Below are positions 1 to 64,000 of a DNA stretch of 64,000 bases, piece by piece. The stretch comes from Limosilactobacillus sp. WILCCON 0051 (GTDB taxonomy: Bacteria > Bacillota > Bacilli > Lactobacillales > Lactobacillaceae). The stretch spans positions 1,612,001-1,676,000 of the forward strand of contig NZ_CP154878.1 in the NCBI RefSeq assembly GCF_039955095.1. The letters are read 5' to 3'. A program made the translations under genes and the position numbers. The notes beneath the pieces are model-generated. The model was given only the letters and a program-made list of their open reading frames with translations, was not told the origin of the DNA and ran no database searches. Numbering within the stretch: the stretch's first letter is position 1; each line of letters opens with the position of its first letter.

Positions 1-601
<601 letters not shown>

Positions 602-751
602 TTGATGATCTTACGATCACCTCAGTTATTGAGTATGCGATTAATTTCGTTAATAAAACTCAAATAACGCGGTGTTCTCGGTTTAATTGTGAATAAAGAA
701 ATAAATATTATTTAGTTTTCAAAGTACAAGCACCAGTCAAACGACTGGCAA

Positions 752-824
752 TGGAGAATAACGGGATCGAACCGATGACCTCCTGCTTGCAAAGCAGGTG
801 CTCTCCCAGCTGAGCTAATTCCCC
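752..824 (-). tRNA. tRNA-Ala (TGC anticodon)
   Basis: Read on the minus strand this 73-nt stretch folds as a cloverleaf. The acceptor arms GGGGAAT and ATTCTCC pair with one G-U, the D arm starts AGCTCAGCTGGGAGAGC, the anticodon loop is CTTTGCAAG with TGC, and the T loop is GGTTCGATCC. CCA is not encoded. It lies in the 16S-23S spacer, a normal position for tRNA-Ala. Confidence 0.96.
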
Positions 825-829
825 ATATA

Positions 830-903
<74 letters not shown>

Positions 904-987
904 AACAAGCGAACGATTATTGAGATGAGGTGGTAAACCCCTCAAAACTGAACGCAGTTTCAACGAATGTGCAGGTTTCCGATTAAT

Positions 988-2571
<1,584 letters not shown>

Positions 2572-2737
2572 AATATAAGAACTTGAAAAGCTCAAATTTA
2601 AATTAAGCGAATTGACTTCGCAAATGTTTTGCATCAATCGTAATGATTGATGACCCTGCACATTTGTGTTCGTCGAAACTGTATTCAGTTTTCAAAGGTC
2701 TACCATTGCCCGCTCGTTTCAAGCAAGCAACTTTATC

Positions 2738-2766
2738 AGTTTAACAAATCATCGTTTTGAAGTCAA
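2738..2766 (-). promoter_or_regulatory. Candidate rRNA promoter P2
   Basis: On the minus strand a TTGACT (-35) and a TAAACT (-10) are separated by 17 nt, about 170 nt upstream of the 16S 5' end. It is weaker than P1, but tandem promoters are normal for rRNA operons in this family. Confidence 0.5.
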
Positions 2767-2853
2767 GAACTTTTTTAAAACATTTCCTGACGTTCTAGCG
2801 AAAAGCCTGTGATTTCAAGCAATCAGCAACTCATCGCCGCGACAACGTTATCT

Positions 2854-2882
2854 AATATACAAAGATTACGATCATATGTCAA
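2854..2882 (-). promoter_or_regulatory. rRNA operon promoter P1
   Basis: On the minus strand a consensus TTGACA (2882-2877) and TATATT (2859-2854) are separated by exactly 17 nt. The sequence upstream is AT-rich, like an UP element, and the predicted start is about 280 nt before 16S. This is the best sigma-A promoter in the leader. Confidence 0.8.
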
Positions 2883-3442
2883 CGGCTTATCAAAAGTTTT
2901 TCAATTATTTTTCAGACCACGAATATTAGATCGCCTAACTTGATTATTGTTCATAAAAATACGAATTTTATAAGCGAACTCAATCCATATTGATCGTTAG
3001 TTTATTAATCAAGAAATTGGCGATTATCTCAACAAATACCCTTATCGGCATTGATACGCAGGCAAATATCTGAGTCAGAAAGTTTCAAAGTTTACCTGTC
3101 TATCTACACCAAACAGCAGAAAAGCTTTGTTTTTGACGATTGATCAGATTGCGATGGCTAAGGCAATCCTTACTGTCACATGGATTGCTATAAAAAATTT
3201 CCGAAACGACGCAGCTCTAGAAAACCACTATTGCATCCATAAACTATGACAAGGGATTATCTAATTATGACACAGTCCAAGCCAATCAGCGACTTTTGCC
3301 AATAATTATAATAACAACCCTCTTTTGAAATTTCTCGAATGCAGACTCGATTTGCTTTCCCAAAAACAGCCACCCAGCTTTTTAAATAATCAGTCTTCTT
3401 AATTGTCACCAAAATCACTGATACTCTTGAACCAAAAATAGA
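2883..3442. other. AT-rich intergenic stretch, no gene seen
   Basis: About 560 nt between the rRNA promoters and the terminator of the next gene. No frame is open for long with a ribosome binding site on either strand, and no RNA gene or repeat was recognised. It may hold decayed insertion-sequence DNA, but nothing could be assigned. Confidence 0.5.
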
Positions 3443-3472
3443 AAAAGCGCCGGCAAAAAAAACCGACGCTTC
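3443..3472 (-). terminator. Intrinsic terminator of the arylsulfotransferase-like gene
   Basis: On the minus strand AAGCGTCGG pairs with CCGGCGCTT around a T-rich loop and is followed by TTTTCT. It lies about 20 nt after the stop codon at 3491. Confidence 0.75.
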
Positions 3473-3490
3473 TTTTAACTGATCACAAAA

Positions 3491-5140
3491 CTATTTTGTT
3501 GCATCAAATACAAAATTAGATGGCGTAAATTTGACGCGCAATGCACGGTAGACATATGTCCGATCTGTCTTTGACGAACTGATCGTCAAATTGAATACCT
3601 GATTATTGTTACTGTCAACTTCGATAATGTTGCTTTGGCTGCCATCGTTCTTGTAGCCAAAGTCAATCAAGGTATTGCCATTGCTCAAACGCTGCGCTGA
3701 GCCGATTACCCGCGTGAAGTTGGCCTTTCCCAGACTCTTGCCGTATGACCAGGTCTGTTTGATCGTCATCTTCTTGGTGTCGATCGTGTATTGAACTGCC
3801 TGTGAGTACTTGCCAGACGTCTTGGAATCACCATTCGTAACGTCAATATTGTTGTCATAAAGCAGGACCTTGAGCTTGCCATTCTTATCACTGAGCAGCG
3901 TCAAGTCATGCTGACCACCTGTAATCTTAGTACCCTTAGTTGGCGTCAGTAATTTGCTGCGGTACTTCTTAGGCCAGGAGCTCTTCTTTTTACCAGAGTA
4001 GATCCAGTTAATCTTGCCCGTCTTATAGTTGATGGACATGGTGATATCTTGGTTACGAGCTGAAACTAAAAGATTGCCCGTCTTTTGATCGTAGTACAGC
4101 GAATTCATGTGCAGCCAGTCGATCTTGCCACCCTTAGTCGTCGTACTGTTATAGTTGCGGTACATGCTTGAAGGCAGCAGTTTCTTAAAGTCGATTACCT
4201 TGACCGTCTTACCAGTCTTGTAATCAATTTCGGCAATCACGTCTTCTGCGTACTTGTCACCACCAGAGATCGTTACCAGCAGATTATGATTTGGCAACTC
4301 AAGCGCGTCATGGTGAACCGCGGTAATGTATTGTTCAAGCGAACTCTTGCCAAGCTTGTCGCTGAAACGGTAACGCCGGTAGATTCGACCAAGATAGTCC
4401 GTTTCAGATAAGACGTTGTAAGACCCCTTATTGCCATTCGTCCGGTTTTGAATCAACAAATGGCCATTGCTGAGCTGAACGAACGTGTGACGGCTGTAGA
4501 GCGTTGAGTACCAGCGAATATTGCCATCCGCATCAACGGCAAACGGTTCTTCAGAAGTCTTGTTGATGTAAGTCAGCTCGTTATTGCCGATTTCCATCTT
4601 GGACTTGTTGCTCTTAGAAACCGTGATCTTGGTGTTGCGCAGATTCTTTGGCAGCTTGCCCGTCTTGATGGTAAACGTCTTTTGTTCCGTCGTGCCATCC
4701 TTGTAGGTAAGCGTAACCTGAACCTGGTTGCTGTAGTTGGCATAAAGCCCCACGATCGGTACCTGGTGCGTGGTCTGATATCCTTTAACCGTGTTGGTAA
4801 TCGACGTGTTATCCGTCTTGCCGACAACCGTGTAAGTTACTTTAGCAGCCTTATCCGTCTTAAAGATCATCAAGGCCGTCAATGGCGAGGTGCCGTATGG
4901 ATTAACCTTGACGTAGGCATTATCCAGCGTCCGCGTAGTACTTTTGACGATTTTGGCATAGCTCTTGGTCTGCTTGGATGTCGGATTATTCTTGAGCAGA
5001 TGGCTATTGATATTTTTAATGATCTGCTTATCAGAAATGACACCCAGCGAATAATGACGATAGCCAAACCAGCCACCAACCCCGCATAAGACCAGCAGCA
5101 CCGCGATCAGCGCCAGCCAGCGTCCTTTTTTGTGGTGCAA
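3491..5140 (-). CDS. Arylsulfotransferase (ASST) family protein, membrane-anchored
   Basis: A 549-residue protein with one N-terminal membrane segment (about 8-27) and an outward-facing remainder. It resembles the aryl-sulfate sulfotransferase family, beta-propeller enzymes that move sulfate between phenolic compounds. The visible family pattern is an N-terminal beta-sandwich-like part (about 60-175), then propeller-type repeats with VHHDALEL (about 274), WLHMNS (about 342) and GGQHDL (about 407), whose histidines are candidate catalytic residues. The start is TTG with GGGAAG seven bases upstream; no good ATG fits. It is a single-gene unit with its own terminator. The substrate is unknown, and in lactobacilli the family may serve another role. 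The family call is fairly sure, the activity is not. Confidence 0.8.
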   Translation of the reverse strand: MHHKKGRWLALIAVLLVLCGVGGWFGYRHYSLGVISDKQIIKNINSHLLKNNPTSKQTKSYAKIVKSTTRTLDNAYVKVNPYGTSPLTALMIFKTDKAAKVTYTVVGKTDNTSITNTVKGYQTTHQVPIVGLYANYSNQVQVTLTYKDGTTEQKTFTIKTGKLPKNLRNTKITVSKSNKSKMEIGNNELTYINKTSEEPFAVDADGNIRWYSTLYSRHTFVQLSNGHLLIQNRTNGNKGSYNVLSETDYLGRIYRRYRFSDKLGKSSLEQYITAVHHDALELPNHNLLVTISGGDKYAEDVIAEIDYKTGKTVKVIDFKKLLPSSMYRNYNSTTTKGGKIDWLHMNSLYYDQKTGNLLVSARNQDITMSINYKTGKINWIYSGKKKSSWPKKYRSKLLTPTKGTKITGGQHDLTLLSDKNGKLKVLLYDNNIDVTNGDSKTSGKYSQAVQYTIDTKKMTIKQTWSYGKSLGKANFTRVIGSAQRLSNGNTLIDFGYKNDGSQSNIIEVDSNNNQVFNLTISSSKTDRTYVYRALRVKFTPSNFVFDATK

Positions 5141-5364
5141 ACAATCACTTCCCTATATTAAATTAATAATTTCGCCTTGATCGACAAACCGCTTAACGCC
5201 CGACCATCAAAGCTGATACACAAAGCTTAAAGAAAAGTTGCGAATCCTTTTAGGAGAAGTTTTGAAGAATAACGGGGCAAAATGTAAATTTTATGCGATA
5301 TAAATTCTTTTAATCTTAATCAACAACTTTAAAAAATTCATAAAATGCTCAATCCCAGAGTTTT

Positions 5365-5426
5365 TTGACATTTATCAAACTTTTCGACAAATATCAAAAT
5401 TTAAATCTATTATTGGCTGATATTTG
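5365..5426 (+). promoter_or_regulatory. Repeated TATCAAA motifs upstream of pckA
   Basis: Two direct copies, GACATTTATCAAA (5367-5379) and GACAAATATCAAA (5386-5398), are 19 bp apart. A third, inverted copy, TGATATTTG (5418-5426), ends just before a TATAAT at about 5432. The -35 region is poor, which would suit an activated promoter. The regulator is not recognised, and the motifs do not match a CcpA cre consensus. Confidence 0.4.
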
Positions 5427-5486
5427 CATTATAATAGGAATGTAAGCACTTTAATCACGATAGTTTATCAGAAAGGTGGCTGTTCA

Positions 5487-7133
5487 ATGAGTACTCAAAC
5501 AAAATTTTCTGAAAAAGACATCGTTAAGACCAATCCGATCTTCTCACGGACGCGGACTACGATTGAATCGGCATTTTACGCCAACAACATGACGCATATT
5601 GCCGATACCGCGACTGCTTATCGTTTGGCGGCCGACAACCCCAACACCATCGTTACCGACCTGCCAATCAAGCATACCGAAGAACTGGGACTGCCAGCCG
5701 ATGCCAAGATGCTGGTCGACAACCATGGTCAGATTGTGGGCCGGACCGCGGCAGCACGGCGTTTGATCGGTTCACCAGACGTTGATGCCGAAAAAATCGA
5801 TGGCGTCCTGCGCGAAGCTATCTATGAAGGCCACGAACGCGACTTTTACACGACGGACGTGATCGTGGGGCTGGATGAAGACTTTATGGTAAAGGCGCAT
5901 CTGGCACTGGCAGAAGGGTTTGAGGTCAATCTGCTTTCCTATATGCTCAACTTCCAAACAGCTACCGAAAACTGGCTGAAACGCTATGCCGATTCACGAG
6001 CCTATGACGAAGGCGACATCTATCTGTACTGCGACCCATACTGGAGCAGTCCCGACTATCCACATGGCCTGGTTGTCATCGATGCTCAGCACAATGCAGC
6101 AGCAGTCTTGGGTCTGCGCTACTTTGGCGAGCTTAAGAAGTCCACTTTGACGCTGGCCTGGGCAACCGCGCACCGGCATGGTTTTACTGCTTGTCACGGC
6201 GGCGAAAAGACTTTCCACTTCAGCGACCGTGATGATCAGACATTTGCCTTCTATGGACTTTCTGGTTCGGGCAAGTCTACGCTGACGCACGCCAAGCATG
6301 GTGGCAAATTCGATATTACCGTGCTGCATGACGATGCGTTTGTAATCAATCGTGAAGACGGCAGCTCCACGGCTCTTGAACCGGCCTACTTTGACAAGAC
6401 CAACGACTATCTGCCGGGCAGCCGCGAAATGCAGTACTTTACCACGGTGATGAACGTTGGCGTCACGCTTAACGAAGCCGGCCAAAAAGTATTGGTAACC
6501 CAGGATCTGCGCAACGGCAATGGACGGACCATTAAGACGCGCTATGCCTCTACCAACCGGGTGGATCGCGAAATTGCCCCAATCAATGCCGTCTTTTGGA
6601 TTATGAAAGATGACAGTCTGCCGCCAGTCGTTAAACTGACCGATCCCGTTACCGCGGCTACGTTTGGTCTGACGCTGGCTACCAAGCGCTCCACAGCTGA
6701 AAACGTGGTGGGCGCTGACCGCAACGCCTTGGTTATCGAACCATTTGCCGACCCATTCCGCGCCTACCCATTAAGCGAGGACTATCAAGACTTTAAGGCT
6801 CTGTTTGAAGAACGCCACGTTGACTGCTACATCGTCAATACCGCCAACTTTAACGGCTTGGACATCCCTAAAGAACTGACCTTGAAGGCTTTGGAAGACA
6901 TTGCCCAAAACCAGGCCGCCTTCCAGCCATTTGGCAAGCTGCCTAACATGGAATACATCGCTTATGACGGCTACCCAGTTGACTTTAATGATGCTGAATA
7001 CGTAACCAAGCTCAAGACGCGTTTTGAAATCCGGCGCGACTGGGTTAAGAACTATGAAGCTCAGCACACGGGCGAAAAACTGCCAGCTGAAATTCTGACC
7101 AGTCTGGACAACCTGATCAACGCCCTAAACTAA
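5487..7133 (+). CDS. pckA: Phosphoenolpyruvate carboxykinase (ATP)
   Basis: This is a 548-residue enzyme of the ATP-dependent PEPCK family (EC 4.1.1.49), which interconverts oxaloacetate plus ATP with PEP, CO2 and ADP in the cytosol. The kinase-1a P-loop GLSGSGKST is at about residues 257-265, followed by the metal-binding stretch around VLHDDAF. Length is normal for the family (about 530-550). The ATG at 5487 is chosen because GAAAGGTGG lies seven bases upstream; longer in-frame extensions lack a binding site. It is monocistronic between its own upstream motif array and a downstream hairpin. In heterofermentative lactobacilli the enzyme may run in the carboxylating direction, which is inference. 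Confidence 0.95.
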   Translation: MSTQTKFSEKDIVKTNPIFSRTRTTIESAFYANNMTHIADTATAYRLAADNPNTIVTDLPIKHTEELGLPADAKMLVDNHGQIVGRTAAARRLIGSPDVDAEKIDGVLREAIYEGHERDFYTTDVIVGLDEDFMVKAHLALAEGFEVNLLSYMLNFQTATENWLKRYADSRAYDEGDIYLYCDPYWSSPDYPHGLVVIDAQHNAAAVLGLRYFGELKKSTLTLAWATAHRHGFTACHGGEKTFHFSDRDDQTFAFYGLSGSGKSTLTHAKHGGKFDITVLHDDAFVINREDGSSTALEPAYFDKTNDYLPGSREMQYFTTVMNVGVTLNEAGQKVLVTQDLRNGNGRTIKTRYASTNRVDREIAPINAVFWIMKDDSLPPVVKLTDPVTAATFGLTLATKRSTAENVVGADRNALVIEPFADPFRAYPLSEDYQDFKALFEERHVDCYIVNTANFNGLDIPKELTLKALEDIAQNQAAFQPFGKLPNMEYIAYDGYPVDFNDAEYVTKLKTRFEIRRDWVKNYEAQHTGEKLPAEILTSLDNLINALN

Positions 7134-7158
7134 TCAAATACTGACAACCTTGATCTCC

Positions 7159-7194
7159 AAGCGCTGAACTGCTTAATGCGGCTCAGTGCTTTTT
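7159..7194. terminator. Terminator of pckA, overlapping the end of the facing gene
   Basis: AAGCGCTGA (7159-7167) pairs with TCAGTGCTT (7183-7191), followed by TTTT on the plus strand. The facing gene ends at 7183, inside the 3' arm, so the hairpin probably works for both. Confidence 0.65.
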
Positions 7195-7743
7195 AGATGC
7201 TACGGTAAGTTGTTTTTGCGAGACAATATCATAGTTTTGCGCATCTTTCATAACATGATTGGTCAGCCAGACTCGATACTGCTCGATATAGTAAGGATCA
7301 ATCGGACGACAGCTGGCCTCGTAAAACGCGCGCTCCCGTTCCATAATGTAGCCAATCAGTGCTTGACGACCAAATTTGGTGGCAGTGTCGGGCAGCAAGC
7401 GGCGTGGTCCCTCAATTTTGGCCTGCAGCGCAACTTGCGAGGGCCGCTCTACCTTGTAGTCAAGTTTTTGGGAGGTGCCAAAATAACCTTTGACGTAGCT
7501 GGCAACCCGACCGTTGAATCGCAGCAGGTCACCAGTTAACAGTTCGCCTAAATCTAAAAAGCCTTTCGTATAATTGAGCCATAAATGATCAGTAATCAAT
7601 TCCCCGGTTTCAGCTAGAGCAACGTGGGTAAGCAAAAGCGTTGGCCGACAGTAACGGTAGCTTTTCTTATAGCCAACGCGCTCAAACCGGCCGATGAACA
7701 CGTGTCGCATTTGGGGACCAAGTTGTTGGAGCTTTTTTCTCAT
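7183..7743 (-). CDS. Conserved hypothetical protein, 186 residues
   Basis: Not recognised with certainty. The first 80 residues are rich in alternating beta pattern (RHVFIGRFERVGYK, then a stretch ending YTKGFLDLGELLTGDLLRFNG), which suggests a compact OB-like barrel. The second half is more helical and basic and ends in SKKH. The start ATG is preceded by GAAAGGAAGCAGGAAG. No signal peptide or membrane segment is seen. It stands alone between pckA and padR, with the padR terminator on its upstream side. A nucleic-acid-binding role is only a guess from composition. Confidence 0.65.
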   Translation of the reverse strand: MRKKLQQLGPQMRHVFIGRFERVGYKKSYRYCRPTLLLTHVALAETGELITDHLWLNYTKGFLDLGELLTGDLLRFNGRVASYVKGYFGTSQKLDYKVERPSQVALQAKIEGPRRLLPDTATKFGRQALIGYIMERERAFYEASCRPIDPYYIEQYRVWLTNHVMKDAQNYDIVSQKQLTVASKKH

Positions 7744-7859
7744 TTTCTTCCTGCTTCCTTTCTCAAATCATCTATCAGTGTCCTTATAAATGCTTTAGAC
7801 GATTTAAGCGGAAATGCATTTTTTAAGTTAAAAAAATACCGAGTACTATGCCAAAATAA

Positions 7860-7911
7860 AAAACAATCGCACATCACCAGTTACGAAAAAACTGGTGTAA
7901 CGCGATTGCTC
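7860..7911 (-). terminator. Strong terminator of the padC-padR operon
   Basis: A long interrupted inverted repeat: CAATCGC with GCGATTG outside, CACCAGTT with AACTGGTG inside, with T-rich sequence on both flanks. It lies just after the padR stop at 7918 and may act in both directions. Confidence 0.75.
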
Positions 7912-7917
7912 TTTTCA

Positions 7918-8451
7918 TTACCGATTATTTAATTTATCTTCCAACCAGGCCAATTGATTTTCTTGGCGACTGATTGCACGAGCTAAAATCAAATAATGTC
8001 CATATTGTTGATCAATCTGTTCTTGGCTGCTGAATAATGCTTGCTGACGCTTGCGCAGATGGTTAAGACTGTGGCTAACCAGTTGGATCTGGTGCTTAAA
8101 CAATCTTTCCAGTCTTGGATCATTACGATCATTGATGAAAAAAGTCTTTAAAGAAAATAGGTCTTTGGATACTGGCAGCTTATCAACGGGTTCCATCAAC
8201 CAGTCATTAATGATTTCATGACCATAAGCCGTTAAATGGTAGTGTATCTCTTTATCATTATCTTCTTTTGAGTAGCTTTCAATCCAACGATCTTGTTCCA
8301 TACGCTTTAACTCCGGATAAACCTGACTATGTGATGATTGCCAGAATTCCCCAATATCAAAGCGAAACTCATCCATAATCTGCTTTCCAGTACAGTCTTT
8401 ATTGAGCAGGATCCCCATAATAACGTAGGGCAGTATCCTTTTTTGCGGCAT
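7918..8451 (-). CDS. padR: PadR-family regulator of phenolic acid decarboxylase
   Basis: A 177-residue PadR regulator. The N-terminal winged helix (about 1-80; pattern ILPYVIMGILL, then SHSQVYPELKRMEQ, the recognition-helix region) is followed by a helical C-terminal dimerisation domain (about 90-175). Members of this family repress padC/padA and release DNA when phenolic acids such as p-coumarate accumulate. Here padR lies 48 nt downstream of padC in the same direction, so it is probably cotranscribed and autoregulated through the operator at 9077-9092. In some relatives padR is divergent from the decarboxylase gene, so the layout is a variant. Function follows from family plus context. Confidence 0.9.
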   Translation of the reverse strand: MPQKRILPYVIMGILLNKDCTGKQIMDEFRFDIGEFWQSSHSQVYPELKRMEQDRWIESYSKEDNDKEIHYHLTAYGHEIINDWLMEPVDKLPVSKDLFSLKTFFINDRNDPRLERLFKHQIQLVSHSLNHLRKRQQALFSSQEQIDQQYGHYLILARAISRQENQLAWLEDKLNNR

Positions 8452-8499
8452 TTTGCAGCATCCTTCCTTATCTGATTCTGCAAAACATTATATAACAAG

Positions 8500-9054
8500 C
8501 TACTTAGCCAGACGATGGTAATTTTCGTCAAAGAAGCGGCCATTGCGAATATCATCAGTCATGCCAACATAAGGGGCTTCATTGATGACTTCTTCATTAT
8601 CTTGACCAGCATCACCCATATAGGTAATCGTTGCAAATTCAGGAACCACCAATTTTGGATAAGTCTCATACTTTTCACGCGATTCATGCATTAAATCAAT
8701 GTGTTCATTTTGGAAGCAAACCGTAATTTCTGGATGTTCCTGTACCCATTTTGGAAAGAAAATCGTACCGTTAAGCTTATGTTCATTAGGAACGAAATCC
8801 AATGCGACATCGGTTCCCGTTGGCTCGGTCCACGCAATCTTGTAAATTCCTTCAGTTAATTGATGAATATGCGCTGGCTGATCCTTAACCCAACGTCCGG
8901 CAACCATTCCGCCATGAATCCGATAGTCAACCGTATGATCATTTTTGGCGTACCATTCGTATTCCCAGCCATTGTCGTACGTATAGATAAAATGCGTTCC
9001 CAAGAAATCATCCAGCGTTTTAAAATGTTTGTTCATGTGATTTAAATTTGCCAT
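8500..9054 (-). CDS. padC: Phenolic acid decarboxylase
   Basis: A 184-residue cytosolic enzyme that removes CO2 from hydroxycinnamic acids (p-coumaric, ferulic, caffeic), giving vinyl phenols and detoxifying plant phenolics. The whole length matches the family: the pattern [17 protein letters not shown] near residues 22-38, the following YRIHGGMV, and the C-terminal [11 protein letters not shown]. The start used ([11 protein letters not shown]) has GAAAGGTGG nine bases upstream; the internal Met at residue 7 is where shorter homologues begin. It is the first gene of the padC-padR operon, with a clear promoter and PadR box upstream. Confidence 0.95.
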
Positions 9055-9076
9055 AATTATTTTCCACCTTTCATAA

Positions 9077-9126
9077 ATGTCGTTATCAACATAAAATAGA
9101 TTATCACTTTATGTCGTTATCGTCAA
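9077..9126 (-). promoter_or_regulatory. padC promoter with PadR operator
   Basis: On the minus strand TTGACG (9126-9121) and TAATCT (9103-9098) are 17 nt apart. ATGT-N8-ACAT, the known PadR box form, lies at 9077-9092 right at the predicted start point. Its half ATGTCGTTATC recurs as a direct copy at 9111-9121 between the -35 and -10, so two repressor contacts are possible. Confidence 0.75.
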
Positions 9127-9148
9127 ATATTGTTGACTAAAATAGTTT

Positions 9149-9187
9149 GACCCCCATTCTCAAAGACAAATTTTGAGGATGGGGGTC
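9149..9187. terminator. Long inverted repeat between padC and the MFS gene
   Basis: GACCCCCAT (9149-9157) pairs with ATGGGGGTC (9179-9187), and TCTCAAA pairs further inside with TTTTGAG. The U run on the minus strand is poor, but it sits about 65 nt past the transporter stop and is the only hairpin there, so it probably ends that transcript. Confidence 0.5.
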
Positions 9188-9252
9188 TATTAAAAATATT
9201 TTATATTTATTTTAAATGTTTAGCGGCCTTAGGTGTTTTATTAATCTTCATC

Positions 9253-10641
9253 CTACTTGGGTAAGGCAAACGATACGATCAGCGCGATAATCGCTAAAGT
9301 CAGCGTAAAGCAAAGTCCCGTGTGTACCCCAGACGTAAAACGCATCGCTGGACTGCCAGCTGCCGCGTGCCGACCGAATTCCAAAAAACTGGTAGCCAGA
9401 GCAGTTGCCAATGCCCCCATGATCTGCTGCATCGTATTCAGAATCGTGCTGCCATCACTGGAAGCCGGTCCCCGCAGCGCATTTAGAGCACTGGTCTGCG
9501 CCGGTGACATCGCCAATGGACAGCCAATCATCAAGATCACGTGAGCCGCAATCACGTAGGCAACTGCGGAATGAGCCGTCGTCAAAAGCAGCATGACGAT
9601 CCCTGCAATGGCAATCACCAAGCCAATCATGACTGGACGCTTGGCCCCGATTGAATCGTACATCCGTCCAGCAAACGCAGAAACCAAAGCATTTACCAGA
9701 CCACCTGGCAGCATGACGATCCCCGTTAAGGCAACGGCTAACTGAAGACCATTTTGCAGATACATTGGCATCAGATACATGGCCGAAAGAATAATCCCAA
9801 AATCAAGCATGACCAAGACGGCACCAATCGTAAATGACTTAACCTTGAAAACGCGCAGATTCAAGATAGGCGTTTCCAGTTTCAACTGACGAATCACATA
9901 GGCAATCAAAACCACAATGCCAACTGCCAACGAACCCAGAACCTGCCAAGAACCCCAGCCATCCAGACTGGACAGACTCGCGCCGATTACCAGACCGGAA
10001 AAGCCAAGCACGGATTCAACGATTGAAAGCAGATCAATGTGAGGACGCGTTGGCCGACCAATGTTTGCCAAAGCACTTACTGCCAAGCCTAACGCAATCA
10101 CCAAGAAAATCTCAAATGACCAAAAGATCCAGCGCCAGGAAAGCTTGGCCAGGATCAAACCAGTCAAAGTCGGACCAATCGCTGGGGCAAACATGATTAC
10201 CAAAGCACAGATCCCCATAATGCTGCCAATTTTTTGCGGTGGAAAAATCTGCATCACAATCGTAAACATCAGTGGCAGAATCAGACCAGTGCCAATCCCT
10301 TGAATCATTCGACCAGCCAAAAGAACCGTAAAGTTAGGCGCCAACGCTGAGATTGCCGCGCCAATGATAAAATCCAGCAAGGCAAAAATCACGATCTTGC
10401 GAGTCGTAAACCACTTGGCGATCAAACTGGACAGCGGCAAGACGATCCCTATGACCAGCATGTAGCCAGTCACCAGCCATTGTAAGACGGCCGTGCTGGT
10501 GTGAAAGACGATCATTAGCTTAGGCAGCGCGATATTCAGTGATGTTTCGCTAAACATGCCGACAAAAGCGCCTAAAAGCAGACTGGCCATCGTCAGCCCC
10601 GGATGTTTGACGCGAAAAGCAGGTTCAGAAAAGTTTTGCAT
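9253..10641 (-). CDS. MFS drug exporter of the DHA2 (EmrB/QacA-like) type
   Basis: A 462-residue, very hydrophobic protein with about 13-14 membrane segments. It carries major-facilitator motifs: an RMIQGIGTGL motif after the fourth segment and the GPTLTGLIL motif C stretch typical of drug/H+ antiporters. The family exports hydrophobic or cationic drugs using the proton gradient; the substrate here is unknown. The start (MQNFSEPAF) is set by AAAGGAG nine bases upstream rather than the longer TTG-type extension. A perfect palindrome overlaps that binding site, and no cognate regulator gene is adjacent. It is divergent from the split-barrel gene at 10936. Confidence 0.88.
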   Translation of the reverse strand: MQNFSEPAFRVKHPGLTMASLLLGAFVGMFSETSLNIALPKLMIVFHTSTAVLQWLVTGYMLVIGIVLPLSSLIAKWFTTRKIVIFALLDFIIGAAISALAPNFTVLLAGRMIQGIGTGLILPLMFTIVMQIFPPQKIGSIMGICALVIMFAPAIGPTLTGLILAKLSWRWIFWSFEIFLVIALGLAVSALANIGRPTRPHIDLLSIVESVLGFSGLVIGASLSSLDGWGSWQVLGSLAVGIVVLIAYVIRQLKLETPILNLRVFKVKSFTIGAVLVMLDFGIILSAMYLMPMYLQNGLQLAVALTGIVMLPGGLVNALVSAFAGRMYDSIGAKRPVMIGLVIAIAGIVMLLLTTAHSAVAYVIAAHVILMIGCPLAMSPAQTSALNALRGPASSDGSTILNTMQQIMGALATALATSFLEFGRHAAAGSPAMRFTSGVHTGLCFTLTLAIIALIVSFALPK

Positions 10642-10652
10642 ATAATTTGCTC

Positions 10653-10678
10653 CTTTAATCAATTTAACTTGATTAAAG
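10653..10678 (-). promoter_or_regulatory. Palindrome overlapping the MFS ribosome binding site
   Basis: Arms CTTTAATCAA and TTGATTAAAG, 10 bp each and perfect, flank a 6-nt centre. The right-reading arm on the minus strand runs straight into the AAAGGAG of the transporter. It could be an operator for a MarR/TetR-type repressor or an RNA hairpin masking the binding site. An extended -10 (TGCTAGAAT, rev. comp. near 10752-10757) may be the promoter. Confidence 0.5.
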
Positions 10679-10846
10679 ACCAAACAGCAAGCAGACTTAA
10701 TTTGATGTATTCAATTAACGCTAACTCTTAATCTTAATCAGCATGCTTGCCATTCTAGCAAAGATTACCGCGGCTTCGTAAGTACTTTTTTGGCAAATGG
10801 CAAATTTTTTCTAAAATCGCCTGCCTTGTGCTTTTATCAAGAAACC

Positions 10847-10899
10847 TTGATACGATTTGCCGCGGTTGATTATATACAAATGTAATGTTTTTGATTACA
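10847..10899 (+). promoter_or_regulatory. Promoter and dyad upstream of the split-barrel gene
   Basis: TTGATA (10847-10852) and TATATA (10871-10876) are 18 nt apart. Immediately downstream is the dyad TGTAAT-N7-ATTACA (10881-10899), placed at the predicted start point like an operator. Confidence 0.5.
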
Positions 10900-10935
10900 A
10901 TTAACACAAAAATATAAAAGAAAGCAGGTATCATC

Positions 10936-11403
10936 ATGCGCAAACCAGTTCCCATGTTAGACAGTCATCTGTCAGGCGATGAATTTCTCAAGCTGATTGT
11001 CGATAGTTTTCAGTCCGTTGTGTTTGGCACGGTTGACCAAAATGGCGATCCCCACACCAATGTCGCTGATATCGAGGTTTTAGACGGCAACCGGCTGATT
11101 TTTGCAACGACCTATCAAAAACCATTTTATCAACGTTTAAAGGCTCATCCCCGCATCTCGATTACGGCTTTACAAGGCAACGAAACCCTGGACAGTGTTG
11201 GCTTTACCTTAACCGGCACGGCAGCTGAAGTCGATCAGCAGTATCTGGAGCAGATTTTTGCCGCTCGACCGGAAATGCAGCAGATTTCGGCAAACCATTC
11301 TGAACGGCGCAGCATTTTAAGACCATTTGCTATTACGCCAATTGCCGGTTCGATTTATGACCTGCGTCAACAGCCGATTTTCCAGAAGCGAATTGAATTT
11401 TAA
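10936..11403 (+). CDS. Pyridoxamine 5'-phosphate oxidase-like split-barrel protein
   Basis: A 155-residue protein of the FMN-binding split-barrel superfamily. The core pattern is visible (SVVFGTVDQNGDPHTNVADI at about 29-48, LIFATTYQKPFYQRLK, then ISITALQG and GFTLTGTAAEV). Related proteins bind FMN, F420 or haem and act as small oxidoreductases; the true substrate cannot be read here. It ends in a basic tail, with no membrane segment. The start ATG follows AGAAAGCAGG. It is monocistronic and divergent from the MFS exporter. Confidence 0.8.
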   Translation: MRKPVPMLDSHLSGDEFLKLIVDSFQSVVFGTVDQNGDPHTNVADIEVLDGNRLIFATTYQKPFYQRLKAHPRISITALQGNETLDSVGFTLTGTAAEVDQQYLEQIFAARPEMQQISANHSERRSILRPFAITPIAGSIYDLRQQPIFQKRIEF

Positions 11404-11435
11404 AGCTGGCTGTCTCAAAATTCACCTAAAACAGC

Positions 11436-11471
11436 ACGACCCTGCCGCAAGTTTTGCGTCAGGGCCGTTTT
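11436..11471. terminator. Terminator between the split-barrel gene and the dynamin operon end
   Basis: GACCCTG plus CGCAA pairs with TTGCG plus CAGGGCC, followed by GTTTTGG on the plus strand. The minus strand reads GCTGTTTTAGG after the stem, so it could serve both converging transcripts. Confidence 0.7.
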
Positions 11472-11509
11472 GGTATGCTTAATTTAGATATGTCGTTATG
11501 GAGGGGCGG

Positions 11510-13081
11510 TTAGATGTTTTTATAGATTTCATTCCAGTTAGCTTCATTTTCTTGGTTGATCTTTTTGAGCTTTTGTGCTCGTTGAAATCTTCCCTTCATA
11601 ACTTGAACAGAACGAACTCCTAAATCATATGCATTGGCAAAATTGATTCTTAATAAGATTCTGACGTCTATATTACCGTTTCTAACTATTGCGTCCGTTA
11701 TATCGACTGCTGCAAAAGTCGATGTTGACACCAACAGTAAAGTTTGTAAATCCAGTTTATTAGCTATTGGAATGCATTCTTTCCATTCCTTTCCATAATA
11801 AAAATGATTTTTATAAACCCAATATAACCGTATTAAAGTTTCCATTATCAAAACAGGCATTGACTGAGCAACAAAGGCTCGAAAATCTAATCCTTGCTTA
11901 TAAAGCCATTCTGCAACTCCAGCAAAATCCTTGTCTTTGCCATTAACATTAAAATTACCAAACTTAAACTGCTGAGTAACTGAATAAAATGGCATTGGCA
12001 ATCCTGCTCCACGACCAACACTTTTGGATGTACCAGCAACGTCAGAACAAGTATGGCCAAACCAGTTCTCAACAGCCTTAATAACTTTTTGGGGACCTAG
12101 CTGTAAATCTTTTACTTGATCTGCTTCTTTGGATGCTGTATATACTCGTTTGAGCATTCCATCACTAATGAAAGTACTTTTACCATCTAATTGATCTAAA
12201 ATGCTAATAAATAATCCTAGAGGCCCGATATCATGGGATAAAGAAAACAAATGGTGATTTGAAGGATTCATGCCTGCGATACTATCATTTATAATGTTCG
12301 AATTATTAGAAGCATCATAGGAAACCTTAAAATGATTCTCAAGCCAACGAATTGCATCATTCTTTGAATTTATTTTTTTACTATATGGTTCATTTCGACT
12401 AGCAAACTCCGCATACTTTGTTACCAATTTATCAACAGTGCCGTCTACTTTTTGGCCTAAAATCCCCTGCTCACTTGCATATTTATTATTACCATCAGTA
12501 ATCGCTCCAACTAAAAATGCATCAACTAATCCGCCAATAATCCCTACGATACTAGCAAAAACATAATCTTCTTTTTTTAATTTAGACAATTCATATTTAT
12601 CGGACAATAAGGCACTCATTTTATTAATCTCTGCATCACTCAAGCAGGCAAAATATGGATTATCAAGGCTTAAATTAAATTTTGCAGCGTATGCTTCACT
12701 TTCAGACAACAAGTCCTCCCAATTGCCTGTGGCGTCAACATAATCCAAGTGTGGCAATTTAATCTCAGGGCTTTCAGGTTCAGATGGTTTCACCTCAACC
12801 CTAAGATTCTCTATCTCTTCAATTTCACTAGTCTTAACATTAAGATTATCCAGATCAATCATATTTAATAATGATTGCGCCTCTTTAATTTTGCTTTGGG
12901 TGTCATTTATTCTTTGTTGCTGATTAGCATTTATTTTTTCTTGAAGATCCAAGTCTGCAGACATGTTACTAGAAATCTGCTTTAGTTCATCAAGCCGTTC
13001 TACAGCTTGGTCTGCCTCATGCTGACCAACTGAGACAACCTTTGCCGCCTCGTCTAATTCATCCAGTTTATCTTTTTCCAT
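11510..13081 (-). CDS. Coiled-coil/membrane partner of the dynamin-like GTPase (unknown family)
   Basis: A 523-residue protein that I do not recognise. Residues about 1-75 form a heptad-rich coiled coil (DELDEAAKVV and following), then comes an acidic, proline-containing linker (about 90-115). A hydrophobic, glycine-rich segment at about 178-198 (FASIVGIIGGLVDAFLVGA) looks like a membrane helix, and a large mixed domain reaches the C terminus. No nuclease or protease motif is apparent. The ATG has AAGGA eight bases upstream. It is the second gene after the dynamin-like GTPase, 78 nt apart and in the same direction, so the two are probably cotranscribed and act together. A partner or effector role in defence or membrane remodelling is inference. 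Confidence 0.75.
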   Translation of the reverse strand: MEKDKLDELDEAAKVVSVGQHEADQAVERLDELKQISSNMSADLDLQEKINANQQQRINDTQSKIKEAQSLLNMIDLDNLNVKTSEIEEIENLRVEVKPSEPESPEIKLPHLDYVDATGNWEDLLSESEAYAAKFNLSLDNPYFACLSDAEINKMSALLSDKYELSKLKKEDYVFASIVGIIGGLVDAFLVGAITDGNNKYASEQGILGQKVDGTVDKLVTKYAEFASRNEPYSKKINSKNDAIRWLENHFKVSYDASNNSNIINDSIAGMNPSNHHLFSLSHDIGPLGLFISILDQLDGKSTFISDGMLKRVYTASKEADQVKDLQLGPQKVIKAVENWFGHTCSDVAGTSKSVGRGAGLPMPFYSVTQQFKFGNFNVNGKDKDFAGVAEWLYKQGLDFRAFVAQSMPVLIMETLIRLYWVYKNHFYYGKEWKECIPIANKLDLQTLLLVSTSTFAAVDITDAIVRNGNIDVRILLRINFANAYDLGVRSVQVMKGRFQRAQKLKKINQENEANWNEIYKNI

Positions 13082-13159
13082 AATTAAAATCCTTACCTAA
13101 TAAAATAAACAAATCGTGCAATTTTTCAAAATTAATTTGTGCTGGTAGCTTGGCAATAA

Positions 13160-15406
13160 TCAATTCTTATCATTAATCAATTGGCGTTCTCTTTCTCGAT
13201 GTTCGTTACAAATCTTTGTGCCGGCTGATGAAAACTTCTTAATAGTTTGAAGCAATTGATCAATTTGTTCTTCCATGCCACTAAGTTGTTGTTCACTATC
13301 TGTTAACCGTTTTGAAAGTTCTTTCTTACGATATGTTGCTTGAATCATTGCATCTGATAAATAATTAATATCTTTTATAATTAAAGATTGTGACCCTACT
13401 AACTTCTTAATTTTATTTTGAAGTATCTCAATTTTCATAGATTCTTGGGGATTATTTGGCTTACTCCGTCGTTCCATGCCTTTATAAGCCGCTAAACCAG
13501 CCGCACTTGCTCCTAATACCGCAAGTCCTAATCCGCTCGTGCCTAAAATTGCTAAACCCCAGCCTACATCAATGAAACCAAACTCAGTTATGCTTACAAC
13601 GGCACCAGTTAATGCTAGTGTGGAAACTGACGTAACACTAGATACTCCTAATGATGAACTAATTTCTTTAATTTTTTTCATTCTTTCCTTATATTCATCC
13701 CCAGTTAGCTTATCGTCTATTACATCGTGATTGGTTTTTTGACTAATGACGATCAGAGAAACTTTGTCTTTTGAAATATTAGCTTTCTCTGCAAGCTTTA
13801 ATAGTATTTCATCATCTTTCCATGAATTTATTTTTTCTTCATCAAATGTCGATAAAATATTGCTTATTAATAATTGTAGAATCTTATCCCTATTATCCTC
13901 TGGAATTAAATTTTTTAATTCTATAAATTCATCAATGATATCATCTTTTTTATTACTAAATCGATATTCTCTTATCTTGGTATCAACTTCTTCGGAAACA
14001 TTTAATCCAGCTTCTATTTCTGCAAAGTTTCGGATATCTTTTTCTGAAAATTCATTATCAGAATCTAAATAAAGATAAATAACTTTTAAATAATGATAAG
14101 AGCTTTCATTTTTTGGATAGTGGGTCTTAAAGTACTGATAAAGATTCTCAACCCTGGGCTTTCGCCATTCTGATTGTCCTTGATCAATCACTTTAAAATC
14201 ATTTCGAATATGTTTTTTAAGTTTTTCTTCACTAAAGTTATCCAAAGAGTTATCCAAGATTTTAAATATTTCTTCTAAAACAAATCTGATTAGATCAAAA
14301 AGGTCCTTATCCTGTTGTCTTAGCTCATTTAAATAATTATTTTTGATAAACTCGTTTAAAAAGTCTGCTAAACCAGTTACTCCGGAATAAGCCATCAAGC
14401 GTTCATAGCATTCATTGAACGAATTATTTACTGCAACTGGTGCATATTGATTTAAATGAAGATCCTCATTAAGCATAAAATTGTTTGCAATCGTCAATGT
14501 ATTTTGAATTTTAGTCAATTCATTTCTAGAGTAGCTTGACATCAATTCTTGCTTGGAATGATCACTGAATGTCAGTTCTCCCCATTCATCCATAACGATT
14601 TCTCGATTCTTTATGTATAGCTGCAAATCCAATGCAAATTGGGCACTGACCGGAAAAATTCTGGGATTTTGAATAGAAAACTGATTTTCTAAATATTCAC
14701 GGACATTCTCCAATACATTGGTAATATCTTCATTCGTCTTGAACTCATCCATTTTATTGATCACAAAGACAACATTAGGCTGCGTCTCAATTATTCTATC
14801 CAACAGCTGCTTTTCGCTGTCCGTCCCCAACTGAGTTCCATTCATGATAAACAGAGTGAGTTCTGCTTGATGATGATCCAAAAATTCAAACAATACGTTT
14901 TGATGAGCTTTATTCAAGGCATTATTCGGCCCCGGAGTGTCAATAACAGTTACTGGAGCATCCCCAGCAAACGGTATTGGCAAGGATGCGTCAACCCTAA
15001 CCGCCTCAGACAATTCATTCATGGTTGTTAGTTCATCGATTGAGACTGACCCACTGGCAATACAATTGTTATCTTCATCAAAAGCCTCAACATCCTTCTT
15101 ATCTTGTGAATTGAAGAGTCTCATGATGGCTGAAGTACATGCTTCCTGACTGGCCGGAACAACCCTGCTAGCTAACAGCGAGTTGATCAGTGTTGACTTT
15201 CCAGCACTCATTGGGGCAGCAATTAATATTTCCGGCTGTTTTAAGCTAGTGAAAGTTTTAATCAGCTTATCCAACTTTTTTAAGGGCAGATTGCTGATTT
15301 GACTTCTCCTGATTTCTCTCAGCAGTCTTAGATTTTCATCAATATTTGTTTGTATTTCTTTAATCTGTTCATCAATGTTAGGCAATCGAGAGTTCTCTTT
15401 TATCAC
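13160..15406 (-). CDS. Dynamin-like GTPase with C-terminal membrane hairpin
   Basis: A large dynamin-superfamily GTPase, about 748 residues from the preferred start. The GTP motifs are complete: G1 APMSAGKST (about 63-71), a G2 threonine in EACTSAI, G3 DTPGPN (about 155) and G4 NKMD (about 215). A long helical stalk region follows, then two glycine/alanine-rich hydrophobic stretches (about 590-645) that look like a membrane paddle or hairpin, and a terminal coiled coil. GTG at 15406 is chosen because GGTGAGG lies six bases before it; an ATG at 15412 touches that same sequence and a TTG at 15448 has no site. Bacterial relatives remodel membranes or act in stress and phage defence. Its leader is unusual (see 15451-15752). 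Confidence 0.88.
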   Translation of the reverse strand: MIKENSRLPNIDEQIKEIQTNIDENLRLLREIRRSQISNLPLKKLDKLIKTFTSLKQPEILIAAPMSAGKSTLINSLLASRVVPASQEACTSAIMRLFNSQDKKDVEAFDEDNNCIASGSVSIDELTTMNELSEAVRVDASLPIPFAGDAPVTVIDTPGPNNALNKAHQNVLFEFLDHHQAELTLFIMNGTQLGTDSEKQLLDRIIETQPNVVFVINKMDEFKTNEDITNVLENVREYLENQFSIQNPRIFPVSAQFALDLQLYIKNREIVMDEWGELTFSDHSKQELMSSYSRNELTKIQNTLTIANNFMLNEDLHLNQYAPVAVNNSFNECYERLMAYSGVTGLADFLNEFIKNNYLNELRQQDKDLFDLIRFVLEEIFKILDNSLDNFSEEKLKKHIRNDFKVIDQGQSEWRKPRVENLYQYFKTHYPKNESSYHYLKVIYLYLDSDNEFSEKDIRNFAEIEAGLNVSEEVDTKIREYRFSNKKDDIIDEFIELKNLIPEDNRDKILQLLISNILSTFDEEKINSWKDDEILLKLAEKANISKDKVSLIVISQKTNHDVIDDKLTGDEYKERMKKIKEISSSLGVSSVTSVSTLALTGAVVSITEFGFIDVGWGLAILGTSGLGLAVLGASAAGLAAYKGMERRSKPNNPQESMKIEILQNKIKKLVGSQSLIIKDINYLSDAMIQATYRKKELSKRLTDSEQQLSGMEEQIDQLLQTIKKFSSAGTKICNEHRERERQLINDKN

Positions 15407-15450
15407 TAACATCCTCACCACTTTCAACTTATATTTTAAGGAACGCAAAA

Positions 15451-15484
15451 AGGCCTACTGCACCCCTTTGGATACAGTAAGCCT
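15451..15484 (-). terminator. Terminator-like hairpin in the leader of the dynamin operon
   Basis: On the minus strand AGGCTTACTG pairs with CAGTAGGCCT (10 bp, one U-G) around a 14-nt loop and is followed by TTTTTG. It lies between the leader ORF and the GTPase start codon, only about 45 nt before it, so it would act as an attenuator of the downstream genes or as the terminator of the short leader transcript. Confidence 0.65.
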
Positions 15485-15516
15485 ATAAGCAGAAAACTTG
15501 ACAGAATCAGCGTGCA

Positions 15517-15693
15517 CTAAATAATCGGCACGATTGCACGATTGCACGATTGCACGATTGCACGATTGCACGATTGCACGATTGCACGATTGCACGATTG
15601 CACGATTGCACGATTGCACGATTGCACGATTGCACGATTGCACGATTGCACGATTGCACGATTGCACGATTGCACGATTGCACGCATCTTCAT
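15517..15693 (-). CDS. Octapeptide-repeat leader peptide
   Basis: A 58-residue ORF that begins MKMR and then repeats the unit AIVQSCNR about six and a half times before ending AIVPII and TAG. The peptide repeat is a direct result of the 8-bp DNA repeat, since three DNA units make eight codons. What argues for real translation is its start: an ATG five to six bases after GGGGGGAG, and a promoter with 17-bp spacing just upstream. No function for the peptide itself is visible. Its value may be as a ribosome path: this frame stops before the downstream hairpin, whereas one of the other two frames runs through to 15455, inside the hairpin. Confidence 0.45.
   Translation of the reverse strand: MKMRAIVQSCNRAIVQSCNRAIVQSCNRAIVQSCNRAIVQSCNRAIVQSCNRAIVPII
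15528..15684. repeat. Perfect 8-bp tandem repeat, about 19.6 copies
   Basis: The unit GCACGATT repeats without a mismatch for 157 bp. Every frame on both strands is open through it, because the 24-bp cycle contains no stop. The perfect copies imply recent slippage-type expansion and probable copy-number variation. Position: between a promoter plus start codon and a hairpin, upstream of the dynamin-like GTPase. Confidence 0.97.
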
Positions 15694-15723
15694 CTTGTCT
15701 CCCCCCAATTTATGTATAATTAA

Positions 15724-15752
15724 TTTATACCGTTTACATTCTAAAACGTCAA
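15724..15752 (-). promoter_or_regulatory. Promoter of the leader/dynamin operon
   Basis: On the minus strand TTGACG (15752-15747) and TATAAA (15729-15724) are exactly 17 nt apart. The predicted start is near 15717, about 24 nt before the leader ATG at 15693. No other comparable promoter lies between here and the GTPase. Confidence 0.7.
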
Positions 15753-15902
15753 TATATTCATGGTAACAATTACAACATGTTTATTTTAGAAATTGAAAAT
15801 CACTTTTAATTGATTAATTCCATTTTCTATTTATAATTATCTCAAATCGCCTAGACAGATTTTGTCCACGTGAAAATATAAATTAAACAATTAGGAAATT
15901 CC

Positions 15903-16877
15903 ATGAAAACATACAAATCAACTACCAGTGAACGGCAGCTTTTCATCTATCAGCAATTGACTGCCGGTCGCCATATTCAAAAATCACAGCTAGCCAAACA
16001 GTTTGCCGTTGACGCGCGGACCATTCAGCGCGATTTTGCCAGTCTGCGAGCGTTTATGGACGAATATCTGCCCGAATACACGCTGAATTATGACCGTCAA
16101 AACAATTCCTACTGGCTGTCTGCCAACGGAATCGGCTTAAACAAGGCGCAGTGTCTTTGTCTCATCAAGATTCTAACTGCCAGTCGTGCCCTCCCCAAAG
16201 ATCAGCTGATCGAGCTTTCCAATCGCCTTTTAAAAATTCTCGACGCAAAAGATGCTCAAAAAGTCAAACAATTGATTAGCAGCGAGCAAAGCACGTATCA
16301 GCCGCTGCGCAATCTTCAAAATAAAGACTTGATGAATCTGATCTGGAACTTTTCGGAATATACTCTCCTGCATCGAACCATTCGCATCGACTATCGCAAT
16401 CAGGGTGGCCATATCAAAGCACACACTATTATTCCGTTGGCGCTGACGTTTTCTGACAACTATTTCTACCTCATCGGCTACACTAATACATATCAAAAAA
16501 ACATCATCTACCGTTTGGATCGCATCATTGATTATCACATTTCGCAAAAAAGCATCCCGCAGTCCGAATGGCAGGCTCATCAATGGAATGAGGGACTGAC
16601 CAAGAAAAAGCTGCAGCTGATGTATCCCGGCAAAAACGTTAAGATTCTTTTTGAATATCGCGGTGTCGTTGAAGCGGCTCTGGACAAATTCCCGCTTTCC
16701 AAAATAGTTCAACCAAAAACCGATCAGCAGCCAGTAATCATTGAAGTCGAAACTTATGATATCGGCGCGATGATGTGGCTGCTTAGTCAAAAAGACATGG
16801 TTACGGTACTTGAGCCAGAATGGTTTAGGGAACAGATGATCACGACTCTGCAAAAAATGCTCAATAATTATCAATAA
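15903..16877 (+). CDS. WYL-domain transcriptional regulator
   Basis: A 324-residue protein with an N-terminal DeoR-type helix-turn-helix (about 8-65; QKSQLAKQFAVDARTIQRDF is the reader helix region) and a WYL domain (about 150-230) with the pattern IPLALTFSDNYFYLIGY. WYL domains bind nucleic acids or nucleotide ligands, and such regulators often sit beside phage-defence genes and repress or activate them. Length is normal. The ATG follows AGGAAATTCC. It is divergent from the dynamin operon, with its leader and repeat between them, so it is the natural candidate to control that operon; no operator could be identified. Confidence 0.85.
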   Translation: MKTYKSTTSERQLFIYQQLTAGRHIQKSQLAKQFAVDARTIQRDFASLRAFMDEYLPEYTLNYDRQNNSYWLSANGIGLNKAQCLCLIKILTASRALPKDQLIELSNRLLKILDAKDAQKVKQLISSEQSTYQPLRNLQNKDLMNLIWNFSEYTLLHRTIRIDYRNQGGHIKAHTIIPLALTFSDNYFYLIGYTNTYQKNIIYRLDRIIDYHISQKSIPQSEWQAHQWNEGLTKKKLQLMYPGKNVKILFEYRGVVEAALDKFPLSKIVQPKTDQQPVIIEVETYDIGAMMWLLSQKDMVTVLEPEWFREQMITTLQKMLNNYQ

Positions 16878-16883
16878 AGGCAG

Positions 16884-16922
16884 AAAATGGCTCAACCACG
16901 ATCTTCGTGACGGAGCCATTTT
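16884..16922. terminator. Bidirectional terminator
   Basis: AAAATGGCTC (16884-16893) pairs with GAGCCATTTT (16913-16922), with an inner CACGA/TCGTG stem. A- and T-runs on the two sides suit termination of both the WYL gene and the converging DUF2325 gene. Confidence 0.85.
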
Positions 16923-16940
16923 CATTTTGCACCATTTTGC

Positions 16941-19007
16941 TTAAGCAACTGGATATGCAACTTCCTGATTTCCCTGCTCAAAGGCCGTCAGATGATTCTC
17001 AGCCCGGTAAAGCGCCTTGCTGAATGATTGAACGGCCAGCTTGGGACTGACGGCAAACTTAATGCCATAGTCTTTGCAGGCTTCATTCAAAACCCATGAA
17101 GATGGATGCGAGGCATAGGCCGTTACCAGGATCAGCATGTCCAGATTCTTGGTCTGTTTGCGCAGCGTCTTGCGTTTGCCAGAGAAGGCATCGATCAGCT
17201 TGGGATTCCCATGGTAGCTTTTCACGACTTCTTTGAGCATCTCCCCGTTTTGACCATTGCCAATCGCGACGCCGACTTTTTGACCATGCAGATCCAGTTT
17301 GAGCTTTTGCTGAATCAGATTGTCAAAGGCATGATGCTTCTTAGTTTTAGCAGGCTTCTTCTTTGCTGCTTGCTTGGCCTTGCCACTGTGTTTTTTCGCG
17401 CTCGTTTGACTAGCCTTTTTTACCCCGTCAATTGGGTAGAGCCACCGAATCGCAATGCAGCTTTGGGGATCGTCCGCCAAGGCATCGTTATTGGCATACC
17501 AGGCCAGATCGACAATATCGCCAACATTGAGCTTCAGTTTTTCTTGATCAAGTGAACTGATTTTGTAAACTACCGGCTGTTCCTTAGGCTTTAGTTCGTT
17601 ACCGTAGATATCACGAGCAACGACCAGCTGATCCGCATGCTTTTCAATTACGGCCTGGCTGAATACCTCGATTGGATTGTCATCAGGCATTTCTTGATGA
17701 TCAACAACTTTGCCCAGATAGAATTTTTCATCGGTAAGGTATGGCTTGCCGCTAACCTTGACCACGTCGCCAGGCTGCAGGCACCGCTTTTTGAGCAGCT
17801 TCTCGCCAATGAAAAAGGCCTGCTGTCCATTACGATCCAAGAGCTTGGCCCCATTTAAGCGCCGTTTTACAATGTACTCGCCTTTACGCAGATCATAAAG
17901 CGGCGAATCGAGTTGCGGCATCGTTTCATCAAGCAGCTTTTGAAAATCCTCATCCGCTGCCGTTTGAGGTTGGTCATTTGTCGACTGCGATTGGCTGTTT
18001 TGAGAATTTAGCTTAGCTGCTTGCTCAGTCAGTCGGTGTTCAAATTCTGTAATCTTAGCGGTTTTGAGCCAACTGTTCTGCTTGGCGTTTTCAATCAGCG
18101 TGCTAAGTTCAGTCAGTTGGTCAGTATCAGATGCATCGTTAAGTTTTTCCAGATTATTGATCATCAGCTGCTCAACCAATTGCGTCATTTTTGTTTGATA
18201 GTCTTGGAATAAGTCTGCCAGCTGCTGCGCGCATTTCAGCCGCTGCATTACCAACGAGTAGAAAATATCAACGCGTGCCCCATCACTTTGCTTCAAGTCA
18301 TGATGATAGGCTTCCAGATTTTGTTTTAAATCCGTCAGTTTGGCTTCATAATCGGCATTCTTGAGCAGCATCTTCAGTTCATTGCCAATAGTTTCATTAA
18401 CTGATTTAAATTTCTGAATGGCATTGTACTGTGACAGATTCAATGCCTGATCAGTCTGTTCAATCAAATTTGCGGACAATGCCTGGCTATCTTTTTCATT
18501 ATTGGCAGACAGCGCTGGTTGCGTAGCCGTCTGATTGTTGACAAGATCTTTTTCGCAGTTGAGCTGATCAGATGCCGCGCCTTTATCTTCATCAGTAGGT
18601 TTTTGAGAATCCGCCGACCATTTCAAACCAGCAGTGGCGGCAGTCTGCGGATTGCTCGGCTGGCCATCTCCTGCTTTGAAAGCTGTTGTAGCTACGGTTG
18701 GCCGACTGATTGACTGTTCATTCGTTGCTCCGGCATCTACCGCAATACCCGTTTGCGGATTGATCATCTGGCCATCCTCTACCCGCGCTTGGCTTACTGG
18801 TTGTCCGGCACTGTTAGCAATTTGCCGATTGGCTGGCATAACCTCATTTTTATCATTAGCCTTAGCGACTGGTCCTTCTTGAAAGTGTTTTTCATAACCG
18901 GCTTGATGTTTTAGCAGATTGACCGCCGCCTGCACCGCATCAATCCCTTGTTTGTCAAGCGTCGTTGCATTGATAATTGTAATTAAGTCATGTTTATAGT
19001 TATACAT
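16941..19007 (-). CDS. DUF2325-domain protein with long low-complexity middle
   Basis: A 688-residue protein of unknown function. The C-terminal about 110 residues match the DUF2325 type (KVGVAIGNGQNGEMLKEVV, then LVTAYASHPSSWVLNEACK), a small Rossmann-like domain. Before it is a Lys-rich stretch (about 545-575) and a beta-rich part (about 365-525) with YLTDEKFYLGKVVDH. The first 340 residues are Gln/Asn/Ala-rich and helical. The ATG at 19007 follows GAGGTGG. It is single, with no operon partners. Related DUF2325 proteins are of unknown role; no function is proposed. Confidence 0.75.
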   Translation of the reverse strand: MYNYKHDLITIINATTLDKQGIDAVQAAVNLLKHQAGYEKHFQEGPVAKANDKNEVMPANRQIANSAGQPVSQARVEDGQMINPQTGIAVDAGATNEQSISRPTVATTAFKAGDGQPSNPQTAATAGLKWSADSQKPTDEDKGAASDQLNCEKDLVNNQTATQPALSANNEKDSQALSANLIEQTDQALNLSQYNAIQKFKSVNETIGNELKMLLKNADYEAKLTDLKQNLEAYHHDLKQSDGARVDIFYSLVMQRLKCAQQLADLFQDYQTKMTQLVEQLMINNLEKLNDASDTDQLTELSTLIENAKQNSWLKTAKITEFEHRLTEQAAKLNSQNSQSQSTNDQPQTAADEDFQKLLDETMPQLDSPLYDLRKGEYIVKRRLNGAKLLDRNGQQAFFIGEKLLKKRCLQPGDVVKVSGKPYLTDEKFYLGKVVDHQEMPDDNPIEVFSQAVIEKHADQLVVARDIYGNELKPKEQPVVYKISSLDQEKLKLNVGDIVDLAWYANNDALADDPQSCIAIRWLYPIDGVKKASQTSAKKHSGKAKQAAKKKPAKTKKHHAFDNLIQQKLKLDLHGQKVGVAIGNGQNGEMLKEVVKSYHGNPKLIDAFSGKRKTLRKQTKNLDMLILVTAYASHPSSWVLNEACKDYGIKFAVSPKLAVQSFSKALYRAENHLTAFEQGNQEVAYPVA

Positions 19008-19089
19008 AATTTCCACCTCAATTTTGATTTTATCAATGGGGAAAGCCTATAAGCACCTGCCGCTAAAAAATCTAATTTTTTTGCAAAAT

Positions 19090-19126
19090 AAAAAGCGCCC
19101 AATCAGTATCCAAACTGATGAGCGCT
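19090..19126 (-). terminator. Terminator of the small toxin mRNA
   Basis: On the minus strand AGCGCTCATCAGT pairs with ACTGATTGGGCGCT around a 6-nt loop and is followed by TTTTTATTTT. It begins nine bases after the stop of the 25-residue ORF. Confidence 0.85.
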
Positions 19127-19134
19127 GGTGACTG

Positions 19135-19212
19135 CTACTTGAACAGTCGCTTAATTAACTTTTTAACGTGCTTATTAGGCACGATGATAAATACTAAGCA
19201 CAAATGCCACAT
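19135..19212 (-). CDS. Probable type I toxin, 25-residue hydrophobic peptide
   Basis: A 25-residue peptide with a hydrophobic half (WHLCLVFIIVP) and a basic tail (KHVKKLIKRLFK), the build of small membrane toxins such as the Fst and Ldr types. A strong AAAGGAGG is nine bases upstream, and GGAG pairs with CTCC across GCAA, a hairpin that would mask the site as in known type I toxin mRNAs. The mRNA ends at a strong terminator. A divergent small RNA starting near 19309 carries GATAAATACTAAGC, perfectly complementary to the codons CLVFI region. It was too short to be called as a normal gene. Family name not certain; toxicity is inferred from these features. Confidence 0.6.
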   Translation of the reverse strand: MWHLCLVFIIVPNKHVKKLIKRLFK

Positions 19213-19274
19213 CGGGAGTTGCCTCCTTTCAGCACAAGTCAGGTTTCCTAAGCCTGCTCACGTGTGCTTTATTA

Positions 19275-19302
19275 TTGTGACATAATCAGAGTATGTTATA
19301 AT
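19275..19302 (+). promoter_or_regulatory. Promoter of the antitoxin-type small RNA
   Basis: TTGTGA (19275-19280) and an extended -10 TGTTATAAT with TATAAT at 19297-19302, spacer 16 nt. It points away from the toxin ORF and predicts a start near 19309. Confidence 0.65.
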
Positions 19303-19308
19303 GACTTT

Positions 19309-19421
19309 GTGATAAATACTAAGCCGTGTGCAGTGAGTGCTTCCTAACTTACAAGCCGGCTGGGCGCTCCTCAAAAGGGCGCTCTTTTATTAGCTCACAG
19401 TATCATGCTGTGGGCTTTTTT
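19309..19421 (+). ncRNA. Candidate antisense antitoxin RNA
   Basis: A short transcript from the promoter at 19275-19302. It begins with GATAAATACTAAGC (19311-19324), an exact copy of 19186-19199 and therefore complementary to the toxin mRNA. It also contains TTCCTAA, shared with the toxin leader near 19244. Two stem-loops with T-runs follow: GGGCGCTCCTCAAAAGGGCGC before TCTTTTA, and AGCTCACAG with CTGTGGGCT before TTTTTT (ending 19421). No ORF with a binding site is seen. Confidence 0.55.
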
Positions 19422-19429
19422 GTTTGCTC

Positions 19430-19579
19430 TTAAGCTTGGCTGACAGCCGTATTAGCTGATTGAGCAGCATTAGCAGACCCAGAATCTGATGCAGCTGCGT
19501 AGTCCTTGCCGGTGATTTTCCTGTATTACTCTACTCTAATCGTGTAGATTGTCTTCACGAAATAGTAATCGGTCATCAT
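19430..19579 (-). pseudogene. Nonsense-interrupted small gene or C-terminal remnant
   Basis: From ATG at 19579 the frame reads 17 codons, meets TAA, then stays open for 31 more residues ending in an Ala/Ser/Gln-rich tail (SANAAQSANTAVSQA) and TAA. The continuous protein-like composition on both sides of the stop suggests one nonsense mutation in an older gene. An overlapping frame upstream (YKPKWDVTQGK, to about 19690) may be another piece shifted in frame. Family not recognised; the neighbourhood suggests phage or mobile origin. Confidence 0.35.
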
Positions 19580-19681
19580 AATTCATCTTACCTTGCGTAA
19601 CATCCCACTTCGGCTTATACATCCCCGCACCATTAGCATTATATGGTACAACCTATGTACTTTTAGCGTAGTATCAAATGA

Positions 19682-19707
19682 GGCATCTCGCTGCTTGGCG
19701 AGATGCC
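19682..19707. terminator. Perfect 10-bp hairpin
   Basis: GGCATCTCGC and GCGAGATGCC flank a 6-nt loop. T-runs are weak on both sides (CCATTTC on plus, CTCATTTG on minus), so it may be a weak terminator for the small gene at 19773 or a remnant repeat. Confidence 0.45.
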
Positions 19708-19772
19708 CCATTTCATTATCCTAATGATTTTATTTGCCGCAGACGATGAAAAAATGTTTCGGCTGAGTCCAA

Positions 19773-19946
19773 TTAACTAGCATGGTCAAAGAGGAGTTTA
19801 ATCAGGTTTTCGATCATTGCGGGATCAGCATCTTGATAGATGTTGAGCCGTACCTTCTGAATCGAAAGTGATGCTACTAATACGCGCCGATTAGTCTTGC
19901 GATCGTTTGAAGCGGCGCTGACTTCAACGATTTCATTTTGAGCCAT
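19773..19946 (-). CDS. Small conserved-looking protein, 57 residues
   Basis: A 57-residue ORF (MAQNEIVEV start, ending LFDHAS) with a strong AGGAGG upstream of its ATG at 19946. The C-terminal half (VRLNIYQDADPAMIENLIKLL) has the hydrophobic pattern of small accessory proteins of IS66-type elements, but no transposase is next to it, so this is only a resemblance. A hairpin covering the binding site lies directly upstream. It is shorter than 60 residues and easily missed. Confidence 0.5.
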   Translation of the reverse strand: MAQNEIVEVSAASNDRKTNRRVLVASLSIQKVRLNIYQDADPAMIENLIKLLFDHAS

Positions 19947-19952
19947 CCAAAA

Positions 19953-19990
19953 AGGCCTCCTATATGAGTTTCCTCAAGCATAGGAGGTCC
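19953..19990 (-). promoter_or_regulatory. Hairpin masking the AGGAGG of the 57-residue ORF
   Basis: On the minus strand GGACCTCCTATGCTTGAG pairs imperfectly with CTCATATAGGAGGCC around GAAA. The binding site is inside the 3' arm and the stem is followed by TTTTT, so it could either block translation or terminate. Confidence 0.45.
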
Positions 19991-20025
19991 GTATGGCGGT
20001 TGGAATACGTGTTGTTACTGTGTGC

Positions 20026-20112
20026 TTACCCAAGATCTTTTAAGAATTCACGTTTCATTGCGATCCGTTTAGCATTAATTGTTGATTCGGTTACGACCCG
20101 CGATAGATACAT
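20026..20112 (-). CDS. 28-residue ORF after the 77-residue gene
   Basis: Starts ATG at 20112, six bases after the TAA of the 77-residue gene, and reads MYLSRVVTES ... REFLKDLG. A diverged copy of the same DNA at 22258-22319 lacks the start and is frame-shifted. It could be a coupled small gene or the C-terminal scrap of something larger. The MYLSRV start resembles Cas6e by chance; nothing else supports that. Confidence 0.25.
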   Translation of the reverse strand: MYLSRVVTESTINAKRIAMKREFLKDLG

Positions 20113-20118
20113 AAGCCA

Positions 20119-20352
20119 TTAGCACCAACCATCATAAGAATAATCAGGATAAATGTTACGTTCGATAGCGCCCAAGATGAATCTATATGTTGCACTTTCG
20201 TAATGTGTCATCATCTTTTCTGCATAGTCTAGCTTATAATCCTTAGTTTTCTTATCAACAGTCATATTCCCTATGATTTTATGAGTATCACCATTAACCA
20301 TCCGATACGTAACCTTATCGTCCGTATTAGACATTAGGTACCATTCAACCAC
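20119..20352 (-). CDS. 77-residue protein, copy A (unknown family)
   Basis: Not recognised. The protein (start MVEWYLMSNTDD, end YSYDGWC) alternates short beta-type segments in the first half with a helical second half (DYKLDYAEKMMTHYESATYRFILGAIE), and ends in Trp-Cys. It starts at GTG 20352, behind CAGGAA. A homologue of the same length lies at 22401-22634, clearly related throughout, so the pair arose by duplication. The context is a run of very short minus-strand genes between a toxin-antitoxin locus and an integrase remnant. An immunity or phage-derived role is possible but unsupported. Confidence 0.55.
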   Translation of the reverse strand: MVEWYLMSNTDDKVTYRMVNGDTHKIIGNMTVDKKTKDYKLDYAEKMMTHYESATYRFILGAIERNIYPDYSYDGWC

Positions 20353-20389
20353 GAATTTTTTCCTGCCTTTCTTCTAAAACTTGGTTCAG

Positions 20390-20605
20390 TTAAACAATTT
20401 CTAATGTATTACCTTTAAATTCTCCATTAACTATTATTGAGCTTTTACCAGACGATGCCAGCTTACCATTAGGAACCAATTCAGAAACTTCAAACGTATT
20501 GCCAAATTCATCCCCTAAAGTTTGTCCAGCTTTAATATTAATCGATGGAATTGTAATCACGCTGATATTCTTTTTGAGAAAAAATTGTTTATCAATCACT
20601 TCCAT
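20390..20605 (-). CDS. 71-residue beta-rich protein, copy A (unknown family)
   Basis: From ATG 20605 (MEVIDKQ) it reads a small beta-rich protein with the pattern IPSINIKAGQTLGDEFGNTFEV and VNGEFKGNTLEIV. The longer frame upstream is rejected because the homologue at 22904-23134 starts at the matching place (MKVISK) and shares the spacing IP.. D..G..YEV ... V.G.F..... LE. It overlaps by 14 nt the end of a coiled-coil remnant (20592-20693), as in copy B. Function unknown. Confidence 0.5.
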   Translation of the reverse strand: MEVIDKQFFLKKNISVITIPSINIKAGQTLGDEFGNTFEVSELVPNGKLASSGKSSIIVNGEFKGNTLEIV

Positions 20606-20693
20606 GTTTCTCAATCCATTCTTTAGACTTACGCTCATACAATTTCCTAAGTTGTTCCGTTTCCTTAACTTCATTATCAGATGTCTGTGAATA
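20592..20693 (-). pseudogene. C-terminal coiled-coil remnant, copy A
   Basis: An open stretch of 33 codons between the stop of the 84-residue gene and TGA at 20592, reading ...EQLRKLYERKSKEWIEKHGSD. It has no ATG. The stretch at 23121-23235 reads a clear relative ending ...KKLEKWSKDHESN. Both end by overlapping the start of the next small gene, so they look like the tails of a lost, translationally coupled upstream gene. Confidence 0.4.
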
Positions 20694-20948
20694 TTAGTGA
20701 TTATCATCCAACTCAATCGAATCAATATCGTCAAAAGCTATCCCATTTCCATAAGAATTGCTGCCAGTTGTGTTATAGATAATGGCATTTAGTTCAGGCT
20801 CATCATCTTCATCGTTGCGTTGGAATTCATCATCCGTATCTACAATGTATAAATGCAATGTGCGTCCATCTTTCATATGAATAACCACCCATGAACCAGC
20901 AAAATTATTATTAACATCCCATAGATTGGTTTTCGGTGTTATTTTCAT
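20694..20948 (-). CDS. Acidic 84-residue protein, copy A (unknown family)
   Basis: An 84-residue protein very rich in Asp and Glu (two acidic runs, DTDDEFQRNDEDDEPEL and the C-terminal FDDIDSIELDDNH) around a beta-type core (WVVIHMKDGRTLHLYIVD). The ATG follows AAAGGAG ten bases upstream. It differs from the copy at 21771-22025 at only one residue (Ile versus Val), so the duplication is recent or under selection. Strong acidity is a feature of DNA-mimic and some immunity proteins, but no function can be claimed. Confidence 0.6.
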   Translation of the reverse strand: MKITPKTNLWDVNNNFAGSWVVIHMKDGRTLHLYIVDTDDEFQRNDEDDEPELNAIIYNTTGSNSYGNGIAFDDIDSIELDDNH

Positions 20949-21060
20949 TCTTCGGCATCTCCTTTGGCAAAGCTGGCACTGCTTGACATCTTTTCTTTGA
21001 TTGGTGGACTTTCATCCTAGTAGCATCAGTATTTTTACCGTTAATGGCTACATAGACGCC
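20694..21060. repeat. Copy A of a recent ~370-bp direct duplication
   Basis: Positions 20694-21060 and 21771-22137 are near-identical, covering the 84-residue gene, its leader and about 110 bp upstream (ending in the shared ...TTTTTACCGTTAATGGCT segment). Offset is 1077 bp. The copies diverge on both flanks, so the insertion in between (small RNA and 81-frame ORF) separates them. Confidence 0.85.
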
Positions 21061-21083
21061 ATAGAATGTAATATAATACAAGC

Positions 21084-21206
21084 ATGATGATTAGAAGGCC
21101 GGTGCGCAAAATGGTGTTGAGGTAGCTCCTCACGTACCGAACCGGTTGAGGGCGCTTAATAGGCGCTCTTTTTTTATTAGCTCACAGTGTTAATGATGTG
21201 GGCTTT
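21084..21206 (+). ncRNA. Second antitoxin-like small RNA, apparently orphan
   Basis: A TATAAT at 21072-21077 precedes a stretch built like 19309-19421: GATGATTAG near the start, a GGCCGGTGCGC block, a GGGCGC...GGCGCTC stem before seven T, then AGCTCACAG/TGTGGGCTTT ending about 21206. No partner toxin ORF or complementary block was found within several hundred bases. It may be a decayed or trans-acting relative of the first RNA. Confidence 0.4.
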
Positions 21207-21353
21207 GCTTTGGATCATTGTCAAATTCGTAATTGTAGCTTAAGGGGACGGCTTTTGTCCTCTTTTTTATACCCGAAATCGAATATTGGCACTCACCAAT
21301 ACAAGATAGTGTAGACCCGTTTATTTTCAAAAAAGTACCAACCAGGCTAGTGT

Positions 21354-21590
21354 TTATCCTCTACCGTAAGCAAATGATTTTTGCTTAGGATTTTTCTTGT
21401 AATTATCGACAATCAAATCGTCAACAAACTTCTTTGACATCAGGTATTTTAGAGTATCGTTGAACCCATTAATTGTCGTAGTTAAAGAATCTTTATTCAA
21501 AATCAGAGTTGCCACTTCAATATCAGATTCAATTTTATAGACGCGCTCTTTACCATTATCGCTAACTGCATCTACTGCAATGAAATGCAC
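21354..21590 (-). CDS. 78-residue hypothetical protein
   Basis: Not recognised. The sequence (HFIAVDAVSDNGKERVYKIES near the start) looks like a small soluble beta-alpha protein with a basic C terminus (NYKKNPKQKSFAYGRG). GTG at 21590 is chosen because AAGG is eight bases before it; an in-frame GTG at 21599 is too close to that site. It lies between the two copies of the acidic 84-residue gene and is part of the accessory block. No partner is apparent. Confidence 0.45.
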   Translation of the reverse strand: MHFIAVDAVSDNGKERVYKIESDIEVATLILNKDSLTTTINGFNDTLKYLMSKKFVDDLIVDNYKKNPKQKSFAYGRG

Positions 21591-21770
21591 GACTCTCACC
21601 TTTTTTCCAGTCTATTAGAGTCTTTGAATAATTAACTTCTTAGTTGTCCTTCTTTTCTTCTTCATAAAACAGTGCCTGCTTAATAAAGATAATAGTGACT
21701 AGTTTGCTTATTAGCAATACACCAGACTCAAACTAAACGAATATGACTAATTAAAAAACATCAGTCAATA

Positions 21771-22025
21771 CTAGTGATTATCATCTAACTCAATCGAATC
21801 GATATCATCAAAAGCTATCCCATTGCCATAAGAATTGCTGCCAGTTGTGTTATAGATAATGGCATTTAATTCAGGCTCATCATCTTCATCGTTGCGTTGG
21901 AATTCATCATCCGTATCTACAATGTATAAATGCAATGTGCGTCCATCTTTCATATGAACAACCACCCATGAACCAGCAAAATTATTATTAACATCCCATA
22001 GATTAGTTTTCGGTGTTATTTTCAT
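21771..22025 (-). CDS. Acidic 84-residue protein, copy B (unknown family)
   Basis: Same protein as at 20694-20948 except for Val in place of one Ile, with the same upstream AAGGGGATG-type leader (copy A has AAAGGAG). The near-absence of protein change together with several silent or non-coding differences in the surrounding DNA hints that both copies are still under some constraint, although the time since duplication may simply be short. Function unknown. Confidence 0.6.
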   Translation of the reverse strand: MKITPKTNLWDVNNNFAGSWVVVHMKDGRTLHLYIVDTDDEFQRNDEDDEPELNAIIYNTTGSNSYGNGIAFDDIDSIELDDNH

Positions 22026-22137
22026 TCTTCGGCATCCCCTTTGACAAAGCTGGCACTGCTTGACATCCCTTCTTTGATTGTTGGACTTTCATCCTAGTAA
22101 CATCAGTATTTTTACCGTTAATGGCTGCACAGACGCC

Positions 22138-22400
22138 AATAGATCGGATTAAATTTTTAATAATCACCAAATCTACTAAAACTAATTATTAATTTTTTGC
22201 TCATATAGCATCGTGCCAATATATACTGACCATCAAATGTTGTATTGACGCGATTGTTAATTCGTTTTCATTGCGATCTGTTTGTCATTAACTGTTGATT
22301 CGGTTACGACCCGCGAGAATTGATTGCATACAAAAAGAACAGTTTAACAATATGTCCAGGTTATAAGAAATTATAAAAGCGGATTGTTGTACTCCGTCAA
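22138..22400. other. Gene-free stretch with a decayed duplicate
   Basis: Nothing with a start and binding site is visible. 22258-22319 is a degenerate copy of 20046-20104 (the 28-residue ORF region, shared core GTTGATTCGGTTACGACCCG), showing that the copy B cassette once continued as copy A does. Confidence 0.55.
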
Positions 22401-22634
22401 TTAACACCAGCCATCAAAAGCAAATTTAGGATAATTGTCCCGCTCGATAGCACCTAAAATAAATTTATACGTTGCACTTTCATAATGAGTAGTCATCTCT
22501 TCAGCATAATCGAGCTTATAGTCCTTAGTCTTTTTATTGACAGTGATATTGCCAATTACCTCATTCAGATCAGCATTTACCATTTTATATGTTACTTCAT
22601 CACTGGTATTAGCTACTAAAAAGAATTCAACCAT
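22401..22634 (-). CDS. 77-residue protein, copy B (unknown family)
   Basis: Homologue of the protein at 20119-20352, identical in length when started at ATG 22634 (MVEFFLV). Most of the helical second half is conserved (KDYKLDYAEEMTTHYESATY) and the C-terminal DGWC is kept, while the first half has drifted. An alternative GTG start at 22643 overlaps the stop of the upstream ORF. Conservation of the core in two diverged copies supports real coding, but I cannot name a family. Confidence 0.55.
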   Translation of the reverse strand: MVEFFLVANTSDEVTYKMVNADLNEVIGNITVNKKTKDYKLDYAEEMTTHYESATYKFILGAIERDNYPKFAFDGWC

Positions 22635-22639
22635 GTCTA

Positions 22640-22780
22640 TCACTTATCCTTAGTTCGTCTCTTTTTATCAAACTCTTCATAATTATAAATTTTGTTTGTC
22701 AAATGATGGGCCCTATAATAATCCAAATCAGGGTGTTGCTTCATAAGCTTTCGCTCGTAGCGTTCATGTTTCAACAGCAT
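22640..22780 (-). CDS. Short charged helical ORF, 46 residues
   Basis: From ATG 22780 (MLLKHERYERK) it reads a highly charged, helical peptide ending RRTKDK; an in-frame start at 22864 would give 74 residues but adds protein-unlike sequence. AGAAG is a weak binding site. The end overlaps or abuts the start of the 77-residue gene, which suggests coupling. No equivalent is seen in copy A. Confidence 0.35.
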   Translation of the reverse strand: MLLKHERYERKLMKQHPDLDYYRAHHLTNKIYNYEEFDKKRRTKDK

Positions 22781-22903
22781 TATATCTTCTAGAAATAATT
22801 TTTGTCCATTCGTGTGGTTATGACCCACAGAAAACGATATATACAATAACCTTTCCCAAAGCACACCTAATAATAGTCAACTAATCTTTCCAACTTTATT
22901 TCA

Positions 22904-23134
22904 TTACTGCTTATACTCCAACTTTTTAATTTTATCGTCTTGAAAATTCCCTTTAACGTGTAGATCGGTAAGACCATTAATTTCTAAATGTTGATTCATT
23001 CTAATACCAACGACTTCGTAAAGCTTACCACTAGAATCAACAATATCTTTAAGAATTTCTTGATTTTCGACATACGGAATTACCACAGAAGTTAAGTCAG
23101 CATCCGAAACATAAAGTTTACTAATTACTTTCAT
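22904..23134 (-). CDS. 76-residue beta-rich protein, copy B (unknown family)
   Basis: Related to the 71-residue ORF at 20390-20605: same opening (M.VI.K), same central D-x-x-G-x-x-YEV turn and a V-x-G-x-F ... LE ending. ATG at 23134 has GGAG nine bases upstream and overlaps the stop of the coiled-coil remnant at 23121, an arrangement shared with copy A. Likely a small beta-barrel or sandwich; function unknown. Confidence 0.5.
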   Translation of the reverse strand: MKVISKLYVSDADLTSVVIPYVENQEILKDIVDSSGKLYEVVGIRMNQHLEINGLTDLHVKGNFQDDKIKKLEYKQ

Positions 23135-23235
23135 GATCTTTGCTCCACTTCTCTAACTTTTTCTGATAATTTTTCAAAAGCTGCTTAGTTTCTTCAATTT
23201 CCCACTTATACCTATCCCAAACAGTAATATTAGAT
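23121..23235 (-). pseudogene. C-terminal coiled-coil remnant, copy B
   Basis: Open for 38 codons without an ATG, ending in TAG at 23121; reads WEIEETKQLLKNYQKKLEKW and more, a clear amphipathic coil. Its relative is at 20592-20693. A stop at about 23236 and the integrase scrap beyond it mark where the upstream part of the gene was lost. Confidence 0.4.
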
Positions 23236-23279
23236 CATTGACGCTAAAACAAAAAAAGATACACTGCATTTGAGATTGA

Positions 23280-23411
23280 AAGAACAGCGTGCCCATGTAT
23301 GTCATCCAACAACGGGTTGGTCACTCTAACAGCCGGGTTACTCAAGAAATCTACACTCATGTTACTCACGAAGCACTTGTGAAAAATCGTGATCAATTGG
23401 AAAATTTATAG
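23280..23411 (+). pseudogene. Tyrosine integrase C-terminal remnant
   Basis: A plus-strand frame ending TAG at 23411 reads MYVIQQRVGHSNSRVTQEIY, then THVTHEALVKNRDQLENL. The GHS block and the catalytic-type Tyr in EIYTHV are the last conserved parts of phage-type tyrosine recombinases. Only about 43 codons remain, and the rest of the enzyme is absent upstream. It marks the accessory region as an eroded integrated element whose edge lies next to rplS. Confidence 0.75.
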
Positions 23412-23497
23412 CAAAGTGTCTGCCAGTTGTCTGCCACAAGCAAATATTTGGCAAAAATTCACAAACTCAATTGGAATTTTAAAAATTAGGCAAAAAG

Positions 23498-23523
23498 AAA
23501 AACCCTTGCACAGCAAGGGTTTT
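23498..23523 (-). terminator. rplS terminator
   Basis: AAACCCTTGC pairs with GCAAGGGTTT around ACA with A/T runs on both sides, 14 nt after the rplS stop. Confidence 0.9.
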
Positions 23524-23536
23524 GGTCGACACTCGA

Positions 23537-23899
23537 CTACTTAACGTCGCGACGGCGTTCAGGAATACGAGCGGACTTACCAGTACGTTCACGCAGGTAG
23601 TACAGCTTAGCACGACGAACGCGACCGTAACGAACCACTTCGATCTTAGCAACACGTGGGGAGTGAACTGGGAAAGTACGTTCAACACCGACACCGTTAC
23701 TAATCTTACGAACAGTGTAAGTAGCAGAAATGCCTGCACCGTGACGCTTGATAACGACACCTTGGAAGATCTGGATACGTTCACGAGTACCTTCAACGAT
23801 CTTAGCGTGGACGCGAACCGTGTCACCGGCGCGGAATTCTGGAATGTCATCGCGCAGTTGGCTGGCGGTGATCTTTTCAATCAATTGGTTTTGACGCAT
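23537..23899 (-). CDS. rplS: 50S ribosomal protein L19
   Basis: A 120-residue L19, full length. The family segments [30 protein letters not shown] and the basic C-terminal [17 protein letters not shown] are all present. L19 sits at the 30S-50S interface. It is the last gene of the rpsP-khpA-rimM-trmD cluster, but here it is separated from trmD by a permease gene. It has its own promoter (23981-24009) and an about 75-nt leader, so its expression does not depend on reading through the permease. Confidence 0.98.
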
Positions 23900-23975
23900 A
23901 ATATTTTTTCCTTTCGTCGATATTCTTGCCCGATTTCAGCAGCGGAATACCGTTGTTATGGCCATAAAAAGCCAA
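23900..23975 (-). promoter_or_regulatory. Candidate L19 leader RNA
   Basis: The about 75-nt leader between the promoter and the rplS ATG contains short inverted segments (GGTATTCC, GCTGCTGAAATCGGGC) before the GAAAGGAAA binding site. Firmicutes rplS genes are known to carry an autoregulatory L19 leader; length and position fit, but the consensus could not be checked. Confidence 0.35.
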
Positions 23976-23980
23976 GACAT

Positions 23981-24009
23981 AATATAACATATTCCCCTGA
24001 CGACTGCAA
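23981..24009 (-). promoter_or_regulatory. Internal promoter for rplS
   Basis: On the minus strand TTGCAG (24009-24004) and TATATT (23986-23981) are 17 nt apart, with TG one base before the -10. It lies just upstream of the permease stop codon. Confidence 0.7.
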
Positions 24010-24016
24010 GGGTAAA

Positions 24017-25465
24017 TTACTTGACAACCTTTTTAAGCTGCTGATTCAGGTTTGAATGCTTGATTCCATAGGCAAAGTAGATTATCAAACCAATAACGAA
24101 CCAGCCGATCATCAGCAGTTTGGCATCAATATTCAAACCAGCAAAAATAACGATTGAATAGACAACCGAGATGGCCGGCAAAACCGGATAGCCCGGCATC
24201 TTAAACTTGGCTTCCGGCAGGTCGACGCCTTCCCGTTTCCTTAACGCGTAGATTCCCAACGAGACAAAGATAAAGGCAATCAAGGTCCCGGCCGAAACCA
24301 GCGTCGCTAAAAACGTAAATGGGAATATAGAACCGAGAATCATCGCCAGAACCGTGATCAGCCATAATGCGTGATCAGGAACGTGCTTATCATCAATATG
24401 ACCCAGCCGGCTTGGCAGCAGACCATCCCGTCCAAACGCATAGATCAGACGCGATGAAGCCAGCAGAATTGCGATCAAGGCTGAAAAGATCCCGATCAAG
24501 GCTACTACCGAAAGCAGGTTGGCCGTTAAATAATGACCTGAATGCCGCAGCGCCCAGGCAGCCGGTTCGGCGTTATTGGCATAGCGGCTGTATTTAAACA
24601 TCCCCACCAAGACCAGCGAGACAGCAATGAAAAAGCCGGTCCCCAACAGCAGCGTGCCAATCAATCCTTTAGGCATCGTGTGCTGAGGATCCTTGGTTTC
24701 GGCAGTATTAGCCGCAATTGCATCAAAGCCCACATAGGCAATAAAAATCTGCGAAGATCCAGCCAAGATCCCCTGCCAGCCCCCAAAAGTCGTTCCTGGC
24801 CGGTGCGCGGGAATAAACGGCACATAGTTTTGCGGATGAATGGCAGTCGCGCCAATCACGACAAACATGATAATCACGATCAGCTTAACGGCCACGATTG
24901 TATTCTCGACGCGGCTGACCTGATGAATGCCACGCGCGATCAAGCAGCCAACGATCAATATCGCAATCGCCGCCAAAATATCGACATACGAGCCCTTAGC
25001 CGGATTAAAGCCACCAGTCAGAGCAACTGGCAATTTAATGCCGAAACTGCCCAAAAAGCCCTGCATATACGCCGACCAGCCCGAGGCAACGAACGCTACG
25101 GAGATAAAGTATTCCGCCAGCAGTGCCCAGCCCGCGATCCAGCCAAAAAATTCGCCAAACAAGACGTTCATCCAAGAAAACGCCGAACCGGCAAACGGCA
25201 GCACTGAGGCTGTTTCCGCGTAGGCCAAGGCAGAAAGTCCCGCTCCGATCGCCGCCACGATAAACGCTAATGGTACGGCTGGTCCGGTATGCTCAGCAGC
25301 TACGATCCCTGGCAAGGTAAAGATCGCCGTGCCTACGACCATCCCCGTCCCCAGACCGATCAGATCCAAAGTCGTCAATGAAGGTTCTAACGATGCATCC
25401 TTGAGCTGATAGACGGTTGGATCCTCTTTAGCCAGCAGTCGTTTTAAAAACTTATTCTTAATCAT
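24017..25465 (-). CDS. APC-family amino acid permease (YfnA/CAT-like)
   Basis: A 482-residue permease with about 12 membrane segments. The first segment carries the APC substrate-binding pattern GLGTGMVVGTAIFTLPG, and the IGTLLLG, ISVAFVASGW and YAFGRDGLLP blocks are typical of the YfnA/cationic amino acid group. It imports amino acids with protons; the substrate is not defined. The ATG is nine bases after the trmD stop, with only a weak site (TAGGCG), so translation may be coupled to trmD. Its place between trmD and rplS is unusual, since these two are neighbours in most Firmicutes. Confidence 0.92.
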   Translation of the reverse strand: MIKNKFLKRLLAKEDPTVYQLKDASLEPSLTTLDLIGLGTGMVVGTAIFTLPGIVAAEHTGPAVPLAFIVAAIGAGLSALAYAETASVLPFAGSAFSWMNVLFGEFFGWIAGWALLAEYFISVAFVASGWSAYMQGFLGSFGIKLPVALTGGFNPAKGSYVDILAAIAILIVGCLIARGIHQVSRVENTIVAVKLIVIIMFVVIGATAIHPQNYVPFIPAHRPGTTFGGWQGILAGSSQIFIAYVGFDAIAANTAETKDPQHTMPKGLIGTLLLGTGFFIAVSLVLVGMFKYSRYANNAEPAAWALRHSGHYLTANLLSVVALIGIFSALIAILLASSRLIYAFGRDGLLPSRLGHIDDKHVPDHALWLITVLAMILGSIFPFTFLATLVSAGTLIAFIFVSLGIYALRKREGVDLPEAKFKMPGYPVLPAISVVYSIVIFAGLNIDAKLLMIGWFVIGLIIYFAYGIKHSNLNQQLKKVVK

Positions 25466-25474
25466 GCGCGTCGC

Positions 25475-26233
25475 CTACTGCATCGTTGGGTCTTCACCCA
25501 ATTTAATGTCTTGAAGCATGATCTGCTGCTCGCGGGACAGTTTGGCCTGTTCAATCAGATCTGGGCGGCGTTCCCAGGTGCGCTTTAACGATTGATACAT
25601 CCGCCACTGCCGAATTTTTTCATGATTGCCGCTGGTCAGCACTTCTGGCACCTTCATCCCGCGAAACTCAGCTGGCCGCGTGTATTGGGGATATTCCAGC
25701 AGGCCATTGCTGAACGAGTCGCCCATTGAAGAAGACATATTACCCAAAACGCCCGGCACGAATCGAACCGTGGCATCAATCATAACCATGGCCGCCAATT
25801 CACCGCCCGTCAGCACGTAGTCACCTAATGAGGCTTCATCGGTTACCAGCTGGCGAATGCGTTCATCATAGCCCTCATAGTGACCGCAGATAAACGTCAA
25901 ATGTTCTTCTTGGGCCAATTCCTGAGCGTAGTCCTGATCAAACTTGCGCCCCGCCGGATCCATCAAGATGACACGGCCTTTCGGATAGTTTTCCTTTTGT
26001 GCTTCTTCGTCAATTGCCGCCATCGCATCAAAAATCGGCTGAGCCTGCAGCAGCATGCCGGCACCACCACCAAACGGCGCGTCATCGACATGATTGTGCT
26101 TGTCAGTCGTAAAATGACGAAAATCGGTTACATGAATATCCAAAAAGCCATCGTCTTGAGCCCGCCCCACGATCGACTGACCCAGCGTTGGCTTAAACAT
26201 GTCCGGAAACAGACTTAAAACATCGATTCGCAT
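25475..26233 (-). CDS. trmD: tRNA (guanine-37-N1) methyltransferase
   Basis: A 252-residue SPOUT-class enzyme that methylates G37 next to the anticodon to prevent frameshifting, using S-adenosylmethionine. Family blocks are all present: LSLFPDMF at the start, [25 protein letters not shown], the knot [18 protein letters not shown] and [11 protein letters not shown]. Length is typical. Its ATG overlaps the rimM stop (TAATG), the standard coupling of these two genes. Confidence 0.98.
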
Positions 26234-26742
26234 TATTCCAGTCCTTCCATTAATTCAACGTCAACTTCGCCCTTGTCCAGATCAACGTTTTTGACCACAT
26301 CATCAATTACCGGCAATAAAAGATCGCTTTGACCGGCTCGTTTAACGACCCAGACATCATTGGCACCTGGTGAAAGAATCTCTTTGATCACGCCCAATTC
26401 GCGTCCTTCCAGCGTCTTAACCGTCAAGCCAATGATCTGATGGTAGTAGTACTGGCCTTCTTCTAAAGGCTGCTGCTCGTCTTCAGTCACCATGAGCTCG
26501 TGGTCACGGAAGCTCTGCACGTCATTGATGTTGTCGTAGCCTTTAAACTTAACCAGCCACATTCCCTTATGCTGACGCGCACCGGCAACTTCCAGGCGTA
26601 ATGGCTCACCGGCAGACTGCTTTAGATAAAGGACGGCGCCATTTTGGAAACGCTCTTGAGGAAAATCAGTCGTGGCAATCACGCGAACCTCGCCGCGAAT
26701 ACCATGCGTATTGACGATTTTACCAACATTATAATATTGCAT
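26233..26742 (-). CDS. rimM: Ribosome maturation factor RimM
   Basis: A 169-residue 16S-processing factor that binds S19 and helps mature the 30S head. It has the RimM N-terminal domain ([16 protein letters not shown] at about 5-20, [20 protein letters not shown]) and a PRC-barrel (about 95-165, [18 protein letters not shown] and VDVELMEGL). It starts about 58 nt after khpA, behind a perfect terminator hairpin, so its transcription is partly uncoupled from rpsP-khpA. Confidence 0.97.
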
Positions 26743-26764
26743 TTAAAAATCCTCCGAATAATAG

Positions 26765-26797
26765 AAAAACTCCCACAGGGTTGGTGTGGGAGTTTTT
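26765..26797 (-). terminator. Terminator between khpA and rimM
   Basis: AAAAACTCCCACA and TGTGGGAGTTTTT, a perfect 13-bp stem with a 7-nt loop. Inside an operon that is usually read through, it likely lowers rimM-trmD relative to rpsP. Confidence 0.9.
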
Positions 26798-26799
26798 AT

Positions 26800-27060
26800 T
26801 TAATGTCGATGGTCATTAATCACCAACCGGACTTTCTTAGAGTTGGGCCGCTTAGAACGCATGCCTTCGACTACGGTACGCAGCGCGGAAGCAACGTGTC
26901 CCTGCCGACCAATCACGCGACCGACGTCAGCCGGATGAACGTCGAGGACGTACCGGTGATACCGATCAGTCTCTGATTCGGTGATGCGAACCGCATCCGG
27001 ATGCTTGACCAACGGCGTGACCAGGGTACGAATCAGTGTCTCTAGATTTGTCTCAGTCAT
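26800..27060 (-). CDS. khpA: KH-domain RNA-binding protein KhpA
   Basis: An 86-residue single KH-domain protein with the signature VIGRQGHVASALRTVV (a GxxG loop, GRQG, at about 50-53). KhpA binds small RNAs and ribosomal RNA with KhpB and influences cell division and elongation in streptococci. It lies 12 nt after rpsP, its regular neighbour, and ends directly in the strong terminator at 26765-26797. Confidence 0.95.
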   Translation of the reverse strand: MTETNLETLIRTLVTPLVKHPDAVRITESETDRYHRYVLDVHPADVGRVIGRQGHVASALRTVVEGMRSKRPNSKKVRLVINDHRH

Positions 27061-27072
27061 GACTATTTACCA

Positions 27073-27351
27073 CTACTTCTTGGAAGCGTACTTGGCTTCG
27101 TGGAGCTTCTTCATGATACCAGCTTTTTGGAACATGTTGCGAACAGTATCTGAAGGTTGGGCACCCTTTTGCAGCCAGTCCATAACGGCGTCTTCGTCGA
27201 ACTTAACTTCCTTTGGAGTGGTCAGTGGGTTGTAAGTACCCAGCGTCGTGATGAAGCGGCCATCACGTGGTGAACGTGAGTCGGCAACCACGATACGGTA
27301 GAATGGGCGCTTCTTAGAACCCATACGCTTTAAACGGATCTTTACTGACAT
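27073..27351 (-). CDS. rpsP: 30S ribosomal protein S16
   Basis: A 92-residue S16 with the family opening [20 protein letters not shown], then [15 protein letters not shown] and [13 protein letters not shown]. It supports 30S assembly. AGGAGGTG precedes the ATG by seven bases. First gene of the rpsP-khpA-(term)-rimM-trmD cluster, read from the promoter at 27388-27416. Confidence 0.98.
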
Positions 27352-27387
27352 TGATTCACACCTCCTTGATTTTTTCTAACAGCTAAT

Positions 27388-27416
27388 AATATACCAGTCA
27401 TTCAAGTGAATGTAAA
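27388..27416 (-). promoter_or_regulatory. rpsP operon promoter
   Basis: On the minus strand TTTACA (27416-27411) and TATATT (27393-27388) with a 17-nt spacer, and the start about 35 nt before rpsP. Confidence 0.75.
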
Positions 27417-27426
27417 GTATTTTTTC

Positions 27427-27515
27427 TTGACAGGCTAAACTTTTTTCAAAAAAATCATTTTTAAGCATATCTTCGTCTTCTTTTTCCTTGAATCCATAAG
27501 TCCTTAGCCTGTCAA
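27427..27515. repeat. Spaced 12-bp inverted repeat upstream of the rpsP promoter
   Basis: TTGACAGGCTAA (27427-27438) and TTAGCCTGTCAA (27504-27515) are perfect inverse copies 65 bp apart. They lie just upstream of the -35. No ORF with a binding site is present between them. Confidence 0.6.
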
Positions 27516-27591
27516 AGTCATTGAAATCCCGGTATTTCAGGCAATTCAATCCGTACCTTGGCAGCACGACGATTTATTACACAAGCTAAAT

Positions 27592-27625
27592 AAAAAATCC
27601 CCGCCTGATTGATCGGCAGGGATCG
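27592..27625 (-). terminator. Terminator of the GntR-ABC operon
   Basis: On the minus strand ATCCCTGCC pairs with GGCGGGGAT and is followed by TTTTTTATTT, eight bases after the permease stop. Confidence 0.8.
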
Positions 27626-27633
27626 TTTAATGA

Positions 27634-28380
27634 TTAGTCGCGCCGCAGCTGCATGTGTTTGGCACTGATGCGTGAGACCAGCATCATCAAAAGCGTCCAA
27701 ACGATTGCTGAGACAACCAGCGTAACAATGATTGCCGTTTTAGCTGCCTGACCGCTCAAATCGATTGACCAGTTTGATCCAATAAACTGGAAGACCCCCA
27801 GTTTGATCAATAGCAGCGTCAGGTAATAGATGCAGAATGCCGCCAGAATCGGGCCGCCGATTGCAACGATTACTTTCCACTTGCGATTCAATAGACTAAA
27901 GAAGTAGCCGATTGCCATTGCCGTCATCGTTGTTTCAAACAGCAGCAGCAACTCAAACAAGATTCCCTGCCAAGTCGAAACGCTGCTGTTAACGATAAAC
28001 GCCTCTGCCGGATGACCATCTGCCAAGACTTCAAACAGCACGATCAGAACTTCTTGAACCAGAGTAATGATAACCGCGCTGAGCATCTGGGAGCGCCACA
28101 TGGTTTTACGCGAGATGCCGTTTTGAATCGTCCATTTAAAAGTGCTGTATGGCGTAATCAAAAAATAGAAAAATGGCACAAAACCAAGGACAAAGCTCCA
28201 AGAACTAAAGATGCCGCGCAGATCACTGCCAAAACTGCTCCAGCCAATGTGTCCTAAAATCAGGTTCAAGATGGCAAAGAAAGCCTGAATTGCCGCCAGC
28301 CAGATTGCAGCAATGACAAAGCCCTTGCCGCAGCGGTACAGATCAGTCTGCACCACGATTTTTTGTTTTGATGAAATCAT
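27634..28380 (-). CDS. ABC transporter membrane subunit (YtrC/D-like)
   Basis: A 248-residue protein with six predicted membrane segments (the first around 18-40, FVIAAIWLAAIQAFFAILNL) and no solute-binding or nuclear domain. GGGGGAGAATT precedes the ATG, ten bases after the ATPase gene. It pairs with the ATPase at 28391 and the GntR regulator at 29229. This is the layout of ytr-type operons, which respond to cell-wall antibiotics in Bacillus. The transported substrate is unknown. Confidence 0.8.
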   Translation of the reverse strand: MISSKQKIVVQTDLYRCGKGFVIAAIWLAAIQAFFAILNLILGHIGWSSFGSDLRGIFSSWSFVLGFVPFFYFLITPYSTFKWTIQNGISRKTMWRSQMLSAVIITLVQEVLIVLFEVLADGHPAEAFIVNSSVSTWQGILFELLLLFETTMTAMAIGYFFSLLNRKWKVIVAIGGPILAAFCIYYLTLLLIKLGVFQFIGSNWSIDLSGQAAKTAIIVTLVVSAIVWTLLMMLVSRISAKHMQLRRD

Positions 28381-28390
28381 AATTCTCCCC

Positions 28391-29248
28391 CTATTTGTTC
28401 GTCAGATAGATAAATGCCTGCTGCAGATCCGGATGCTTGATTTGAATCTGGTCCGGAATCTCCTTTTCTTCACTCAGCGCTCCACGTACGAACGCGGTCT
28501 TGATGCCGGCCAGGCTGCGCGTTCCCAATACGTTTTGATCCTTGACGTATTCTTCAACCAGCATTGCCGGACCACTGATTACAAACATCTCGTCTAACAG
28601 ATCCTCAACGTCAGCGTCAACGACCATTTTTTTATTATCCAGAATAAAGACGTGCTCAACCAGCTGCTGGATCTCCTCAATCAGGTGCGTTGACAGCACA
28701 TAGGTCTTGACGTTTTCCTCGTAGGCCTTGAGCAGTTCTTGATAAAAAACATCGCGGTGGTTGACATCCAGTCCCAAAATCGGTTCATCCAGGAAAATAT
28801 AATTGGCGTTGACCGATAATGCCACGATAAGCTTAGCCGCCGTCTGCAGACCTGTCGAAAGGCTGCCCAGCTTCACGTTCTCGTCTTGAATGTCAAACTC
28901 CTTTAGCAGCCGCCGTGCCCGATTAAAGTTAAAGCTGCCATAAGAAAGATCCGCCATTTCCCACATCTGCTTTAAGGTCACGTGCTTAGGATAGAGACTG
29001 ACCTCGCTCATCAGATAAAACTGCGTTAAGGCCGCGTCATTGTCATTGATCTCATCGTTGCCCAGCTTAATCGTGCCGTCAGTTGGCAGAATTCGATTAA
29101 CGATCAGATTCAATAGCGTTGACTTACCGGCCCCATTGCGTCCCAACAGCCCGTAAATCTTGCCCGGCTGAATCGTCAGACTGATATCGTCTAAAATCGT
29201 CTGCCGACCATATTTTTTGGTAATTTGACTAACCTTTAATGTTTCCAT
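28391..29248 (-). CDS. ABC transporter ATP-binding protein
   Basis: A 285-residue ATPase. The Walker [18 protein letters not shown] is at about 34-50 and the Walker B YIFLDEPILGLD at about 150-161. The signature region reads LGSLSTGLQTAAKL rather than the usual LSGGQ, which is typical of the YtrB-like branch. Start ATG 29248 has GGGGGT upstream and overlaps the GntR gene by 20 nt, indicating tight coupling. It energises the permease encoded next. Confidence 0.9.
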   Translation of the reverse strand: METLKVSQITKKYGRQTILDDISLTIQPGKIYGLLGRNGAGKSTLLNLIVNRILPTDGTIKLGNDEINDNDAALTQFYLMSEVSLYPKHVTLKQMWEMADLSYGSFNFNRARRLLKEFDIQDENVKLGSLSTGLQTAAKLIVALSVNANYIFLDEPILGLDVNHRDVFYQELLKAYEENVKTYVLSTHLIEEIQQLVEHVFILDNKKMVVDADVEDLLDEMFVISGPAMLVEEYVKDQNVLGTRSLAGIKTAFVRGALSEEKEIPDQIQIKHPDLQQAFIYLTNK

Positions 29249-29612
29249 CTTGATACCCCCGTTTGATCAATTCGATTAGATGCTCTTCAGTGATTCCCAG
29301 CTTACCGGCTTCTTCCAGCAAGCTTTTAATGTAGTTTTCATAAAATGTTTCCTTACGTGCTTCGACTATCTTGGCTTGAGCCCCCGCTGCGACAAACATC
29401 CCCAAGCCGCGATGCTTTTCCAGCAGGCCCCGATCAACCAGCTGCCGCATTCCTTTGAGCACGGTCGCCGGATTGATGTGCAGTTCTTGAGAAAGCTGCG
29501 TGGTTGAAGGCGCCTGTTCTCCTTCTTTCAACAGACCAGTAAAGATCATGTCCTCCAGCTGATCGGCAATCTGTTGATAGATTGGTTCCGTTTGGTCAAA
29601 TTCAAATTGCAT
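29229..29612 (-). CDS. GntR-family regulator, YtrA subfamily
   Basis: A 127-residue protein: a GntR winged helix (PIYQQIADQLEDMIFTGLL, then LSQELHINPATVLKGMRQL) with only a short helical tail, which defines the YtrA subgroup. These repress their own ABC operon and are relieved by envelope stress. ATG 29612 is preceded by GGGAGGG. An inverted repeat overlaps its promoter (29637-29660), the likely operator. Confidence 0.88.
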   Translation of the reverse strand: MQFEFDQTEPIYQQIADQLEDMIFTGLLKEGEQAPSTTQLSQELHINPATVLKGMRQLVDRGLLEKHRGLGMFVAAGAQAKIVEARKETFYENYIKSLLEEAGKLGITEEHLIELIKRGYQDGNIKG

Positions 29613-29636
29613 GACCAACCCTCCCTATTTATCCTC

Positions 29637-29692
29637 TTAGTTAATTACATAAGTAACTAACTAAATAATACCAAAGCTTTTGTTTTTTGCAA
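29637..29692 (-). promoter_or_regulatory. Promoter and operator of the GntR-ABC operon
   Basis: On the minus strand TTGCAA (29692-29687) and TATTAT (29670-29665) are 16 nt apart. TTAGTTA-N10-TAACTAA (29637-29660), with an extra CTAA beside it, overlaps the start region, fitting an autorepressor site. Confidence 0.6.
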
Positions 29693-29830
29693 GCTCTAAA
29701 AATAAAATAATTTTATCGATCCGTCTAAAGCCTTGATACACAAGGAATTTTTGGAGACAGATTTTTTAGTGAATTGATTTGGCGATCTCATTTGCCAGTC
29801 TGTGAGCATCAAACACCTCATTACCAAAAT

Positions 29831-29861
29831 AAAAACCCCGCCTCATTATCGAGACAGGGTA
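29831..29861 (-). terminator. ffh terminator
   Basis: On the minus strand ACCCTGTCTC pairs with GAGGCGGGGT around GATAAT and is followed by TTTTTATTTT. It lies about 65 nt past the ffh stop. Confidence 0.8.
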
Positions 29862-29926
29862 TTGACTGAACAGAGAACTGCTCAGGATTGATTTATAGCG
29901 CCAACCAAGTTTTTGATTGGCTGATT

Positions 29927-31378
29927 TTAGCGGCGTTTGTGCTTGTTGCGCAGTTTCCGCAGTTTTTGCTGCTGACGTTTCTTAGCCTGCCGCGCCATGC
30001 GATTCATCGCCATTTGGCCCATCTTGCCGCCCATGCCAGGCATCTGACCGCCCATCATGTTCTGCAGACCGCCAAAATTGCCATTGGTAACCTGCTTCAT
30101 CATTTTACGCATCTGATTGAACTGCTTGATCATCCGGTTGACCTCGACGATCGGCCGCCCGGAACCTGCAGCCAGCCGACGACGACGACTCGGGTTCATC
30201 AAATCAGGATTTTCCCGTTCTTCAGGCGTCATTGACAGGATAATGGCCTTGATGTGAGCAAACTGTTTTGGATCAATGTTGACGTTCTTTAACGCCGGAT
30301 TATTGGCCATCCCAGGCATCATCTTTAAGATATTCTCCAGTGGGCCCATTTTGGTAACCTGGTCCATCTGCTCCAAAAAGTCGTTGAAGTCAAACTCATT
30401 GGCCCGCATCTTGTCCATGGTTTCCTGGGCTTTTTCTTCATCAAAGTTCTTCTGGGCCTTTTCGATCAGGGTCATCATGTCCCCCATGCCCAGAATTCGT
30501 GAAGCCATACGGTCGGGATGGAAGACGTCGAGATCCTCCATCTTTTCACCTTCACCGACAAACTTGATCGGCTTGCCAGTAACGGCTCGAATCGACATGG
30601 CTGCCCCACCACGAGTATCGCCATCCAGCTTGGTCAAGACGACCCCAGTGATGTCCAGCTTGTCGTTAAAGCCCTGCGCCGTTTTGACCGCGTTTTGACC
30701 AGTCATGGCATCGACAACCAGCAGAATTTCGTTTGGCTGAACCAGCTGCTTGATGTTGACCAGCTCATCCATCAGCTGTTCGTCAATCTGCAGCCGCCCA
30801 GCCGTATCGATGATTACATAGTCGTTATGATTCTGCTTGGCCTGTGCCATCCCGTCTCTAACAATGTCAACGGGATCTTTTTCGGTACCTTCTTCAAAAA
30901 CCGGTACGCCAATCTGATCAGCAACCTGCTGCAGCTGCGTAATTGCGGCTGGTCGGTAAACGTCAGCCGCGATAAACATTGGCCGGGCGTTTTCTTCGTT
31001 TTTCAGACGCAATGCCAGCTTACCGGCCGTCGTCGTTTTACCAGCACCCTGCAGCCCGACCATCATGATTATGGTTGGAATGTGCGGTGCCTTGTTCAGC
31101 GGGACGGCTTCCTCACCCATCAGCTTAGTTAATTCTTCATTAACGATTTTAACGATCTGCTGTGCCGGATTTAAGCCTTTTAGAACCTCAGCCCCAGCTG
31201 CCTTTTCACGTACCGTTTTAACAAAATCCTTAACTACAGCAAAGTTAACGTCGGCTTCCAAAAGTGCCAGACGAATCTCACGCATGGTTTCGCGCAGATC
31301 GGCTTCCGTAACTTTAGGCTTGCGCCGCAGTTTTTCCATCGCTTTTTGCAGGCGATCGGTCAATCCTTCAAATGCCAT
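29927..31378 (-). CDS. ffh: Signal recognition particle protein Ffh
   Basis: A 483-residue SRP54 GTPase that brings ribosomes making membrane proteins to FtsY. N domain about 1-90, then the G domain with GLQGAGKTTTAGKLA (about 107-121), DTAGRLQ, TKLDGDTRGGAA, and a Met-rich M domain (about 300-460, many MMGGQMPGM-type segments) that binds signal peptides and 4.5S RNA. The basic tail KKRQQQKLRKLRNKHKRR is normal. AGAGGAG precedes the ATG. It is separated from ylxM by a terminator rather than coupled to it. Confidence 0.98.
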   Translation of the reverse strand: MAFEGLTDRLQKAMEKLRRKPKVTEADLRETMREIRLALLEADVNFAVVKDFVKTVREKAAGAEVLKGLNPAQQIVKIVNEELTKLMGEEAVPLNKAPHIPTIIMMVGLQGAGKTTTAGKLALRLKNEENARPMFIAADVYRPAAITQLQQVADQIGVPVFEEGTEKDPVDIVRDGMAQAKQNHNDYVIIDTAGRLQIDEQLMDELVNIKQLVQPNEILLVVDAMTGQNAVKTAQGFNDKLDITGVVLTKLDGDTRGGAAMSIRAVTGKPIKFVGEGEKMEDLDVFHPDRMASRILGMGDMMTLIEKAQKNFDEEKAQETMDKMRANEFDFNDFLEQMDQVTKMGPLENILKMMPGMANNPALKNVNIDPKQFAHIKAIILSMTPEERENPDLMNPSRRRRLAAGSGRPIVEVNRMIKQFNQMRKMMKQVTNGNFGGLQNMMGGQMPGMGGKMGQMAMNRMARQAKKRQQQKLRKLRNKHKRR

Positions 31379-31463
31379 TTTTTTCTCCTCTTTTCATCGT
31401 GCTTGGTGAATCGCAATCGATGAGGTTAATTTAATTTATAGTTCAAACATTTCTTATTATACC

Positions 31464-31505
31464 AAAAAGCCGGCCAACTCAAAATGAACCGGCCAGCTTA
31501 TTTTA
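31464..31505 (-). terminator. Terminator after ylxM
   Basis: On the minus strand AAGCTGGCCGG pairs with GGCCGGCTT around a T/A-rich loop, followed by TTTTTGG. It sits between ylxM and ffh. Confidence 0.75.
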
Positions 31506-31844
31506 TTCTTCTTCCATGTTTTCCATGTTGGCAATCAGATTATTCAGCTCAGCGTCATCAGGATAATGCTCCTTGACATAACGCTGAATTCGATCTGCCT
31601 GGCGATTGCGCATCTCAAAATCAGCATACAGATGCAGCTTGTCCTCGTAGCTTTCCAGAATCTTTTCGGTCCGCTTGATGTTGTCATAGACCGCCTGCCG
31701 CGAAACTTCAAATTCTTCGGCAATCTCGCCAAGCGAATAGTCATCGGCATAGTAAAGCTGAATATATTCGTTCTGTTTTTTGGTCAGCAATGGCTGATAA
31801 AACTCAAACAGCGCGTTGATTCGCTCGTTTTTTTCGATATCCAC
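31503..31844 (-). CDS. ylxM: YlxM-type SRP-associated regulator (UPF0122)
   Basis: A 113-residue helix-turn-helix protein. It keeps the family pattern [21 protein letters not shown] and the DNA-binding block [20 protein letters not shown]. In streptococci and Bacillus YlxM binds Ffh/4.5S RNA and modulates SRP. GTG at 31844 is chosen: AGAGGTGG lies five bases before it, and the first residues then match the usual MDIEK start. It lies 12 nt after ftsY. Confidence 0.93.
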
Positions 31845-31856
31845 GGCCGCCACCTC

Positions 31857-33686
31857 TTATCTTTCGACAACCAGGCCCTTGAACAGTCCGTAGACAAAAT
31901 CGCTGGCATCGAATTTCTCCAGATCGGTAACCTTTTCGCCCAGCCCAACGTACTTAACCGGCAGATGCAGCTCATTGCGAATGGCTAAAACAATCCCACC
32001 ACGCGCCGTTCCATCCAGTTTGGTCAGCACGATCCCAGAAACGTCCGTGCTTTCCTTAAACAGCTTGGCTTGATTCAGCGCGTTTTGACCAGTCGTTGCA
32101 TCCAATACCAACAAGACCTCATGTGGCGCATCTGGAATCTCACGCGCCATGATCCGCTTCATCTTGGCCAGCTCGTTCATCAGGTTGACCTTGTTTTGCA
32201 GCCGTCCTGCCGTATCAACCAGCAAAATATCGTAGTTTTCTTCCTTGGCTTTCTTGACCCCGTCAAAAACAACGGCCGCTGGATCACCATTGGCAGGCCC
32301 CATGACGATATCAACGCCATCGCGCTTAGCCCAGACATCCAGCTGCTCAACGGCCCCGGCTCTAAACGTGTCACCAGCTGCCAGCAGGACGCGCTTGCCT
32401 TCATCCTTAAAGCGCTTGGCCATTTTACCGATCGTAGTCGTCTTGCCGGCACCATTGACCCCAACGAACATGATCACGGTTGGACCTTCCTTGGCAAAAT
32501 TCAGATCGGGGTTTTCATCCTTGCCAGCGTCTTCGTACAGATCCACCATCTTTTCAATGATGACGTTGGAGACATCCTGCTTGCTCTTGGCATTTTGCAG
32601 CTTAACTTCTTCACGCAGCTCATCAGAGATCTTCATCGCCATGTCATAGCCGACGTCTGATTCGATCAACAGGTCTTCCAAGTCTTCAAAGAAATCTTCG
32701 TCAACGTGGCGGAAATTGGCTAAGAAGTGATTCAGTTTGGCCCCAAAGCCGGTCCGTGACTTTTTCAGACCGCGATCATACTTTTCAGTCGTCGATTCTT
32801 CGACTGAGGATGCCGAAACAGCCTCTTCATTATTTTCGCTGTTTGGCTCAGCCACGGCGTCTGTTTCAGCTTGAACTGCCGCGGCTGAATCATGGTCAGC
32901 AGCTGACTGTGGTTCAGCTGTCTTGGCTGATTCTTCAACGGTTTCTTCGGCTGCGACTGCTTCTTTGACGGTCGCTGTAGTCGCGTGCTCATCAGCTGCG
33001 GTTGAACTGGTATTTTCAACGCTGGCAGACTGCGAGGCGGCCTGTTCAGCTGTTTTTTCATCGCTGATCGCTTCTGATGCGGCTTGTGACTGAGCGGATT
33101 TAACCTGAGCGGCTTGTTCCTCAGCGGCAGCAGCACTTTGCATGACGGCTTCGGACTGCGCTTTTTCAATGGCAGCCTGTTCTGCTTGACGCGCGGCATC
33201 AGATTGAGCGGCTTGTTCCTCAGCGGCAGCGGCACTTTGCTTGGCGGCTTCGGACTGTGCTTTTTCAATGGCAGCCTGTTCTGCTTGACGCGCGGCATCG
33301 GATTGAGCAGCTTGTTCTTCGGCTGCCGCGGCCGATTCCTGCATGGCTGCTGCGGTTGCTTCATCAATTTCGGCAGCTGCTTCTTTTTGATCATTTGCCG
33401 CACTGGCTGCTTCGGATTCAACTGCGGTACCTTGACTGGCCGCACTTTCACTTACCCCAGATTCAGCAGCAGTACCTTGGCTGGCCGCACTTTCACTTAC
33501 CCCAGATTCAGCAGCAGTACCTTGGCTGGCCGCACTTTCACTTACCTTAGATTCAGCAGCCGTGCTTTGGCCAGTCGCACTTTCACTGGCAGCGGCCTGG
33601 CTTTCAGCATTTTCACTGGCCGCTGATTCAGGGGTTTCTTCTTTTTTCTGCTTGGACTTACGACGGAAAATATCAAATAATCCCAT
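31857..33686 (-). CDS. ftsY: SRP receptor FtsY with long acidic repeat domain
   Basis: A 609-residue receptor. The conserved NG core occupies about 305-609: GVNGAGKTTTIGKMA, DTAGRLQNK, TKLDGTARGG and a C-terminal YGLFKGLV. The N-terminal 300 residues are far longer than in most relatives and consist of Ala/Ser/Glu/Gln low-complexity repeats. One 14-residue unit (AAESGVSESAASQG type) occurs three to four times and a 28-residue unit (AAAAEEQAAQSDAARQAEQA) twice. Such acidic A domains mediate membrane contact. Start ATG (MGLFDIF) is conserved. It is downstream of smc by 20 nt and upstream of ylxM. Confidence 0.96.
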   Translation of the reverse strand: MGLFDIFRRKSKQKKEETPESAASENAESQAAASESATGQSTAAESKVSESAASQGTAAESGVSESAASQGTAAESGVSESAASQGTAVESEAASAANDQKEAAAEIDEATAAAMQESAAAAEEQAAQSDAARQAEQAAIEKAQSEAAKQSAAAAEEQAAQSDAARQAEQAAIEKAQSEAVMQSAAAAEEQAAQVKSAQSQAASEAISDEKTAEQAASQSASVENTSSTAADEHATTATVKEAVAAEETVEESAKTAEPQSAADHDSAAAVQAETDAVAEPNSENNEEAVSASSVEESTTEKYDRGLKKSRTGFGAKLNHFLANFRHVDEDFFEDLEDLLIESDVGYDMAMKISDELREEVKLQNAKSKQDVSNVIIEKMVDLYEDAGKDENPDLNFAKEGPTVIMFVGVNGAGKTTTIGKMAKRFKDEGKRVLLAAGDTFRAGAVEQLDVWAKRDGVDIVMGPANGDPAAVVFDGVKKAKEENYDILLVDTAGRLQNKVNLMNELAKMKRIMAREIPDAPHEVLLVLDATTGQNALNQAKLFKESTDVSGIVLTKLDGTARGGIVLAIRNELHLPVKYVGLGEKVTDLEKFDASDFVYGLFKGLVVER

Positions 33687-33706
33687 TTTTACGCCTTCTT
33701 TCTAAC

Positions 33707-36700
33707 CTAATTGCGATCATCGCTATTGAGTGCTTCTTCAACATCGACGGAAACCATCTTGGAAACCCCCGATTCCTGCATGGTAACTCCATACAAGACG
33801 TTGGCATTCATCATGGTTCCTTTCCGGTGCGTAATTACGATAAACTGTGGGCCATCCTCGCCGAAACGACTCAGGTACTTGGCAAATCGATCAACGTTGA
33901 CCTCATCCAGGGCAGCTTCGGGTTCATCCAAAATGGCAAATGGTACCGGCCGCACCTTCAAGATGGCAAATAGCAGCGCGATTGCCGTCAGCGCTTTTTC
34001 CCCACCAGAAAGCAGACTCAGCTGTTGATTGCGTTTGCCAGGCGGTTGGGCCATGATGTCTACCCCACTGGTCAAAACGTCATCCGGATCAGTCAACACC
34101 AGCTTAGCCTGCCCGCCTTCAAAAATCGTGGCAAACGTTTCGGTAAAGGCGGCCGATACTTCTTTAAAAGTCTTGATAAAGCGCGTCTTAACCTGTTCAT
34201 CCATCGCATCCATGGTTTCCTTAAGCTGATCTCTGGCTTTTTCCAAATCGGCTTTTTGGCCAGACAAGAAGTCATAGCGCTCTGAAATACGTTCATATTC
34301 CTGAATGGCACCGGTATTGACCGGACCCAGCTCATCCAGACCGCGCTTCAAAAGCTTCAGCTGCCGGTTCAATTCATCATCAGGCAGTGGACTGAGCTCT
34401 TGTCTGGCATCGGCAAGCGTCATTGAATAGGTTTCGCTTAAACGATTCAGTCCTTGATCGATCTGCATCTCCAAACGAGCTCGCTGCGACTTGATGCCAG
34501 AAAGATCTTCGATAGCCGCGCGCTGTAATGCCTGCAGTCGATCGTTCTGCTCATTGGCATCCTGCAGCTGATCATTCAGCGTCGTCAGTTTTTCATCACT
34601 GGCTTTCAACTGATCCTGCGCATCGTGAAGCTGCTGTTGAGCCTCAGCCAATGCAGCGGCCGTTGTCTGGCGATCATCGGCCTGCAGCTGATCATCATGG
34701 TCAAGCGCCTGTAATTGCTGTTCCAGACTGGCTAGCTGCTCATTGGCATTCTCTTGACGCGTCTGCAGTTCCGCGCGCTGCTCTTTGGCCTGACGCAGCC
34801 GTTCACGCGCCACGGCCAGCCACTGCTGCATTTCATGAAGCTGTTCAAGCTGGGCACTGGCATTGTTCTGTAGATCATTTTGCTGCTGTTTGATCTTCTC
34901 CATGGTGACCTTAAGCTGCGTCAGTTCATCAGCGAGCTGCTGTTCGTTTTGCTTGGCTGCGGCCATCTCTTGGGCAAACTGATCTGGATTGCCGGCCGCA
35001 TTGGCTTGGTAGTCCAAAGCCTTCAATTGACGCTTAAGCTCAGCCAGCTGACTGTCAGCGAGCTGCTGATTGGCCTTGGCTTCACTGAGTTTTTGATTAG
35101 CCTGGGCAGTTTCATTCTGCAAAGCAGCCAGCGTTTGCTGATTGCTCCTCCTTGCCTGTTCCAGCTGCGATACTTTTTGTTCCAGCTCACTGGATCGCTG
35201 CTGTTGTACCTGCAGCTCTTGTTTCATCTTTTCAACCATCTGCTGCTGGCTTAACAGACCAATGCGCTGACTGCGGCTAGCCCCACCAGTCATTGCCCCG
35301 CTGGTATTAATCAGCTGACCGTCCAGCGTAATGACGCGAACCTGGTGCTGGCCTTCTTTGGCGAGCAGCGTGGCATGATCAAGATTATCGGCCACGATCG
35401 TATTGCTCAGCAGATGATCGATCACGACTTGAAAGCGTGGATCATATTGAATCAGCTCACTGGCACGACCGACGAAGCCAGGCAGCGTGCGCAGGCGTGC
35501 CAGATTGCGAGGCTGATAGCCGCCGCGCAGCGTATCCAATGGCAGAATCGTTGCCCGACCGCCGCGCTGACGAACCAGATAGTTGATAATCTGCTTACCA
35601 TCGTTTTGAGTCGCCACCACCAAATGCTGGAGCTGACCGCCCAGAACCGTTTCCAGTGCTGTCGTATAGGCTTGCGGCACCTTGATCAGCTCACTGACTG
35701 GACCGTACAAACCGTTGAACTGACGGCGCTGTTTTAAGACGTTCTGCACGCCGCTGTAATAGCCGGTATAGTCGGCAGCCATTGCCTGATAGTTTTTCAC
35801 GCGGTTTTGACACGAGCGCACATCCCCCAGCGCTTGATACCAACTCTGCTGAACCTGTTCATACTGCGTTTGCAGCTGGGCCTGCTGAGCTTTTTCCTGA
35901 TCAAGCTGCTGGGTTTTGACTTGCTGTTCTTTTTGAGCGGCAATCACGAGCTGGGCCTGCTGATCAGCATTCTGCTGGGCATTTTCCAGGCGTTCCCGCA
36001 CGTTTTTCAGTTCATCGCTGTGCTGCTGATACTGATTGAGTGCCTGTTCATGGCTGCGCTGCAAAAACGTCTGCTGGTTATGAGCCGCAGCCTGTTTCTG
36101 CATCAGATCAACCTGCTGATCACGCATTGATTCCAGTTCTTGAGCCAGCTGCTGCGCGCGCTGTTCCGCACTTTGCGATTTGGCTTCATTGAGCGCTTTT
36201 TGGTGTTCCTTGATTGCCTGCTGCTGATCGGCAATTGCCTGATCCTGCTGCATGAGTGCTTCTTCAGTTGCCGCCAGCTGCTGTTTAAGCTCTTTTTGCC
36301 GGGCAAGCAGGCGCTGTTTTTCATTTTCGCGCTGTTCAAGTCTGACAGAGGACAGCGACTGTTTGCTGTTAAGCTTGCCAATGATCGTCGTGGCATCCAG
36401 AATCTTTTGCTGCAGCTCATCTTTGACGACTAACAGCCGTTTTTGCTGAGCCTGCTGCTGGGCCAATGTTTGAGCAGCTTCCTTAGCCTGTTCGTCATAT
36501 TCAGCCGCCATTGCCTGTGCTTTTTCCTGCTTGGCAACGATTTGTTTTAGCGCAGCTTGATTCGAATCCAGCTCACGGACGGTCCTGGTCTTGTCCAGCA
36601 GATCAAACTTGCCTTTTTGCTCCAGATAGTCTTGGGCCAATGCACTCTGCTCGGCTAAAGGCTCCAGCTGATCTTCCAGCTCGGCAACGATGTCATTGAC

Positions 36701-37270
36701 TCGGTTGAGGTTTTCTCGCGTCGTATCCAGGCGTTTTTCAGCAGTTGCCTTATTTTGTTTATATTTTGATACTCCGGCGGCCGTTTCAATAATGGCACGG
36801 CGATCAGCGGGCTTGCCATTAAAAATCTCGGCAATCCGGCCTTGTGAGATCACGGAGAACGACTCGCGACCAACACCAGAGTCAACAAACAGATCAACAA
36901 TATCTCTTAAGCGAACCTGCTGACTGTTGATCAAATATTCGCTGTCGCCATTTCGATACAGCTTGCGCGTGATCTTGAGCTCGGAAAAATCACTGTTCAG
37001 ATAATGATCACTGTTGTCAAAGGCAATCGAAACCAGTGCCCGATTTAGTGGCGCACGGTCTTCAGAACCATTAAAGATGACATCCGCCATTTTATTACCA
37101 CGCAGAGTTTTGGCTGACTGCTCACCCAAAACCCAGCGAATGGCCTCGATGATATTTGACTTCCCACTGCCATTGGGGCCAATGATCCCGGTCATTCCCG
37201 GACGAAATTCAATTGTTGTTGGTTGGGCAAATGACTTAAAGCCATCCAACGTTAGCGACAATAAGCGCAT
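33707..37270 (-). CDS. smc: Chromosome partition protein SMC
   Basis: A 1187-residue SMC ATPase that forms the condensin core with ScpA/B. The head is split: N-terminal Walker A GIIGPNGSGKSN (about 29-40), two very long Gln/Ala-rich coiled coils (about 165-490 and 670-1000), and a hinge between them (about 500-650, GPVSELIKVP to GAMTGGASRSQR). The C-terminal signature LSGGEKALTAIALLF and Walker B FAILDEPEAALDEVN complete the head. Length is standard. It lies between rnc and ftsY, the usual order. Confidence 0.98.
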   Translation of the reverse strand: MRLLSLTLDGFKSFAQPTTIEFRPGMTGIIGPNGSGKSNIIEAIRWVLGEQSAKTLRGNKMADVIFNGSEDRAPLNRALVSIAFDNSDHYLNSDFSELKITRKLYRNGDSEYLINSQQVRLRDIVDLFVDSGVGRESFSVISQGRIAEIFNGKPADRRAIIETAAGVSKYKQNKATAEKRLDTTRENLNRVNDIVAELEDQLEPLAEQSALAQDYLEQKGKFDLLDKTRTVRELDSNQAALKQIVAKQEKAQAMAAEYDEQAKEAAQTLAQQQAQQKRLLVVKDELQQKILDATTIIGKLNSKQSLSSVRLEQRENEKQRLLARQKELKQQLAATEEALMQQDQAIADQQQAIKEHQKALNEAKSQSAEQRAQQLAQELESMRDQQVDLMQKQAAAHNQQTFLQRSHEQALNQYQQHSDELKNVRERLENAQQNADQQAQLVIAAQKEQQVKTQQLDQEKAQQAQLQTQYEQVQQSWYQALGDVRSCQNRVKNYQAMAADYTGYYSGVQNVLKQRRQFNGLYGPVSELIKVPQAYTTALETVLGGQLQHLVVATQNDGKQIINYLVRQRGGRATILPLDTLRGGYQPRNLARLRTLPGFVGRASELIQYDPRFQVVIDHLLSNTIVADNLDHATLLAKEGQHQVRVITLDGQLINTSGAMTGGASRSQRIGLLSQQQMVEKMKQELQVQQQRSSELEQKVSQLEQARRSNQQTLAALQNETAQANQKLSEAKANQQLADSQLAELKRQLKALDYQANAAGNPDQFAQEMAAAKQNEQQLADELTQLKVTMEKIKQQQNDLQNNASAQLEQLHEMQQWLAVARERLRQAKEQRAELQTRQENANEQLASLEQQLQALDHDDQLQADDRQTTAAALAEAQQQLHDAQDQLKASDEKLTTLNDQLQDANEQNDRLQALQRAAIEDLSGIKSQRARLEMQIDQGLNRLSETYSMTLADARQELSPLPDDELNRQLKLLKRGLDELGPVNTGAIQEYERISERYDFLSGQKADLEKARDQLKETMDAMDEQVKTRFIKTFKEVSAAFTETFATIFEGGQAKLVLTDPDDVLTSGVDIMAQPPGKRNQQLSLLSGGEKALTAIALLFAILKVRPVPFAILDEPEAALDEVNVDRFAKYLSRFGEDGPQFIVITHRKGTMMNANVLYGVTMQESGVSKMVSVDVEEALNSDDRN

Positions 37271-37286
37271 CGGGATTCCCTGCCTT

Positions 37287-38012
37287 TTAGTTATTTTTGC
37301 GCAGCTGATTCAAAGCTGCCTGTGCCGCCTGCATTTCAGCGTGCTTCTTTGAGCTGCCGATCCCTTGAGCAATCGGTTCGCCATTTACGCTGACGCTGAC
37401 TTTAAACTGCGGATCGTTTTCAGTACCGGCTTCGCTGAGGAGATGGTATTCAATATCGACATCCCCGTTGCGCTGCAAGAATTCCTGCAGACTGGTCTTG
37501 GCATCAACGGCGTGGTCAAACCAACCCATATCCAGTTTCGGGAAGATGACGCGGTGAATGAACTTTTCCACGGCATCGCGACCCTGATCCAGATACAAAG
37601 CACCAATAAAAGCTTCGAAAATGTCACACAGCAGACTGGCCCGCTGCCGAGCGCCGGCCATTTCCTCACCATGCCCCAGACGAATATATTGATCAAAGTG
37701 ACATTCCTTGGCAAACTTGGAAAAACTGTCCTCGCACACCATTGCTGCCCGCAGTCGCGTCAATTTACCCTGCGGCAGCTCGGGAAAACGCTTATAGATA
37801 TATTCCGAAACAAACAGCTGCAAAACTGCATCACCCAAAAACTCGATCCGCTCATAGTATTTCAGTCCCTGGTGCGGATGCTCATTGACGTATGATGCCT
37901 GCGTAAAGGCCTCTGCTAAAAGATCCGGATTATTGAAATGAATGCCAAACTCTTTGGCAAGATAGTCTTCTAGTTCTTTAATGAGAAAAACTTCCTTTCG
38001 TGTAATTTCCAT
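37287..38012 (-). CDS. rnc: Ribonuclease III
   Basis: Cleaves double-stranded RNA in rRNA and mRNA processing. The catalytic domain has the signature YERIEFLGDAVLQL and the metal site glutamate in LLCDIFEAFIGALYLD; a double-stranded RNA-binding domain fills about 165-235 (SLQEFLQRNGD, then GSSKKHAEMQAAQAAL). The ATG at 38012 is given as the safe start, but its upstream sequence is only the T-tract of a terminator. An ATT at 37982 has AAAGGAAG eight bases before it and aligns better with the usual N terminus ((M)KELEDYLAKEFG). The true start is therefore unsettled. Confidence 0.95.
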   Translation of the reverse strand: MEITRKEVFLIKELEDYLAKEFGIHFNNPDLLAEAFTQASYVNEHPHQGLKYYERIEFLGDAVLQLFVSEYIYKRFPELPQGKLTRLRAAMVCEDSFSKFAKECHFDQYIRLGHGEEMAGARQRASLLCDIFEAFIGALYLDQGRDAVEKFIHRVIFPKLDMGWFDHAVDAKTSLQEFLQRNGDVDIEYHLLSEAGTENDPQFKVSVSVNGEPIAQGIGSSKKHAEMQAAQAALNQLRKNN

Positions 38013-38013
38013 T

Positions 38014-38054
38014 GAAAAAAAGACCGCCGACAAAGTAATGCTTCATCGCGGTCC
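38014..38054 (-). terminator. Hairpin between acpP and rnc
   Basis: On the minus strand GACCGC pairs with GCGGTC (with G-rich extension) and is followed by seven T, ending two bases before the rnc ATG. Confidence 0.65.
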
Positions 38055-38066
38055 CGGTGATTTTGC

Positions 38067-38318
38067 TTATTTTTTGTCCTGTTGATGGGCAGCGATGTAA
38101 TCAACCACTTCACCGATCGTGCTGAGCTTTTCGGCTTCGCTGTCTTCGATTTCAGCACCAAAAGTATCTTCGACTTCCAGAACGAATTCTACAAAGTCGA
38201 TGGAATCGGCATCCAGGTCGGTCTTTAAGTTCAGGTCTTCCGTAATCTTAGCCCGGTCAATGTCAAAGTGATCGGCTACGATTGATGAGACCTTGTCAAA
38301 GATTTCCTTTTTATCCAT
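38067..38318 (-). CDS. acpP: Acyl carrier protein
   Basis: An 83-residue, very acidic carrier. The phosphopantetheine serine is in DADSIDFVEFVLEVE at about residue 38-39 (usual DSLD becomes DSID). It carries growing fatty acids and supplies acyl chains to PlsX, whose gene is directly upstream. The length is standard. ATG is preceded by a short AGGTAGA-type site. Confidence 0.96.
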   Translation of the reverse strand: MDKKEIFDKVSSIVADHFDIDRAKITEDLNLKTDLDADSIDFVEFVLEVEDTFGAEIEDSEAEKLSTIGEVVDYIAAHQQDKK

Positions 38319-38367
38319 CGTCTGTTCTACCTCACAATTTTATTTTGAACTAACTTTTCCTATTGTA

Positions 38368-39399
38368 TTAGTTTTTCGGCTGATTGTCCATGTTTTCCTC
38401 GGGACTGAAGTAGTCAACGGCTTCTTTTATAATGCCGGTCTGGATCATGGTGCGAATCTGGCCAATCGTATTCTTGACCGCAACGGCATCAGCAGAGCCA
38501 TGCGTCTTAACGACTGGTGCCTTCAAGCCAAGCAGTACGGCCCCGCCATAGGTCGAAGTGCTCATCTGCTTGGCAATGTTTTTAAAGACGGGCTTTAAGA
38601 ACAGGTAGCCGATCTTGGCCCGCAGACCGCCATTTAAGATCCCGTTTTTGATCAGCTTCAAAAACATCTTGGCAGTGCCTTCAGTAGCCTTCAGTGCCGC
38701 GTTGGCCGTCCAGCCGTCGCTGACTACGACATCGGCCTTGCCAACCAGCAAGTCGCCGGCTTCCACGTTGCCGATAAAATTCAGATTGTCTTCAGCCTTA
38801 AGCAGCTGGTGAACTTCTTTATGCAGCCGGTCGCCCTTGTCTTCTTCTGCACCGTTGTTGAGCAGTGCCACCCGTGGATTTTCGATTCCCAGCACGCTTT
38901 CGGCATAGAAACGGCCCAAATGAGCATACTGAACCAGATTGCGCTCCTTGGCCTCGGCATTAGCGCCACAATCCAAGTAGACAAAACTGTGCCGTGAGCT
39001 GCCTGGCTCCGCAATCGGCAAAACGCTGGTCAGACCTGGCCGATCGATTCCCTTAATGCGGCCGACGATCAGCAGGCCCGCTGCCAGGATCGCGCCGGTA
39101 TTGCCAGCTGAAAAGAAGGCATCGGCCTGCCCTTCCTTAACGGCTTGCGCGGCCCGTACGATCGAGGAATCCTTTTTGCGGCGAATGGCCTTGACTGGTT
39201 CTTCGCCCATTTCGATTTCTTCAGTGGTTTTTACCAAATGCAGCCGCGTCTGATTCTTAATCAGCGGTTCAACTTTTTGCGGATCTCCGTACAGATCGAA
39301 TTCCAAATCGGCATACTGATCACGGGCTGCTTCAACTCCAGCAACGATTGCCTGGGGTGCGTGGTCGCCGCCCATGGCATCTACGGCAATTTTAATCAT
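38368..39399 (-). CDS. plsX: Phosphate acyltransferase PlsX
   Basis: A 343-residue enzyme turning acyl-ACP into acyl-phosphate for phospholipid synthesis. Family blocks: IKIAVDAMGGDHAPQAIV at the start, SAGNTGAILA (about 98-107), YLDCGANAE and VSDGWTANAALKA. It ends in a charged tail (NMDNQPKN). AAGGAGAAG lies before the ATG, and it is followed by acpP as in most Firmicutes. Confidence 0.97.
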   Translation of the reverse strand: MIKIAVDAMGGDHAPQAIVAGVEAARDQYADLEFDLYGDPQKVEPLIKNQTRLHLVKTTEEIEMGEEPVKAIRRKKDSSIVRAAQAVKEGQADAFFSAGNTGAILAAGLLIVGRIKGIDRPGLTSVLPIAEPGSSRHSFVYLDCGANAEAKERNLVQYAHLGRFYAESVLGIENPRVALLNNGAEEDKGDRLHKEVHQLLKAEDNLNFIGNVEAGDLLVGKADVVVSDGWTANAALKATEGTAKMFLKLIKNGILNGGLRAKIGYLFLKPVFKNIAKQMSTSTYGGAVLLGLKAPVVKTHGSADAVAVKNTIGQIRTMIQTGIIKEAVDYFSPEENMDNQPKN

Positions 39400-39411
39400 T
39401 TTCTCTTCTCC

Positions 39412-41442
39412 TTAATCAAAGTGCGTTTCCAGCTGGTGACGTTTTAAATACAGTACCAGCGGCTGATTTTCATCTTTTTCATCCCAATGCGGTGCAGCCA
39501 AGAGCGCGCCTGCGTCAGCCCGCGCCGTCTGCAGCATCTTCAAGTCCCCAATTGGATCGCCGACTTTAAACTGCGGTAAGCCTGACTGGTTGGTTCCTAA
39601 GACATCGCCTGAACCTCTAAGCTCCAAGTCGCGCTGAGCAACGGCAAAACCATCTGTCGTTTCGGTCATGGTCTGCATCCGGGCCTGACCATCCTCAGTT
39701 TTTGGATCAGCAATCAGCAGACAATAGCTCTGCCGCTGTCCACGCCCGACACGACCGCGCAATTGATGCAGCTGGGCCAGCCCAAAACGATCCGCGTCAT
39801 AGATCAGCATGACCGTGGCATTTGGATTGTCGACACCGACTTCAATGACGGTCGTTGCCACCAGTACCTGCAGCTGATTGTCCTTAAACTGCTGCATAAC
39901 CGCTGCTTTTTCATCACTGCTCATCCGACCATGCAGCAGTCCAACTCGGTAGTCGGGCGCGAAATATTCGGCAAATTTTTCATAGAGGTCGGTCGCATTT
40001 TTTACATCGATTGATTCCGACTGTTCAATCAATGGGCTGACTACATAAACCTGCGCGCCGTCTGCCAGCTGTTCTTTTAAAAACGACAGCGCGGCTCCGC
40101 TCTGATTTTCCCGCAGCCAACGCGTCTCAATCGGCTTGCGGCCAGCTGGCAACTGGTCAATGATTGAAACGTCCATCTCGCCATAGGTTGTAATTGCCAG
40201 CGTCCGTGGAATCGGCGTGGCCGTCATTGCCAAGACATCCGGATTCTCGCCTTTTTCGCGCAGCAGCTGCCGTTGACGAACCCCAAACCGGTGCTGCTCA
40301 TCAATAATCGCCAGCCCCAGATTGGCATAATCAACCTTGTCTTGAATCAAAGCATGCGTACCAACAACCAGATTAATGGTTCCCGCTTTAATCTCATTAA
40401 GCAGCTGCTTATGCTGCTTTGCGGTCATTGACCCGGTTAAAAGACCGACGCTGACATGCGTGCCTTCAAAAATATCGGTCAGTTTGGCAGCATGCTGGGC
40501 CGCCAAAATCTCGGTTGGCGCCATCAAAGCAGCCTGGTAGCCGGCATTAACCGTGGCTGCAATTGCCAGCGCGGCGACGATTGTTTTGCCTGACCCCACG
40601 TCGCCTTGTAAGAGACGGTTCATCTGGTAAGGCGCGCGCAGGTCGCGGCAGATCTCATTGACCGAGCGTTTCTGTGCGTCAGTCAGCTCAAAGGGAATCG
40701 TTTTGATAAATTCCTTGAGTTCCTGATTGTTATACAGAATCTGATTGCCATCGTCTTGCCGGTGCGCCCGTCGAATTGCCTGCAGTCTCAGCTGAAACAA
40801 GAAGAATTCTTCGTAGGCAGCTGTTTTTTGCGCCTGCTTGGCAACAAAAGGCGTGGTTGGCCAATGCATCTGCTTGATCATTTCACGGCGCTCCATCAGC
40901 TGATAGCGCTGGCGCAGCGAAATCGGCAGCAGCGTTGCAATGACGTCTTTATATTGATCATAGGCCTGTTTGATCAACTTACGCAGTGTTTTTTGTGAAA
41001 CATGCTTGTTGGCTGGATAGATCGCGCCCAATTCACGCTCTTGATTCTGCGTAAACAATTTGCTTCCCAGAATCTGCTGACGCGCGGCATCCCATTTTCC
41101 CTGCACGGTAACATGGGTATTTAGGATAATACTGTTTTTTAAATATGGCTGATTGAAAAAAGTCGTCAAGACAACGTTGCGATCAACCAACAGCCGAAAG
41201 CTCAAGCGGTTGCGCCGATAGCCGTACCGCGTCAAAACCGGTTCCGAGCTAACTGTCCCATGCACCGTTACTTTTTGACGATCCTTGGCAGCACTCAGAT
41301 CAGTCGGGGCAAAGTCATCATAGCGTGAAGGAAAGTACGTCAATAGATCCTCAACCGTTTTAATGTCTAAAGTCGCCAGTGCCTCAACCGTTTTCGGGCC
41401 AACCCCTTTTAGGCAGCCAACTGGATCCTGCAGACTTTTCAA
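39412..41442 (-). CDS. recG: ATP-dependent DNA helicase RecG
   Basis: A 676-residue branch-migrating helicase for stalled forks. N-terminal wedge/OB domain about 1-160 (HGTVSSEPVLTRYGYRRNRL), Walker A LLQGDVGSGKTIVAALA (about 284-300), DEQHRFGVRQR as motif II (IDEQH), TATPIPRTLA as motif III, and QLRGRVGRG as motif VI. The start is TTG at 41442, because AAAAGGGGG lies seven bases upstream; the longer frame has none. It is part of the asp23-like, fakA-like, recG, plsX run. Confidence 0.96.
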   Translation of the reverse strand: MKSLQDPVGCLKGVGPKTVEALATLDIKTVEDLLTYFPSRYDDFAPTDLSAAKDRQKVTVHGTVSSEPVLTRYGYRRNRLSFRLLVDRNVVLTTFFNQPYLKNSIILNTHVTVQGKWDAARQQILGSKLFTQNQERELGAIYPANKHVSQKTLRKLIKQAYDQYKDVIATLLPISLRQRYQLMERREMIKQMHWPTTPFVAKQAQKTAAYEEFFLFQLRLQAIRRAHRQDDGNQILYNNQELKEFIKTIPFELTDAQKRSVNEICRDLRAPYQMNRLLQGDVGSGKTIVAALAIAATVNAGYQAALMAPTEILAAQHAAKLTDIFEGTHVSVGLLTGSMTAKQHKQLLNEIKAGTINLVVGTHALIQDKVDYANLGLAIIDEQHRFGVRQRQLLREKGENPDVLAMTATPIPRTLAITTYGEMDVSIIDQLPAGRKPIETRWLRENQSGAALSFLKEQLADGAQVYVVSPLIEQSESIDVKNATDLYEKFAEYFAPDYRVGLLHGRMSSDEKAAVMQQFKDNQLQVLVATTVIEVGVDNPNATVMLIYDADRFGLAQLHQLRGRVGRGQRQSYCLLIADPKTEDGQARMQTMTETTDGFAVAQRDLELRGSGDVLGTNQSGLPQFKVGDPIGDLKMLQTARADAGALLAAPHWDEKDENQPLVLYLKRHQLETHFD

Positions 41443-41527
41443 ACGAACGCCCCCTTTTAATGCTGGTAAAAAAAGCCGCATCGCCTGCTGACGACACGAC
41501 TTGATTACGCCAATTCAGCGCTGATAA

Positions 41528-43225
41528 TTATTCAACCGAAATCAGGTATGGGTAGACCGGCTGACCACCATCATAGATCTGAACGTCTAATTCGTCATCA
41601 ACGGCCAAAATAGCTTCCTTGATGGCTTCAGCAGTTTCTTTATCGCCATCGACCCCATAAAGAATCGTAACGATCTCGCTGTCTTCATCCAGCATCTGCT
41701 TAACCATTTCGATTGCTGCCGTTTTAACATCAGCCGCCGTATTGACGATCTTGCCATCCACGATTCCCATGAAATCATCTTTCTTGATCGTTTGACCATC
41801 AATCGTCGTATCACGAACCGCGTTGGTAACCTCGCCGCTCTTAACCATATCCAGATTGCCTTCCATGTTGGCCTGGTTTTCTGCCAGGTCAGCTTCTGGA
41901 TTGAATTCCAGCATTGCGCTCATGCCTTGCGCAATCGTCTTGGCATGAACGACCTTAGTTGGAATGTCGGCAACTTCGGCAGCTTGATCGGCAGCCATAA
42001 AGATGTTGCCATTATCAGGCAATACCAAGGCCTGCTTAGCACCGCTTTCGTTGATGGCCTCGGCAATTTCTTGAATGCTTGGATTCATGGTCTGACCACC
42101 GTTGATCACATGGGTTACGCCAAGACTTTCCAGCAGCTTGGCAATCCCATCGCCAGAGGCTACGGCAATCACTGCTGTATCCAGAGCTGGCTTTTCGGCT
42201 TCCTTGGCCTTTTCAAGCGGTGTCGGCTCGCCTTCGTCCTTTTCCATGATCTCTTCTTGCTGCCAACGCATATTGTCAACCTTGACCGTCTGCAGATCAC
42301 CAAACTGCTGACCCCATGAAAGCACCTTGCCTGGGAATTCAGTATGAACGTGAACCTTGACAACCTCATCGTCATTAATGACCAACAGACTGTCGCCCAG
42401 CTTGGCCAGGTAGTTATAGAAGGTGTCATAGTCAAATTTTTGCGTTACCTGCTTGCCACGGCCAATTCGAACCATCATCTGCGTGCAGTAGCCGTACTTG
42501 ATGTCATTCGGATCCAGCTTACCCTGTGCACTTTGATGGTGCTTGGCATTGATCATTTCATCGATTTGAGCATTATCCGGCTTAACCAGGTCGTTTTCCG
42601 CAACCTTGCCGCTTAATGATTCATAAAAGGCCTGCAAAACAAACACCAGCCCTTGACCACCAGAATCAACCACACCGACTTCCTTGAGCACCGGCAGCAG
42701 GTCCGGCGTCTTTTTCAAGGCTTCTTCACTGGCATTGTAGATTTTTTCCATAATGTCAACCAGATCGTCATTCCCAGCCTTGACCTCATTTAAGCCAGCT
42801 TGAGCCGATTCGCGAACAACCGTCAGAATCGTCCCTTCCGTTGGCTTCATAACTGCCTTGTAGGCCGTTTGAGCACCATTGGCATAGGCGTCAACAAAAT
42901 CTTTGGCTGACAATTCCTGCTTATCGGCACAGCCCTTGGCAAAACCACGGAAAATCTGCGACAGGATAACGCCGGAATTGCCCCGGGCACCCATTAAAAG
43001 ACCTTTAGCCAGTGCCTGTGCCAAATCGCCAACACCGGTACTGGTAGCTTCACGCTCATACTTGGCACCGCTGGCCATTGACATACTCATGTTGGTTCCC
43101 GTGTCGCCATCTGGAACCGGGAATACATTTAACGAATTAATGAATTCGGCTTGAGCGTTCAGTTTGGCGGCTGCCGCCTGAACCATCTTGCCAAATTCGA
43201 GATTAGTAATCTTGGTAACTGTCAA
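41528..43225 (-). CDS. fakA: DAK2-domain fatty acid kinase subunit (FakA/YloV)
   Basis: A 565-residue protein of the FakA (YloV) type, the ATP-binding subunit that phosphorylates exogenous fatty acids held by a FakB (DegV) partner. It has an N-terminal DhaL/DAK2 domain (VFPVPDGDTGTNMS at about 36-49, GARGNSGVILSQIFRG), a middle domain, and a C-terminal YloV domain (about 330-565). TTG at 43225 is preferred: GGGAGG is eight bases upstream. No fakB lies in the window. Order with asp23-like and recG is conserved. Confidence 0.9.
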   Translation of the reverse strand: MTVTKITNLEFGKMVQAAAAKLNAQAEFINSLNVFPVPDGDTGTNMSMSMASGAKYEREATSTGVGDLAQALAKGLLMGARGNSGVILSQIFRGFAKGCADKQELSAKDFVDAYANGAQTAYKAVMKPTEGTILTVVRESAQAGLNEVKAGNDDLVDIMEKIYNASEEALKKTPDLLPVLKEVGVVDSGGQGLVFVLQAFYESLSGKVAENDLVKPDNAQIDEMINAKHHQSAQGKLDPNDIKYGYCTQMMVRIGRGKQVTQKFDYDTFYNYLAKLGDSLLVINDDEVVKVHVHTEFPGKVLSWGQQFGDLQTVKVDNMRWQQEEIMEKDEGEPTPLEKAKEAEKPALDTAVIAVASGDGIAKLLESLGVTHVINGGQTMNPSIQEIAEAINESGAKQALVLPDNGNIFMAADQAAEVADIPTKVVHAKTIAQGMSAMLEFNPEADLAENQANMEGNLDMVKSGEVTNAVRDTTIDGQTIKKDDFMGIVDGKIVNTAADVKTAAIEMVKQMLDEDSEIVTILYGVDGDKETAEAIKEAILAVDDELDVQIYDGGQPVYPYLISVE

Positions 43226-43249
43226 AATCAATTCCTCCCGTGGCACGTC

Positions 43250-43615
43250 TTAATCATCGCCCAAAACGCGAACGCCTTGAACGTATACATTGACCGCATT
43301 GGCCGTGACGCCCAGCATGGATTCGAGGTTGTACTTGACCTTTTCTTGGACGCTCTTAGACACTTCTGAAATCTTCGTGCCATAGCCAACAATGATATTA
43401 ACGTCAACGGAAACGCCATTGTCTTGCTGACGAACAACAACGCCCTTGCTGTAGCTGTCATGCCGCAGGATCTGGTTGACGCCATCTTTTAATGGATTGC
43501 GACTGGCCATCCCTACTACGCCATAGTTGTCGGTAGCGGCGCCGCCTACGACCGTTGAGATCACATCATTAGCAATATCGATCGTGCCAGACTTTGTTTT
43601 AATCTTAACTGCCAT
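43250..43615 (-). CDS. Asp23/Gls24-family envelope stress protein (YloU-like)
   Basis: A 121-residue Asp23-type protein. The signature VVGGAATDNYGVVGMASRN is at about 23-41, and SVDVNIIVGYGTKI with VNVYVQGVRVL near the end. Relatives associate with the membrane and respond to alkaline or envelope stress. ATG 43615 follows GGGAGG at nine bases. It is the normal upstream neighbour of fakA/yloV, 24 nt apart. Confidence 0.92.
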   Translation of the reverse strand: MAVKIKTKSGTIDIANDVISTVVGGAATDNYGVVGMASRNPLKDGVNQILRHDSYSKGVVVRQQDNGVSVDVNIIVGYGTKISEVSKSVQEKVKYNLESMLGVTANAVNVYVQGVRVLGDD

Positions 43616-43724
43616 CTTCAATGGCCTCCCTTAATCGTTTGTCATCAAGTTGATATCTCTATCATCTTACCATAGCACAGCAATGTCAAAAAGCAAATTA
43701 GCCCGCATTGCTTAAACCAATCGG

Positions 43725-43764
43725 CAAAAAAATAAGCCGCCCGCAAGGCGGACAGCCTATTTCT
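43725..43764 (-). terminator. rpmB terminator
   Basis: On the minus strand AATAGGCTGTCCGCC pairs with GGGCGGCTTATT around TTGC, and is followed by seven T. Confidence 0.85.
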
Positions 43765-43769
43765 TTGGA

Positions 43770-43955
43770 CTAAACCCGAGTCACTTTACCCGACTTCAGG
43801 GTACGTGCTGAAACGTAAACCTTCTTTGGCTTGCCATTTACCAAAATGGTAACCTTTTGCAGGTTTGGCTTCCAGGTACGACGACTTGAGTTAAGGGCGT
43901 GTGAACGCTTGTTGCCGAAGCGCGTCCGCTTACCGGTCATGAAATCCTTAGCCAT
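43770..43955 (-). CDS. rpmB: 50S ribosomal protein L28
   Basis: A 61-residue L28 ([20 protein letters not shown] start), full length with the usual [21 protein letters not shown] core. It has no zinc-binding cysteines, so it is the Cys-minus form. GAGGAGGG precedes the ATG; the longer frame upstream is rejected because homologues start at MAKD. It is monocistronic and lies next to the asp23-like gene as in many Firmicutes. Confidence 0.97.
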
Positions 43956-44071
43956 GTGGAACCCTCCTCTCCTCATCAGTTATTTTCTCCGCGCTGAGAT
44001 GCGCGCTGTAACTCACCTAAATAATTTACCATAGGGGGGCTTTCAATGCAATAGTTTTCTTTCAAGTATTT

Positions 44072-44755
44072 TCACTTGACACCCTTGAAAGGTCCCTGTG
44101 AATGGACATCACGGCTTTGAATAACAGCCACGACCCCACTGTCAAAAGAAAAATGATTGATCGTCCCGACAAACTCATTACTGGACCAAGAAATGGGCAG
44201 CGGGCTGTCAAAATGATCCAGATTGTACTTTTCATCAGGCAGGGTCAAACCAGTTACCGGCGTCAGATTGACAAAAGCCAGATACGGCATCTCGGGCACC
44301 TTATAAATCTCATAGCTGCCCGGTTCATAAAAATCAACCGTATTCTGACGATCAACCAGATGAATCTTCGCCAGGTACTTACGGTATGGCTCCATCAATG
44401 GCGTGTACAGGTTGGCCAGCAGCTGATCCAGGCGGCCACCCGTTGTACCCCAGATCGTGATTGAAGCCGGCTGGTAATATTTCATTGCCAGTAAAATACC
44501 GATCTGAGTATCGGTATAGTCTTTTTCTGGCGGATAGATATCTACTTTTTGGACCGCCGCTTTGACTCGCGCCAATTGCTCAGGCGTGCTGGAATCAAAG
44601 TCGCCAGCAGCATATTCGGGAACAATACCATGCTCAAGCAGTCTGGTTGCTCCTAAATCAACGCCCAGCCAAGTCTCAGAGCGATGATCAGCAACTTGAT
44701 CATAAGGAATCAGCGCTTCTGGCCCGCCAACCATAATGTTGATCTTTTCATTCAT
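44072..44755 (-). CDS. thiN: Thiamine pyrophosphokinase
   Basis: A 227-residue enzyme that moves pyrophosphate from ATP to thiamine. The family's N-terminal domain contains LGVDLGATRLLEHGIVPEYAAGDFDS (about 28-53), KDYTDTQIGILLA and GTTGGRLDQLLANL; the C-terminal beta domain binds thiamine. ATG 44755 has GAGAGG six bases before it, directly beyond the rpe terminator. It is last in the rsgA-rpe-thiN group, which is conserved. Confidence 0.95.
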   Translation of the reverse strand: MNEKINIMVGGPEALIPYDQVADHRSETWLGVDLGATRLLEHGIVPEYAAGDFDSSTPEQLARVKAAVQKVDIYPPEKDYTDTQIGILLAMKYYQPASITIWGTTGGRLDQLLANLYTPLMEPYRKYLAKIHLVDRQNTVDFYEPGSYEIYKVPEMPYLAFVNLTPVTGLTLPDEKYNLDHFDSPLPISWSSNEFVGTINHFSFDSGVVAVIQSRDVHSQGPFKGVK

Positions 44756-44767
44756 AAGCAGCCTCTC

Positions 44768-44800
44768 AAAAAACGTGACGAATCGCTTCGTCACGTTTTT
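44768..44800 (-). terminator. Terminator between rpe and thiN
   Basis: AAAACGTGACGAA and TTCGTCACGTTTT form a perfect 13-bp stem around TCGC with T-runs. thiN begins only 13 nt later, so it needs read-through or its own start. Confidence 0.9.
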
Positions 44801-44816
44801 AACCTAATTAATCTGA

Positions 44817-45470
44817 TTACTTAGTAGCGTCGCGCAGTGCTTGAATGCGAGCCAGTGGGTCTTCGGCATTGTAGACGTATGAACCGGCAACCGCAACCGT
44901 TGCGCCAGCCTTGTAGCAGTCAACAACCGTTTCATTGTTGATCCCGCCATCGATTTCAATGTCAAAGTCATAGCCGTTAGCTTTCTTGATTGCATCCAAT
45001 TCAGCAATCTTGGCAACCGTTTCTGGCAGGAATTTTTGACCGCCAAAGCCAGGGTTAACGGTCATTACCAATACTTGGTCAACCATGTGCAGAACCGGCT
45101 TGATCATTTCAACCGGCGTCCCTGGGTTGATCACGACTTCAGCATCCTTGCCCGCGTTCTTGATCAGCTGCAGAGCACGGTGAATGTGCGGCGTTGCTTC
45201 AACGTGAACGCCAATGTTGTCGGCACCTGCTTCTGCCATTGCTGGAATCAGGTGTTCAGGGTTTTGAACCATCATGTGAACGTCCAGGTACATGTCAGTG
45301 ATTTGACGAATTGCCTTTACAAAGCCTGGGCCATAGGAAATGCTTGGAACAAACGTGCCATCCATCACGTCAATGTGCAGTTCTTCAGCACCAGCCTGGT
45401 CAACCAGCTTAATGTCCTTTTCAAGATTCATGTAGTCTGCGCTCAAAATCGATGGTGCTACTTTAATCAT
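44817..45470 (-). CDS. rpe: Ribulose-phosphate 3-epimerase
   Basis: A 217-residue TIM-barrel enzyme interconverting ribulose-5-P and xylulose-5-P in the pentose phosphate/phosphoketolase pathway, which is central for heterofermenters. Signature blocks: VAPSILSADYMNLEKD, LHIDVMDGTFVPSISYGP, DVHMMVQNPE, MTVNPGFGGQKF and EIDGGINNETV. The ATG at 45470 follows GAGGG. Next to rsgA, as in most Firmicutes. Confidence 0.97.
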   Translation of the reverse strand: MIKVAPSILSADYMNLEKDIKLVDQAGAEELHIDVMDGTFVPSISYGPGFVKAIRQITDMYLDVHMMVQNPEHLIPAMAEAGADNIGVHVEATPHIHRALQLIKNAGKDAEVVINPGTPVEMIKPVLHMVDQVLVMTVNPGFGGQKFLPETVAKIAELDAIKKANGYDFDIEIDGGINNETVVDCYKAGATVAVAGSYVYNAEDPLARIQALRDATK

Positions 45471-45492
45471 AATCTTTTTCCCTCGTTTCAAT

Positions 45493-46362
45493 TCAATAGT
45501 TTGGTTTTTGGCTGACAATCAGTTCATTAAACTGAACGTAATTGTCATACCGACTCTTCATTATTGTACCATGCTCGACGGCGTTCTTCACGGCACAGCC
45601 AGGTTCTTTTAGATGCAGACAGCCGCGAAATTTGCATTCTGGGGCCAACTGACGCATTTCTGGAAATAATTTTGAAAGCTCCGTCACGTCCATATCAAAA
45701 TCCTCATATGACGAAAAGCCAGGCGTATCGGCAATCAAGGCCTCGCCAATCGTCATCAGACTGACTTTACGCGTAGTATGCCGTCCGCGTTTTAGAGCCT
45801 GTGAGACCTCACCAGTTGCCAGATTTAATTCAGGCGCCAGATGATTCAGCAGCGTTGACTTGCCAGCCCCAGTCTGCCCCATCATCGTAACGATATGATG
45901 ACTGAGCAGCTGTTGAAGCTGATCCAGTGTTGTTTGACCAAACGGCGGCCGCTGCGCAATTACTGCGTAGCCGATTGCCCGATAGCCAGCTAAGATCGGC
46001 TGCAGATTCTGCCATTCATCATCGTTTAGCAGATCCGTCTTAGAAAAATAGATGATTGGTTCAATAGCTTGTTTTTCCAGTGCAATCAGCTGACGATCCA
46101 ATAAATTGCTGGAAAACTTGGGCTGTTTGGCGGCCGTAACGACGACTGCCTGATCGACGTTGGCTACTGGCGGCCGCCGCAGCTGATTTTTACGGGGCAG
46201 CACCTTGAGCAGATAGCCGTCTTCAAATTCTACTTGATCGCCAACGATCGGCTTAATGCCGCGCTTACGAAAGTTGCCCCGGCCGCGCGTACGATAAACC
46301 GCGCCGTCACAAAGCACGTCAAAAAAGCCGCTGAGCGATTGCTGGATGATTCCTTGTTGCAC
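45493..46362 (-). CDS. rsgA: Small-subunit biogenesis GTPase RsgA
   Basis: A 289-residue circularly permuted GTPase that checks late 30S maturation. OB fold about 1-65, G4 FSKTDLL, G1 [15 protein letters not shown] (about 160-174), G3 DTPGFSS (about 206), and a zinc motif C-x5-C-x-H-x5-C ([14 protein letters not shown]) near 240-255. The GTG start at 46362 sits four bases after GAGGTG. It lies 13 nt after pknB. Confidence 0.96.
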
Positions 46363-46375
46363 TTTACACCTCAAC

Positions 46376-48313
46376 TTATCCTGTAATATTCGTCGCGCTC
46401 ATAATGGTCTGACCATTGCGAATTACTCGATAGGCGCCAGTTTGACCATTACGCAGCGTAAATGGTACGTTAATCGTCGTTTCTTGATTGATGGTAATAT
46501 CCTCATATTCCATCGTCAGGTTATGATAGGCATCGCGAATATATACCTGTACTCGGTTTTCCTTCTTGCCACCATTACCATCAAACGGAATGTTGATTTG
46601 AATATTGGTCGTTCTTAACTCATTGGAATTGCTGGCAATCTGAACGGTTAAGGTATCACCATGCGTCAGCTTGCTGCCTGCTTTAGGCGTTTGCTGGATT
46701 ACATGATTGGTAGCGACGGTTGTTGAATTTTTTTGCGTTGTCGTCAGCTGCAGCTGGTGCTTATTGGCAAAATCCTGCACTTCACTGACATCCTTGCCTT
46801 TAAAGCTTGGAATCGTGACCTGTTTCTTGCCGGCGCTAACCGTCAGCGTGACCGTCTGCTGGCTGGGATTGATCGTTGTGCCGGCATTGACGCTTTGTTT
46901 AATGACCTTCCCCGTTGCAACGGTATCGGAATATTTTTTGGTCTGCTTAACGACGAAGCCTTTATCGCGCAGCTCATCAGCCGTGTCAGAATAGCTGTCG
47001 CCAACGTAATCAGCCATCTTCCATGTCTTAACGCCGCGGCTGACAACCAGGTCGATCGACTGGCCGGCATGTGCACGATGCTGATTGCCGGCAACTTTGA
47101 CGACATGATTTTTAGCTACGGTCTGACTGTTTTTTTCGGTAACGTTGCCTAAGCGCAGATGATTTGCCTGCAGTTTCTTTTCTGCCTGTGCCGTCGTCAG
47201 TCCCTCGACGTCAGGAACACTGACCGAGCGATGCATGTAAAGACCGGTACCAATTCCGATTGCCGCGACCAGCAGCACTAAAATAACCGCCCACTTGCGA
47301 ATTGGGTGGCGCTGAATAGAGCGTTTCATACGGCTTTGTCGCGTTGCCGTCAGTTGTTTGGTGTCGTCGTCAATCTTTTCATCGCTGTTTTCATCAAGAT
47401 TGGCAGCCTCTTTAATTGCATCCAGATCCAATACTTTGGTTTCTTCGTTGCTGGAACGCTGACCAACTACGAATTTAGGTTCATCAGCTCGTGATGGGTC
47501 CAGCGCGGTCTGCAGATCAGCCGCCATCGCCGCCACATCGTGATATCGGTCACAAGGGTGTTTGGCAGTCGCACGATAGACCACGTTTTCCAACGGCTGC
47601 GGAATCTGCGGATTGAATTTGCGCACTGACGGAATCTCATCGCGAAAGTGTTTTAAAGCAATCGAAACTGCTGTCTCACCTTCAAAAGGCACTTGACCAG
47701 TCAGCAGTTCAAATAGGATGATTCCTAAAGAGTAGATATCAGACTGCGGCGTAGCAATGCTGCCGCGCGCCTGTTCGGGAGAAAGGTAGTGAACCGATCC
47801 CAACAGACTATTGGTTTGCGTCATTGAATTTTGCGAAGCCGCCATGGCAATCCCAAAATCCGTAATCTTAATGTTTTTATTCTCATCGATCAAAATGTTC
47901 TGCGGCTTTAAGTCGCGGTGAATAATGCCGTTCGCATGGGCCGTCTGCACTGCCGACAAAACCTGTTCCATAATATCGATGACTTGCGGCAAGGGAATCG
48001 GATAGTGATCATGAATATAGGTTTTCAAGTCGGTACCCTTAACGTATTCCATTACCATGTATTGAACGCCATGCTCTTCGCCAACATCATAAATGCCAAC
48101 GATATGAGGATCGTTAAGCTGAGTGGCTGCCATGGCTTCTCGTTCAAAGCGGCGTTTGGTACTCGGATCATCGCGCAGGTCCAAGCGCAGCAGCTTGACC
48201 GAAACATCGCGATCCAGCACCAGATCGTGAGCCAGGTAGACATTGGCCATGCCGCCCTCACCCAGCGATTCGATTATTTTATACCGGTGATTAAGCTCAT
48301 ATCCGGGTTTCAT
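46376..48313 (-). CDS. pknB: Serine/threonine protein kinase with PASTA domains
   Basis: A 645-residue Hanks-type kinase (PrkC/StkP group) sensing cell wall fragments. Kinase domain about 10-270 with [17 protein letters not shown] (about 134-141), DFG and APE-like SPEQARG. An intracellular linker (about 275-335), a single membrane helix (about 340-358) and three PASTA repeats outside (about 360-555; start [16 protein letters not shown]) follow, then an extra C-terminal beta domain (about 560-645). Overlapping partner phosphatase is directly upstream. Confidence 0.97.
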
Positions 48314-48318
48314 TGATT

Positions 48319-49062
48319 TTATCTCTCCTGATCATTTTGGCTGATCAGAACGGTGATATTGTCCGGACCACCAGCTGCATTGGCTTTTTCAACCAAAACG
48401 CTGCACTTGTCCTTCAGCGGTGCATCGCTTTGCAGCACTTGGGTCAATTCCTGCTTATCAACAGTTTTGGACAGGCCATCCGAGCACATTAGCAATTGAT
48501 CTCCCGGTTCAAATGGAAAAACGTTGACATCAATCTGCGCGTCATGCGAGATTCCAATTGCCCGGGTTATAATATTGTTCTGTGGTGACACGGCGGCTTC
48601 CTGTTCGGTTAGATCGCCGTTCTTGACTAACTCATTTACCAAGGAATGATCAACCGTGACTTGTGTCAAGACGTTTTGATGCATGATATAGCCACGACTG
48701 TCGCCGATATTGGCAATTACGATTTTTTGCCGATCATTAAAGAAAATGGCGGCTACCAAAGTGGTCCCCATTCCCTGATAATTTTTATTCTTGCGTGATT
48801 CGTCAATAATTTGATCATTGACCTGCTGCACCTGATCGGCAAGCCACTGTTTAGCAGCTGCCTCATCATTGGGCGCAGACTTTAAGAAGCGCTGACCGAG
48901 AGCCTGAACGGTTGTTTGAGCGGCAACATCCCCGCCACGATTGCCACCAATGCCATCCGCAACTAAATCCAGCTGCATTCCGGCATCCGTGGTAAAACTA
49001 TCGACGCGATCTTGATTTTCAGATCGTTGTTGTCCAATATCTGATTGATAGGCTGTTTCCAT
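48319..49062 (-). CDS. stp: PP2C-type phosphatase (Stp/PrpC)
   Basis: A 247-residue metal-dependent phosphatase that reverses the neighbouring kinase. Motifs: DIGQQRSENQDRV, DGIGGNRGGDVAA (metal aspartate), IGDSRGYIM, DHSLVNELV, MCSDGLSKTV and GGPDNITVLI. ATG 49062 (METAYQS) has AAGGGAAC about ten bases before it. It is coupled to pknB by a gap of five bases. Confidence 0.96.
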   Translation of the reverse strand: METAYQSDIGQQRSENQDRVDSFTTDAGMQLDLVADGIGGNRGGDVAAQTTVQALGQRFLKSAPNDEAAAKQWLADQVQQVNDQIIDESRKNKNYQGMGTTLVAAIFFNDRQKIVIANIGDSRGYIMHQNVLTQVTVDHSLVNELVKNGDLTEQEAAVSPQNNIITRAIGISHDAQIDVNVFPFEPGDQLLMCSDGLSKTVDKQELTQVLQSDAPLKDKCSVLVEKANAAGGPDNITVLISQNDQER

Positions 49063-49078
49063 GGGTCTATGTTCCCTT

Positions 49079-50425
49079 CTACAAACGTTGGAGGTTGCTG
49101 ATAAAGAATCCATCAGAACCATAATCGCTTGGCAAAATCGTCAAGGTTGCCCCCGTTCGCGCGTTTTTCAAAGTACGCGCCGTTTGCGTCTTTAGCAGTC
49201 TGAATTCAGGATGCGCGGCTAAAAAGGCCTGCACGGTACCATCATTTTCCTGCTGCAAAATCGTGCACGTACTATACGTCATTATACCGCCTTTTTTTAG
49301 TTTTGGGGCAACTGCATTTAAAATTGCCAGCTGAATTTTATGCAGGTTTTGACTGTCACTGAGTTTTTTATCATAGCGAATCTCGGGCTTGCGGCGCAAA
49401 AGGCCAATTCCGCTGCAGGGCGCGTCAACTAAAATCTTATCAAACTGACCATCCTCAAACTTTTCATCCGCCTTGCGTGCATCCAGCTGGCAGGCATGGA
49501 CGCGATCAGCTACCCCGAGCCGCTGAGCATTTTTTTCAATTAATTTGATCTTATGAGCATGAATGTCTAGGGCCGTAACGCTGCCACCCTGTTTTTTATC
49601 CAAGGCGGCCGCAATCTGGACGGTTTTTCCTCCCGGCGCGGCACAGGCATCCAAAACCTGATCTGCTGGGTTAACCGCCATGCTTTCTACTGCCAGCATG
49701 GCGCTTTCGTCTTGAATCGTGACCAATCCCTGCATAAACGCGTCTGTATTGACGACATCGCCGCTTTTGACCACCAGACCGGTCTTGGCAACCTGACTAG
49801 GCTCAACTTCAACGCCCTGCTCTTTTAAAATGGCAATTGCCTGGGGAATAGTCGTCTTGGCCTCATTTACCCGCAGCGATACGCGAGCTGGTTCGTTAAC
49901 GGCCCTAAAAATTGCATCGGCAGTCGGCTGACCATATTGTTTGATCAATTCCTCAACCAGCCATTGCGGCAGACTGAACTCGACTGAACGCCGCTTGATT
50001 GGATCCTTGATGGCGTTAACATCCCCCAGCCCCTGACGCAAAACGGCATGCAAAACGCCGGTCACAAAACGACGGGTTCCCGGATTGCCAAGCTGCTTAG
50101 CCAGTTCGATCGACTCATTGGTTACCGCCCAGTCAGGCACGCGATCCAAGTAGCGATATTGATAGATCGACATTAAAAGCAGCGTTTTGACCCAGCTTTC
50201 GATCTTTTTACCCTTAATAAAAGGTGCCATCCAGTATTCCAGGGTTAGCTTGTGCTGCAAGACGCCGTAGACCAGGTTGGTAGCCAAGCGCTTGTCGACT
50301 TCGCTCAACTGGCTGCTCTTGAGATTCTGATTCAGCTGCAGATTGGAGTAGGCGCCATTCTGCAATACCTGATCAAGCGTTTTTAAGGCAGCGCCGCGTG
50401 CGGTATTGATTTGCTTATTCTTCAT
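49079..50425 (-). CDS. rsmB: 16S rRNA (cytosine-967-C5) methyltransferase
   Basis: A 448-residue enzyme. It has an N-terminal NusB-like helical domain (about 1-135), and a SAM-dependent methyltransferase core with DACAAPGGKTVQIAA, DAPCSGIGLLRRKPE and YSTCTILQQEN, which hold the two catalytic cysteines of RNA m5C enzymes. It overlaps fmt by 11 nt, the usual arrangement. Confidence 0.96.
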   Translation of the reverse strand: MKNKQINTARGAALKTLDQVLQNGAYSNLQLNQNLKSSQLSEVDKRLATNLVYGVLQHKLTLEYWMAPFIKGKKIESWVKTLLLMSIYQYRYLDRVPDWAVTNESIELAKQLGNPGTRRFVTGVLHAVLRQGLGDVNAIKDPIKRRSVEFSLPQWLVEELIKQYGQPTADAIFRAVNEPARVSLRVNEAKTTIPQAIAILKEQGVEVEPSQVAKTGLVVKSGDVVNTDAFMQGLVTIQDESAMLAVESMAVNPADQVLDACAAPGGKTVQIAAALDKKQGGSVTALDIHAHKIKLIEKNAQRLGVADRVHACQLDARKADEKFEDGQFDKILVDAPCSGIGLLRRKPEIRYDKKLSDSQNLHKIQLAILNAVAPKLKKGGIMTYSTCTILQQENDGTVQAFLAAHPEFRLLKTQTARTLKNARTGATLTILPSDYGSDGFFISNLQRL

Positions 50426-51371
50426 CGGTGATTGCCTGAACTCCTTGCTTTAGATTTTGATGACCATTCAGATAAGAAGTGATGTCCATTTCGCGTTTGC
50501 CCTTAGGCTTGAGCCGATTGATCCGATAAGTCGTATGATCGCCAGCAGCCAGAATCAAAGCATGCTTTTCAACGCGTACGACCTGTCCCGGTGCCAGATT
50601 CGTTTTTTCATCCAATGGCGTGACGTCGTAGATCTTAGTCTGCAGGCCGTCAATAATCATGTTGCCAATTGGGAATGGCCGCAAGCCGCGCACCTTGTCG
50701 TCAATCCGGTCAGCTGGCAGGCGATAGTCAATGCGTTCCTGCTCGCTGGTAATATTCGGCGAAAAGACGACTTTTTCAGGATCCTGCTTGACTGGCTTTA
50801 CGTCGCCGGTAATCATTTTAGGCAGCGTATCCATCAAAAGGTCGCGGCCCAGCAGGCTCAATTTTTCAAACATCGTGCCGCTGTCATCCTGTTTGGTGAT
50901 CGGAATTGCCTTTTGCGCAATAATGTCGCCGGCGTCCATTGCCTTGACCATGTACATGATCGTGACGCCGGTTTCTTGATCGCCATTGATGATTGAGTAT
51001 TGAATCGGCGCGCCGCCGCGATATTTAGGCAGCAGCGAGCCGTGAACGTTGATGGCCGCGATTTTAGCCGCTTCAAGCATCTTGACGGGCAAAAACTGAC
51101 CAAACGCCGCGGTAATCTCAAAATCAGGCGCCAGGTCGATCACGCGCTGCATTTCGGGACTGCCGCTCAGCTTTTCGGGCTGCAGAACCTCGATTCCATA
51201 CTTAACGGCCAGTTCCTTAACTGGTGTCGCGCGCAGTTCATGCTTGCGGCCAACCCGACGATCCGGCTGCGTAACGACAGCCTTTACGTCATAGGCCTCA
51301 TCATCAATCAAAGCCTGCAGAATCGGCACGGCAAACTGGGGCGTTCCCATAAATACGACTGATACTGACAT
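50415..51371 (-). CDS. fmt: Methionyl-tRNA formyltransferase
   Basis: A 318-residue enzyme adding formyl to initiator Met-tRNA from 10-formyl-THF. N-terminal domain: MGTPQFAVPILQALI and NVHGSLLPKYRGGAPIQ (with the catalytic Asn-His) at about 108-124. The C-terminal OB domain is about 205-310. Length is normal. AAAGGA is ten bases before the ATG. Between priA and rsmB as in most Firmicutes. Confidence 0.97.
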   Translation of the reverse strand: MSVSVVFMGTPQFAVPILQALIDDEAYDVKAVVTQPDRRVGRKHELRATPVKELAVKYGIEVLQPEKLSGSPEMQRVIDLAPDFEITAAFGQFLPVKMLEAAKIAAINVHGSLLPKYRGGAPIQYSIINGDQETGVTIMYMVKAMDAGDIIAQKAIPITKQDDSGTMFEKLSLLGRDLLMDTLPKMITGDVKPVKQDPEKVVFSPNITSEQERIDYRLPADRIDDKVRGLRPFPIGNMIIDGLQTKIYDVTPLDEKTNLAPGQVVRVEKHALILAAGDHTTYRINRLKPKGKREMDITSYLNGHQNLKQGVQAITDEE

Positions 51372-51391
51372 AACAACAAATCCTTTCTTGA

Positions 51392-53815
51392 TTACATAAA
51401 ATACTGTGGTTCCGGATCAATGCTGACCAAGGTATCTTGACGGCTCTTGGCCTGCGTTTGACGCATGACGTCCTTTAAAAGCGCGTGCAGCTTAGGATCA
51501 TGCTTATACTTAACGATTATCTGATAATAGTATCGGTTTTTCATTCGAGCAATCGGCCGCGGCGTAGGCCCTAAAACGACCGTCTCTTTACTCAGATTGA
51601 CACTGAGCTGGTTTCTGATTTCATAGATGGCCTTGGCAGCCGCGCGTTCGTCTTCATTGCTGGCCATGATGCGGACGGTGTAGTAATAAGGCGGATAGCC
51701 GGCCTGGTAGCGAATGTTCATCTCGGCCTTGAAGAAGTCTTCATAATCATGCAGCTGCGCATAGCGAATCGCGTAGTTGTCTGGATTAAAGGTCTGAATC
51801 ACGACGTTTCCCGGCTTATCGGCACGACCGGCACGACCGCTGACCTGACTGAGCAGATCAAACGTCCGCTCACTGGCCCGAAAGTCTGGCAGGTCCAATC
51901 CCGTATCGGCATTCAAGACCCCAACCAGAGTCACGTTGGGAAAGTCCAGTCCTTTGGCAATCATCTGCGTACCCAGCAAAATATCGGCCTGATGTTCGCC
52001 AAATTCTTTCAGCAGCTTGGCATGCATCCCTTTGCGCCGTGTTGTGTCAACATCCATGCGAATCACACGCGCGCTTGGCATCAGCTGCTGCAGCTCGGCC
52101 GCAACTTTTTCGGTTCCCGTACCATAGTAGCGAATATGGCGGCCTTGACACTGCGGACAGATTGAAGGAATCGGCTCCTCATGGCCACAATAATGACATT
52201 TCATCGTTCTTGAGTCCATGTGCAGCGTCAGCGAGATATCACAGTTGGGACACTTCAAAACAAAGCCGCAGTCTCGGCACATAATAAATGAAGAAAAGCC
52301 GCGCCGATTCAGCATCAAAATACTCTGTTCGCCTTTTTGCAGCCGCTCGTTCAATAGATTCAACAGCCGATCTGAAAAATTGGTCTCGCCATTGCGCTGC
52401 ATTTCCGGCCGCATGTCAACGACTTCTACTGGTGGCAACGGCCGCTGATTGACCCGCGTTGGCATTCTCAAAAGCTGATAGACGCCAGCCAGTGCCCGCG
52501 CCCGACTTTCCAGACTAGGGGTAGCTGATCCCAATACCAGCGGCGCATGATGATACTCAGCACGCCAGGCGGCAACGTCACGAGCATGATAGCGCGGCGT
52601 TTCATCCTGCTTATAGCTGGTTTCGTGTTCTTCATCCATAATGATCAGCCCCAGATCTTCAAGCGGGGCAAACACTGCCGATCGCGCGCCGACCACTACC
52701 TGGGCCTCACCACGCTCAATTCGGCGCCATTCATCATAGCGCTCGCCATCCGAAAGACTGCTGTGCAAAACGGCCACGCGCTGACCAAACCGCCGCCGGA
52801 CCCGATTAACCATCTGTGGCGTCAAAGAGATTTCCGGCACCAGCATCAAGGCCGTTTCCCCCTGTTTTAAAGCTTCAGCCATTGCCTGCAGATAGACTTC
52901 GGTTTTGCCTGACCCGGTAACTCCCTGCAGCAAAAAGGTTTGATTTTGGGCTTGATCGATGGCCTGGTCGATTTTGGCAACGGCCGCCTGCTGATCCGGA
53001 TTCAATTTCAATGGTGAATCCAGATGCTGATCATCAGGTATCATACCAGCCGGCGTTCGATAGGTCTCCACTGCGATTTTTTTGAGCCAGCCGCGCTTTT
53101 CGCCAACGTTAAACGTTCCAGCTTTCAGCCCCGACTGCTGTTCGGCCTGCTTAAGCTTGACTTTTTGGCCGTCAATCTGCTGCAGATAGGAAAGCAGCCG
53201 CTGTTGAGCATGCGCGTTGGTCCGAACGCCGACTCGCTCATCTTCATATTGTTCAAACGACATCAAGGGCTGAATGGCAGTTTCTTTTTTGACACGGGCC
53301 CGGTCCTCAACCTGATACTCAAACGAGACCTTGCCCTGCCGCTTAAGTTTGAGCAGCTGGCTGACGATTTGCGGATCGTTTTGATACCGTTCAAAATCCA
53401 GCTCATCAGCTCCTTGAAAAAGATCCAGGGCTGTCTGCTCATCAACCTCATCGATTATGCGCACCACCCGATGACTCTTGGCTTTTAAGGCATTGGGCAG
53501 CATCGTATACAAACACGAGATCCAGAATGCATAGGTTTGATCGGCCATCCAACGGCTCAGTTGCAGCAGTTCGGTATTGACGACCGGTACCAGATCCATT
53601 AACCCAATAATTGATTTGAGCGTGCCATCATATTCCGTCGGTTGATCAATGCCAACGACAAAGCCCTGCACCTCGCGCTTACCCCGCCCAAATGGTACGA
53701 TTACGCGCATGCCGACTTGAATCTGACTTTCCAGGCGTTTGGGAATCGCGTAGGTATATGGCTGGTCAGTCTGCATCGTCGGTACGTCAACGATTACCTG
53801 GGCCAGTTCAGCCAT
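51392..53815 (-). CDS. priA: Primosomal protein N' (PriA helicase)
   Basis: An 807-residue replication-restart helicase. DNA-binding N domain (about 1-105), helicase core with GVTGSGKTEVYLQAM (about 297-311), DEEHETSYKQ (motif II) and GSATPSLES, a zinc site of eight cysteines (CRDCGFVLKCPNC, CHYCGHEEPIPSICPQC) and motif VI VSGRAGRA. Full length. The ATG overlaps nothing but directly follows the coaBC stop (TAAATG). Confidence 0.97.
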   Translation of the reverse strand: MAELAQVIVDVPTMQTDQPYTYAIPKRLESQIQVGMRVIVPFGRGKREVQGFVVGIDQPTEYDGTLKSIIGLMDLVPVVNTELLQLSRWMADQTYAFWISCLYTMLPNALKAKSHRVVRIIDEVDEQTALDLFQGADELDFERYQNDPQIVSQLLKLKRQGKVSFEYQVEDRARVKKETAIQPLMSFEQYEDERVGVRTNAHAQQRLLSYLQQIDGQKVKLKQAEQQSGLKAGTFNVGEKRGWLKKIAVETYRTPAGMIPDDQHLDSPLKLNPDQQAAVAKIDQAIDQAQNQTFLLQGVTGSGKTEVYLQAMAEALKQGETALMLVPEISLTPQMVNRVRRRFGQRVAVLHSSLSDGERYDEWRRIERGEAQVVVGARSAVFAPLEDLGLIIMDEEHETSYKQDETPRYHARDVAAWRAEYHHAPLVLGSATPSLESRARALAGVYQLLRMPTRVNQRPLPPVEVVDMRPEMQRNGETNFSDRLLNLLNERLQKGEQSILMLNRRGFSSFIMCRDCGFVLKCPNCDISLTLHMDSRTMKCHYCGHEEPIPSICPQCQGRHIRYYGTGTEKVAAELQQLMPSARVIRMDVDTTRRKGMHAKLLKEFGEHQADILLGTQMIAKGLDFPNVTLVGVLNADTGLDLPDFRASERTFDLLSQVSGRAGRADKPGNVVIQTFNPDNYAIRYAQLHDYEDFFKAEMNIRYQAGYPPYYYTVRIMASNEDERAAAKAIYEIRNQLSVNLSKETVVLGPTPRPIARMKNRYYYQIIVKYKHDPKLHALLKDVMRQTQAKSRQDTLVSIDPEPQYFM

Positions 53816-55018
53816 TTAATCACCCACTTTCAGCAGTTTGGCCGTCAAAGCAACGATTTTTTCGGCAATCATCATCTTAGACTGGCGCGACCATCTCAAC
53901 GGTGCCTGGTTTGGCCGCAGAATCGTAACGGCGTTGTCATCCGTTCCAAACCCGATTCCCGGATCAGACACGTCGTTAGCCACGATTGCATCGGCATTTT
54001 TCTTTTGCAGCTTGGCATTGGCATTTTGCAAAAGATCATTGGTCTCAGCTGCAAAGCCGATTACTACTTGACCTGATCGTTTTTGCGCGCCCATCTTTGC
54101 CAAAATATCTTCAGTTGGTACCAAATGCAGAGTCAAAGTGCCATCACCATGCTTTTTGATTTTTTGATCCGCCAAAACAGCTGGCCGAAAGTCCGCAACC
54201 GCTGCCGCCATGATCAAGGCATCAGCATTTTGAAACTTATCGGATACGGCAGCCGCCATCGCGCTCGTTGAAAGGGCCTGGGTCACCGTAATGCGATCAG
54301 AATGCGGCAGTTCAGCCGAAACGCTGCCGACGATCAATTCAACCCGTGCGCCTGCATTGGCCGCTGCTTTTGCAATTGCAATTCCCATTTTGCCAGAGGA
54401 ACGATTGCCTAGATAGCGAACCGGATCAAGCGCCTCTCTGGTACCACCAGCAGTCACTACCAGCGTCTTGCCTTTCAAGGGGCCATTGGTTAAGTAATCC
54501 TGTACCTGTTTTATGATATCAGCTGGCTCCGGCATGCGTCCCTTACCGGCATATCCTTCTGCAAGCATGCCTGCTGCCGGATCCATTACCATGACGTTAT
54601 CTTGTCTGAGCCGCGCAACGTTTCTTTGTGTAGCCGGATTGTTCCACATGTGAACGTTCATGGCTGGGACTACGATCTTTGGCGCGCTGGTTGCCAAAAG
54701 CGTGGCTGAAACCGCGTCATCAGCCAGGCCTGCTGCCATTTTTGCCAACAGATTGGCCGTTGCCGGAACCACTAAGGCCAGCTCGCTCCAGTCCGCCAGT
54801 TCAATATGCGGCACCTGACCATTTAAAGTCGCCGCCCACTGATCGATTAAAACGGGATGCTTGGTTAGCGCCGCCAGAGTTGCCGGGCCGACAAAGCGGG
54901 CTGCATTTTGAGTCATCGCCACGCGAACCTCATGTCCCTGCTTCTGCAAGCCGCGAACAACTTCAACTGCCTTATAGACAGCAATCCCACCTGTCATATG
55001 TACCGCAATCTTCGTCAT
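53816..55018 (-). CDS. coaBC: Bifunctional phosphopantothenoylcysteine decarboxylase/synthase
   Basis: A 400-residue coenzyme A biosynthesis enzyme. CoaC domain (about 1-185) with the FMN/substrate blocks HMTGGIAVYKAVEVV and VPAMNVHMWNNPATQ; CoaB domain (about 190-400) with VTAGGTREALDPVRYLGN and KMG. The C-terminal KLLKVGD ends at the start of priA. ATG 55018 follows AAGGAGG. The upstream frame is rejected for lack of a site. Confidence 0.97.
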   Translation of the reverse strand: MTKIAVHMTGGIAVYKAVEVVRGLQKQGHEVRVAMTQNAARFVGPATLAALTKHPVLIDQWAATLNGQVPHIELADWSELALVVPATANLLAKMAAGLADDAVSATLLATSAPKIVVPAMNVHMWNNPATQRNVARLRQDNVMVMDPAAGMLAEGYAGKGRMPEPADIIKQVQDYLTNGPLKGKTLVVTAGGTREALDPVRYLGNRSSGKMGIAIAKAAANAGARVELIVGSVSAELPHSDRITVTQALSTSAMAAAVSDKFQNADALIMAAAVADFRPAVLADQKIKKHGDGTLTLHLVPTEDILAKMGAQKRSGQVVIGFAAETNDLLQNANAKLQKKNADAIVANDVSDPGIGFGTDDNAVTILRPNQAPLRWSRQSKMMIAEKIVALTAKLLKVGD

Positions 55019-55039
55019 GTTTGCCTCCTTGATGAAAAA

Positions 55040-55081
55040 TAAAAAGAGCAGCACCAAAACTTTTGTCTGGTGTCGCTCTTT
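55040..55081 (-). terminator. Terminator between rpoZ and coaBC
   Basis: On the minus strand AAAGAGCGACACCA pairs with TGGTGCTGCTCTTT around an A/T loop and is followed by TTATTTTTC. Confidence 0.8.
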
Positions 55082-55092
55082 GGCAGCTGCAA

Positions 55093-55386
55093 CTAGTCTT
55101 GCAAGTCTTCCGTATGATCAGTATCAATCGTTACCTTGCCGGCTTCGATTTCTTCCAGCGCCATCCCGACTGACTTGGTTGAGTAGTAATGATCCAGCAG
55201 CAATGGATGATCTTGTGCCAATGCTTCGGCTGCGTGATTGTCCTTTGACTGATCAGCATTTTCGGCACGCCATTTATCAGCACGGTACTTATCGATTTCG
55301 TGAGCCCGCTTGCTTGCCAGCATAATCAGAGAGTAGCGAGAGTCAACGCGCTTGAGCAATTCATCGACTGATGGAAAAAGAATCAT
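55093..55386 (-). CDS. rpoZ: RNA polymerase omega subunit
   Basis: A 97-residue omega with the core [29 protein letters not shown] and a later [15 protein letters not shown]. It is longer than the usual about 65-75 residues because of an acidic, Asp/Asn-rich insert (about 33-65) and a DHTEDLQD tail, as in other lactobacilli. Its ATG overlaps the gmk stop (ATGA), so translation is coupled. Confidence 0.95.
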
Positions 55387-56003
55387 TTTTCTGAATCTCC
55401 TAACATTTCAAGGTAATCCGGCATTACGCGAGGTACCCGCAAGCGTTCGGAACGAATAATGTCTTTGATCTTGGTGACTGCATTGTCAACTTGATCATTA
55501 ACCACGGCATAGTCGTAGTTCTGCATCATTTGAATCTCGCCGAAAGCTTTGTGGATTCGTTTGTTGATGACTTCCATGCTGTCGGTACCACGATGGATCA
55601 AGCGTTGGCGCAGCTCCATCAGATCCGGCGGCGTAAGAAAGATGAAGACGCCATCAGGACATTTTGAGCGAACCTGCATGGCACCATTGACTTCAATTTC
55701 CAAGAAGACATCTTTACCTTCGTCTAGCGTATCATTTATATATTTTAAAGGAGTGCCGTAATAATTGTCAACATACTTGGCATATTCCAGCATCTGCCCT
55801 TCGCGAATGTGCTGCTCAAACTCCTCTTTTGAAACAAAGAAATAGTCCTTACCGTTGACTTCGCCGGGCCGTGGCTGCCGCGTCGTCATTGAGACTGAGT
55901 ATTGAAAATCATTGCCGGGCTGACTAAACAGCGCTTTTCTAACCGTTCCTTTACCTACGCCTGATGGACCAGACAAAACAATCAGCATTCCTCGCTTGCT
56001 CAT
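55383..56003 (-). CDS. gmk: Guanylate kinase
   Basis: A 206-residue kinase turning GMP to GDP. Walker [17 protein letters not shown] (about 9-24), GMP-binding [20 protein letters not shown], and [12 protein letters not shown]. The start MSKRGM is preceded by AAGGTATGGAAGC. It is the first gene of a 12-gene core run and is followed by rpoZ with a 4-nt overlap. Confidence 0.97.
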
Positions 56004-56276
56004 ATTGCTTCCATACCTTCTTTTCTCATAGCTCTTTTAATGTTTAATGATACCATATTCTGCAATAAATTCGGTCATAATTCAATGGAAATTTAAAGAT
56101 CCGCCTAATCAGCAGCTGGATTCTGATCTTGCTATTGCTTGAATTACAGCTCAAAACCATTCGCTGCTATTGAGAATGATCCTTCGTGCTTAAGAGAAGA
56201 CTTGTATTAGGAATTCTTTTGACAAGCGCCTGCATTTGTTTGATGGCAGCCAGAGCATTTTAAAAATATCGCCTTG
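56004..56276. other. Intergenic stretch upstream of gmk, nothing recognised
   Basis: A gap of about 270 bases holding the gmk leader (right edge of the conserved run) and unassigned DNA. No RNA or repeat is seen and no strong promoter could be fixed. Confidence 0.4.
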
Positions 56277-56429
56277 ATGATGAAACGATCTTTTCTGGCC
56301 ATGCTTACGGCGATTCTTTTTATTAATATGGCTGTCGATCATCTTGTTTCAGCAATGGTCATCTCAACATCAACTAAGCCGGCCAGTCCCTTATTTACCG
56401 GCATTTGGCCCGTTCATCTCAATAAATAA
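56277..56429 (+). CDS. Possible 50-residue secreted or membrane peptide
   Basis: From two tandem ATGs the frame reads MMKRSFLAMLTAILFINMAV and goes on to TAA at 56427, with the shape of a signal peptide or a membrane segment followed by a short Thr/Pro-containing tail. No clear ribosome binding site precedes it (CAGAGCATTTT is 20 bases away), and its function is unknown. Supported by composition only. Confidence 0.3.
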   Translation: MMKRSFLAMLTAILFINMAVDHLVSAMVISTSTKPASPLFTGIWPVHLNK

Positions 56430-56451
56430 AAAGCTGTATTGAAATTATTGC

Positions 56452-56499
56452 TTGCTTTTTTGAACGCTTGTTCGTATACTATAGTCACAAACGAGTGTT
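56452..56499 (+). promoter_or_regulatory. Promoter with SOS (LexA) box
   Basis: TTGCTT (56452-56457) and TATACT (56475-56480) are 17 nt apart. In the spacer lies GAAC-GCTT-GTTC (56462-56473), with flanking T and G, the CGAAC-N4-GTTCG type Gram-positive LexA site in near-perfect form. A second half-like GAGTGTTCG lies after the start point (about 56492-56500). Confidence 0.75.
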
Positions 56500-56512
56500 C
56501 GGAGGAATGATC

Positions 56513-56845
56513 ATGCAAAATCAGCGGCAGTCAATTATTAATCGTAGTACCAAAATTATCTCCCAAAGTCTGCACCATTTGTTTGAGCCGATTGAGTTCG
56601 CTCCTATTCCAGATTTATTAAATCCCCAGCCCGCTTTTCAAAGGAAAATGTTTATCCAAAAAGCATTGTCTGATCATCTGCTGGTCTATCTGCAGCTGAT
56701 GCCTAAAACTGCTGCAGGCCAGCCGGTTGAAGTGCGCGGCTATTTAAAATCGCTTGGTCAGGATCGCTATTTGGTTCAATCAAAAAATCTTTCCTATTTC
56801 TTTGATTTCGATCAATTACGCTATATTGCTCATCCCTTATCCTAA
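56513..56845 (+). CDS. YolD-like SOS-induced small protein
   Basis: A 110-residue protein whose C-terminal half (VEVRGYLKSLGQDRYLVQ, then FFDFDQLRYIA) has the beta pattern of YolD-like proteins. These usually accompany UmuC/UvrX-type Y-family polymerases. The ATG at 56513 has GGAGG seven bases upstream. The LexA box in its promoter strongly suggests DNA-damage induction. No polymerase gene follows: the transcript ends in a terminator, so it stands alone here. The family call is tentative, and the regulation is better supported than the function. Confidence 0.6.
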   Translation: MQNQRQSIINRSTKIISQSLHHLFEPIEFAPIPDLLNPQPAFQRKMFIQKALSDHLLVYLQLMPKTAAGQPVEVRGYLKSLGQDRYLVQSKNLSYFFDFDQLRYIAHPLS

Positions 56846-56874
56846 GACTTGCCAAATGTTGCAGGTCTTTTTTT
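56844..56874 (+). terminator. Terminator of the SOS-induced gene
   Basis: AAGACTTGC (overlapping the stop) pairs with GCAGGTCTT and is followed by TTTTT. Confidence 0.85.
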
Positions 56875-56942
56875 ATGTCATTATGGAATAATTTGCGACA
56901 TACATCTCATAATGAAACGTCTCGCTCAAATAAACTACAGAG

Positions 56943-56977
56943 TGTAGATTGTTATCTACATTCAGTAATGTTATATT
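56943..56977 (+). promoter_or_regulatory. Operator and promoter of the TetR-MMPL pair
   Basis: TGTAGAT-TGTT-ATCTACA (56943-56960) is a perfect palindrome over the -35 TTGTTA (56949-56954). TATATT (56972-56977) follows after 17 nt. It is the natural site for the TetR repressor encoded next. Confidence 0.7.
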
Positions 56978-57009
56978 ATTCTGGTTAAAAAAAGTAAAGG
57001 AGGGATTTC

Positions 57010-57570
57010 ATGACCAAGCGACGAACCCTTGATCGGGAAAAGGTACTTGCTACTGCTGAAAAATTAGCCGATGAACAAGGGCTTGAAGCTTTAACCATGC
57101 CCAATCTGGCTAAAGCACTCGACATTCGCTCACAATCGCTTTATAACTACGTCGCCAACCGTGAAGAAATGGTATCGCTGACTGGTGCTCGACTGATGCA
57201 GCAAATGTATCAGCAGGTCGTTGATGGCATTATCGGTCTTTCCGGTTCCAAGGCCTATTTAAAATTCGCGGATATCGTTCGTGATTTTTTACTGGCCCAT
57301 GCTTCTTTATCAGCGATCCTGTACCATGCCCAGCGTTTTTCAACCGACTCGGCAATGTATCAAGAAATCAAGCGAATGATCAAGCTGGTCGATCAAGTCG
57401 TTGATGTAGATGGCAACCGGCTGATTTCTTCACACGTCTTGATTGGTGCGGTTTTAGGCTATATTTTTCTTGAAACGACACCACTCTACCAAGATGAAGA
57501 TGAAAATGTTGCGACCGTCAACTACCATCAAATGCTTTTTCGACTGATTGACCCCGTTGAAAAAGCCTAG
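57010..57570 (+). CDS. TetR-family repressor
   Basis: A 186-residue TetR regulator. N-terminal helix-turn-helix about 8-55: KVLATAEKLADEQGLEALTM, then the reader part NLAKALDIRSQSLYNYVANRE. The C-terminal ligand domain is all-helical. AAGGAGGG precedes the ATG at six bases. It is followed by an MMPL transporter in the same direction, 63 nt apart, and a palindrome sits on its promoter, so it likely represses both genes and is released by the transported compound. Confidence 0.92.
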   Translation: MTKRRTLDREKVLATAEKLADEQGLEALTMPNLAKALDIRSQSLYNYVANREEMVSLTGARLMQQMYQQVVDGIIGLSGSKAYLKFADIVRDFLLAHASLSAILYHAQRFSTDSAMYQEIKRMIKLVDQVVDVDGNRLISSHVLIGAVLGYIFLETTPLYQDEDENVATVNYHQMLFRLIDPVEKA

Positions 57571-57633
57571 GACATGCAAGCCGCAATTTTGGTGCATTAT
57601 TTTTTATATAAATAGGTAAGGAGAAATTTTGAG

Positions 57634-60600
57634 ATGCGATTTATTAAAAACCACGTTGGATCCTTGATCGCGTGGATTCTCATTGTTGTGATCTCGATCT
57701 TCATGCTGCCTAACGTCAATCAATTAACGCGTGAGCACTCGACAATCTCACTGCCTGCCAACGTTCAAAGTGAGGTTGCCAGCACGATTGGCAATCATTG
57801 GGGACATCATCAAAACAATACCTATCAGGTTGTCGCCGTTTTTAACAATCAAGACGGTGCGATGTCCAAATCGGATCAAAAAAACGTTAACCAGACGATT
57901 CGCTATCTGAAGCGTCACAAATCCGAACTGGGCATCAAGAGTATGTTGACCCCATATGAAAACTCGGCTACCAAGAAGAACCTGATCTCAAAAGACAAGA
58001 CTACCGAACTAGTTCAGTTAAACGTTTCTAAAAAGAAATCAGTTTCCAATATCAACAAGCAGCTTACCAAAGCCGTTAAGACGGATGGCATCAGAACCTA
58101 TATTACTGGCGCTGACATCTTGCAAGACGACTTTTCGGGAGCCATCCAAGAAGGAATCAAAAAGACTGAGGTCATCTCGGTTATCTTTATCTTCATCGTC
58201 TTGGTACTGGTCTTCCGGTCACCGATCGTTCCATTGATCTCGCTGCTGACGGTTGGGGTTTCGTTCATTACCGCCTTTTCAATCGTTACCAACCTGGTTA
58301 AGAACTTTAATTTCCCATTCAGTAACTTTACCCAAGTCTTTATGGTTATCGTTTTGTTTGGGATCGGTACCGACTACAACATTCTGCTTTATGACCGCTT
58401 CAAGGCTAATCTGGGAAACGGCATGGATAAGTTCGAGGCGGCCAAAAACGCCCAGTGGAATGCCGGCAAGACGATCCTGATGTCAGGTTCTTCTATCTTG
58501 ATCGGTTTCTCGGCACTGGGTCTGGCCCGTTTTTCAGTTTACAAATCCGCAGCCGGGGTTGCCGTTGGGGTTGCCGTTTTGCTGATTGTCTTGCTGACGC
58601 TGAACATGTTCTTTATGACCACAATGGGTAAGACCATGTTCTGGCCGGTTAAGACCTTCAACGGTGAATCGGAAAGTCCATTCTGGCGTTTTCTTTCTAA
58701 GCATTCCCTGGCCCATCCAATTATTGCATTGGTCTTGGTCCTGGCTGCTCTGTCGCCATTCTACTTCACTTATCAAAACAAGCTGAATTATGACGACACG
58801 GCAGAAATTGCTGACTCAACGCCATCCAAGCAAGGGTTCCTGATCGTTCAGAAGCACTTCTCCAAAGGAACGGCTGAGCCCGCCACGCTTTATATCAAGT
58901 CCAACCACACGCTGGACAACGAAAAAGACTTAAAGCTGATTGACCAGTTGACGGAACAGATCAAGCATACCAAAGGCGTTAAGACCGTGGCTTCCGTTAC
59001 TCAGCCATCTGGTTCCAAGATCAAGAAGCTTTACGTCAACAGCCAGATGAAGACCGTTAACAACGGCGTTTCAACGGCTCGTAACGGGATTGGCAAACTA
59101 AGCGCCGGCAGTCAGCAGATGACAAATGGCCTTAACTCCGCCGCAACTGGTACCAACCAGCTGAACAGCGGGATCAATTCCGCGGCTACTGGTGCCAACC
59201 AACTGACTTCTGGTCTGGCACAGCTCAGTTCTGGCGGCAATCAAATGACCAATGGCTTAAACCAGCTTAGTGCCGGCAGTCAGCAGCTGGTCAACGGCAT
59301 GAACCAGATGAGTCAGCAGCTTAGTTCTCAATTAACTGGCGCCAATGCCTCACAGCTTCAACAGCTGGAAAGCGGTCTGCCACAGATCAATAGCGGGATC
59401 CAACAGCTGAACAGTGCCCTGCAGAGTGCTGGTACCTCAATTGATACGACTGGCATTCAATCCAACCTGCAAAACGTTGCCAGTCAGGCTCAAATCATTG
59501 GCAGTCAGCTGGAACAGGCGGGCAATACCTTAAAGAGCATTCAAGGATCTACCGGTTCTTCCAGCTCAGCCAGTCTTGATTCTGTAATGACTCAATTTAA
59601 GGCTGCTGAAAGTCAAGCCAACCTGAACGATCAGCAAAAGGCCGTGATGGAAGGAGCTATGCAGCAGATTCTTAGCGGCATTCAAAGCCAGATTGCTTCT
59701 CAAACCAACAGTCAAACCAGCGCGCTGGCCAGTCAGCTGCAAAGCGTGGCTCAAAACCTGCAGACAGCTGGTAATGCCGACAAATCATTGGCCGGTTCCT
59801 TGCAAAACGTTGCCGGTTCGGCTTCCAGTCTGCAGAACCTTAATACGCAGGTCGCAACGCTAAAGACTCAGGTTGCTCAATTGGCTCAAGCCTCCAATGT
59901 TGCTCTGCCAGGTGCCGTTTCAGCCCTGCAGCAGTTAACCAGCGGCCTCAACCAGATTCAAAGCGCACTTGGTCAAGGCACCAATGCACTTGGTCAGCTT
60001 AACACTGGCATCAACAAGCTGGCAGCCGCATCGCCACAGTTGAGCAACGGCATCAACTCTGCCTACTCTGGCAGTCAACAGTTAAGTGCCGGGATGGGAC
60101 AGCTTAGTGCCGGCAGTCTGCAGCTTAACACCGGTATCAACAAGCTGGCGCAAAGCTCACCACAGATCACCAACGGCCTTAACCAGCTGAACTCTGGACT
60201 TGGCGAGGGTCAAAGCTATCTGACCGGTCTGCAGAAGTCAGCAGCTGCTGAGACCTTCTACATTCCTAAGTCGGTTCTGCACAGCAAGACCTTTAAGCCA
60301 GCAATCGACAACTACATGTCATCCAACCGTAAGACCACTAAGATTACGATTGTCTTTGATACCAACCCTAGTGATGAAAAAGCCACGAAAGATGCCGAAA
60401 ACATCTCCAACATGGCTCGCAAGTCATTGAAAGGCACTGCCCTTAGCAATGCCACGGTTGCCATGGGCGGTCAGTCTTCACGGATCAACGACATTAAGAA
60501 CACGGCCAGCGGCGACTTTGTCCGGACCGCTGCCATCATGCTGATCGGGATTGGCATTGCACTGATGCTGATCACGCATTCGCTGCTGCAGCCGGTCTAC

Positions 60601-61047
60601 ATTCTGGGTTCGCTGTTGTTGGCCTACATTTCCTCACTGTCAATCAACCACTGGCTGGTCGGCATCTTCATGCACCGCAGCATGCTGGCTTGGAATACCC
60701 CATTCTTTAGCTTCATTATGCTGATTGCCTTAGGGGTTGACTACAGTATCTTCTTGATGACGCGTTATCGTGAAATCGACGAGAACAAGTACCTGCCAGG
60801 CGAGCGAATCTACTATGCCTGTGCAATCATCGGGACCGTCGTTATCAGTGCCGCTATCATCTTGAGTGGTACGTTTGCTGCTTTGATTCCATCTGGCATT
60901 CCAACGCTGATTGAAGTTGCTATGACGGTAATCGTTGGTCTGATCATCTTGGTAATCATCTTGCCAATCGTTATGACCAGCACGATCTACTTGAGCTATC
61001 CAATCCGTAATCACGTCAAGGATAATCAAAACAAGCGCAAAGATTAA
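57634..61047 (+). CDS. MMPL/RND-type membrane transporter with long hinge repeats
   Basis: An 1137-residue transporter of the MMPL (YdfJ) type. A first membrane segment (about 10-28), a first extracellular part, five to six segments (about 180-365) with GIGTDYNILLYDRF, a large outer domain, then a second set (about 960-1115) with ALGVDYSIFLMTRYREI, the matching motif of the second repeat. The large outer domain (about 475-870) contains repeated NGLNQLSAG/TGTNQLNSG-type units and a Gln/Ser/Ala-rich coil, as in YhgE/Pip-like relatives. Substrates of such proteins are lipids or drugs. Regulated by the TetR gene before it. Confidence 0.92.
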   Translation: MRFIKNHVGSLIAWILIVVISIFMLPNVNQLTREHSTISLPANVQSEVASTIGNHWGHHQNNTYQVVAVFNNQDGAMSKSDQKNVNQTIRYLKRHKSELGIKSMLTPYENSATKKNLISKDKTTELVQLNVSKKKSVSNINKQLTKAVKTDGIRTYITGADILQDDFSGAIQEGIKKTEVISVIFIFIVLVLVFRSPIVPLISLLTVGVSFITAFSIVTNLVKNFNFPFSNFTQVFMVIVLFGIGTDYNILLYDRFKANLGNGMDKFEAAKNAQWNAGKTILMSGSSILIGFSALGLARFSVYKSAAGVAVGVAVLLIVLLTLNMFFMTTMGKTMFWPVKTFNGESESPFWRFLSKHSLAHPIIALVLVLAALSPFYFTYQNKLNYDDTAEIADSTPSKQGFLIVQKHFSKGTAEPATLYIKSNHTLDNEKDLKLIDQLTEQIKHTKGVKTVASVTQPSGSKIKKLYVNSQMKTVNNGVSTARNGIGKLSAGSQQMTNGLNSAATGTNQLNSGINSAATGANQLTSGLAQLSSGGNQMTNGLNQLSAGSQQLVNGMNQMSQQLSSQLTGANASQLQQLESGLPQINSGIQQLNSALQSAGTSIDTTGIQSNLQNVASQAQIIGSQLEQAGNTLKSIQGSTGSSSSASLDSVMTQFKAAESQANLNDQQKAVMEGAMQQILSGIQSQIASQTNSQTSALASQLQSVAQNLQTAGNADKSLAGSLQNVAGSASSLQNLNTQVATLKTQVAQLAQASNVALPGAVSALQQLTSGLNQIQSALGQGTNALGQLNTGINKLAAASPQLSNGINSAYSGSQQLSAGMGQLSAGSLQLNTGINKLAQSSPQITNGLNQLNSGLGEGQSYLTGLQKSAAAETFYIPKSVLHSKTFKPAIDNYMSSNRKTTKITIVFDTNPSDEKATKDAENISNMARKSLKGTALSNATVAMGGQSSRINDIKNTASGDFVRTAAIMLIGIGIALMLITHSLLQPVYILGSLLLAYISSLSINHWLVGIFMHRSMLAWNTPFFSFIMLIALGVDYSIFLMTRYREIDENKYLPGERIYYACAIIGTVVISAAIILSGTFAALIPSGIPTLIEVAMTVIVGLIILVIILPIVMTSTIYLSYPIRNHVKDNQNKRKD

Positions 61048-61061
61048 TCAAGCCTTAAATC

Positions 61062-61093
61062 AAAAGAGCTCGCTGACTGGCGGGCTCTTTTCT
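61062..61093 (+). terminator. Terminator of the TetR-MMPL operon
   Basis: AAAAGAGCTCGC pairs with GCGGGCTCTTTT around TGACTG and is followed by CTTATAT. Confidence 0.85.
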
Positions 61094-61179
61094 TATATCT
61101 TCAAATACTAGGCATTCTGCCAACGCTTCTTATCGTTAGCAGTCAATACAACCCTGATATTGATTGGTGCCGACTTCAG

Positions 61180-61915
61180 CATTGCATTTCTTCGGCAGCC
61201 AACTGATAATCGGTTTAACGGCATCAAGTTCACTGTTCATAGCGTTCTTAAGTTGGTTAACAATAGCTCTGGCAACTTCAGAATCGCCTGTTCATTGCAT
61301 TTCTTCGGCAGCCAACTGATGATTGATTTAACGGCCTCAAGATCACTGTTCTTAGCGTCCTTAAGTTGGTTAAAAATAGCTCTAGCAACTTCAGAATCGC
61401 CTGTTCATTGTATTTCTTCAGCAGCCTACTGGTAATCGGTTTAACGGCATCAAGTTCACTGTTCATAGCGTTCTTAAGTTGGTTAACAATAGCTCTGGCA
61501 ACTTCAGAATCGCCTGTTCATTGTATTTCTTCAGCAGCCTACTGGTAATCGATTTAACGGCTTCAAGATCACTGTTCATGGCGTCCTTAAGTTGGTTAAC
61601 AATAGCTCTGGCAGTTTCAGAATCGCCTATTCATTGCATTTCTTCGGCAGCCTACTGGTAATCGATTTAACGGCGTCAAGATCACTGTTCATGGCGTCCT
61701 TAAGTTGGTTAACAATAGCTCTGGCAACTTCGGAATCGCCTATTCATTGCATTTCTTCGGCAGCCTACTGGTAATCGATTTAACGGCGTCAAGATCACTG
61801 TTCATGGCGTCCTTAAGTTGGTTAACAATAGCTCTGGCAGTTTCAGAATCGCCTATTCATTGCATTTCTTCGGCAGCCTACTGGTAATCGATTTAACGGC
61901 TTCAAGATTGCTGAC
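61180..61915. repeat. Tandem array of 113-bp units, about 6.5 copies
   Basis: The block starting CATTGCATTTCTTCGGCAGCC recurs at 61180, 61293, 61406, 61519, 61632, 61745 and (partial) 61858, exactly 113 bp apart, with a few per cent divergence. 113 is not a multiple of 3 and no frame reads through the array, so the roughly 60-codon ORFs predicted in it are artefacts. Inner minus-strand frames read a helical peptide (SEVARAIVNQLKNAMNS) per unit, hinting that the unit came from a coding fragment. Confidence 0.95.
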
Positions 61916-61958
61916 TTTGTGAAGAAAGAGCCGTCTTTTTCTAATTACAGAGCTGAAA

Positions 61959-62226
61959 TTACCTACTATTCTCTGATTTTTGACCAGTAGTAGGTAAGAT
62001 GAATATTCGGCTCCCCTAACTTTACCTACTTAAGACGGTTTTTTTCCGAATCGTAGGTAATCATCGGTAAAAATGCATATTTTAGAGCTGATTGGGTCAG
62101 ACCGACTTTGTGAATTACCTACTATTGCGTGATTTTTATCAAATTGTAGGTAGTGTTAGGGGTCCCTAACTCGATATACATTAATTTTTACCTACTATGC
62201 ATCGTTTTTTTGAAAAAAGTAGGTAA
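61959..62226. repeat. Four 39-nt palindromic elements
   Basis: Elements at 61959-61997, 62022-62060, 62115-62153 and 62188-62226 each begin TTACCTAC and end GTAGGTAA (GTAGGTAG in the third), with exactly 23 nt between arms. The centres differ but are all T-rich, and three have a short inner inverted pair of their own (CTG/CAG, CGG/CCG, TGA/TCA). Spacings of starts: 63, 93, 73 nt. The first and third are preceded by AGAGCTGA and the first and third followed by CCCTAAC, so the array is two units of two. Confidence 0.9.
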
Positions 62227-62238
62227 TGAACTTTTTGT

Positions 62239-62385
62239 CATATGACTTTATGCAAGTGATTTTGCATAATCGTTAAGTTTGAGCTGTTTGCCGGTGCTTT
62301 CAAGCCAATTGTCCATTGATTGGCTTAATTCAGAATCATCAGCTGACCATTTTTCAATGGCTAGTGCTGATATGTCAACCAGCAT
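62239..62385 (-). other. 48-codon open frame of doubtful status
   Basis: A minus-strand ATG frame reads IEKWSADDSELSQSMDNWLE and similar protein-like sequence to TGA at 62239. It has no ribosome binding site and its end is unlike a normal tail; it may be a frame-shifted scrap of an older gene. Confidence 0.2.
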
Positions 62386-62420
62386 TATTTAGTATCATTG
62401 AAAAGCGGATGGGGTTTAAT

Positions 62421-62456
62421 AAAAAGGGGCTCCACTTGCTCGCGGAGACCCTTTTT
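62421..62456. terminator. Bidirectional terminator
   Basis: AAAAAGGGGCTCC pairs with GGAGACCCTTTTT (one mismatch). It follows the gene ending at 62495 on the minus strand. Confidence 0.8.
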
Positions 62457-62494
62457 GAATTTTAAGACTATATCTATTGGTGTTCAATTCTAAG

Positions 62495-62881
62495 CTAAAA
62501 AAGGATAGCAAAGAGCCACCGTATAAATGAAAAAATAAAGCAGAGGGCAGCAATTATCAATAAGACAAGGCCCGATGAAATACCAAGCTGAATAGCAGTC
62601 GACGCCGTTCCACTCCTAATTGACGCGCCCGCCAGACTATCTGCAGCACTACTAGAAATAGCAATCGTTATTCCACCAATAATGCTCGTAAAAAGGCCAA
62701 TTCGAAAGCAAAGACTGAAACTTTTAATCCATCCAGTCAGTGAATCGTCCTCAACCGTTTCGGTAATATTAGAAGCGCTTGATGCAGTGGTATTGTTTTT
62801 AGTCGCTCGGTTCTTTTTACTGCCGCTATTAGCCAACATGATAATCATTACCAAGATTACAAAACCGATAATAAAGATCAT
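62495..62881 (-). CDS. Small membrane protein, 128 residues
   Basis: Unknown. One N-terminal membrane segment (FIIGFVILVMIIMLA), a polar Ser/Thr/Asn linker (about 20-48), then two more hydrophobic segments (about 58-80 and 100-125). It lies 61 nt downstream of the lipoprotein gene at 62943 in the same direction, and ends at a terminator. With the lipoprotein and the TM2 protein it may form a small surface-related operon. Confidence 0.55.
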   Translation of the reverse strand: MIFIIGFVILVMIIMLANSGSKKNRATKNNTTASSASNITETVEDDSLTGWIKSFSLCFRIGLFTSIIGGITIAISSSAADSLAGASIRSGTASTAIQLGISSGLVLLIIAALCFIFSFIRWLFAILF

Positions 62882-62942
62882 TATGTTATTCCCCTTAATT
62901 ATGCTATCAGATCTATGTTATTAGGTCTTTGGAACCAGTTGA

Positions 62943-63680
62943 TTACTTAGCAATCTGCTCAAACGCAGCAGCCACATCATGATTAGACGTTGGCTTTGCA
63001 TTCAGCGAATAGCCATTGGTTGTTTGATCAACCAGTGCAACCGGCTGGCCATTATGAAAGGCAAAGAAATACGTTACCCGCATCGGCCCATCTTCTTGAT
63101 CATCTGGCCGGTCATAATTATAGATTGCTACAACGTTGTAGTCATAATCACCATTGCCAGACGGTGACCATCCAACTGACACGGATTGATCATTGACACG
63201 GACACGACCTAAATCTTCTGGAAATGTTAATCCTACTTTAGTTGTAATCGGCGTTTGACCATCATATCTAGTGTATGACTGATTCATCTTTGGTGCCCAT
63301 TCATCAAAGAATGATTCCAATTGAACATCCTTTTCATTATCCCAAAGCGACTCATCATTTACAGATTTTTTTGTAGCACCGGTACTGCTGGATGATGATT
63401 TAGCAGCTGCCTTCTTAACTGAATGACTGTTGCTTGACTCAGAAACAGAACTAGAAGATGAACTGGCTGCTGAACTGCTTGCTGATTCCGTCTTAGGTGC
63501 CTTATTCGTAATATGAGGCAAGCTAAAAAGGCCAATCGTGAGGTTTTTATTGGTAAATGGAATGCCAATCGTGGTCTGTTTTTCAGAAACAGTTTGTATT
63601 TTTTCGCTGACTGGATTACTGCAGCCCGCAAGCCCTAAAGAAAGCAGGATTACCGCAGCAGATACTGAAATTTTTCGCAT
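62943..63680 (-). CDS. Putative lipoprotein with Ser-rich linker
   Basis: A 245-residue protein with a lipoprotein signal: basic start (MRK), hydrophobic core and lipobox LAGC with Cys at 20. After about 50 residues comes a Ser/Ala/Lys low-complexity linker (about 65-105) and then a soluble domain (about 110-245) with WDNEKDVQLESFFDEWAPKMNQ and YDVNVVAIYNYDRPDDQE-like sequence; this DUF4767-type pattern is common in lactobacillar lipoproteins. Function is unknown. It is followed by the small membrane protein. Confidence 0.75.
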   Translation of the reverse strand: MRKISVSAAVILLSLGLAGCSNPVSEKIQTVSEKQTTIGIPFTNKNLTIGLFSLPHITNKAPKTESASSSAASSSSSSVSESSNSHSVKKAAAKSSSSSTGATKKSVNDESLWDNEKDVQLESFFDEWAPKMNQSYTRYDGQTPITTKVGLTFPEDLGRVRVNDQSVSVGWSPSGNGDYDYNVVAIYNYDRPDDQEDGPMRVTYFFAFHNGQPVALVDQTTNGYSLNAKPTSNHDVAAAFEQIAK

Positions 63681-63699
63681 AGATCCTTCCCCAATCAGA

Positions 63700-64000
63700 C
63701 TAATCTAAAAGCTCATTTCCCATCGCATCAAGGTGCCATTGCGAGCCCTTGCGAGAGGTCAAAATCATAATGCTTTCGATAAACGTCCAAATTTCAACCC
63801 CAATAAGAATTACGGCACCAATAGCAATAATAATAGTAAGGAAACCCACAATCGTCAAAACCAGCTGCAAAATTGCTTTGTTTTTGTAGCCTAGATAAAA
63901 ATTATGAACTCCAAATGCACCAAAAAAGAGGCCAAAGAGACCAGCTGCGATTTTAGACTTAGTACTTAATTTTCCTGTCGCAGTTGGTACCTCATTAATG
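63700..64000 (-). CDS. TM2-domain membrane protein, 5' part beyond the window
   Basis: The minus-strand frame enters at 64000 and stops at TAG 63700, giving about 99 residues. It reads the TM2 pattern GLFFGAFGVHNFYLGYKNKA, then a second hydrophobic segment (TIVGFLTIIIAIGAVILI) and a soluble tail ending NELLD. TM2 proteins are small two-segment membrane proteins of broad, poorly known function. The N terminus is missing. It ends 20 nt before the lipoprotein gene in the same direction. Confidence 0.75.
   Translation of the reverse strand, partial: INEVPTATGKLSTKSKIAAGLFGLFFGAFGVHNFYLGYKNKAILQLVLTIVGFLTIIIAIGAVILIGVEIWTFIESIMILTSRKGSQWHLDAMGNELLD

Follow-up and report, generated by a model that had tools for sequence, protein, structure and literature searches.

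A repeat-containing leader, probably a phase-variable transcription attenuator, in front of a Bunzi-like operon of Limosilactobacillus sp. WILCCON 0051

An operon that likely encodes a Bunzi-like anti-phage defence in Limosilactobacillus sp. WILCCON 0051 is preceded by a leader which is probably a phase-variable, translation-controlled transcription attenuator. Both lie in the stretch of 64,000 nucleotides that was analysed as a whole (contig NZ_CP154878.1, positions 1,612,001 to 1,676,000; hereafter the window). The mechanism of such an attenuator is known; the anti-phage operon as its cargo and the 8-bp repeat unit are new. The parts of the leader, its reading frames, the predicted stability of its hairpin and the leader of one sister species (genome G026) were read directly from the sequences. 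On the minus strand, the order is promoter, GGGGGGAG, ATG, 19.6 perfect CGTGCAAT units, terminator and GTPase operon. The features of the leader region are as follows.

15752..15724, minus strand: predicted promoter of the leader transcript, TTGACG-17 bp-TATAAA (read from the sequence; both boxes also present in G026)
15706..15699, minus strand: leader ribosome-binding site GGGGGGAG (read from the sequence; identical in G026)
15693..15517, minus strand: leader ORF as assembled, with 19 full units and 58 codons, ending at the TAG at 15519-15517; predicted OFF
15684..15528, minus strand: octanucleotide array (CGTGCAAT)19.6 (TRF), with no stop in any of the three leader frames
15509..15507, minus strand: stop for 3k+2 units (20), 22 nt upstream of the hairpin
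15484..15447, minus strand: predicted intrinsic terminator, 15-bp stem and 4-nt loop (15484-15451), then TTTT (folding and terminator scan)
15457..15455, minus strand: TAG for 3k units (18, 21), within the 3′ arm of the hairpin; predicted ON; this TAG also ends the G026 leader

The −35 box TTGACG begins at 15752 and the −10 box TATAAA begins at 15729, with a spacer of 17 bp. The promoter scan omitted this pair because it requires T as the sixth base of the −10 box, and on the minus strand it listed a 9/12 pair at 15766-15738 instead. The start codon of the leader is the ATG at 15693. The array is 157 bp long and consists of 19.6 uninterrupted copies (100% match, TRF score 314). A first-pass annotation of this DNA had described 19.6 perfect copies of an 8-bp unit, with a 17-bp-spaced promoter, GGGGGGAG and an ATG upstream; the copies were found at 15684-15528 and the upstream elements at 15752-15693, as described. 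The array is not a product of chance. No second stretch with 2.5 exact CGTGCAAT units exists elsewhere in the 2.36-Mb genome. In the window, no array of at least 4 perfect copies was found at the other unit lengths from 4 to 12 bp (first array per length), and the TRF list holds no other 8-bp array of more than 2.0 copies. When the repeat pattern and the terminator pattern were searched in viral_contigs, each gave 0 matches. An Rfam search with E up to 1 gave two matches, both far below the gathering scores. Thus, as in the pil1 attenuator described below, a leader ORF with a ribosome-binding site and an ATG encloses a tandem array whose unit is not a whole number of codons, and each CGTGCAAT unit gained or lost shifts the leader frame.

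The window holds further repeated sequences. Two almost identical ORFs of 84 aa (MKITPKTNLWDVNNNFAGSW...) lie about 1.1 kb apart on the minus strand, at 20694-20948 and 21771-22025. TRF also reported a tandem repeat at 61180-61908 (113-bp unit, 6.5 copies, 93% matches) and a 99-bp tandem repeat of about 2.7 copies at 33106-33368, which adjoins further repeats of 45-48 bp. The segment 19151-19231 is 83-94% identical to a sequence on 21 Ligilactobacillus salivarius plasmids; among the 20 matches listed, none has an annotated feature beneath it.

The hairpin at 15484-15451 has a predicted folding energy of −28.0 kcal/mol (z −6.9), and none of 200 shuffled sequences was equally stable. The sequence directly after it is TTTTGCG. 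As in pil1, a predicted intrinsic terminator is therefore placed between the leader and the operon. The first-pass annotation had seen a hairpin between the array and the GTPase gene; it is present there, but its stem has 15 bp rather than the 10 bp given.

The reading frames were computed for n = 0 to 23 full units followed by CGTGC, and the leader stop cycles with n modulo 3. When n is 3k+1 (19 in the assembly), the stop lies 32 nt upstream of the hairpin. The loss of one unit, or the gain of two, moves the assembled allele into the long frame. Over the whole range of n, the stop moves with the repeat number from well upstream of the hairpin to its inside, as in the pil1 type. It had been claimed earlier that every frame is open through the repeat, with stops at 15517, at about 15508 and at a TAG at 15455-15457. 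The array was indeed stop-free in the three leader frames, and the computed stops (15519-15517, 15509-15507 and 15457-15455) agree with this claim. As a chance control, the 43-nt spacer between the array and the hairpin was subjected to 20,000 mononucleotide shuffles. At least one frame ran into the hairpin while another stopped at least 20 nt upstream in 66% of the shuffles, and the strict pattern of exactly one frame in and two out appeared in 13%. The frame geometry is thus common by chance, and by itself it is weak evidence for a switch.

We infer that this leader is transcribed, that its array slips, that read-through depends on the frame and that the operon acts in defence, and we propose the following mechanism. 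Slippage of the 8-bp array would set which frame the leader ORF takes downstream of the repeats. With 3k units (18, 21), ribosomes would enter the 3′ arm of the terminator and block its folding, and RNA polymerase would continue into bnzA-bnzB (ON). With 3k+1 units (19, as assembled), ribosomes would halt 32 nt before the hairpin, the hairpin would fold and transcription would end (OFF). With 3k+2 units, translation would end 22 nt before the hairpin, presumably giving an OFF or intermediate state.

The first-pass annotation had already proposed a frame-switched attenuator, and this is still the best explanation of the anatomy, the G026 leader and the pil1 precedent. However, its statement that no system with such a layout had been described does not hold, because pil1 and pil3 of Streptococcus gallolyticus share the layout (Danne et al. 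2014, PMC3894217). According to that paper, pil1 of strain UCN34 has 22 GCAGA units in a leader ORF with a terminator downstream, and out-of-frame gain or loss of repeats extends the leader into or beside the hairpin, upon which transcription rises. The effects of chloramphenicol, of deleting one terminator arm and of abolishing the leader start were as expected. Mutants with stops in every frame downstream of the repeats gave a single low peak, which unexpectedly lay slightly above that of low cells. Where the stop was at least 28 nt upstream of the terminator, isolates had a mixed, mostly low expression profile, and isolates with the stop immediately upstream of the hairpin, or with a leader through it, showed many high cells. 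The switching rate was 5 x 10^-3 per cell per generation. The paper also describes a pil1-like arrangement with frame-linked variants for pil3 and, for the pil1 promoter in Lactococcus lactis, expression that was heterogeneous but separated less clearly. The work is cited in a review (PMC5536039). By the stop-distance pattern of pil1, the window allele with its distance of 32 nt is predicted to be OFF and the in-arm 3k alleles are predicted to be ON.

The window leader resembles those of pil1 and pil3 in having a promoter, a ribosome-binding site, a leader ORF with an array whose unit is not a multiple of three, an intrinsic terminator and an operon, and in that changes in repeat number shift the stop from a place before the hairpin to one beside, within or past it. 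In contrast, the unit is the 8-bp CGTGCAAT in the window and the 5-bp GCAGA in pil1 and pil3, and likely anti-phage genes stand in place of pilus genes. Moreover, the switch was experimentally demonstrated in pil1, whereas it is a prediction in the window. Because the repeat unit and the genus differ, the window leader and the pil leaders are probably of separate origin. As in trp-type attenuation (discussed in PMC3894217), leader translation would decide terminator formation, but neither a stalling signal nor a ligand was noticed for the window leader, and the choice would be set genetically by the repeat number. Among the matches listed from the open-licence PMC literature (titles and abstract starts), there was no second repeat-leader attenuator besides that of Danne et al. 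Nor was a repeat-leader attenuator on defence genes among the matches listed there, where phase-variable methyltransferases and BREX appear. In simple-sequence-repeat contingency loci, for example phase-variable methyltransferase genes, the array is located in the regulated gene or its promoter. Slippage of a unit not divisible by three would switch expression in the window leader too; however, the window array lies in a separate leader ORF, which would act on a terminator.

Downstream of the terminator are two genes.

15406..13160, minus strand: BnzA-like protein, 748 aa, GTG start proposed, ATG at 15412 possible (Pfam Dynamin_N 1.7e-15; PADLOC BnzA 3.6e-47)
13081..11510, minus strand: BnzB (PADLOC BnzB E 1.1e-144, profile positions 1-503 of 504)

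We take the PADLOC models PDLC03833 and PDLC03834 (BnzA and BnzB) to represent the Bunzi anti-phage system. The operon shares with Bunzi a full-length BnzB, a BnzA-like C-terminal part and an identical gene order. Residues 434-744 of the BnzA-like protein match positions 161-459 of the 544 positions of the BnzA profile (E 3.6e-47). Its N-terminus differs from that of Bunzi proteins: a dynamin-type GTPase domain is found where the usual BnzA N-terminus would be. We call the operon Bunzi-like because BnzB is full length but the N-terminus of BnzA is unusual, and we consider it a likely anti-phage defence with an unusual BnzA. The first-pass annotation was right about a GTPase gene downstream of the hairpin (Dynamin_N) but missed the anti-phage identity. 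Dynamin_N was absent from all five BnzA proteins of other Lactobacillales scanned with Pfam, and these five match the BnzA profile nearly end to end. None of the 20 plasmid records with a match covered 80% of the window BnzA-like protein. A search with the whole protein against 398 genomes of the class gave matches in 232 genomes; among the matches listed, own gene aside, there was no full-length relative, and each covered a part of the query, mostly the GTPase domain. In genome_contigs, 0 of 19 pattern matches were confirmed as close relatives of BnzA, and 1 of 16 was confirmed for BnzB (Lactiplantibacillus xiangfangensis). A weak BnzB match elsewhere in the own genome (E 7e-4) contains three internal stops and was taken as chance.

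For comparison, 12 loci with a BnzB homologue were used (L032, L059-L062, L066-L069 and L078-L080), which are partly dependent: L078-L080 represent a single operon type, found on three Lactococcus plasmids, and L032 shares its genome with L059. The ORF directly before the BnzB homologue has 549-625 aa in 11 of the 12 loci, and L059 has two ORFs of 406 and 157 aa. The first gene was confirmed as BnzA by the PADLOC model in 5 of the 12, and was assigned by position or BLAST in the rest. No tandem array (TRF, score at least 40, period up to 100) was found within 500 bp upstream of the first ORF in any of these 12 Bunzi-type operons; the 320 bp upstream were also read directly. Thus, the window operon differs from these 12 in being preceded by a repeat leader.

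The leader is flanked on its other side by a divergently transcribed gene.

15903..16877, plus strand: divergent HTH-WYL regulator (Pfam HTH_11, WYL, WCX)

Its counterparts in G026 and in a third species (G032) are 97% and 96% identical to the window protein. The WYL protein is a possible regulator of the leader. Two Lactococcus plasmids encode WYL proteins 31-32% identical to it next to Bunzi or dynamin operons, a finding that suggests that such a neighbourhood of WYL and dynamin or Bunzi genes recurs. On these plasmids (L080:1-8512 and L123:2036-14612), the related WYL regulator lies beside zinc-ribbon genes as well as the Bunzi or dynamin operon.

Among 50 genomes of the genus, the leader is present in two, the own genome and G026. 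When the leader DNA was compared with 396 genomes of the family, seven had a match (two candidates scored per genome in the matches listed). In the five besides G026 and the own genome, the match is confined to 31-51 nt of the promoter region (E 7e-6 to 9e-4). Three of the five were read and had no repeat and no such leader; these three were therefore taken as similar promoters only. In G026, the promoter, ribosome-binding site, ATG, array start and hairpin are found at the corresponding chromosomal place, beside the WYL gene. The DNA identity between G026 and the window is 95.7% over window positions 17027-15656, 95.2% in the far flank and 95% over 76 nt of the leader tail. Because the leader diverges about as much as its flanks, the comparison does not show special conservation. 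The G026 array has about 3.6 units, namely three full ones (one with a base change) and a partial one, and seems too short to slip often; it would hardly switch. The G026 leader has 31 codons and ends at the TAG common to both species, inside the 3′ arm of the hairpin; its allele is predicted to be in the ON state. A 15-bp indel separates the two leaders, and the long frame is kept. The sole substitution in the G026 stem changes C-G to U-G, and all 15 pairs are kept. The leader tails differ by three substitutions, each of which alters the peptide encoded by the long frame, so that selection on the peptide is not apparent. The idea that the array codes for a functional repetitive peptide was rejected, given that G026 has little over one 8-residue period. 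One additional frame also passes the hairpin in G026; therefore, the one-in, two-out design is not conserved.

The two sequences diverge right after the terminator, and different operons lie behind it. The G026 operon is as follows.

L083:10044-17669: three successive Dynamin_N GTPase genes and a gene for an 842-aa protein with a CFI-box C-terminal domain

None of its four proteins had a PADLOC match at E 0.01, and this operon is possibly an undescribed defence system. G026 also carries, on a different contig, a BnzB-like gene; a BnzA match to go with it was not found. Since the leader is common to both species and the operons differ, the shared unit is the leader and not a gene. G032 has the corresponding WYL gene and far-side gene, with 28 bp in place of leader and operon. 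Judged from these three genomes, the locus appears to be one where cargo is swapped and the leader forms a separate unit.

We favour the phase-variable attenuator because its layout is complete, with promoter, ribosome-binding site and ATG before the array and a strong terminator before the operon, because the pil1 mechanism was shown by experiment with a corresponding layout, and because G026 keeps the leader, the in-arm TAG despite the 15-bp indel and the 15 stem pairs. Slipped-strand switching usually acts on long, pure arrays with a unit length that three does not divide, such as this one. The proposal is weakened by the chance-prone frame geometry, the short G026 array, the additional frame that passes the hairpin in G026, the peptide-changing tail substitutions, the unremarkable conservation of the leader and the all-frame-stop anomaly of pil1. 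In a simpler explanation, leader and terminator are an ordinary attenuator, or just a leaky terminator by which the operon is kept low; the array would then be a neutral expansion of one lineage, and its repeat number would have little effect on read-through. G026 does have leader and terminator with only about 3.6 units, and the geometry is not rare; however, the position of the array, exactly between leader ATG and terminator, and its unit of 8 bp, which changes the frame, speak against this explanation, and in pil1, the closest layout studied, frame matters strongly (PMC3894217). We therefore regard this explanation as unlikely. That repeat number works through RNA structure or leader length, and not through the reading frame, seems quite improbable. 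The 278-nt leader does fold at −101.7 kcal/mol (z −4.0), and its array then forms a ladder of short helices in which the leader start can also take part; but the terminator hairpin forms independently in this fold, and a strong ribosome-binding site and an ATG precede the array, in G026 too.

Antisense control is a further alternative, in which transcription from a plus-strand promoter runs through the array in the direction of the WYL gene and disturbs the leader transcript. The candidate is the following site.

15498..15525, plus strand: promoter-like site TTGACA-16-AATAAT (11/12 consensus match)

Four promoter-like sites are listed in the region, and this one scores highest; but 2.4 (sd 1.8) such sites are expected by shuffling, and its −10 box lies in the 15-bp stretch missing from G026, which makes this control very improbable. 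The least credible alternative is classical translational phase variation, in which the array is the 5′ end of a longer GTPase frame and is shifted in and out. The long leader frame is the GTPase frame, separated from it solely by the TAG at 15457-15455. However, G026 has this TAG too, and there the TTG start of the next gene, counted 92 nt from the T of TAG, lies in a different frame; in the window, the terminator lies in between and the GTPase gene has its own start codons. An array as part of the GTPase gene was rejected, since TAG and terminator intervene.

If the phase-variable attenuator operates as proposed, a mechanism shown for two pilus operons of one Streptococcus would extend to another genus, another repeat unit and, above all, anti-phage immunity. 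To our knowledge, the defence genes for which random switching is known are mainly those of restriction-modification and related methyltransferases. A wider reading, which we put forward tentatively and hold to be somewhat less than even in probability, is that, in sister species, a single chromosomal hot spot has one promoter-leader-terminator with different dynamin-GTPase operons under its control. As a portable cassette, the leader would make whichever defence operon lies behind it phase-variable, and a minority of cells would have the costly immune system ON before phage arrives. If the switch is real, copy number modulo 3 should predict the phage resistance of single colonies, and the annotation of a defence system in a genome would not guarantee that the sequenced cell line has it ON.
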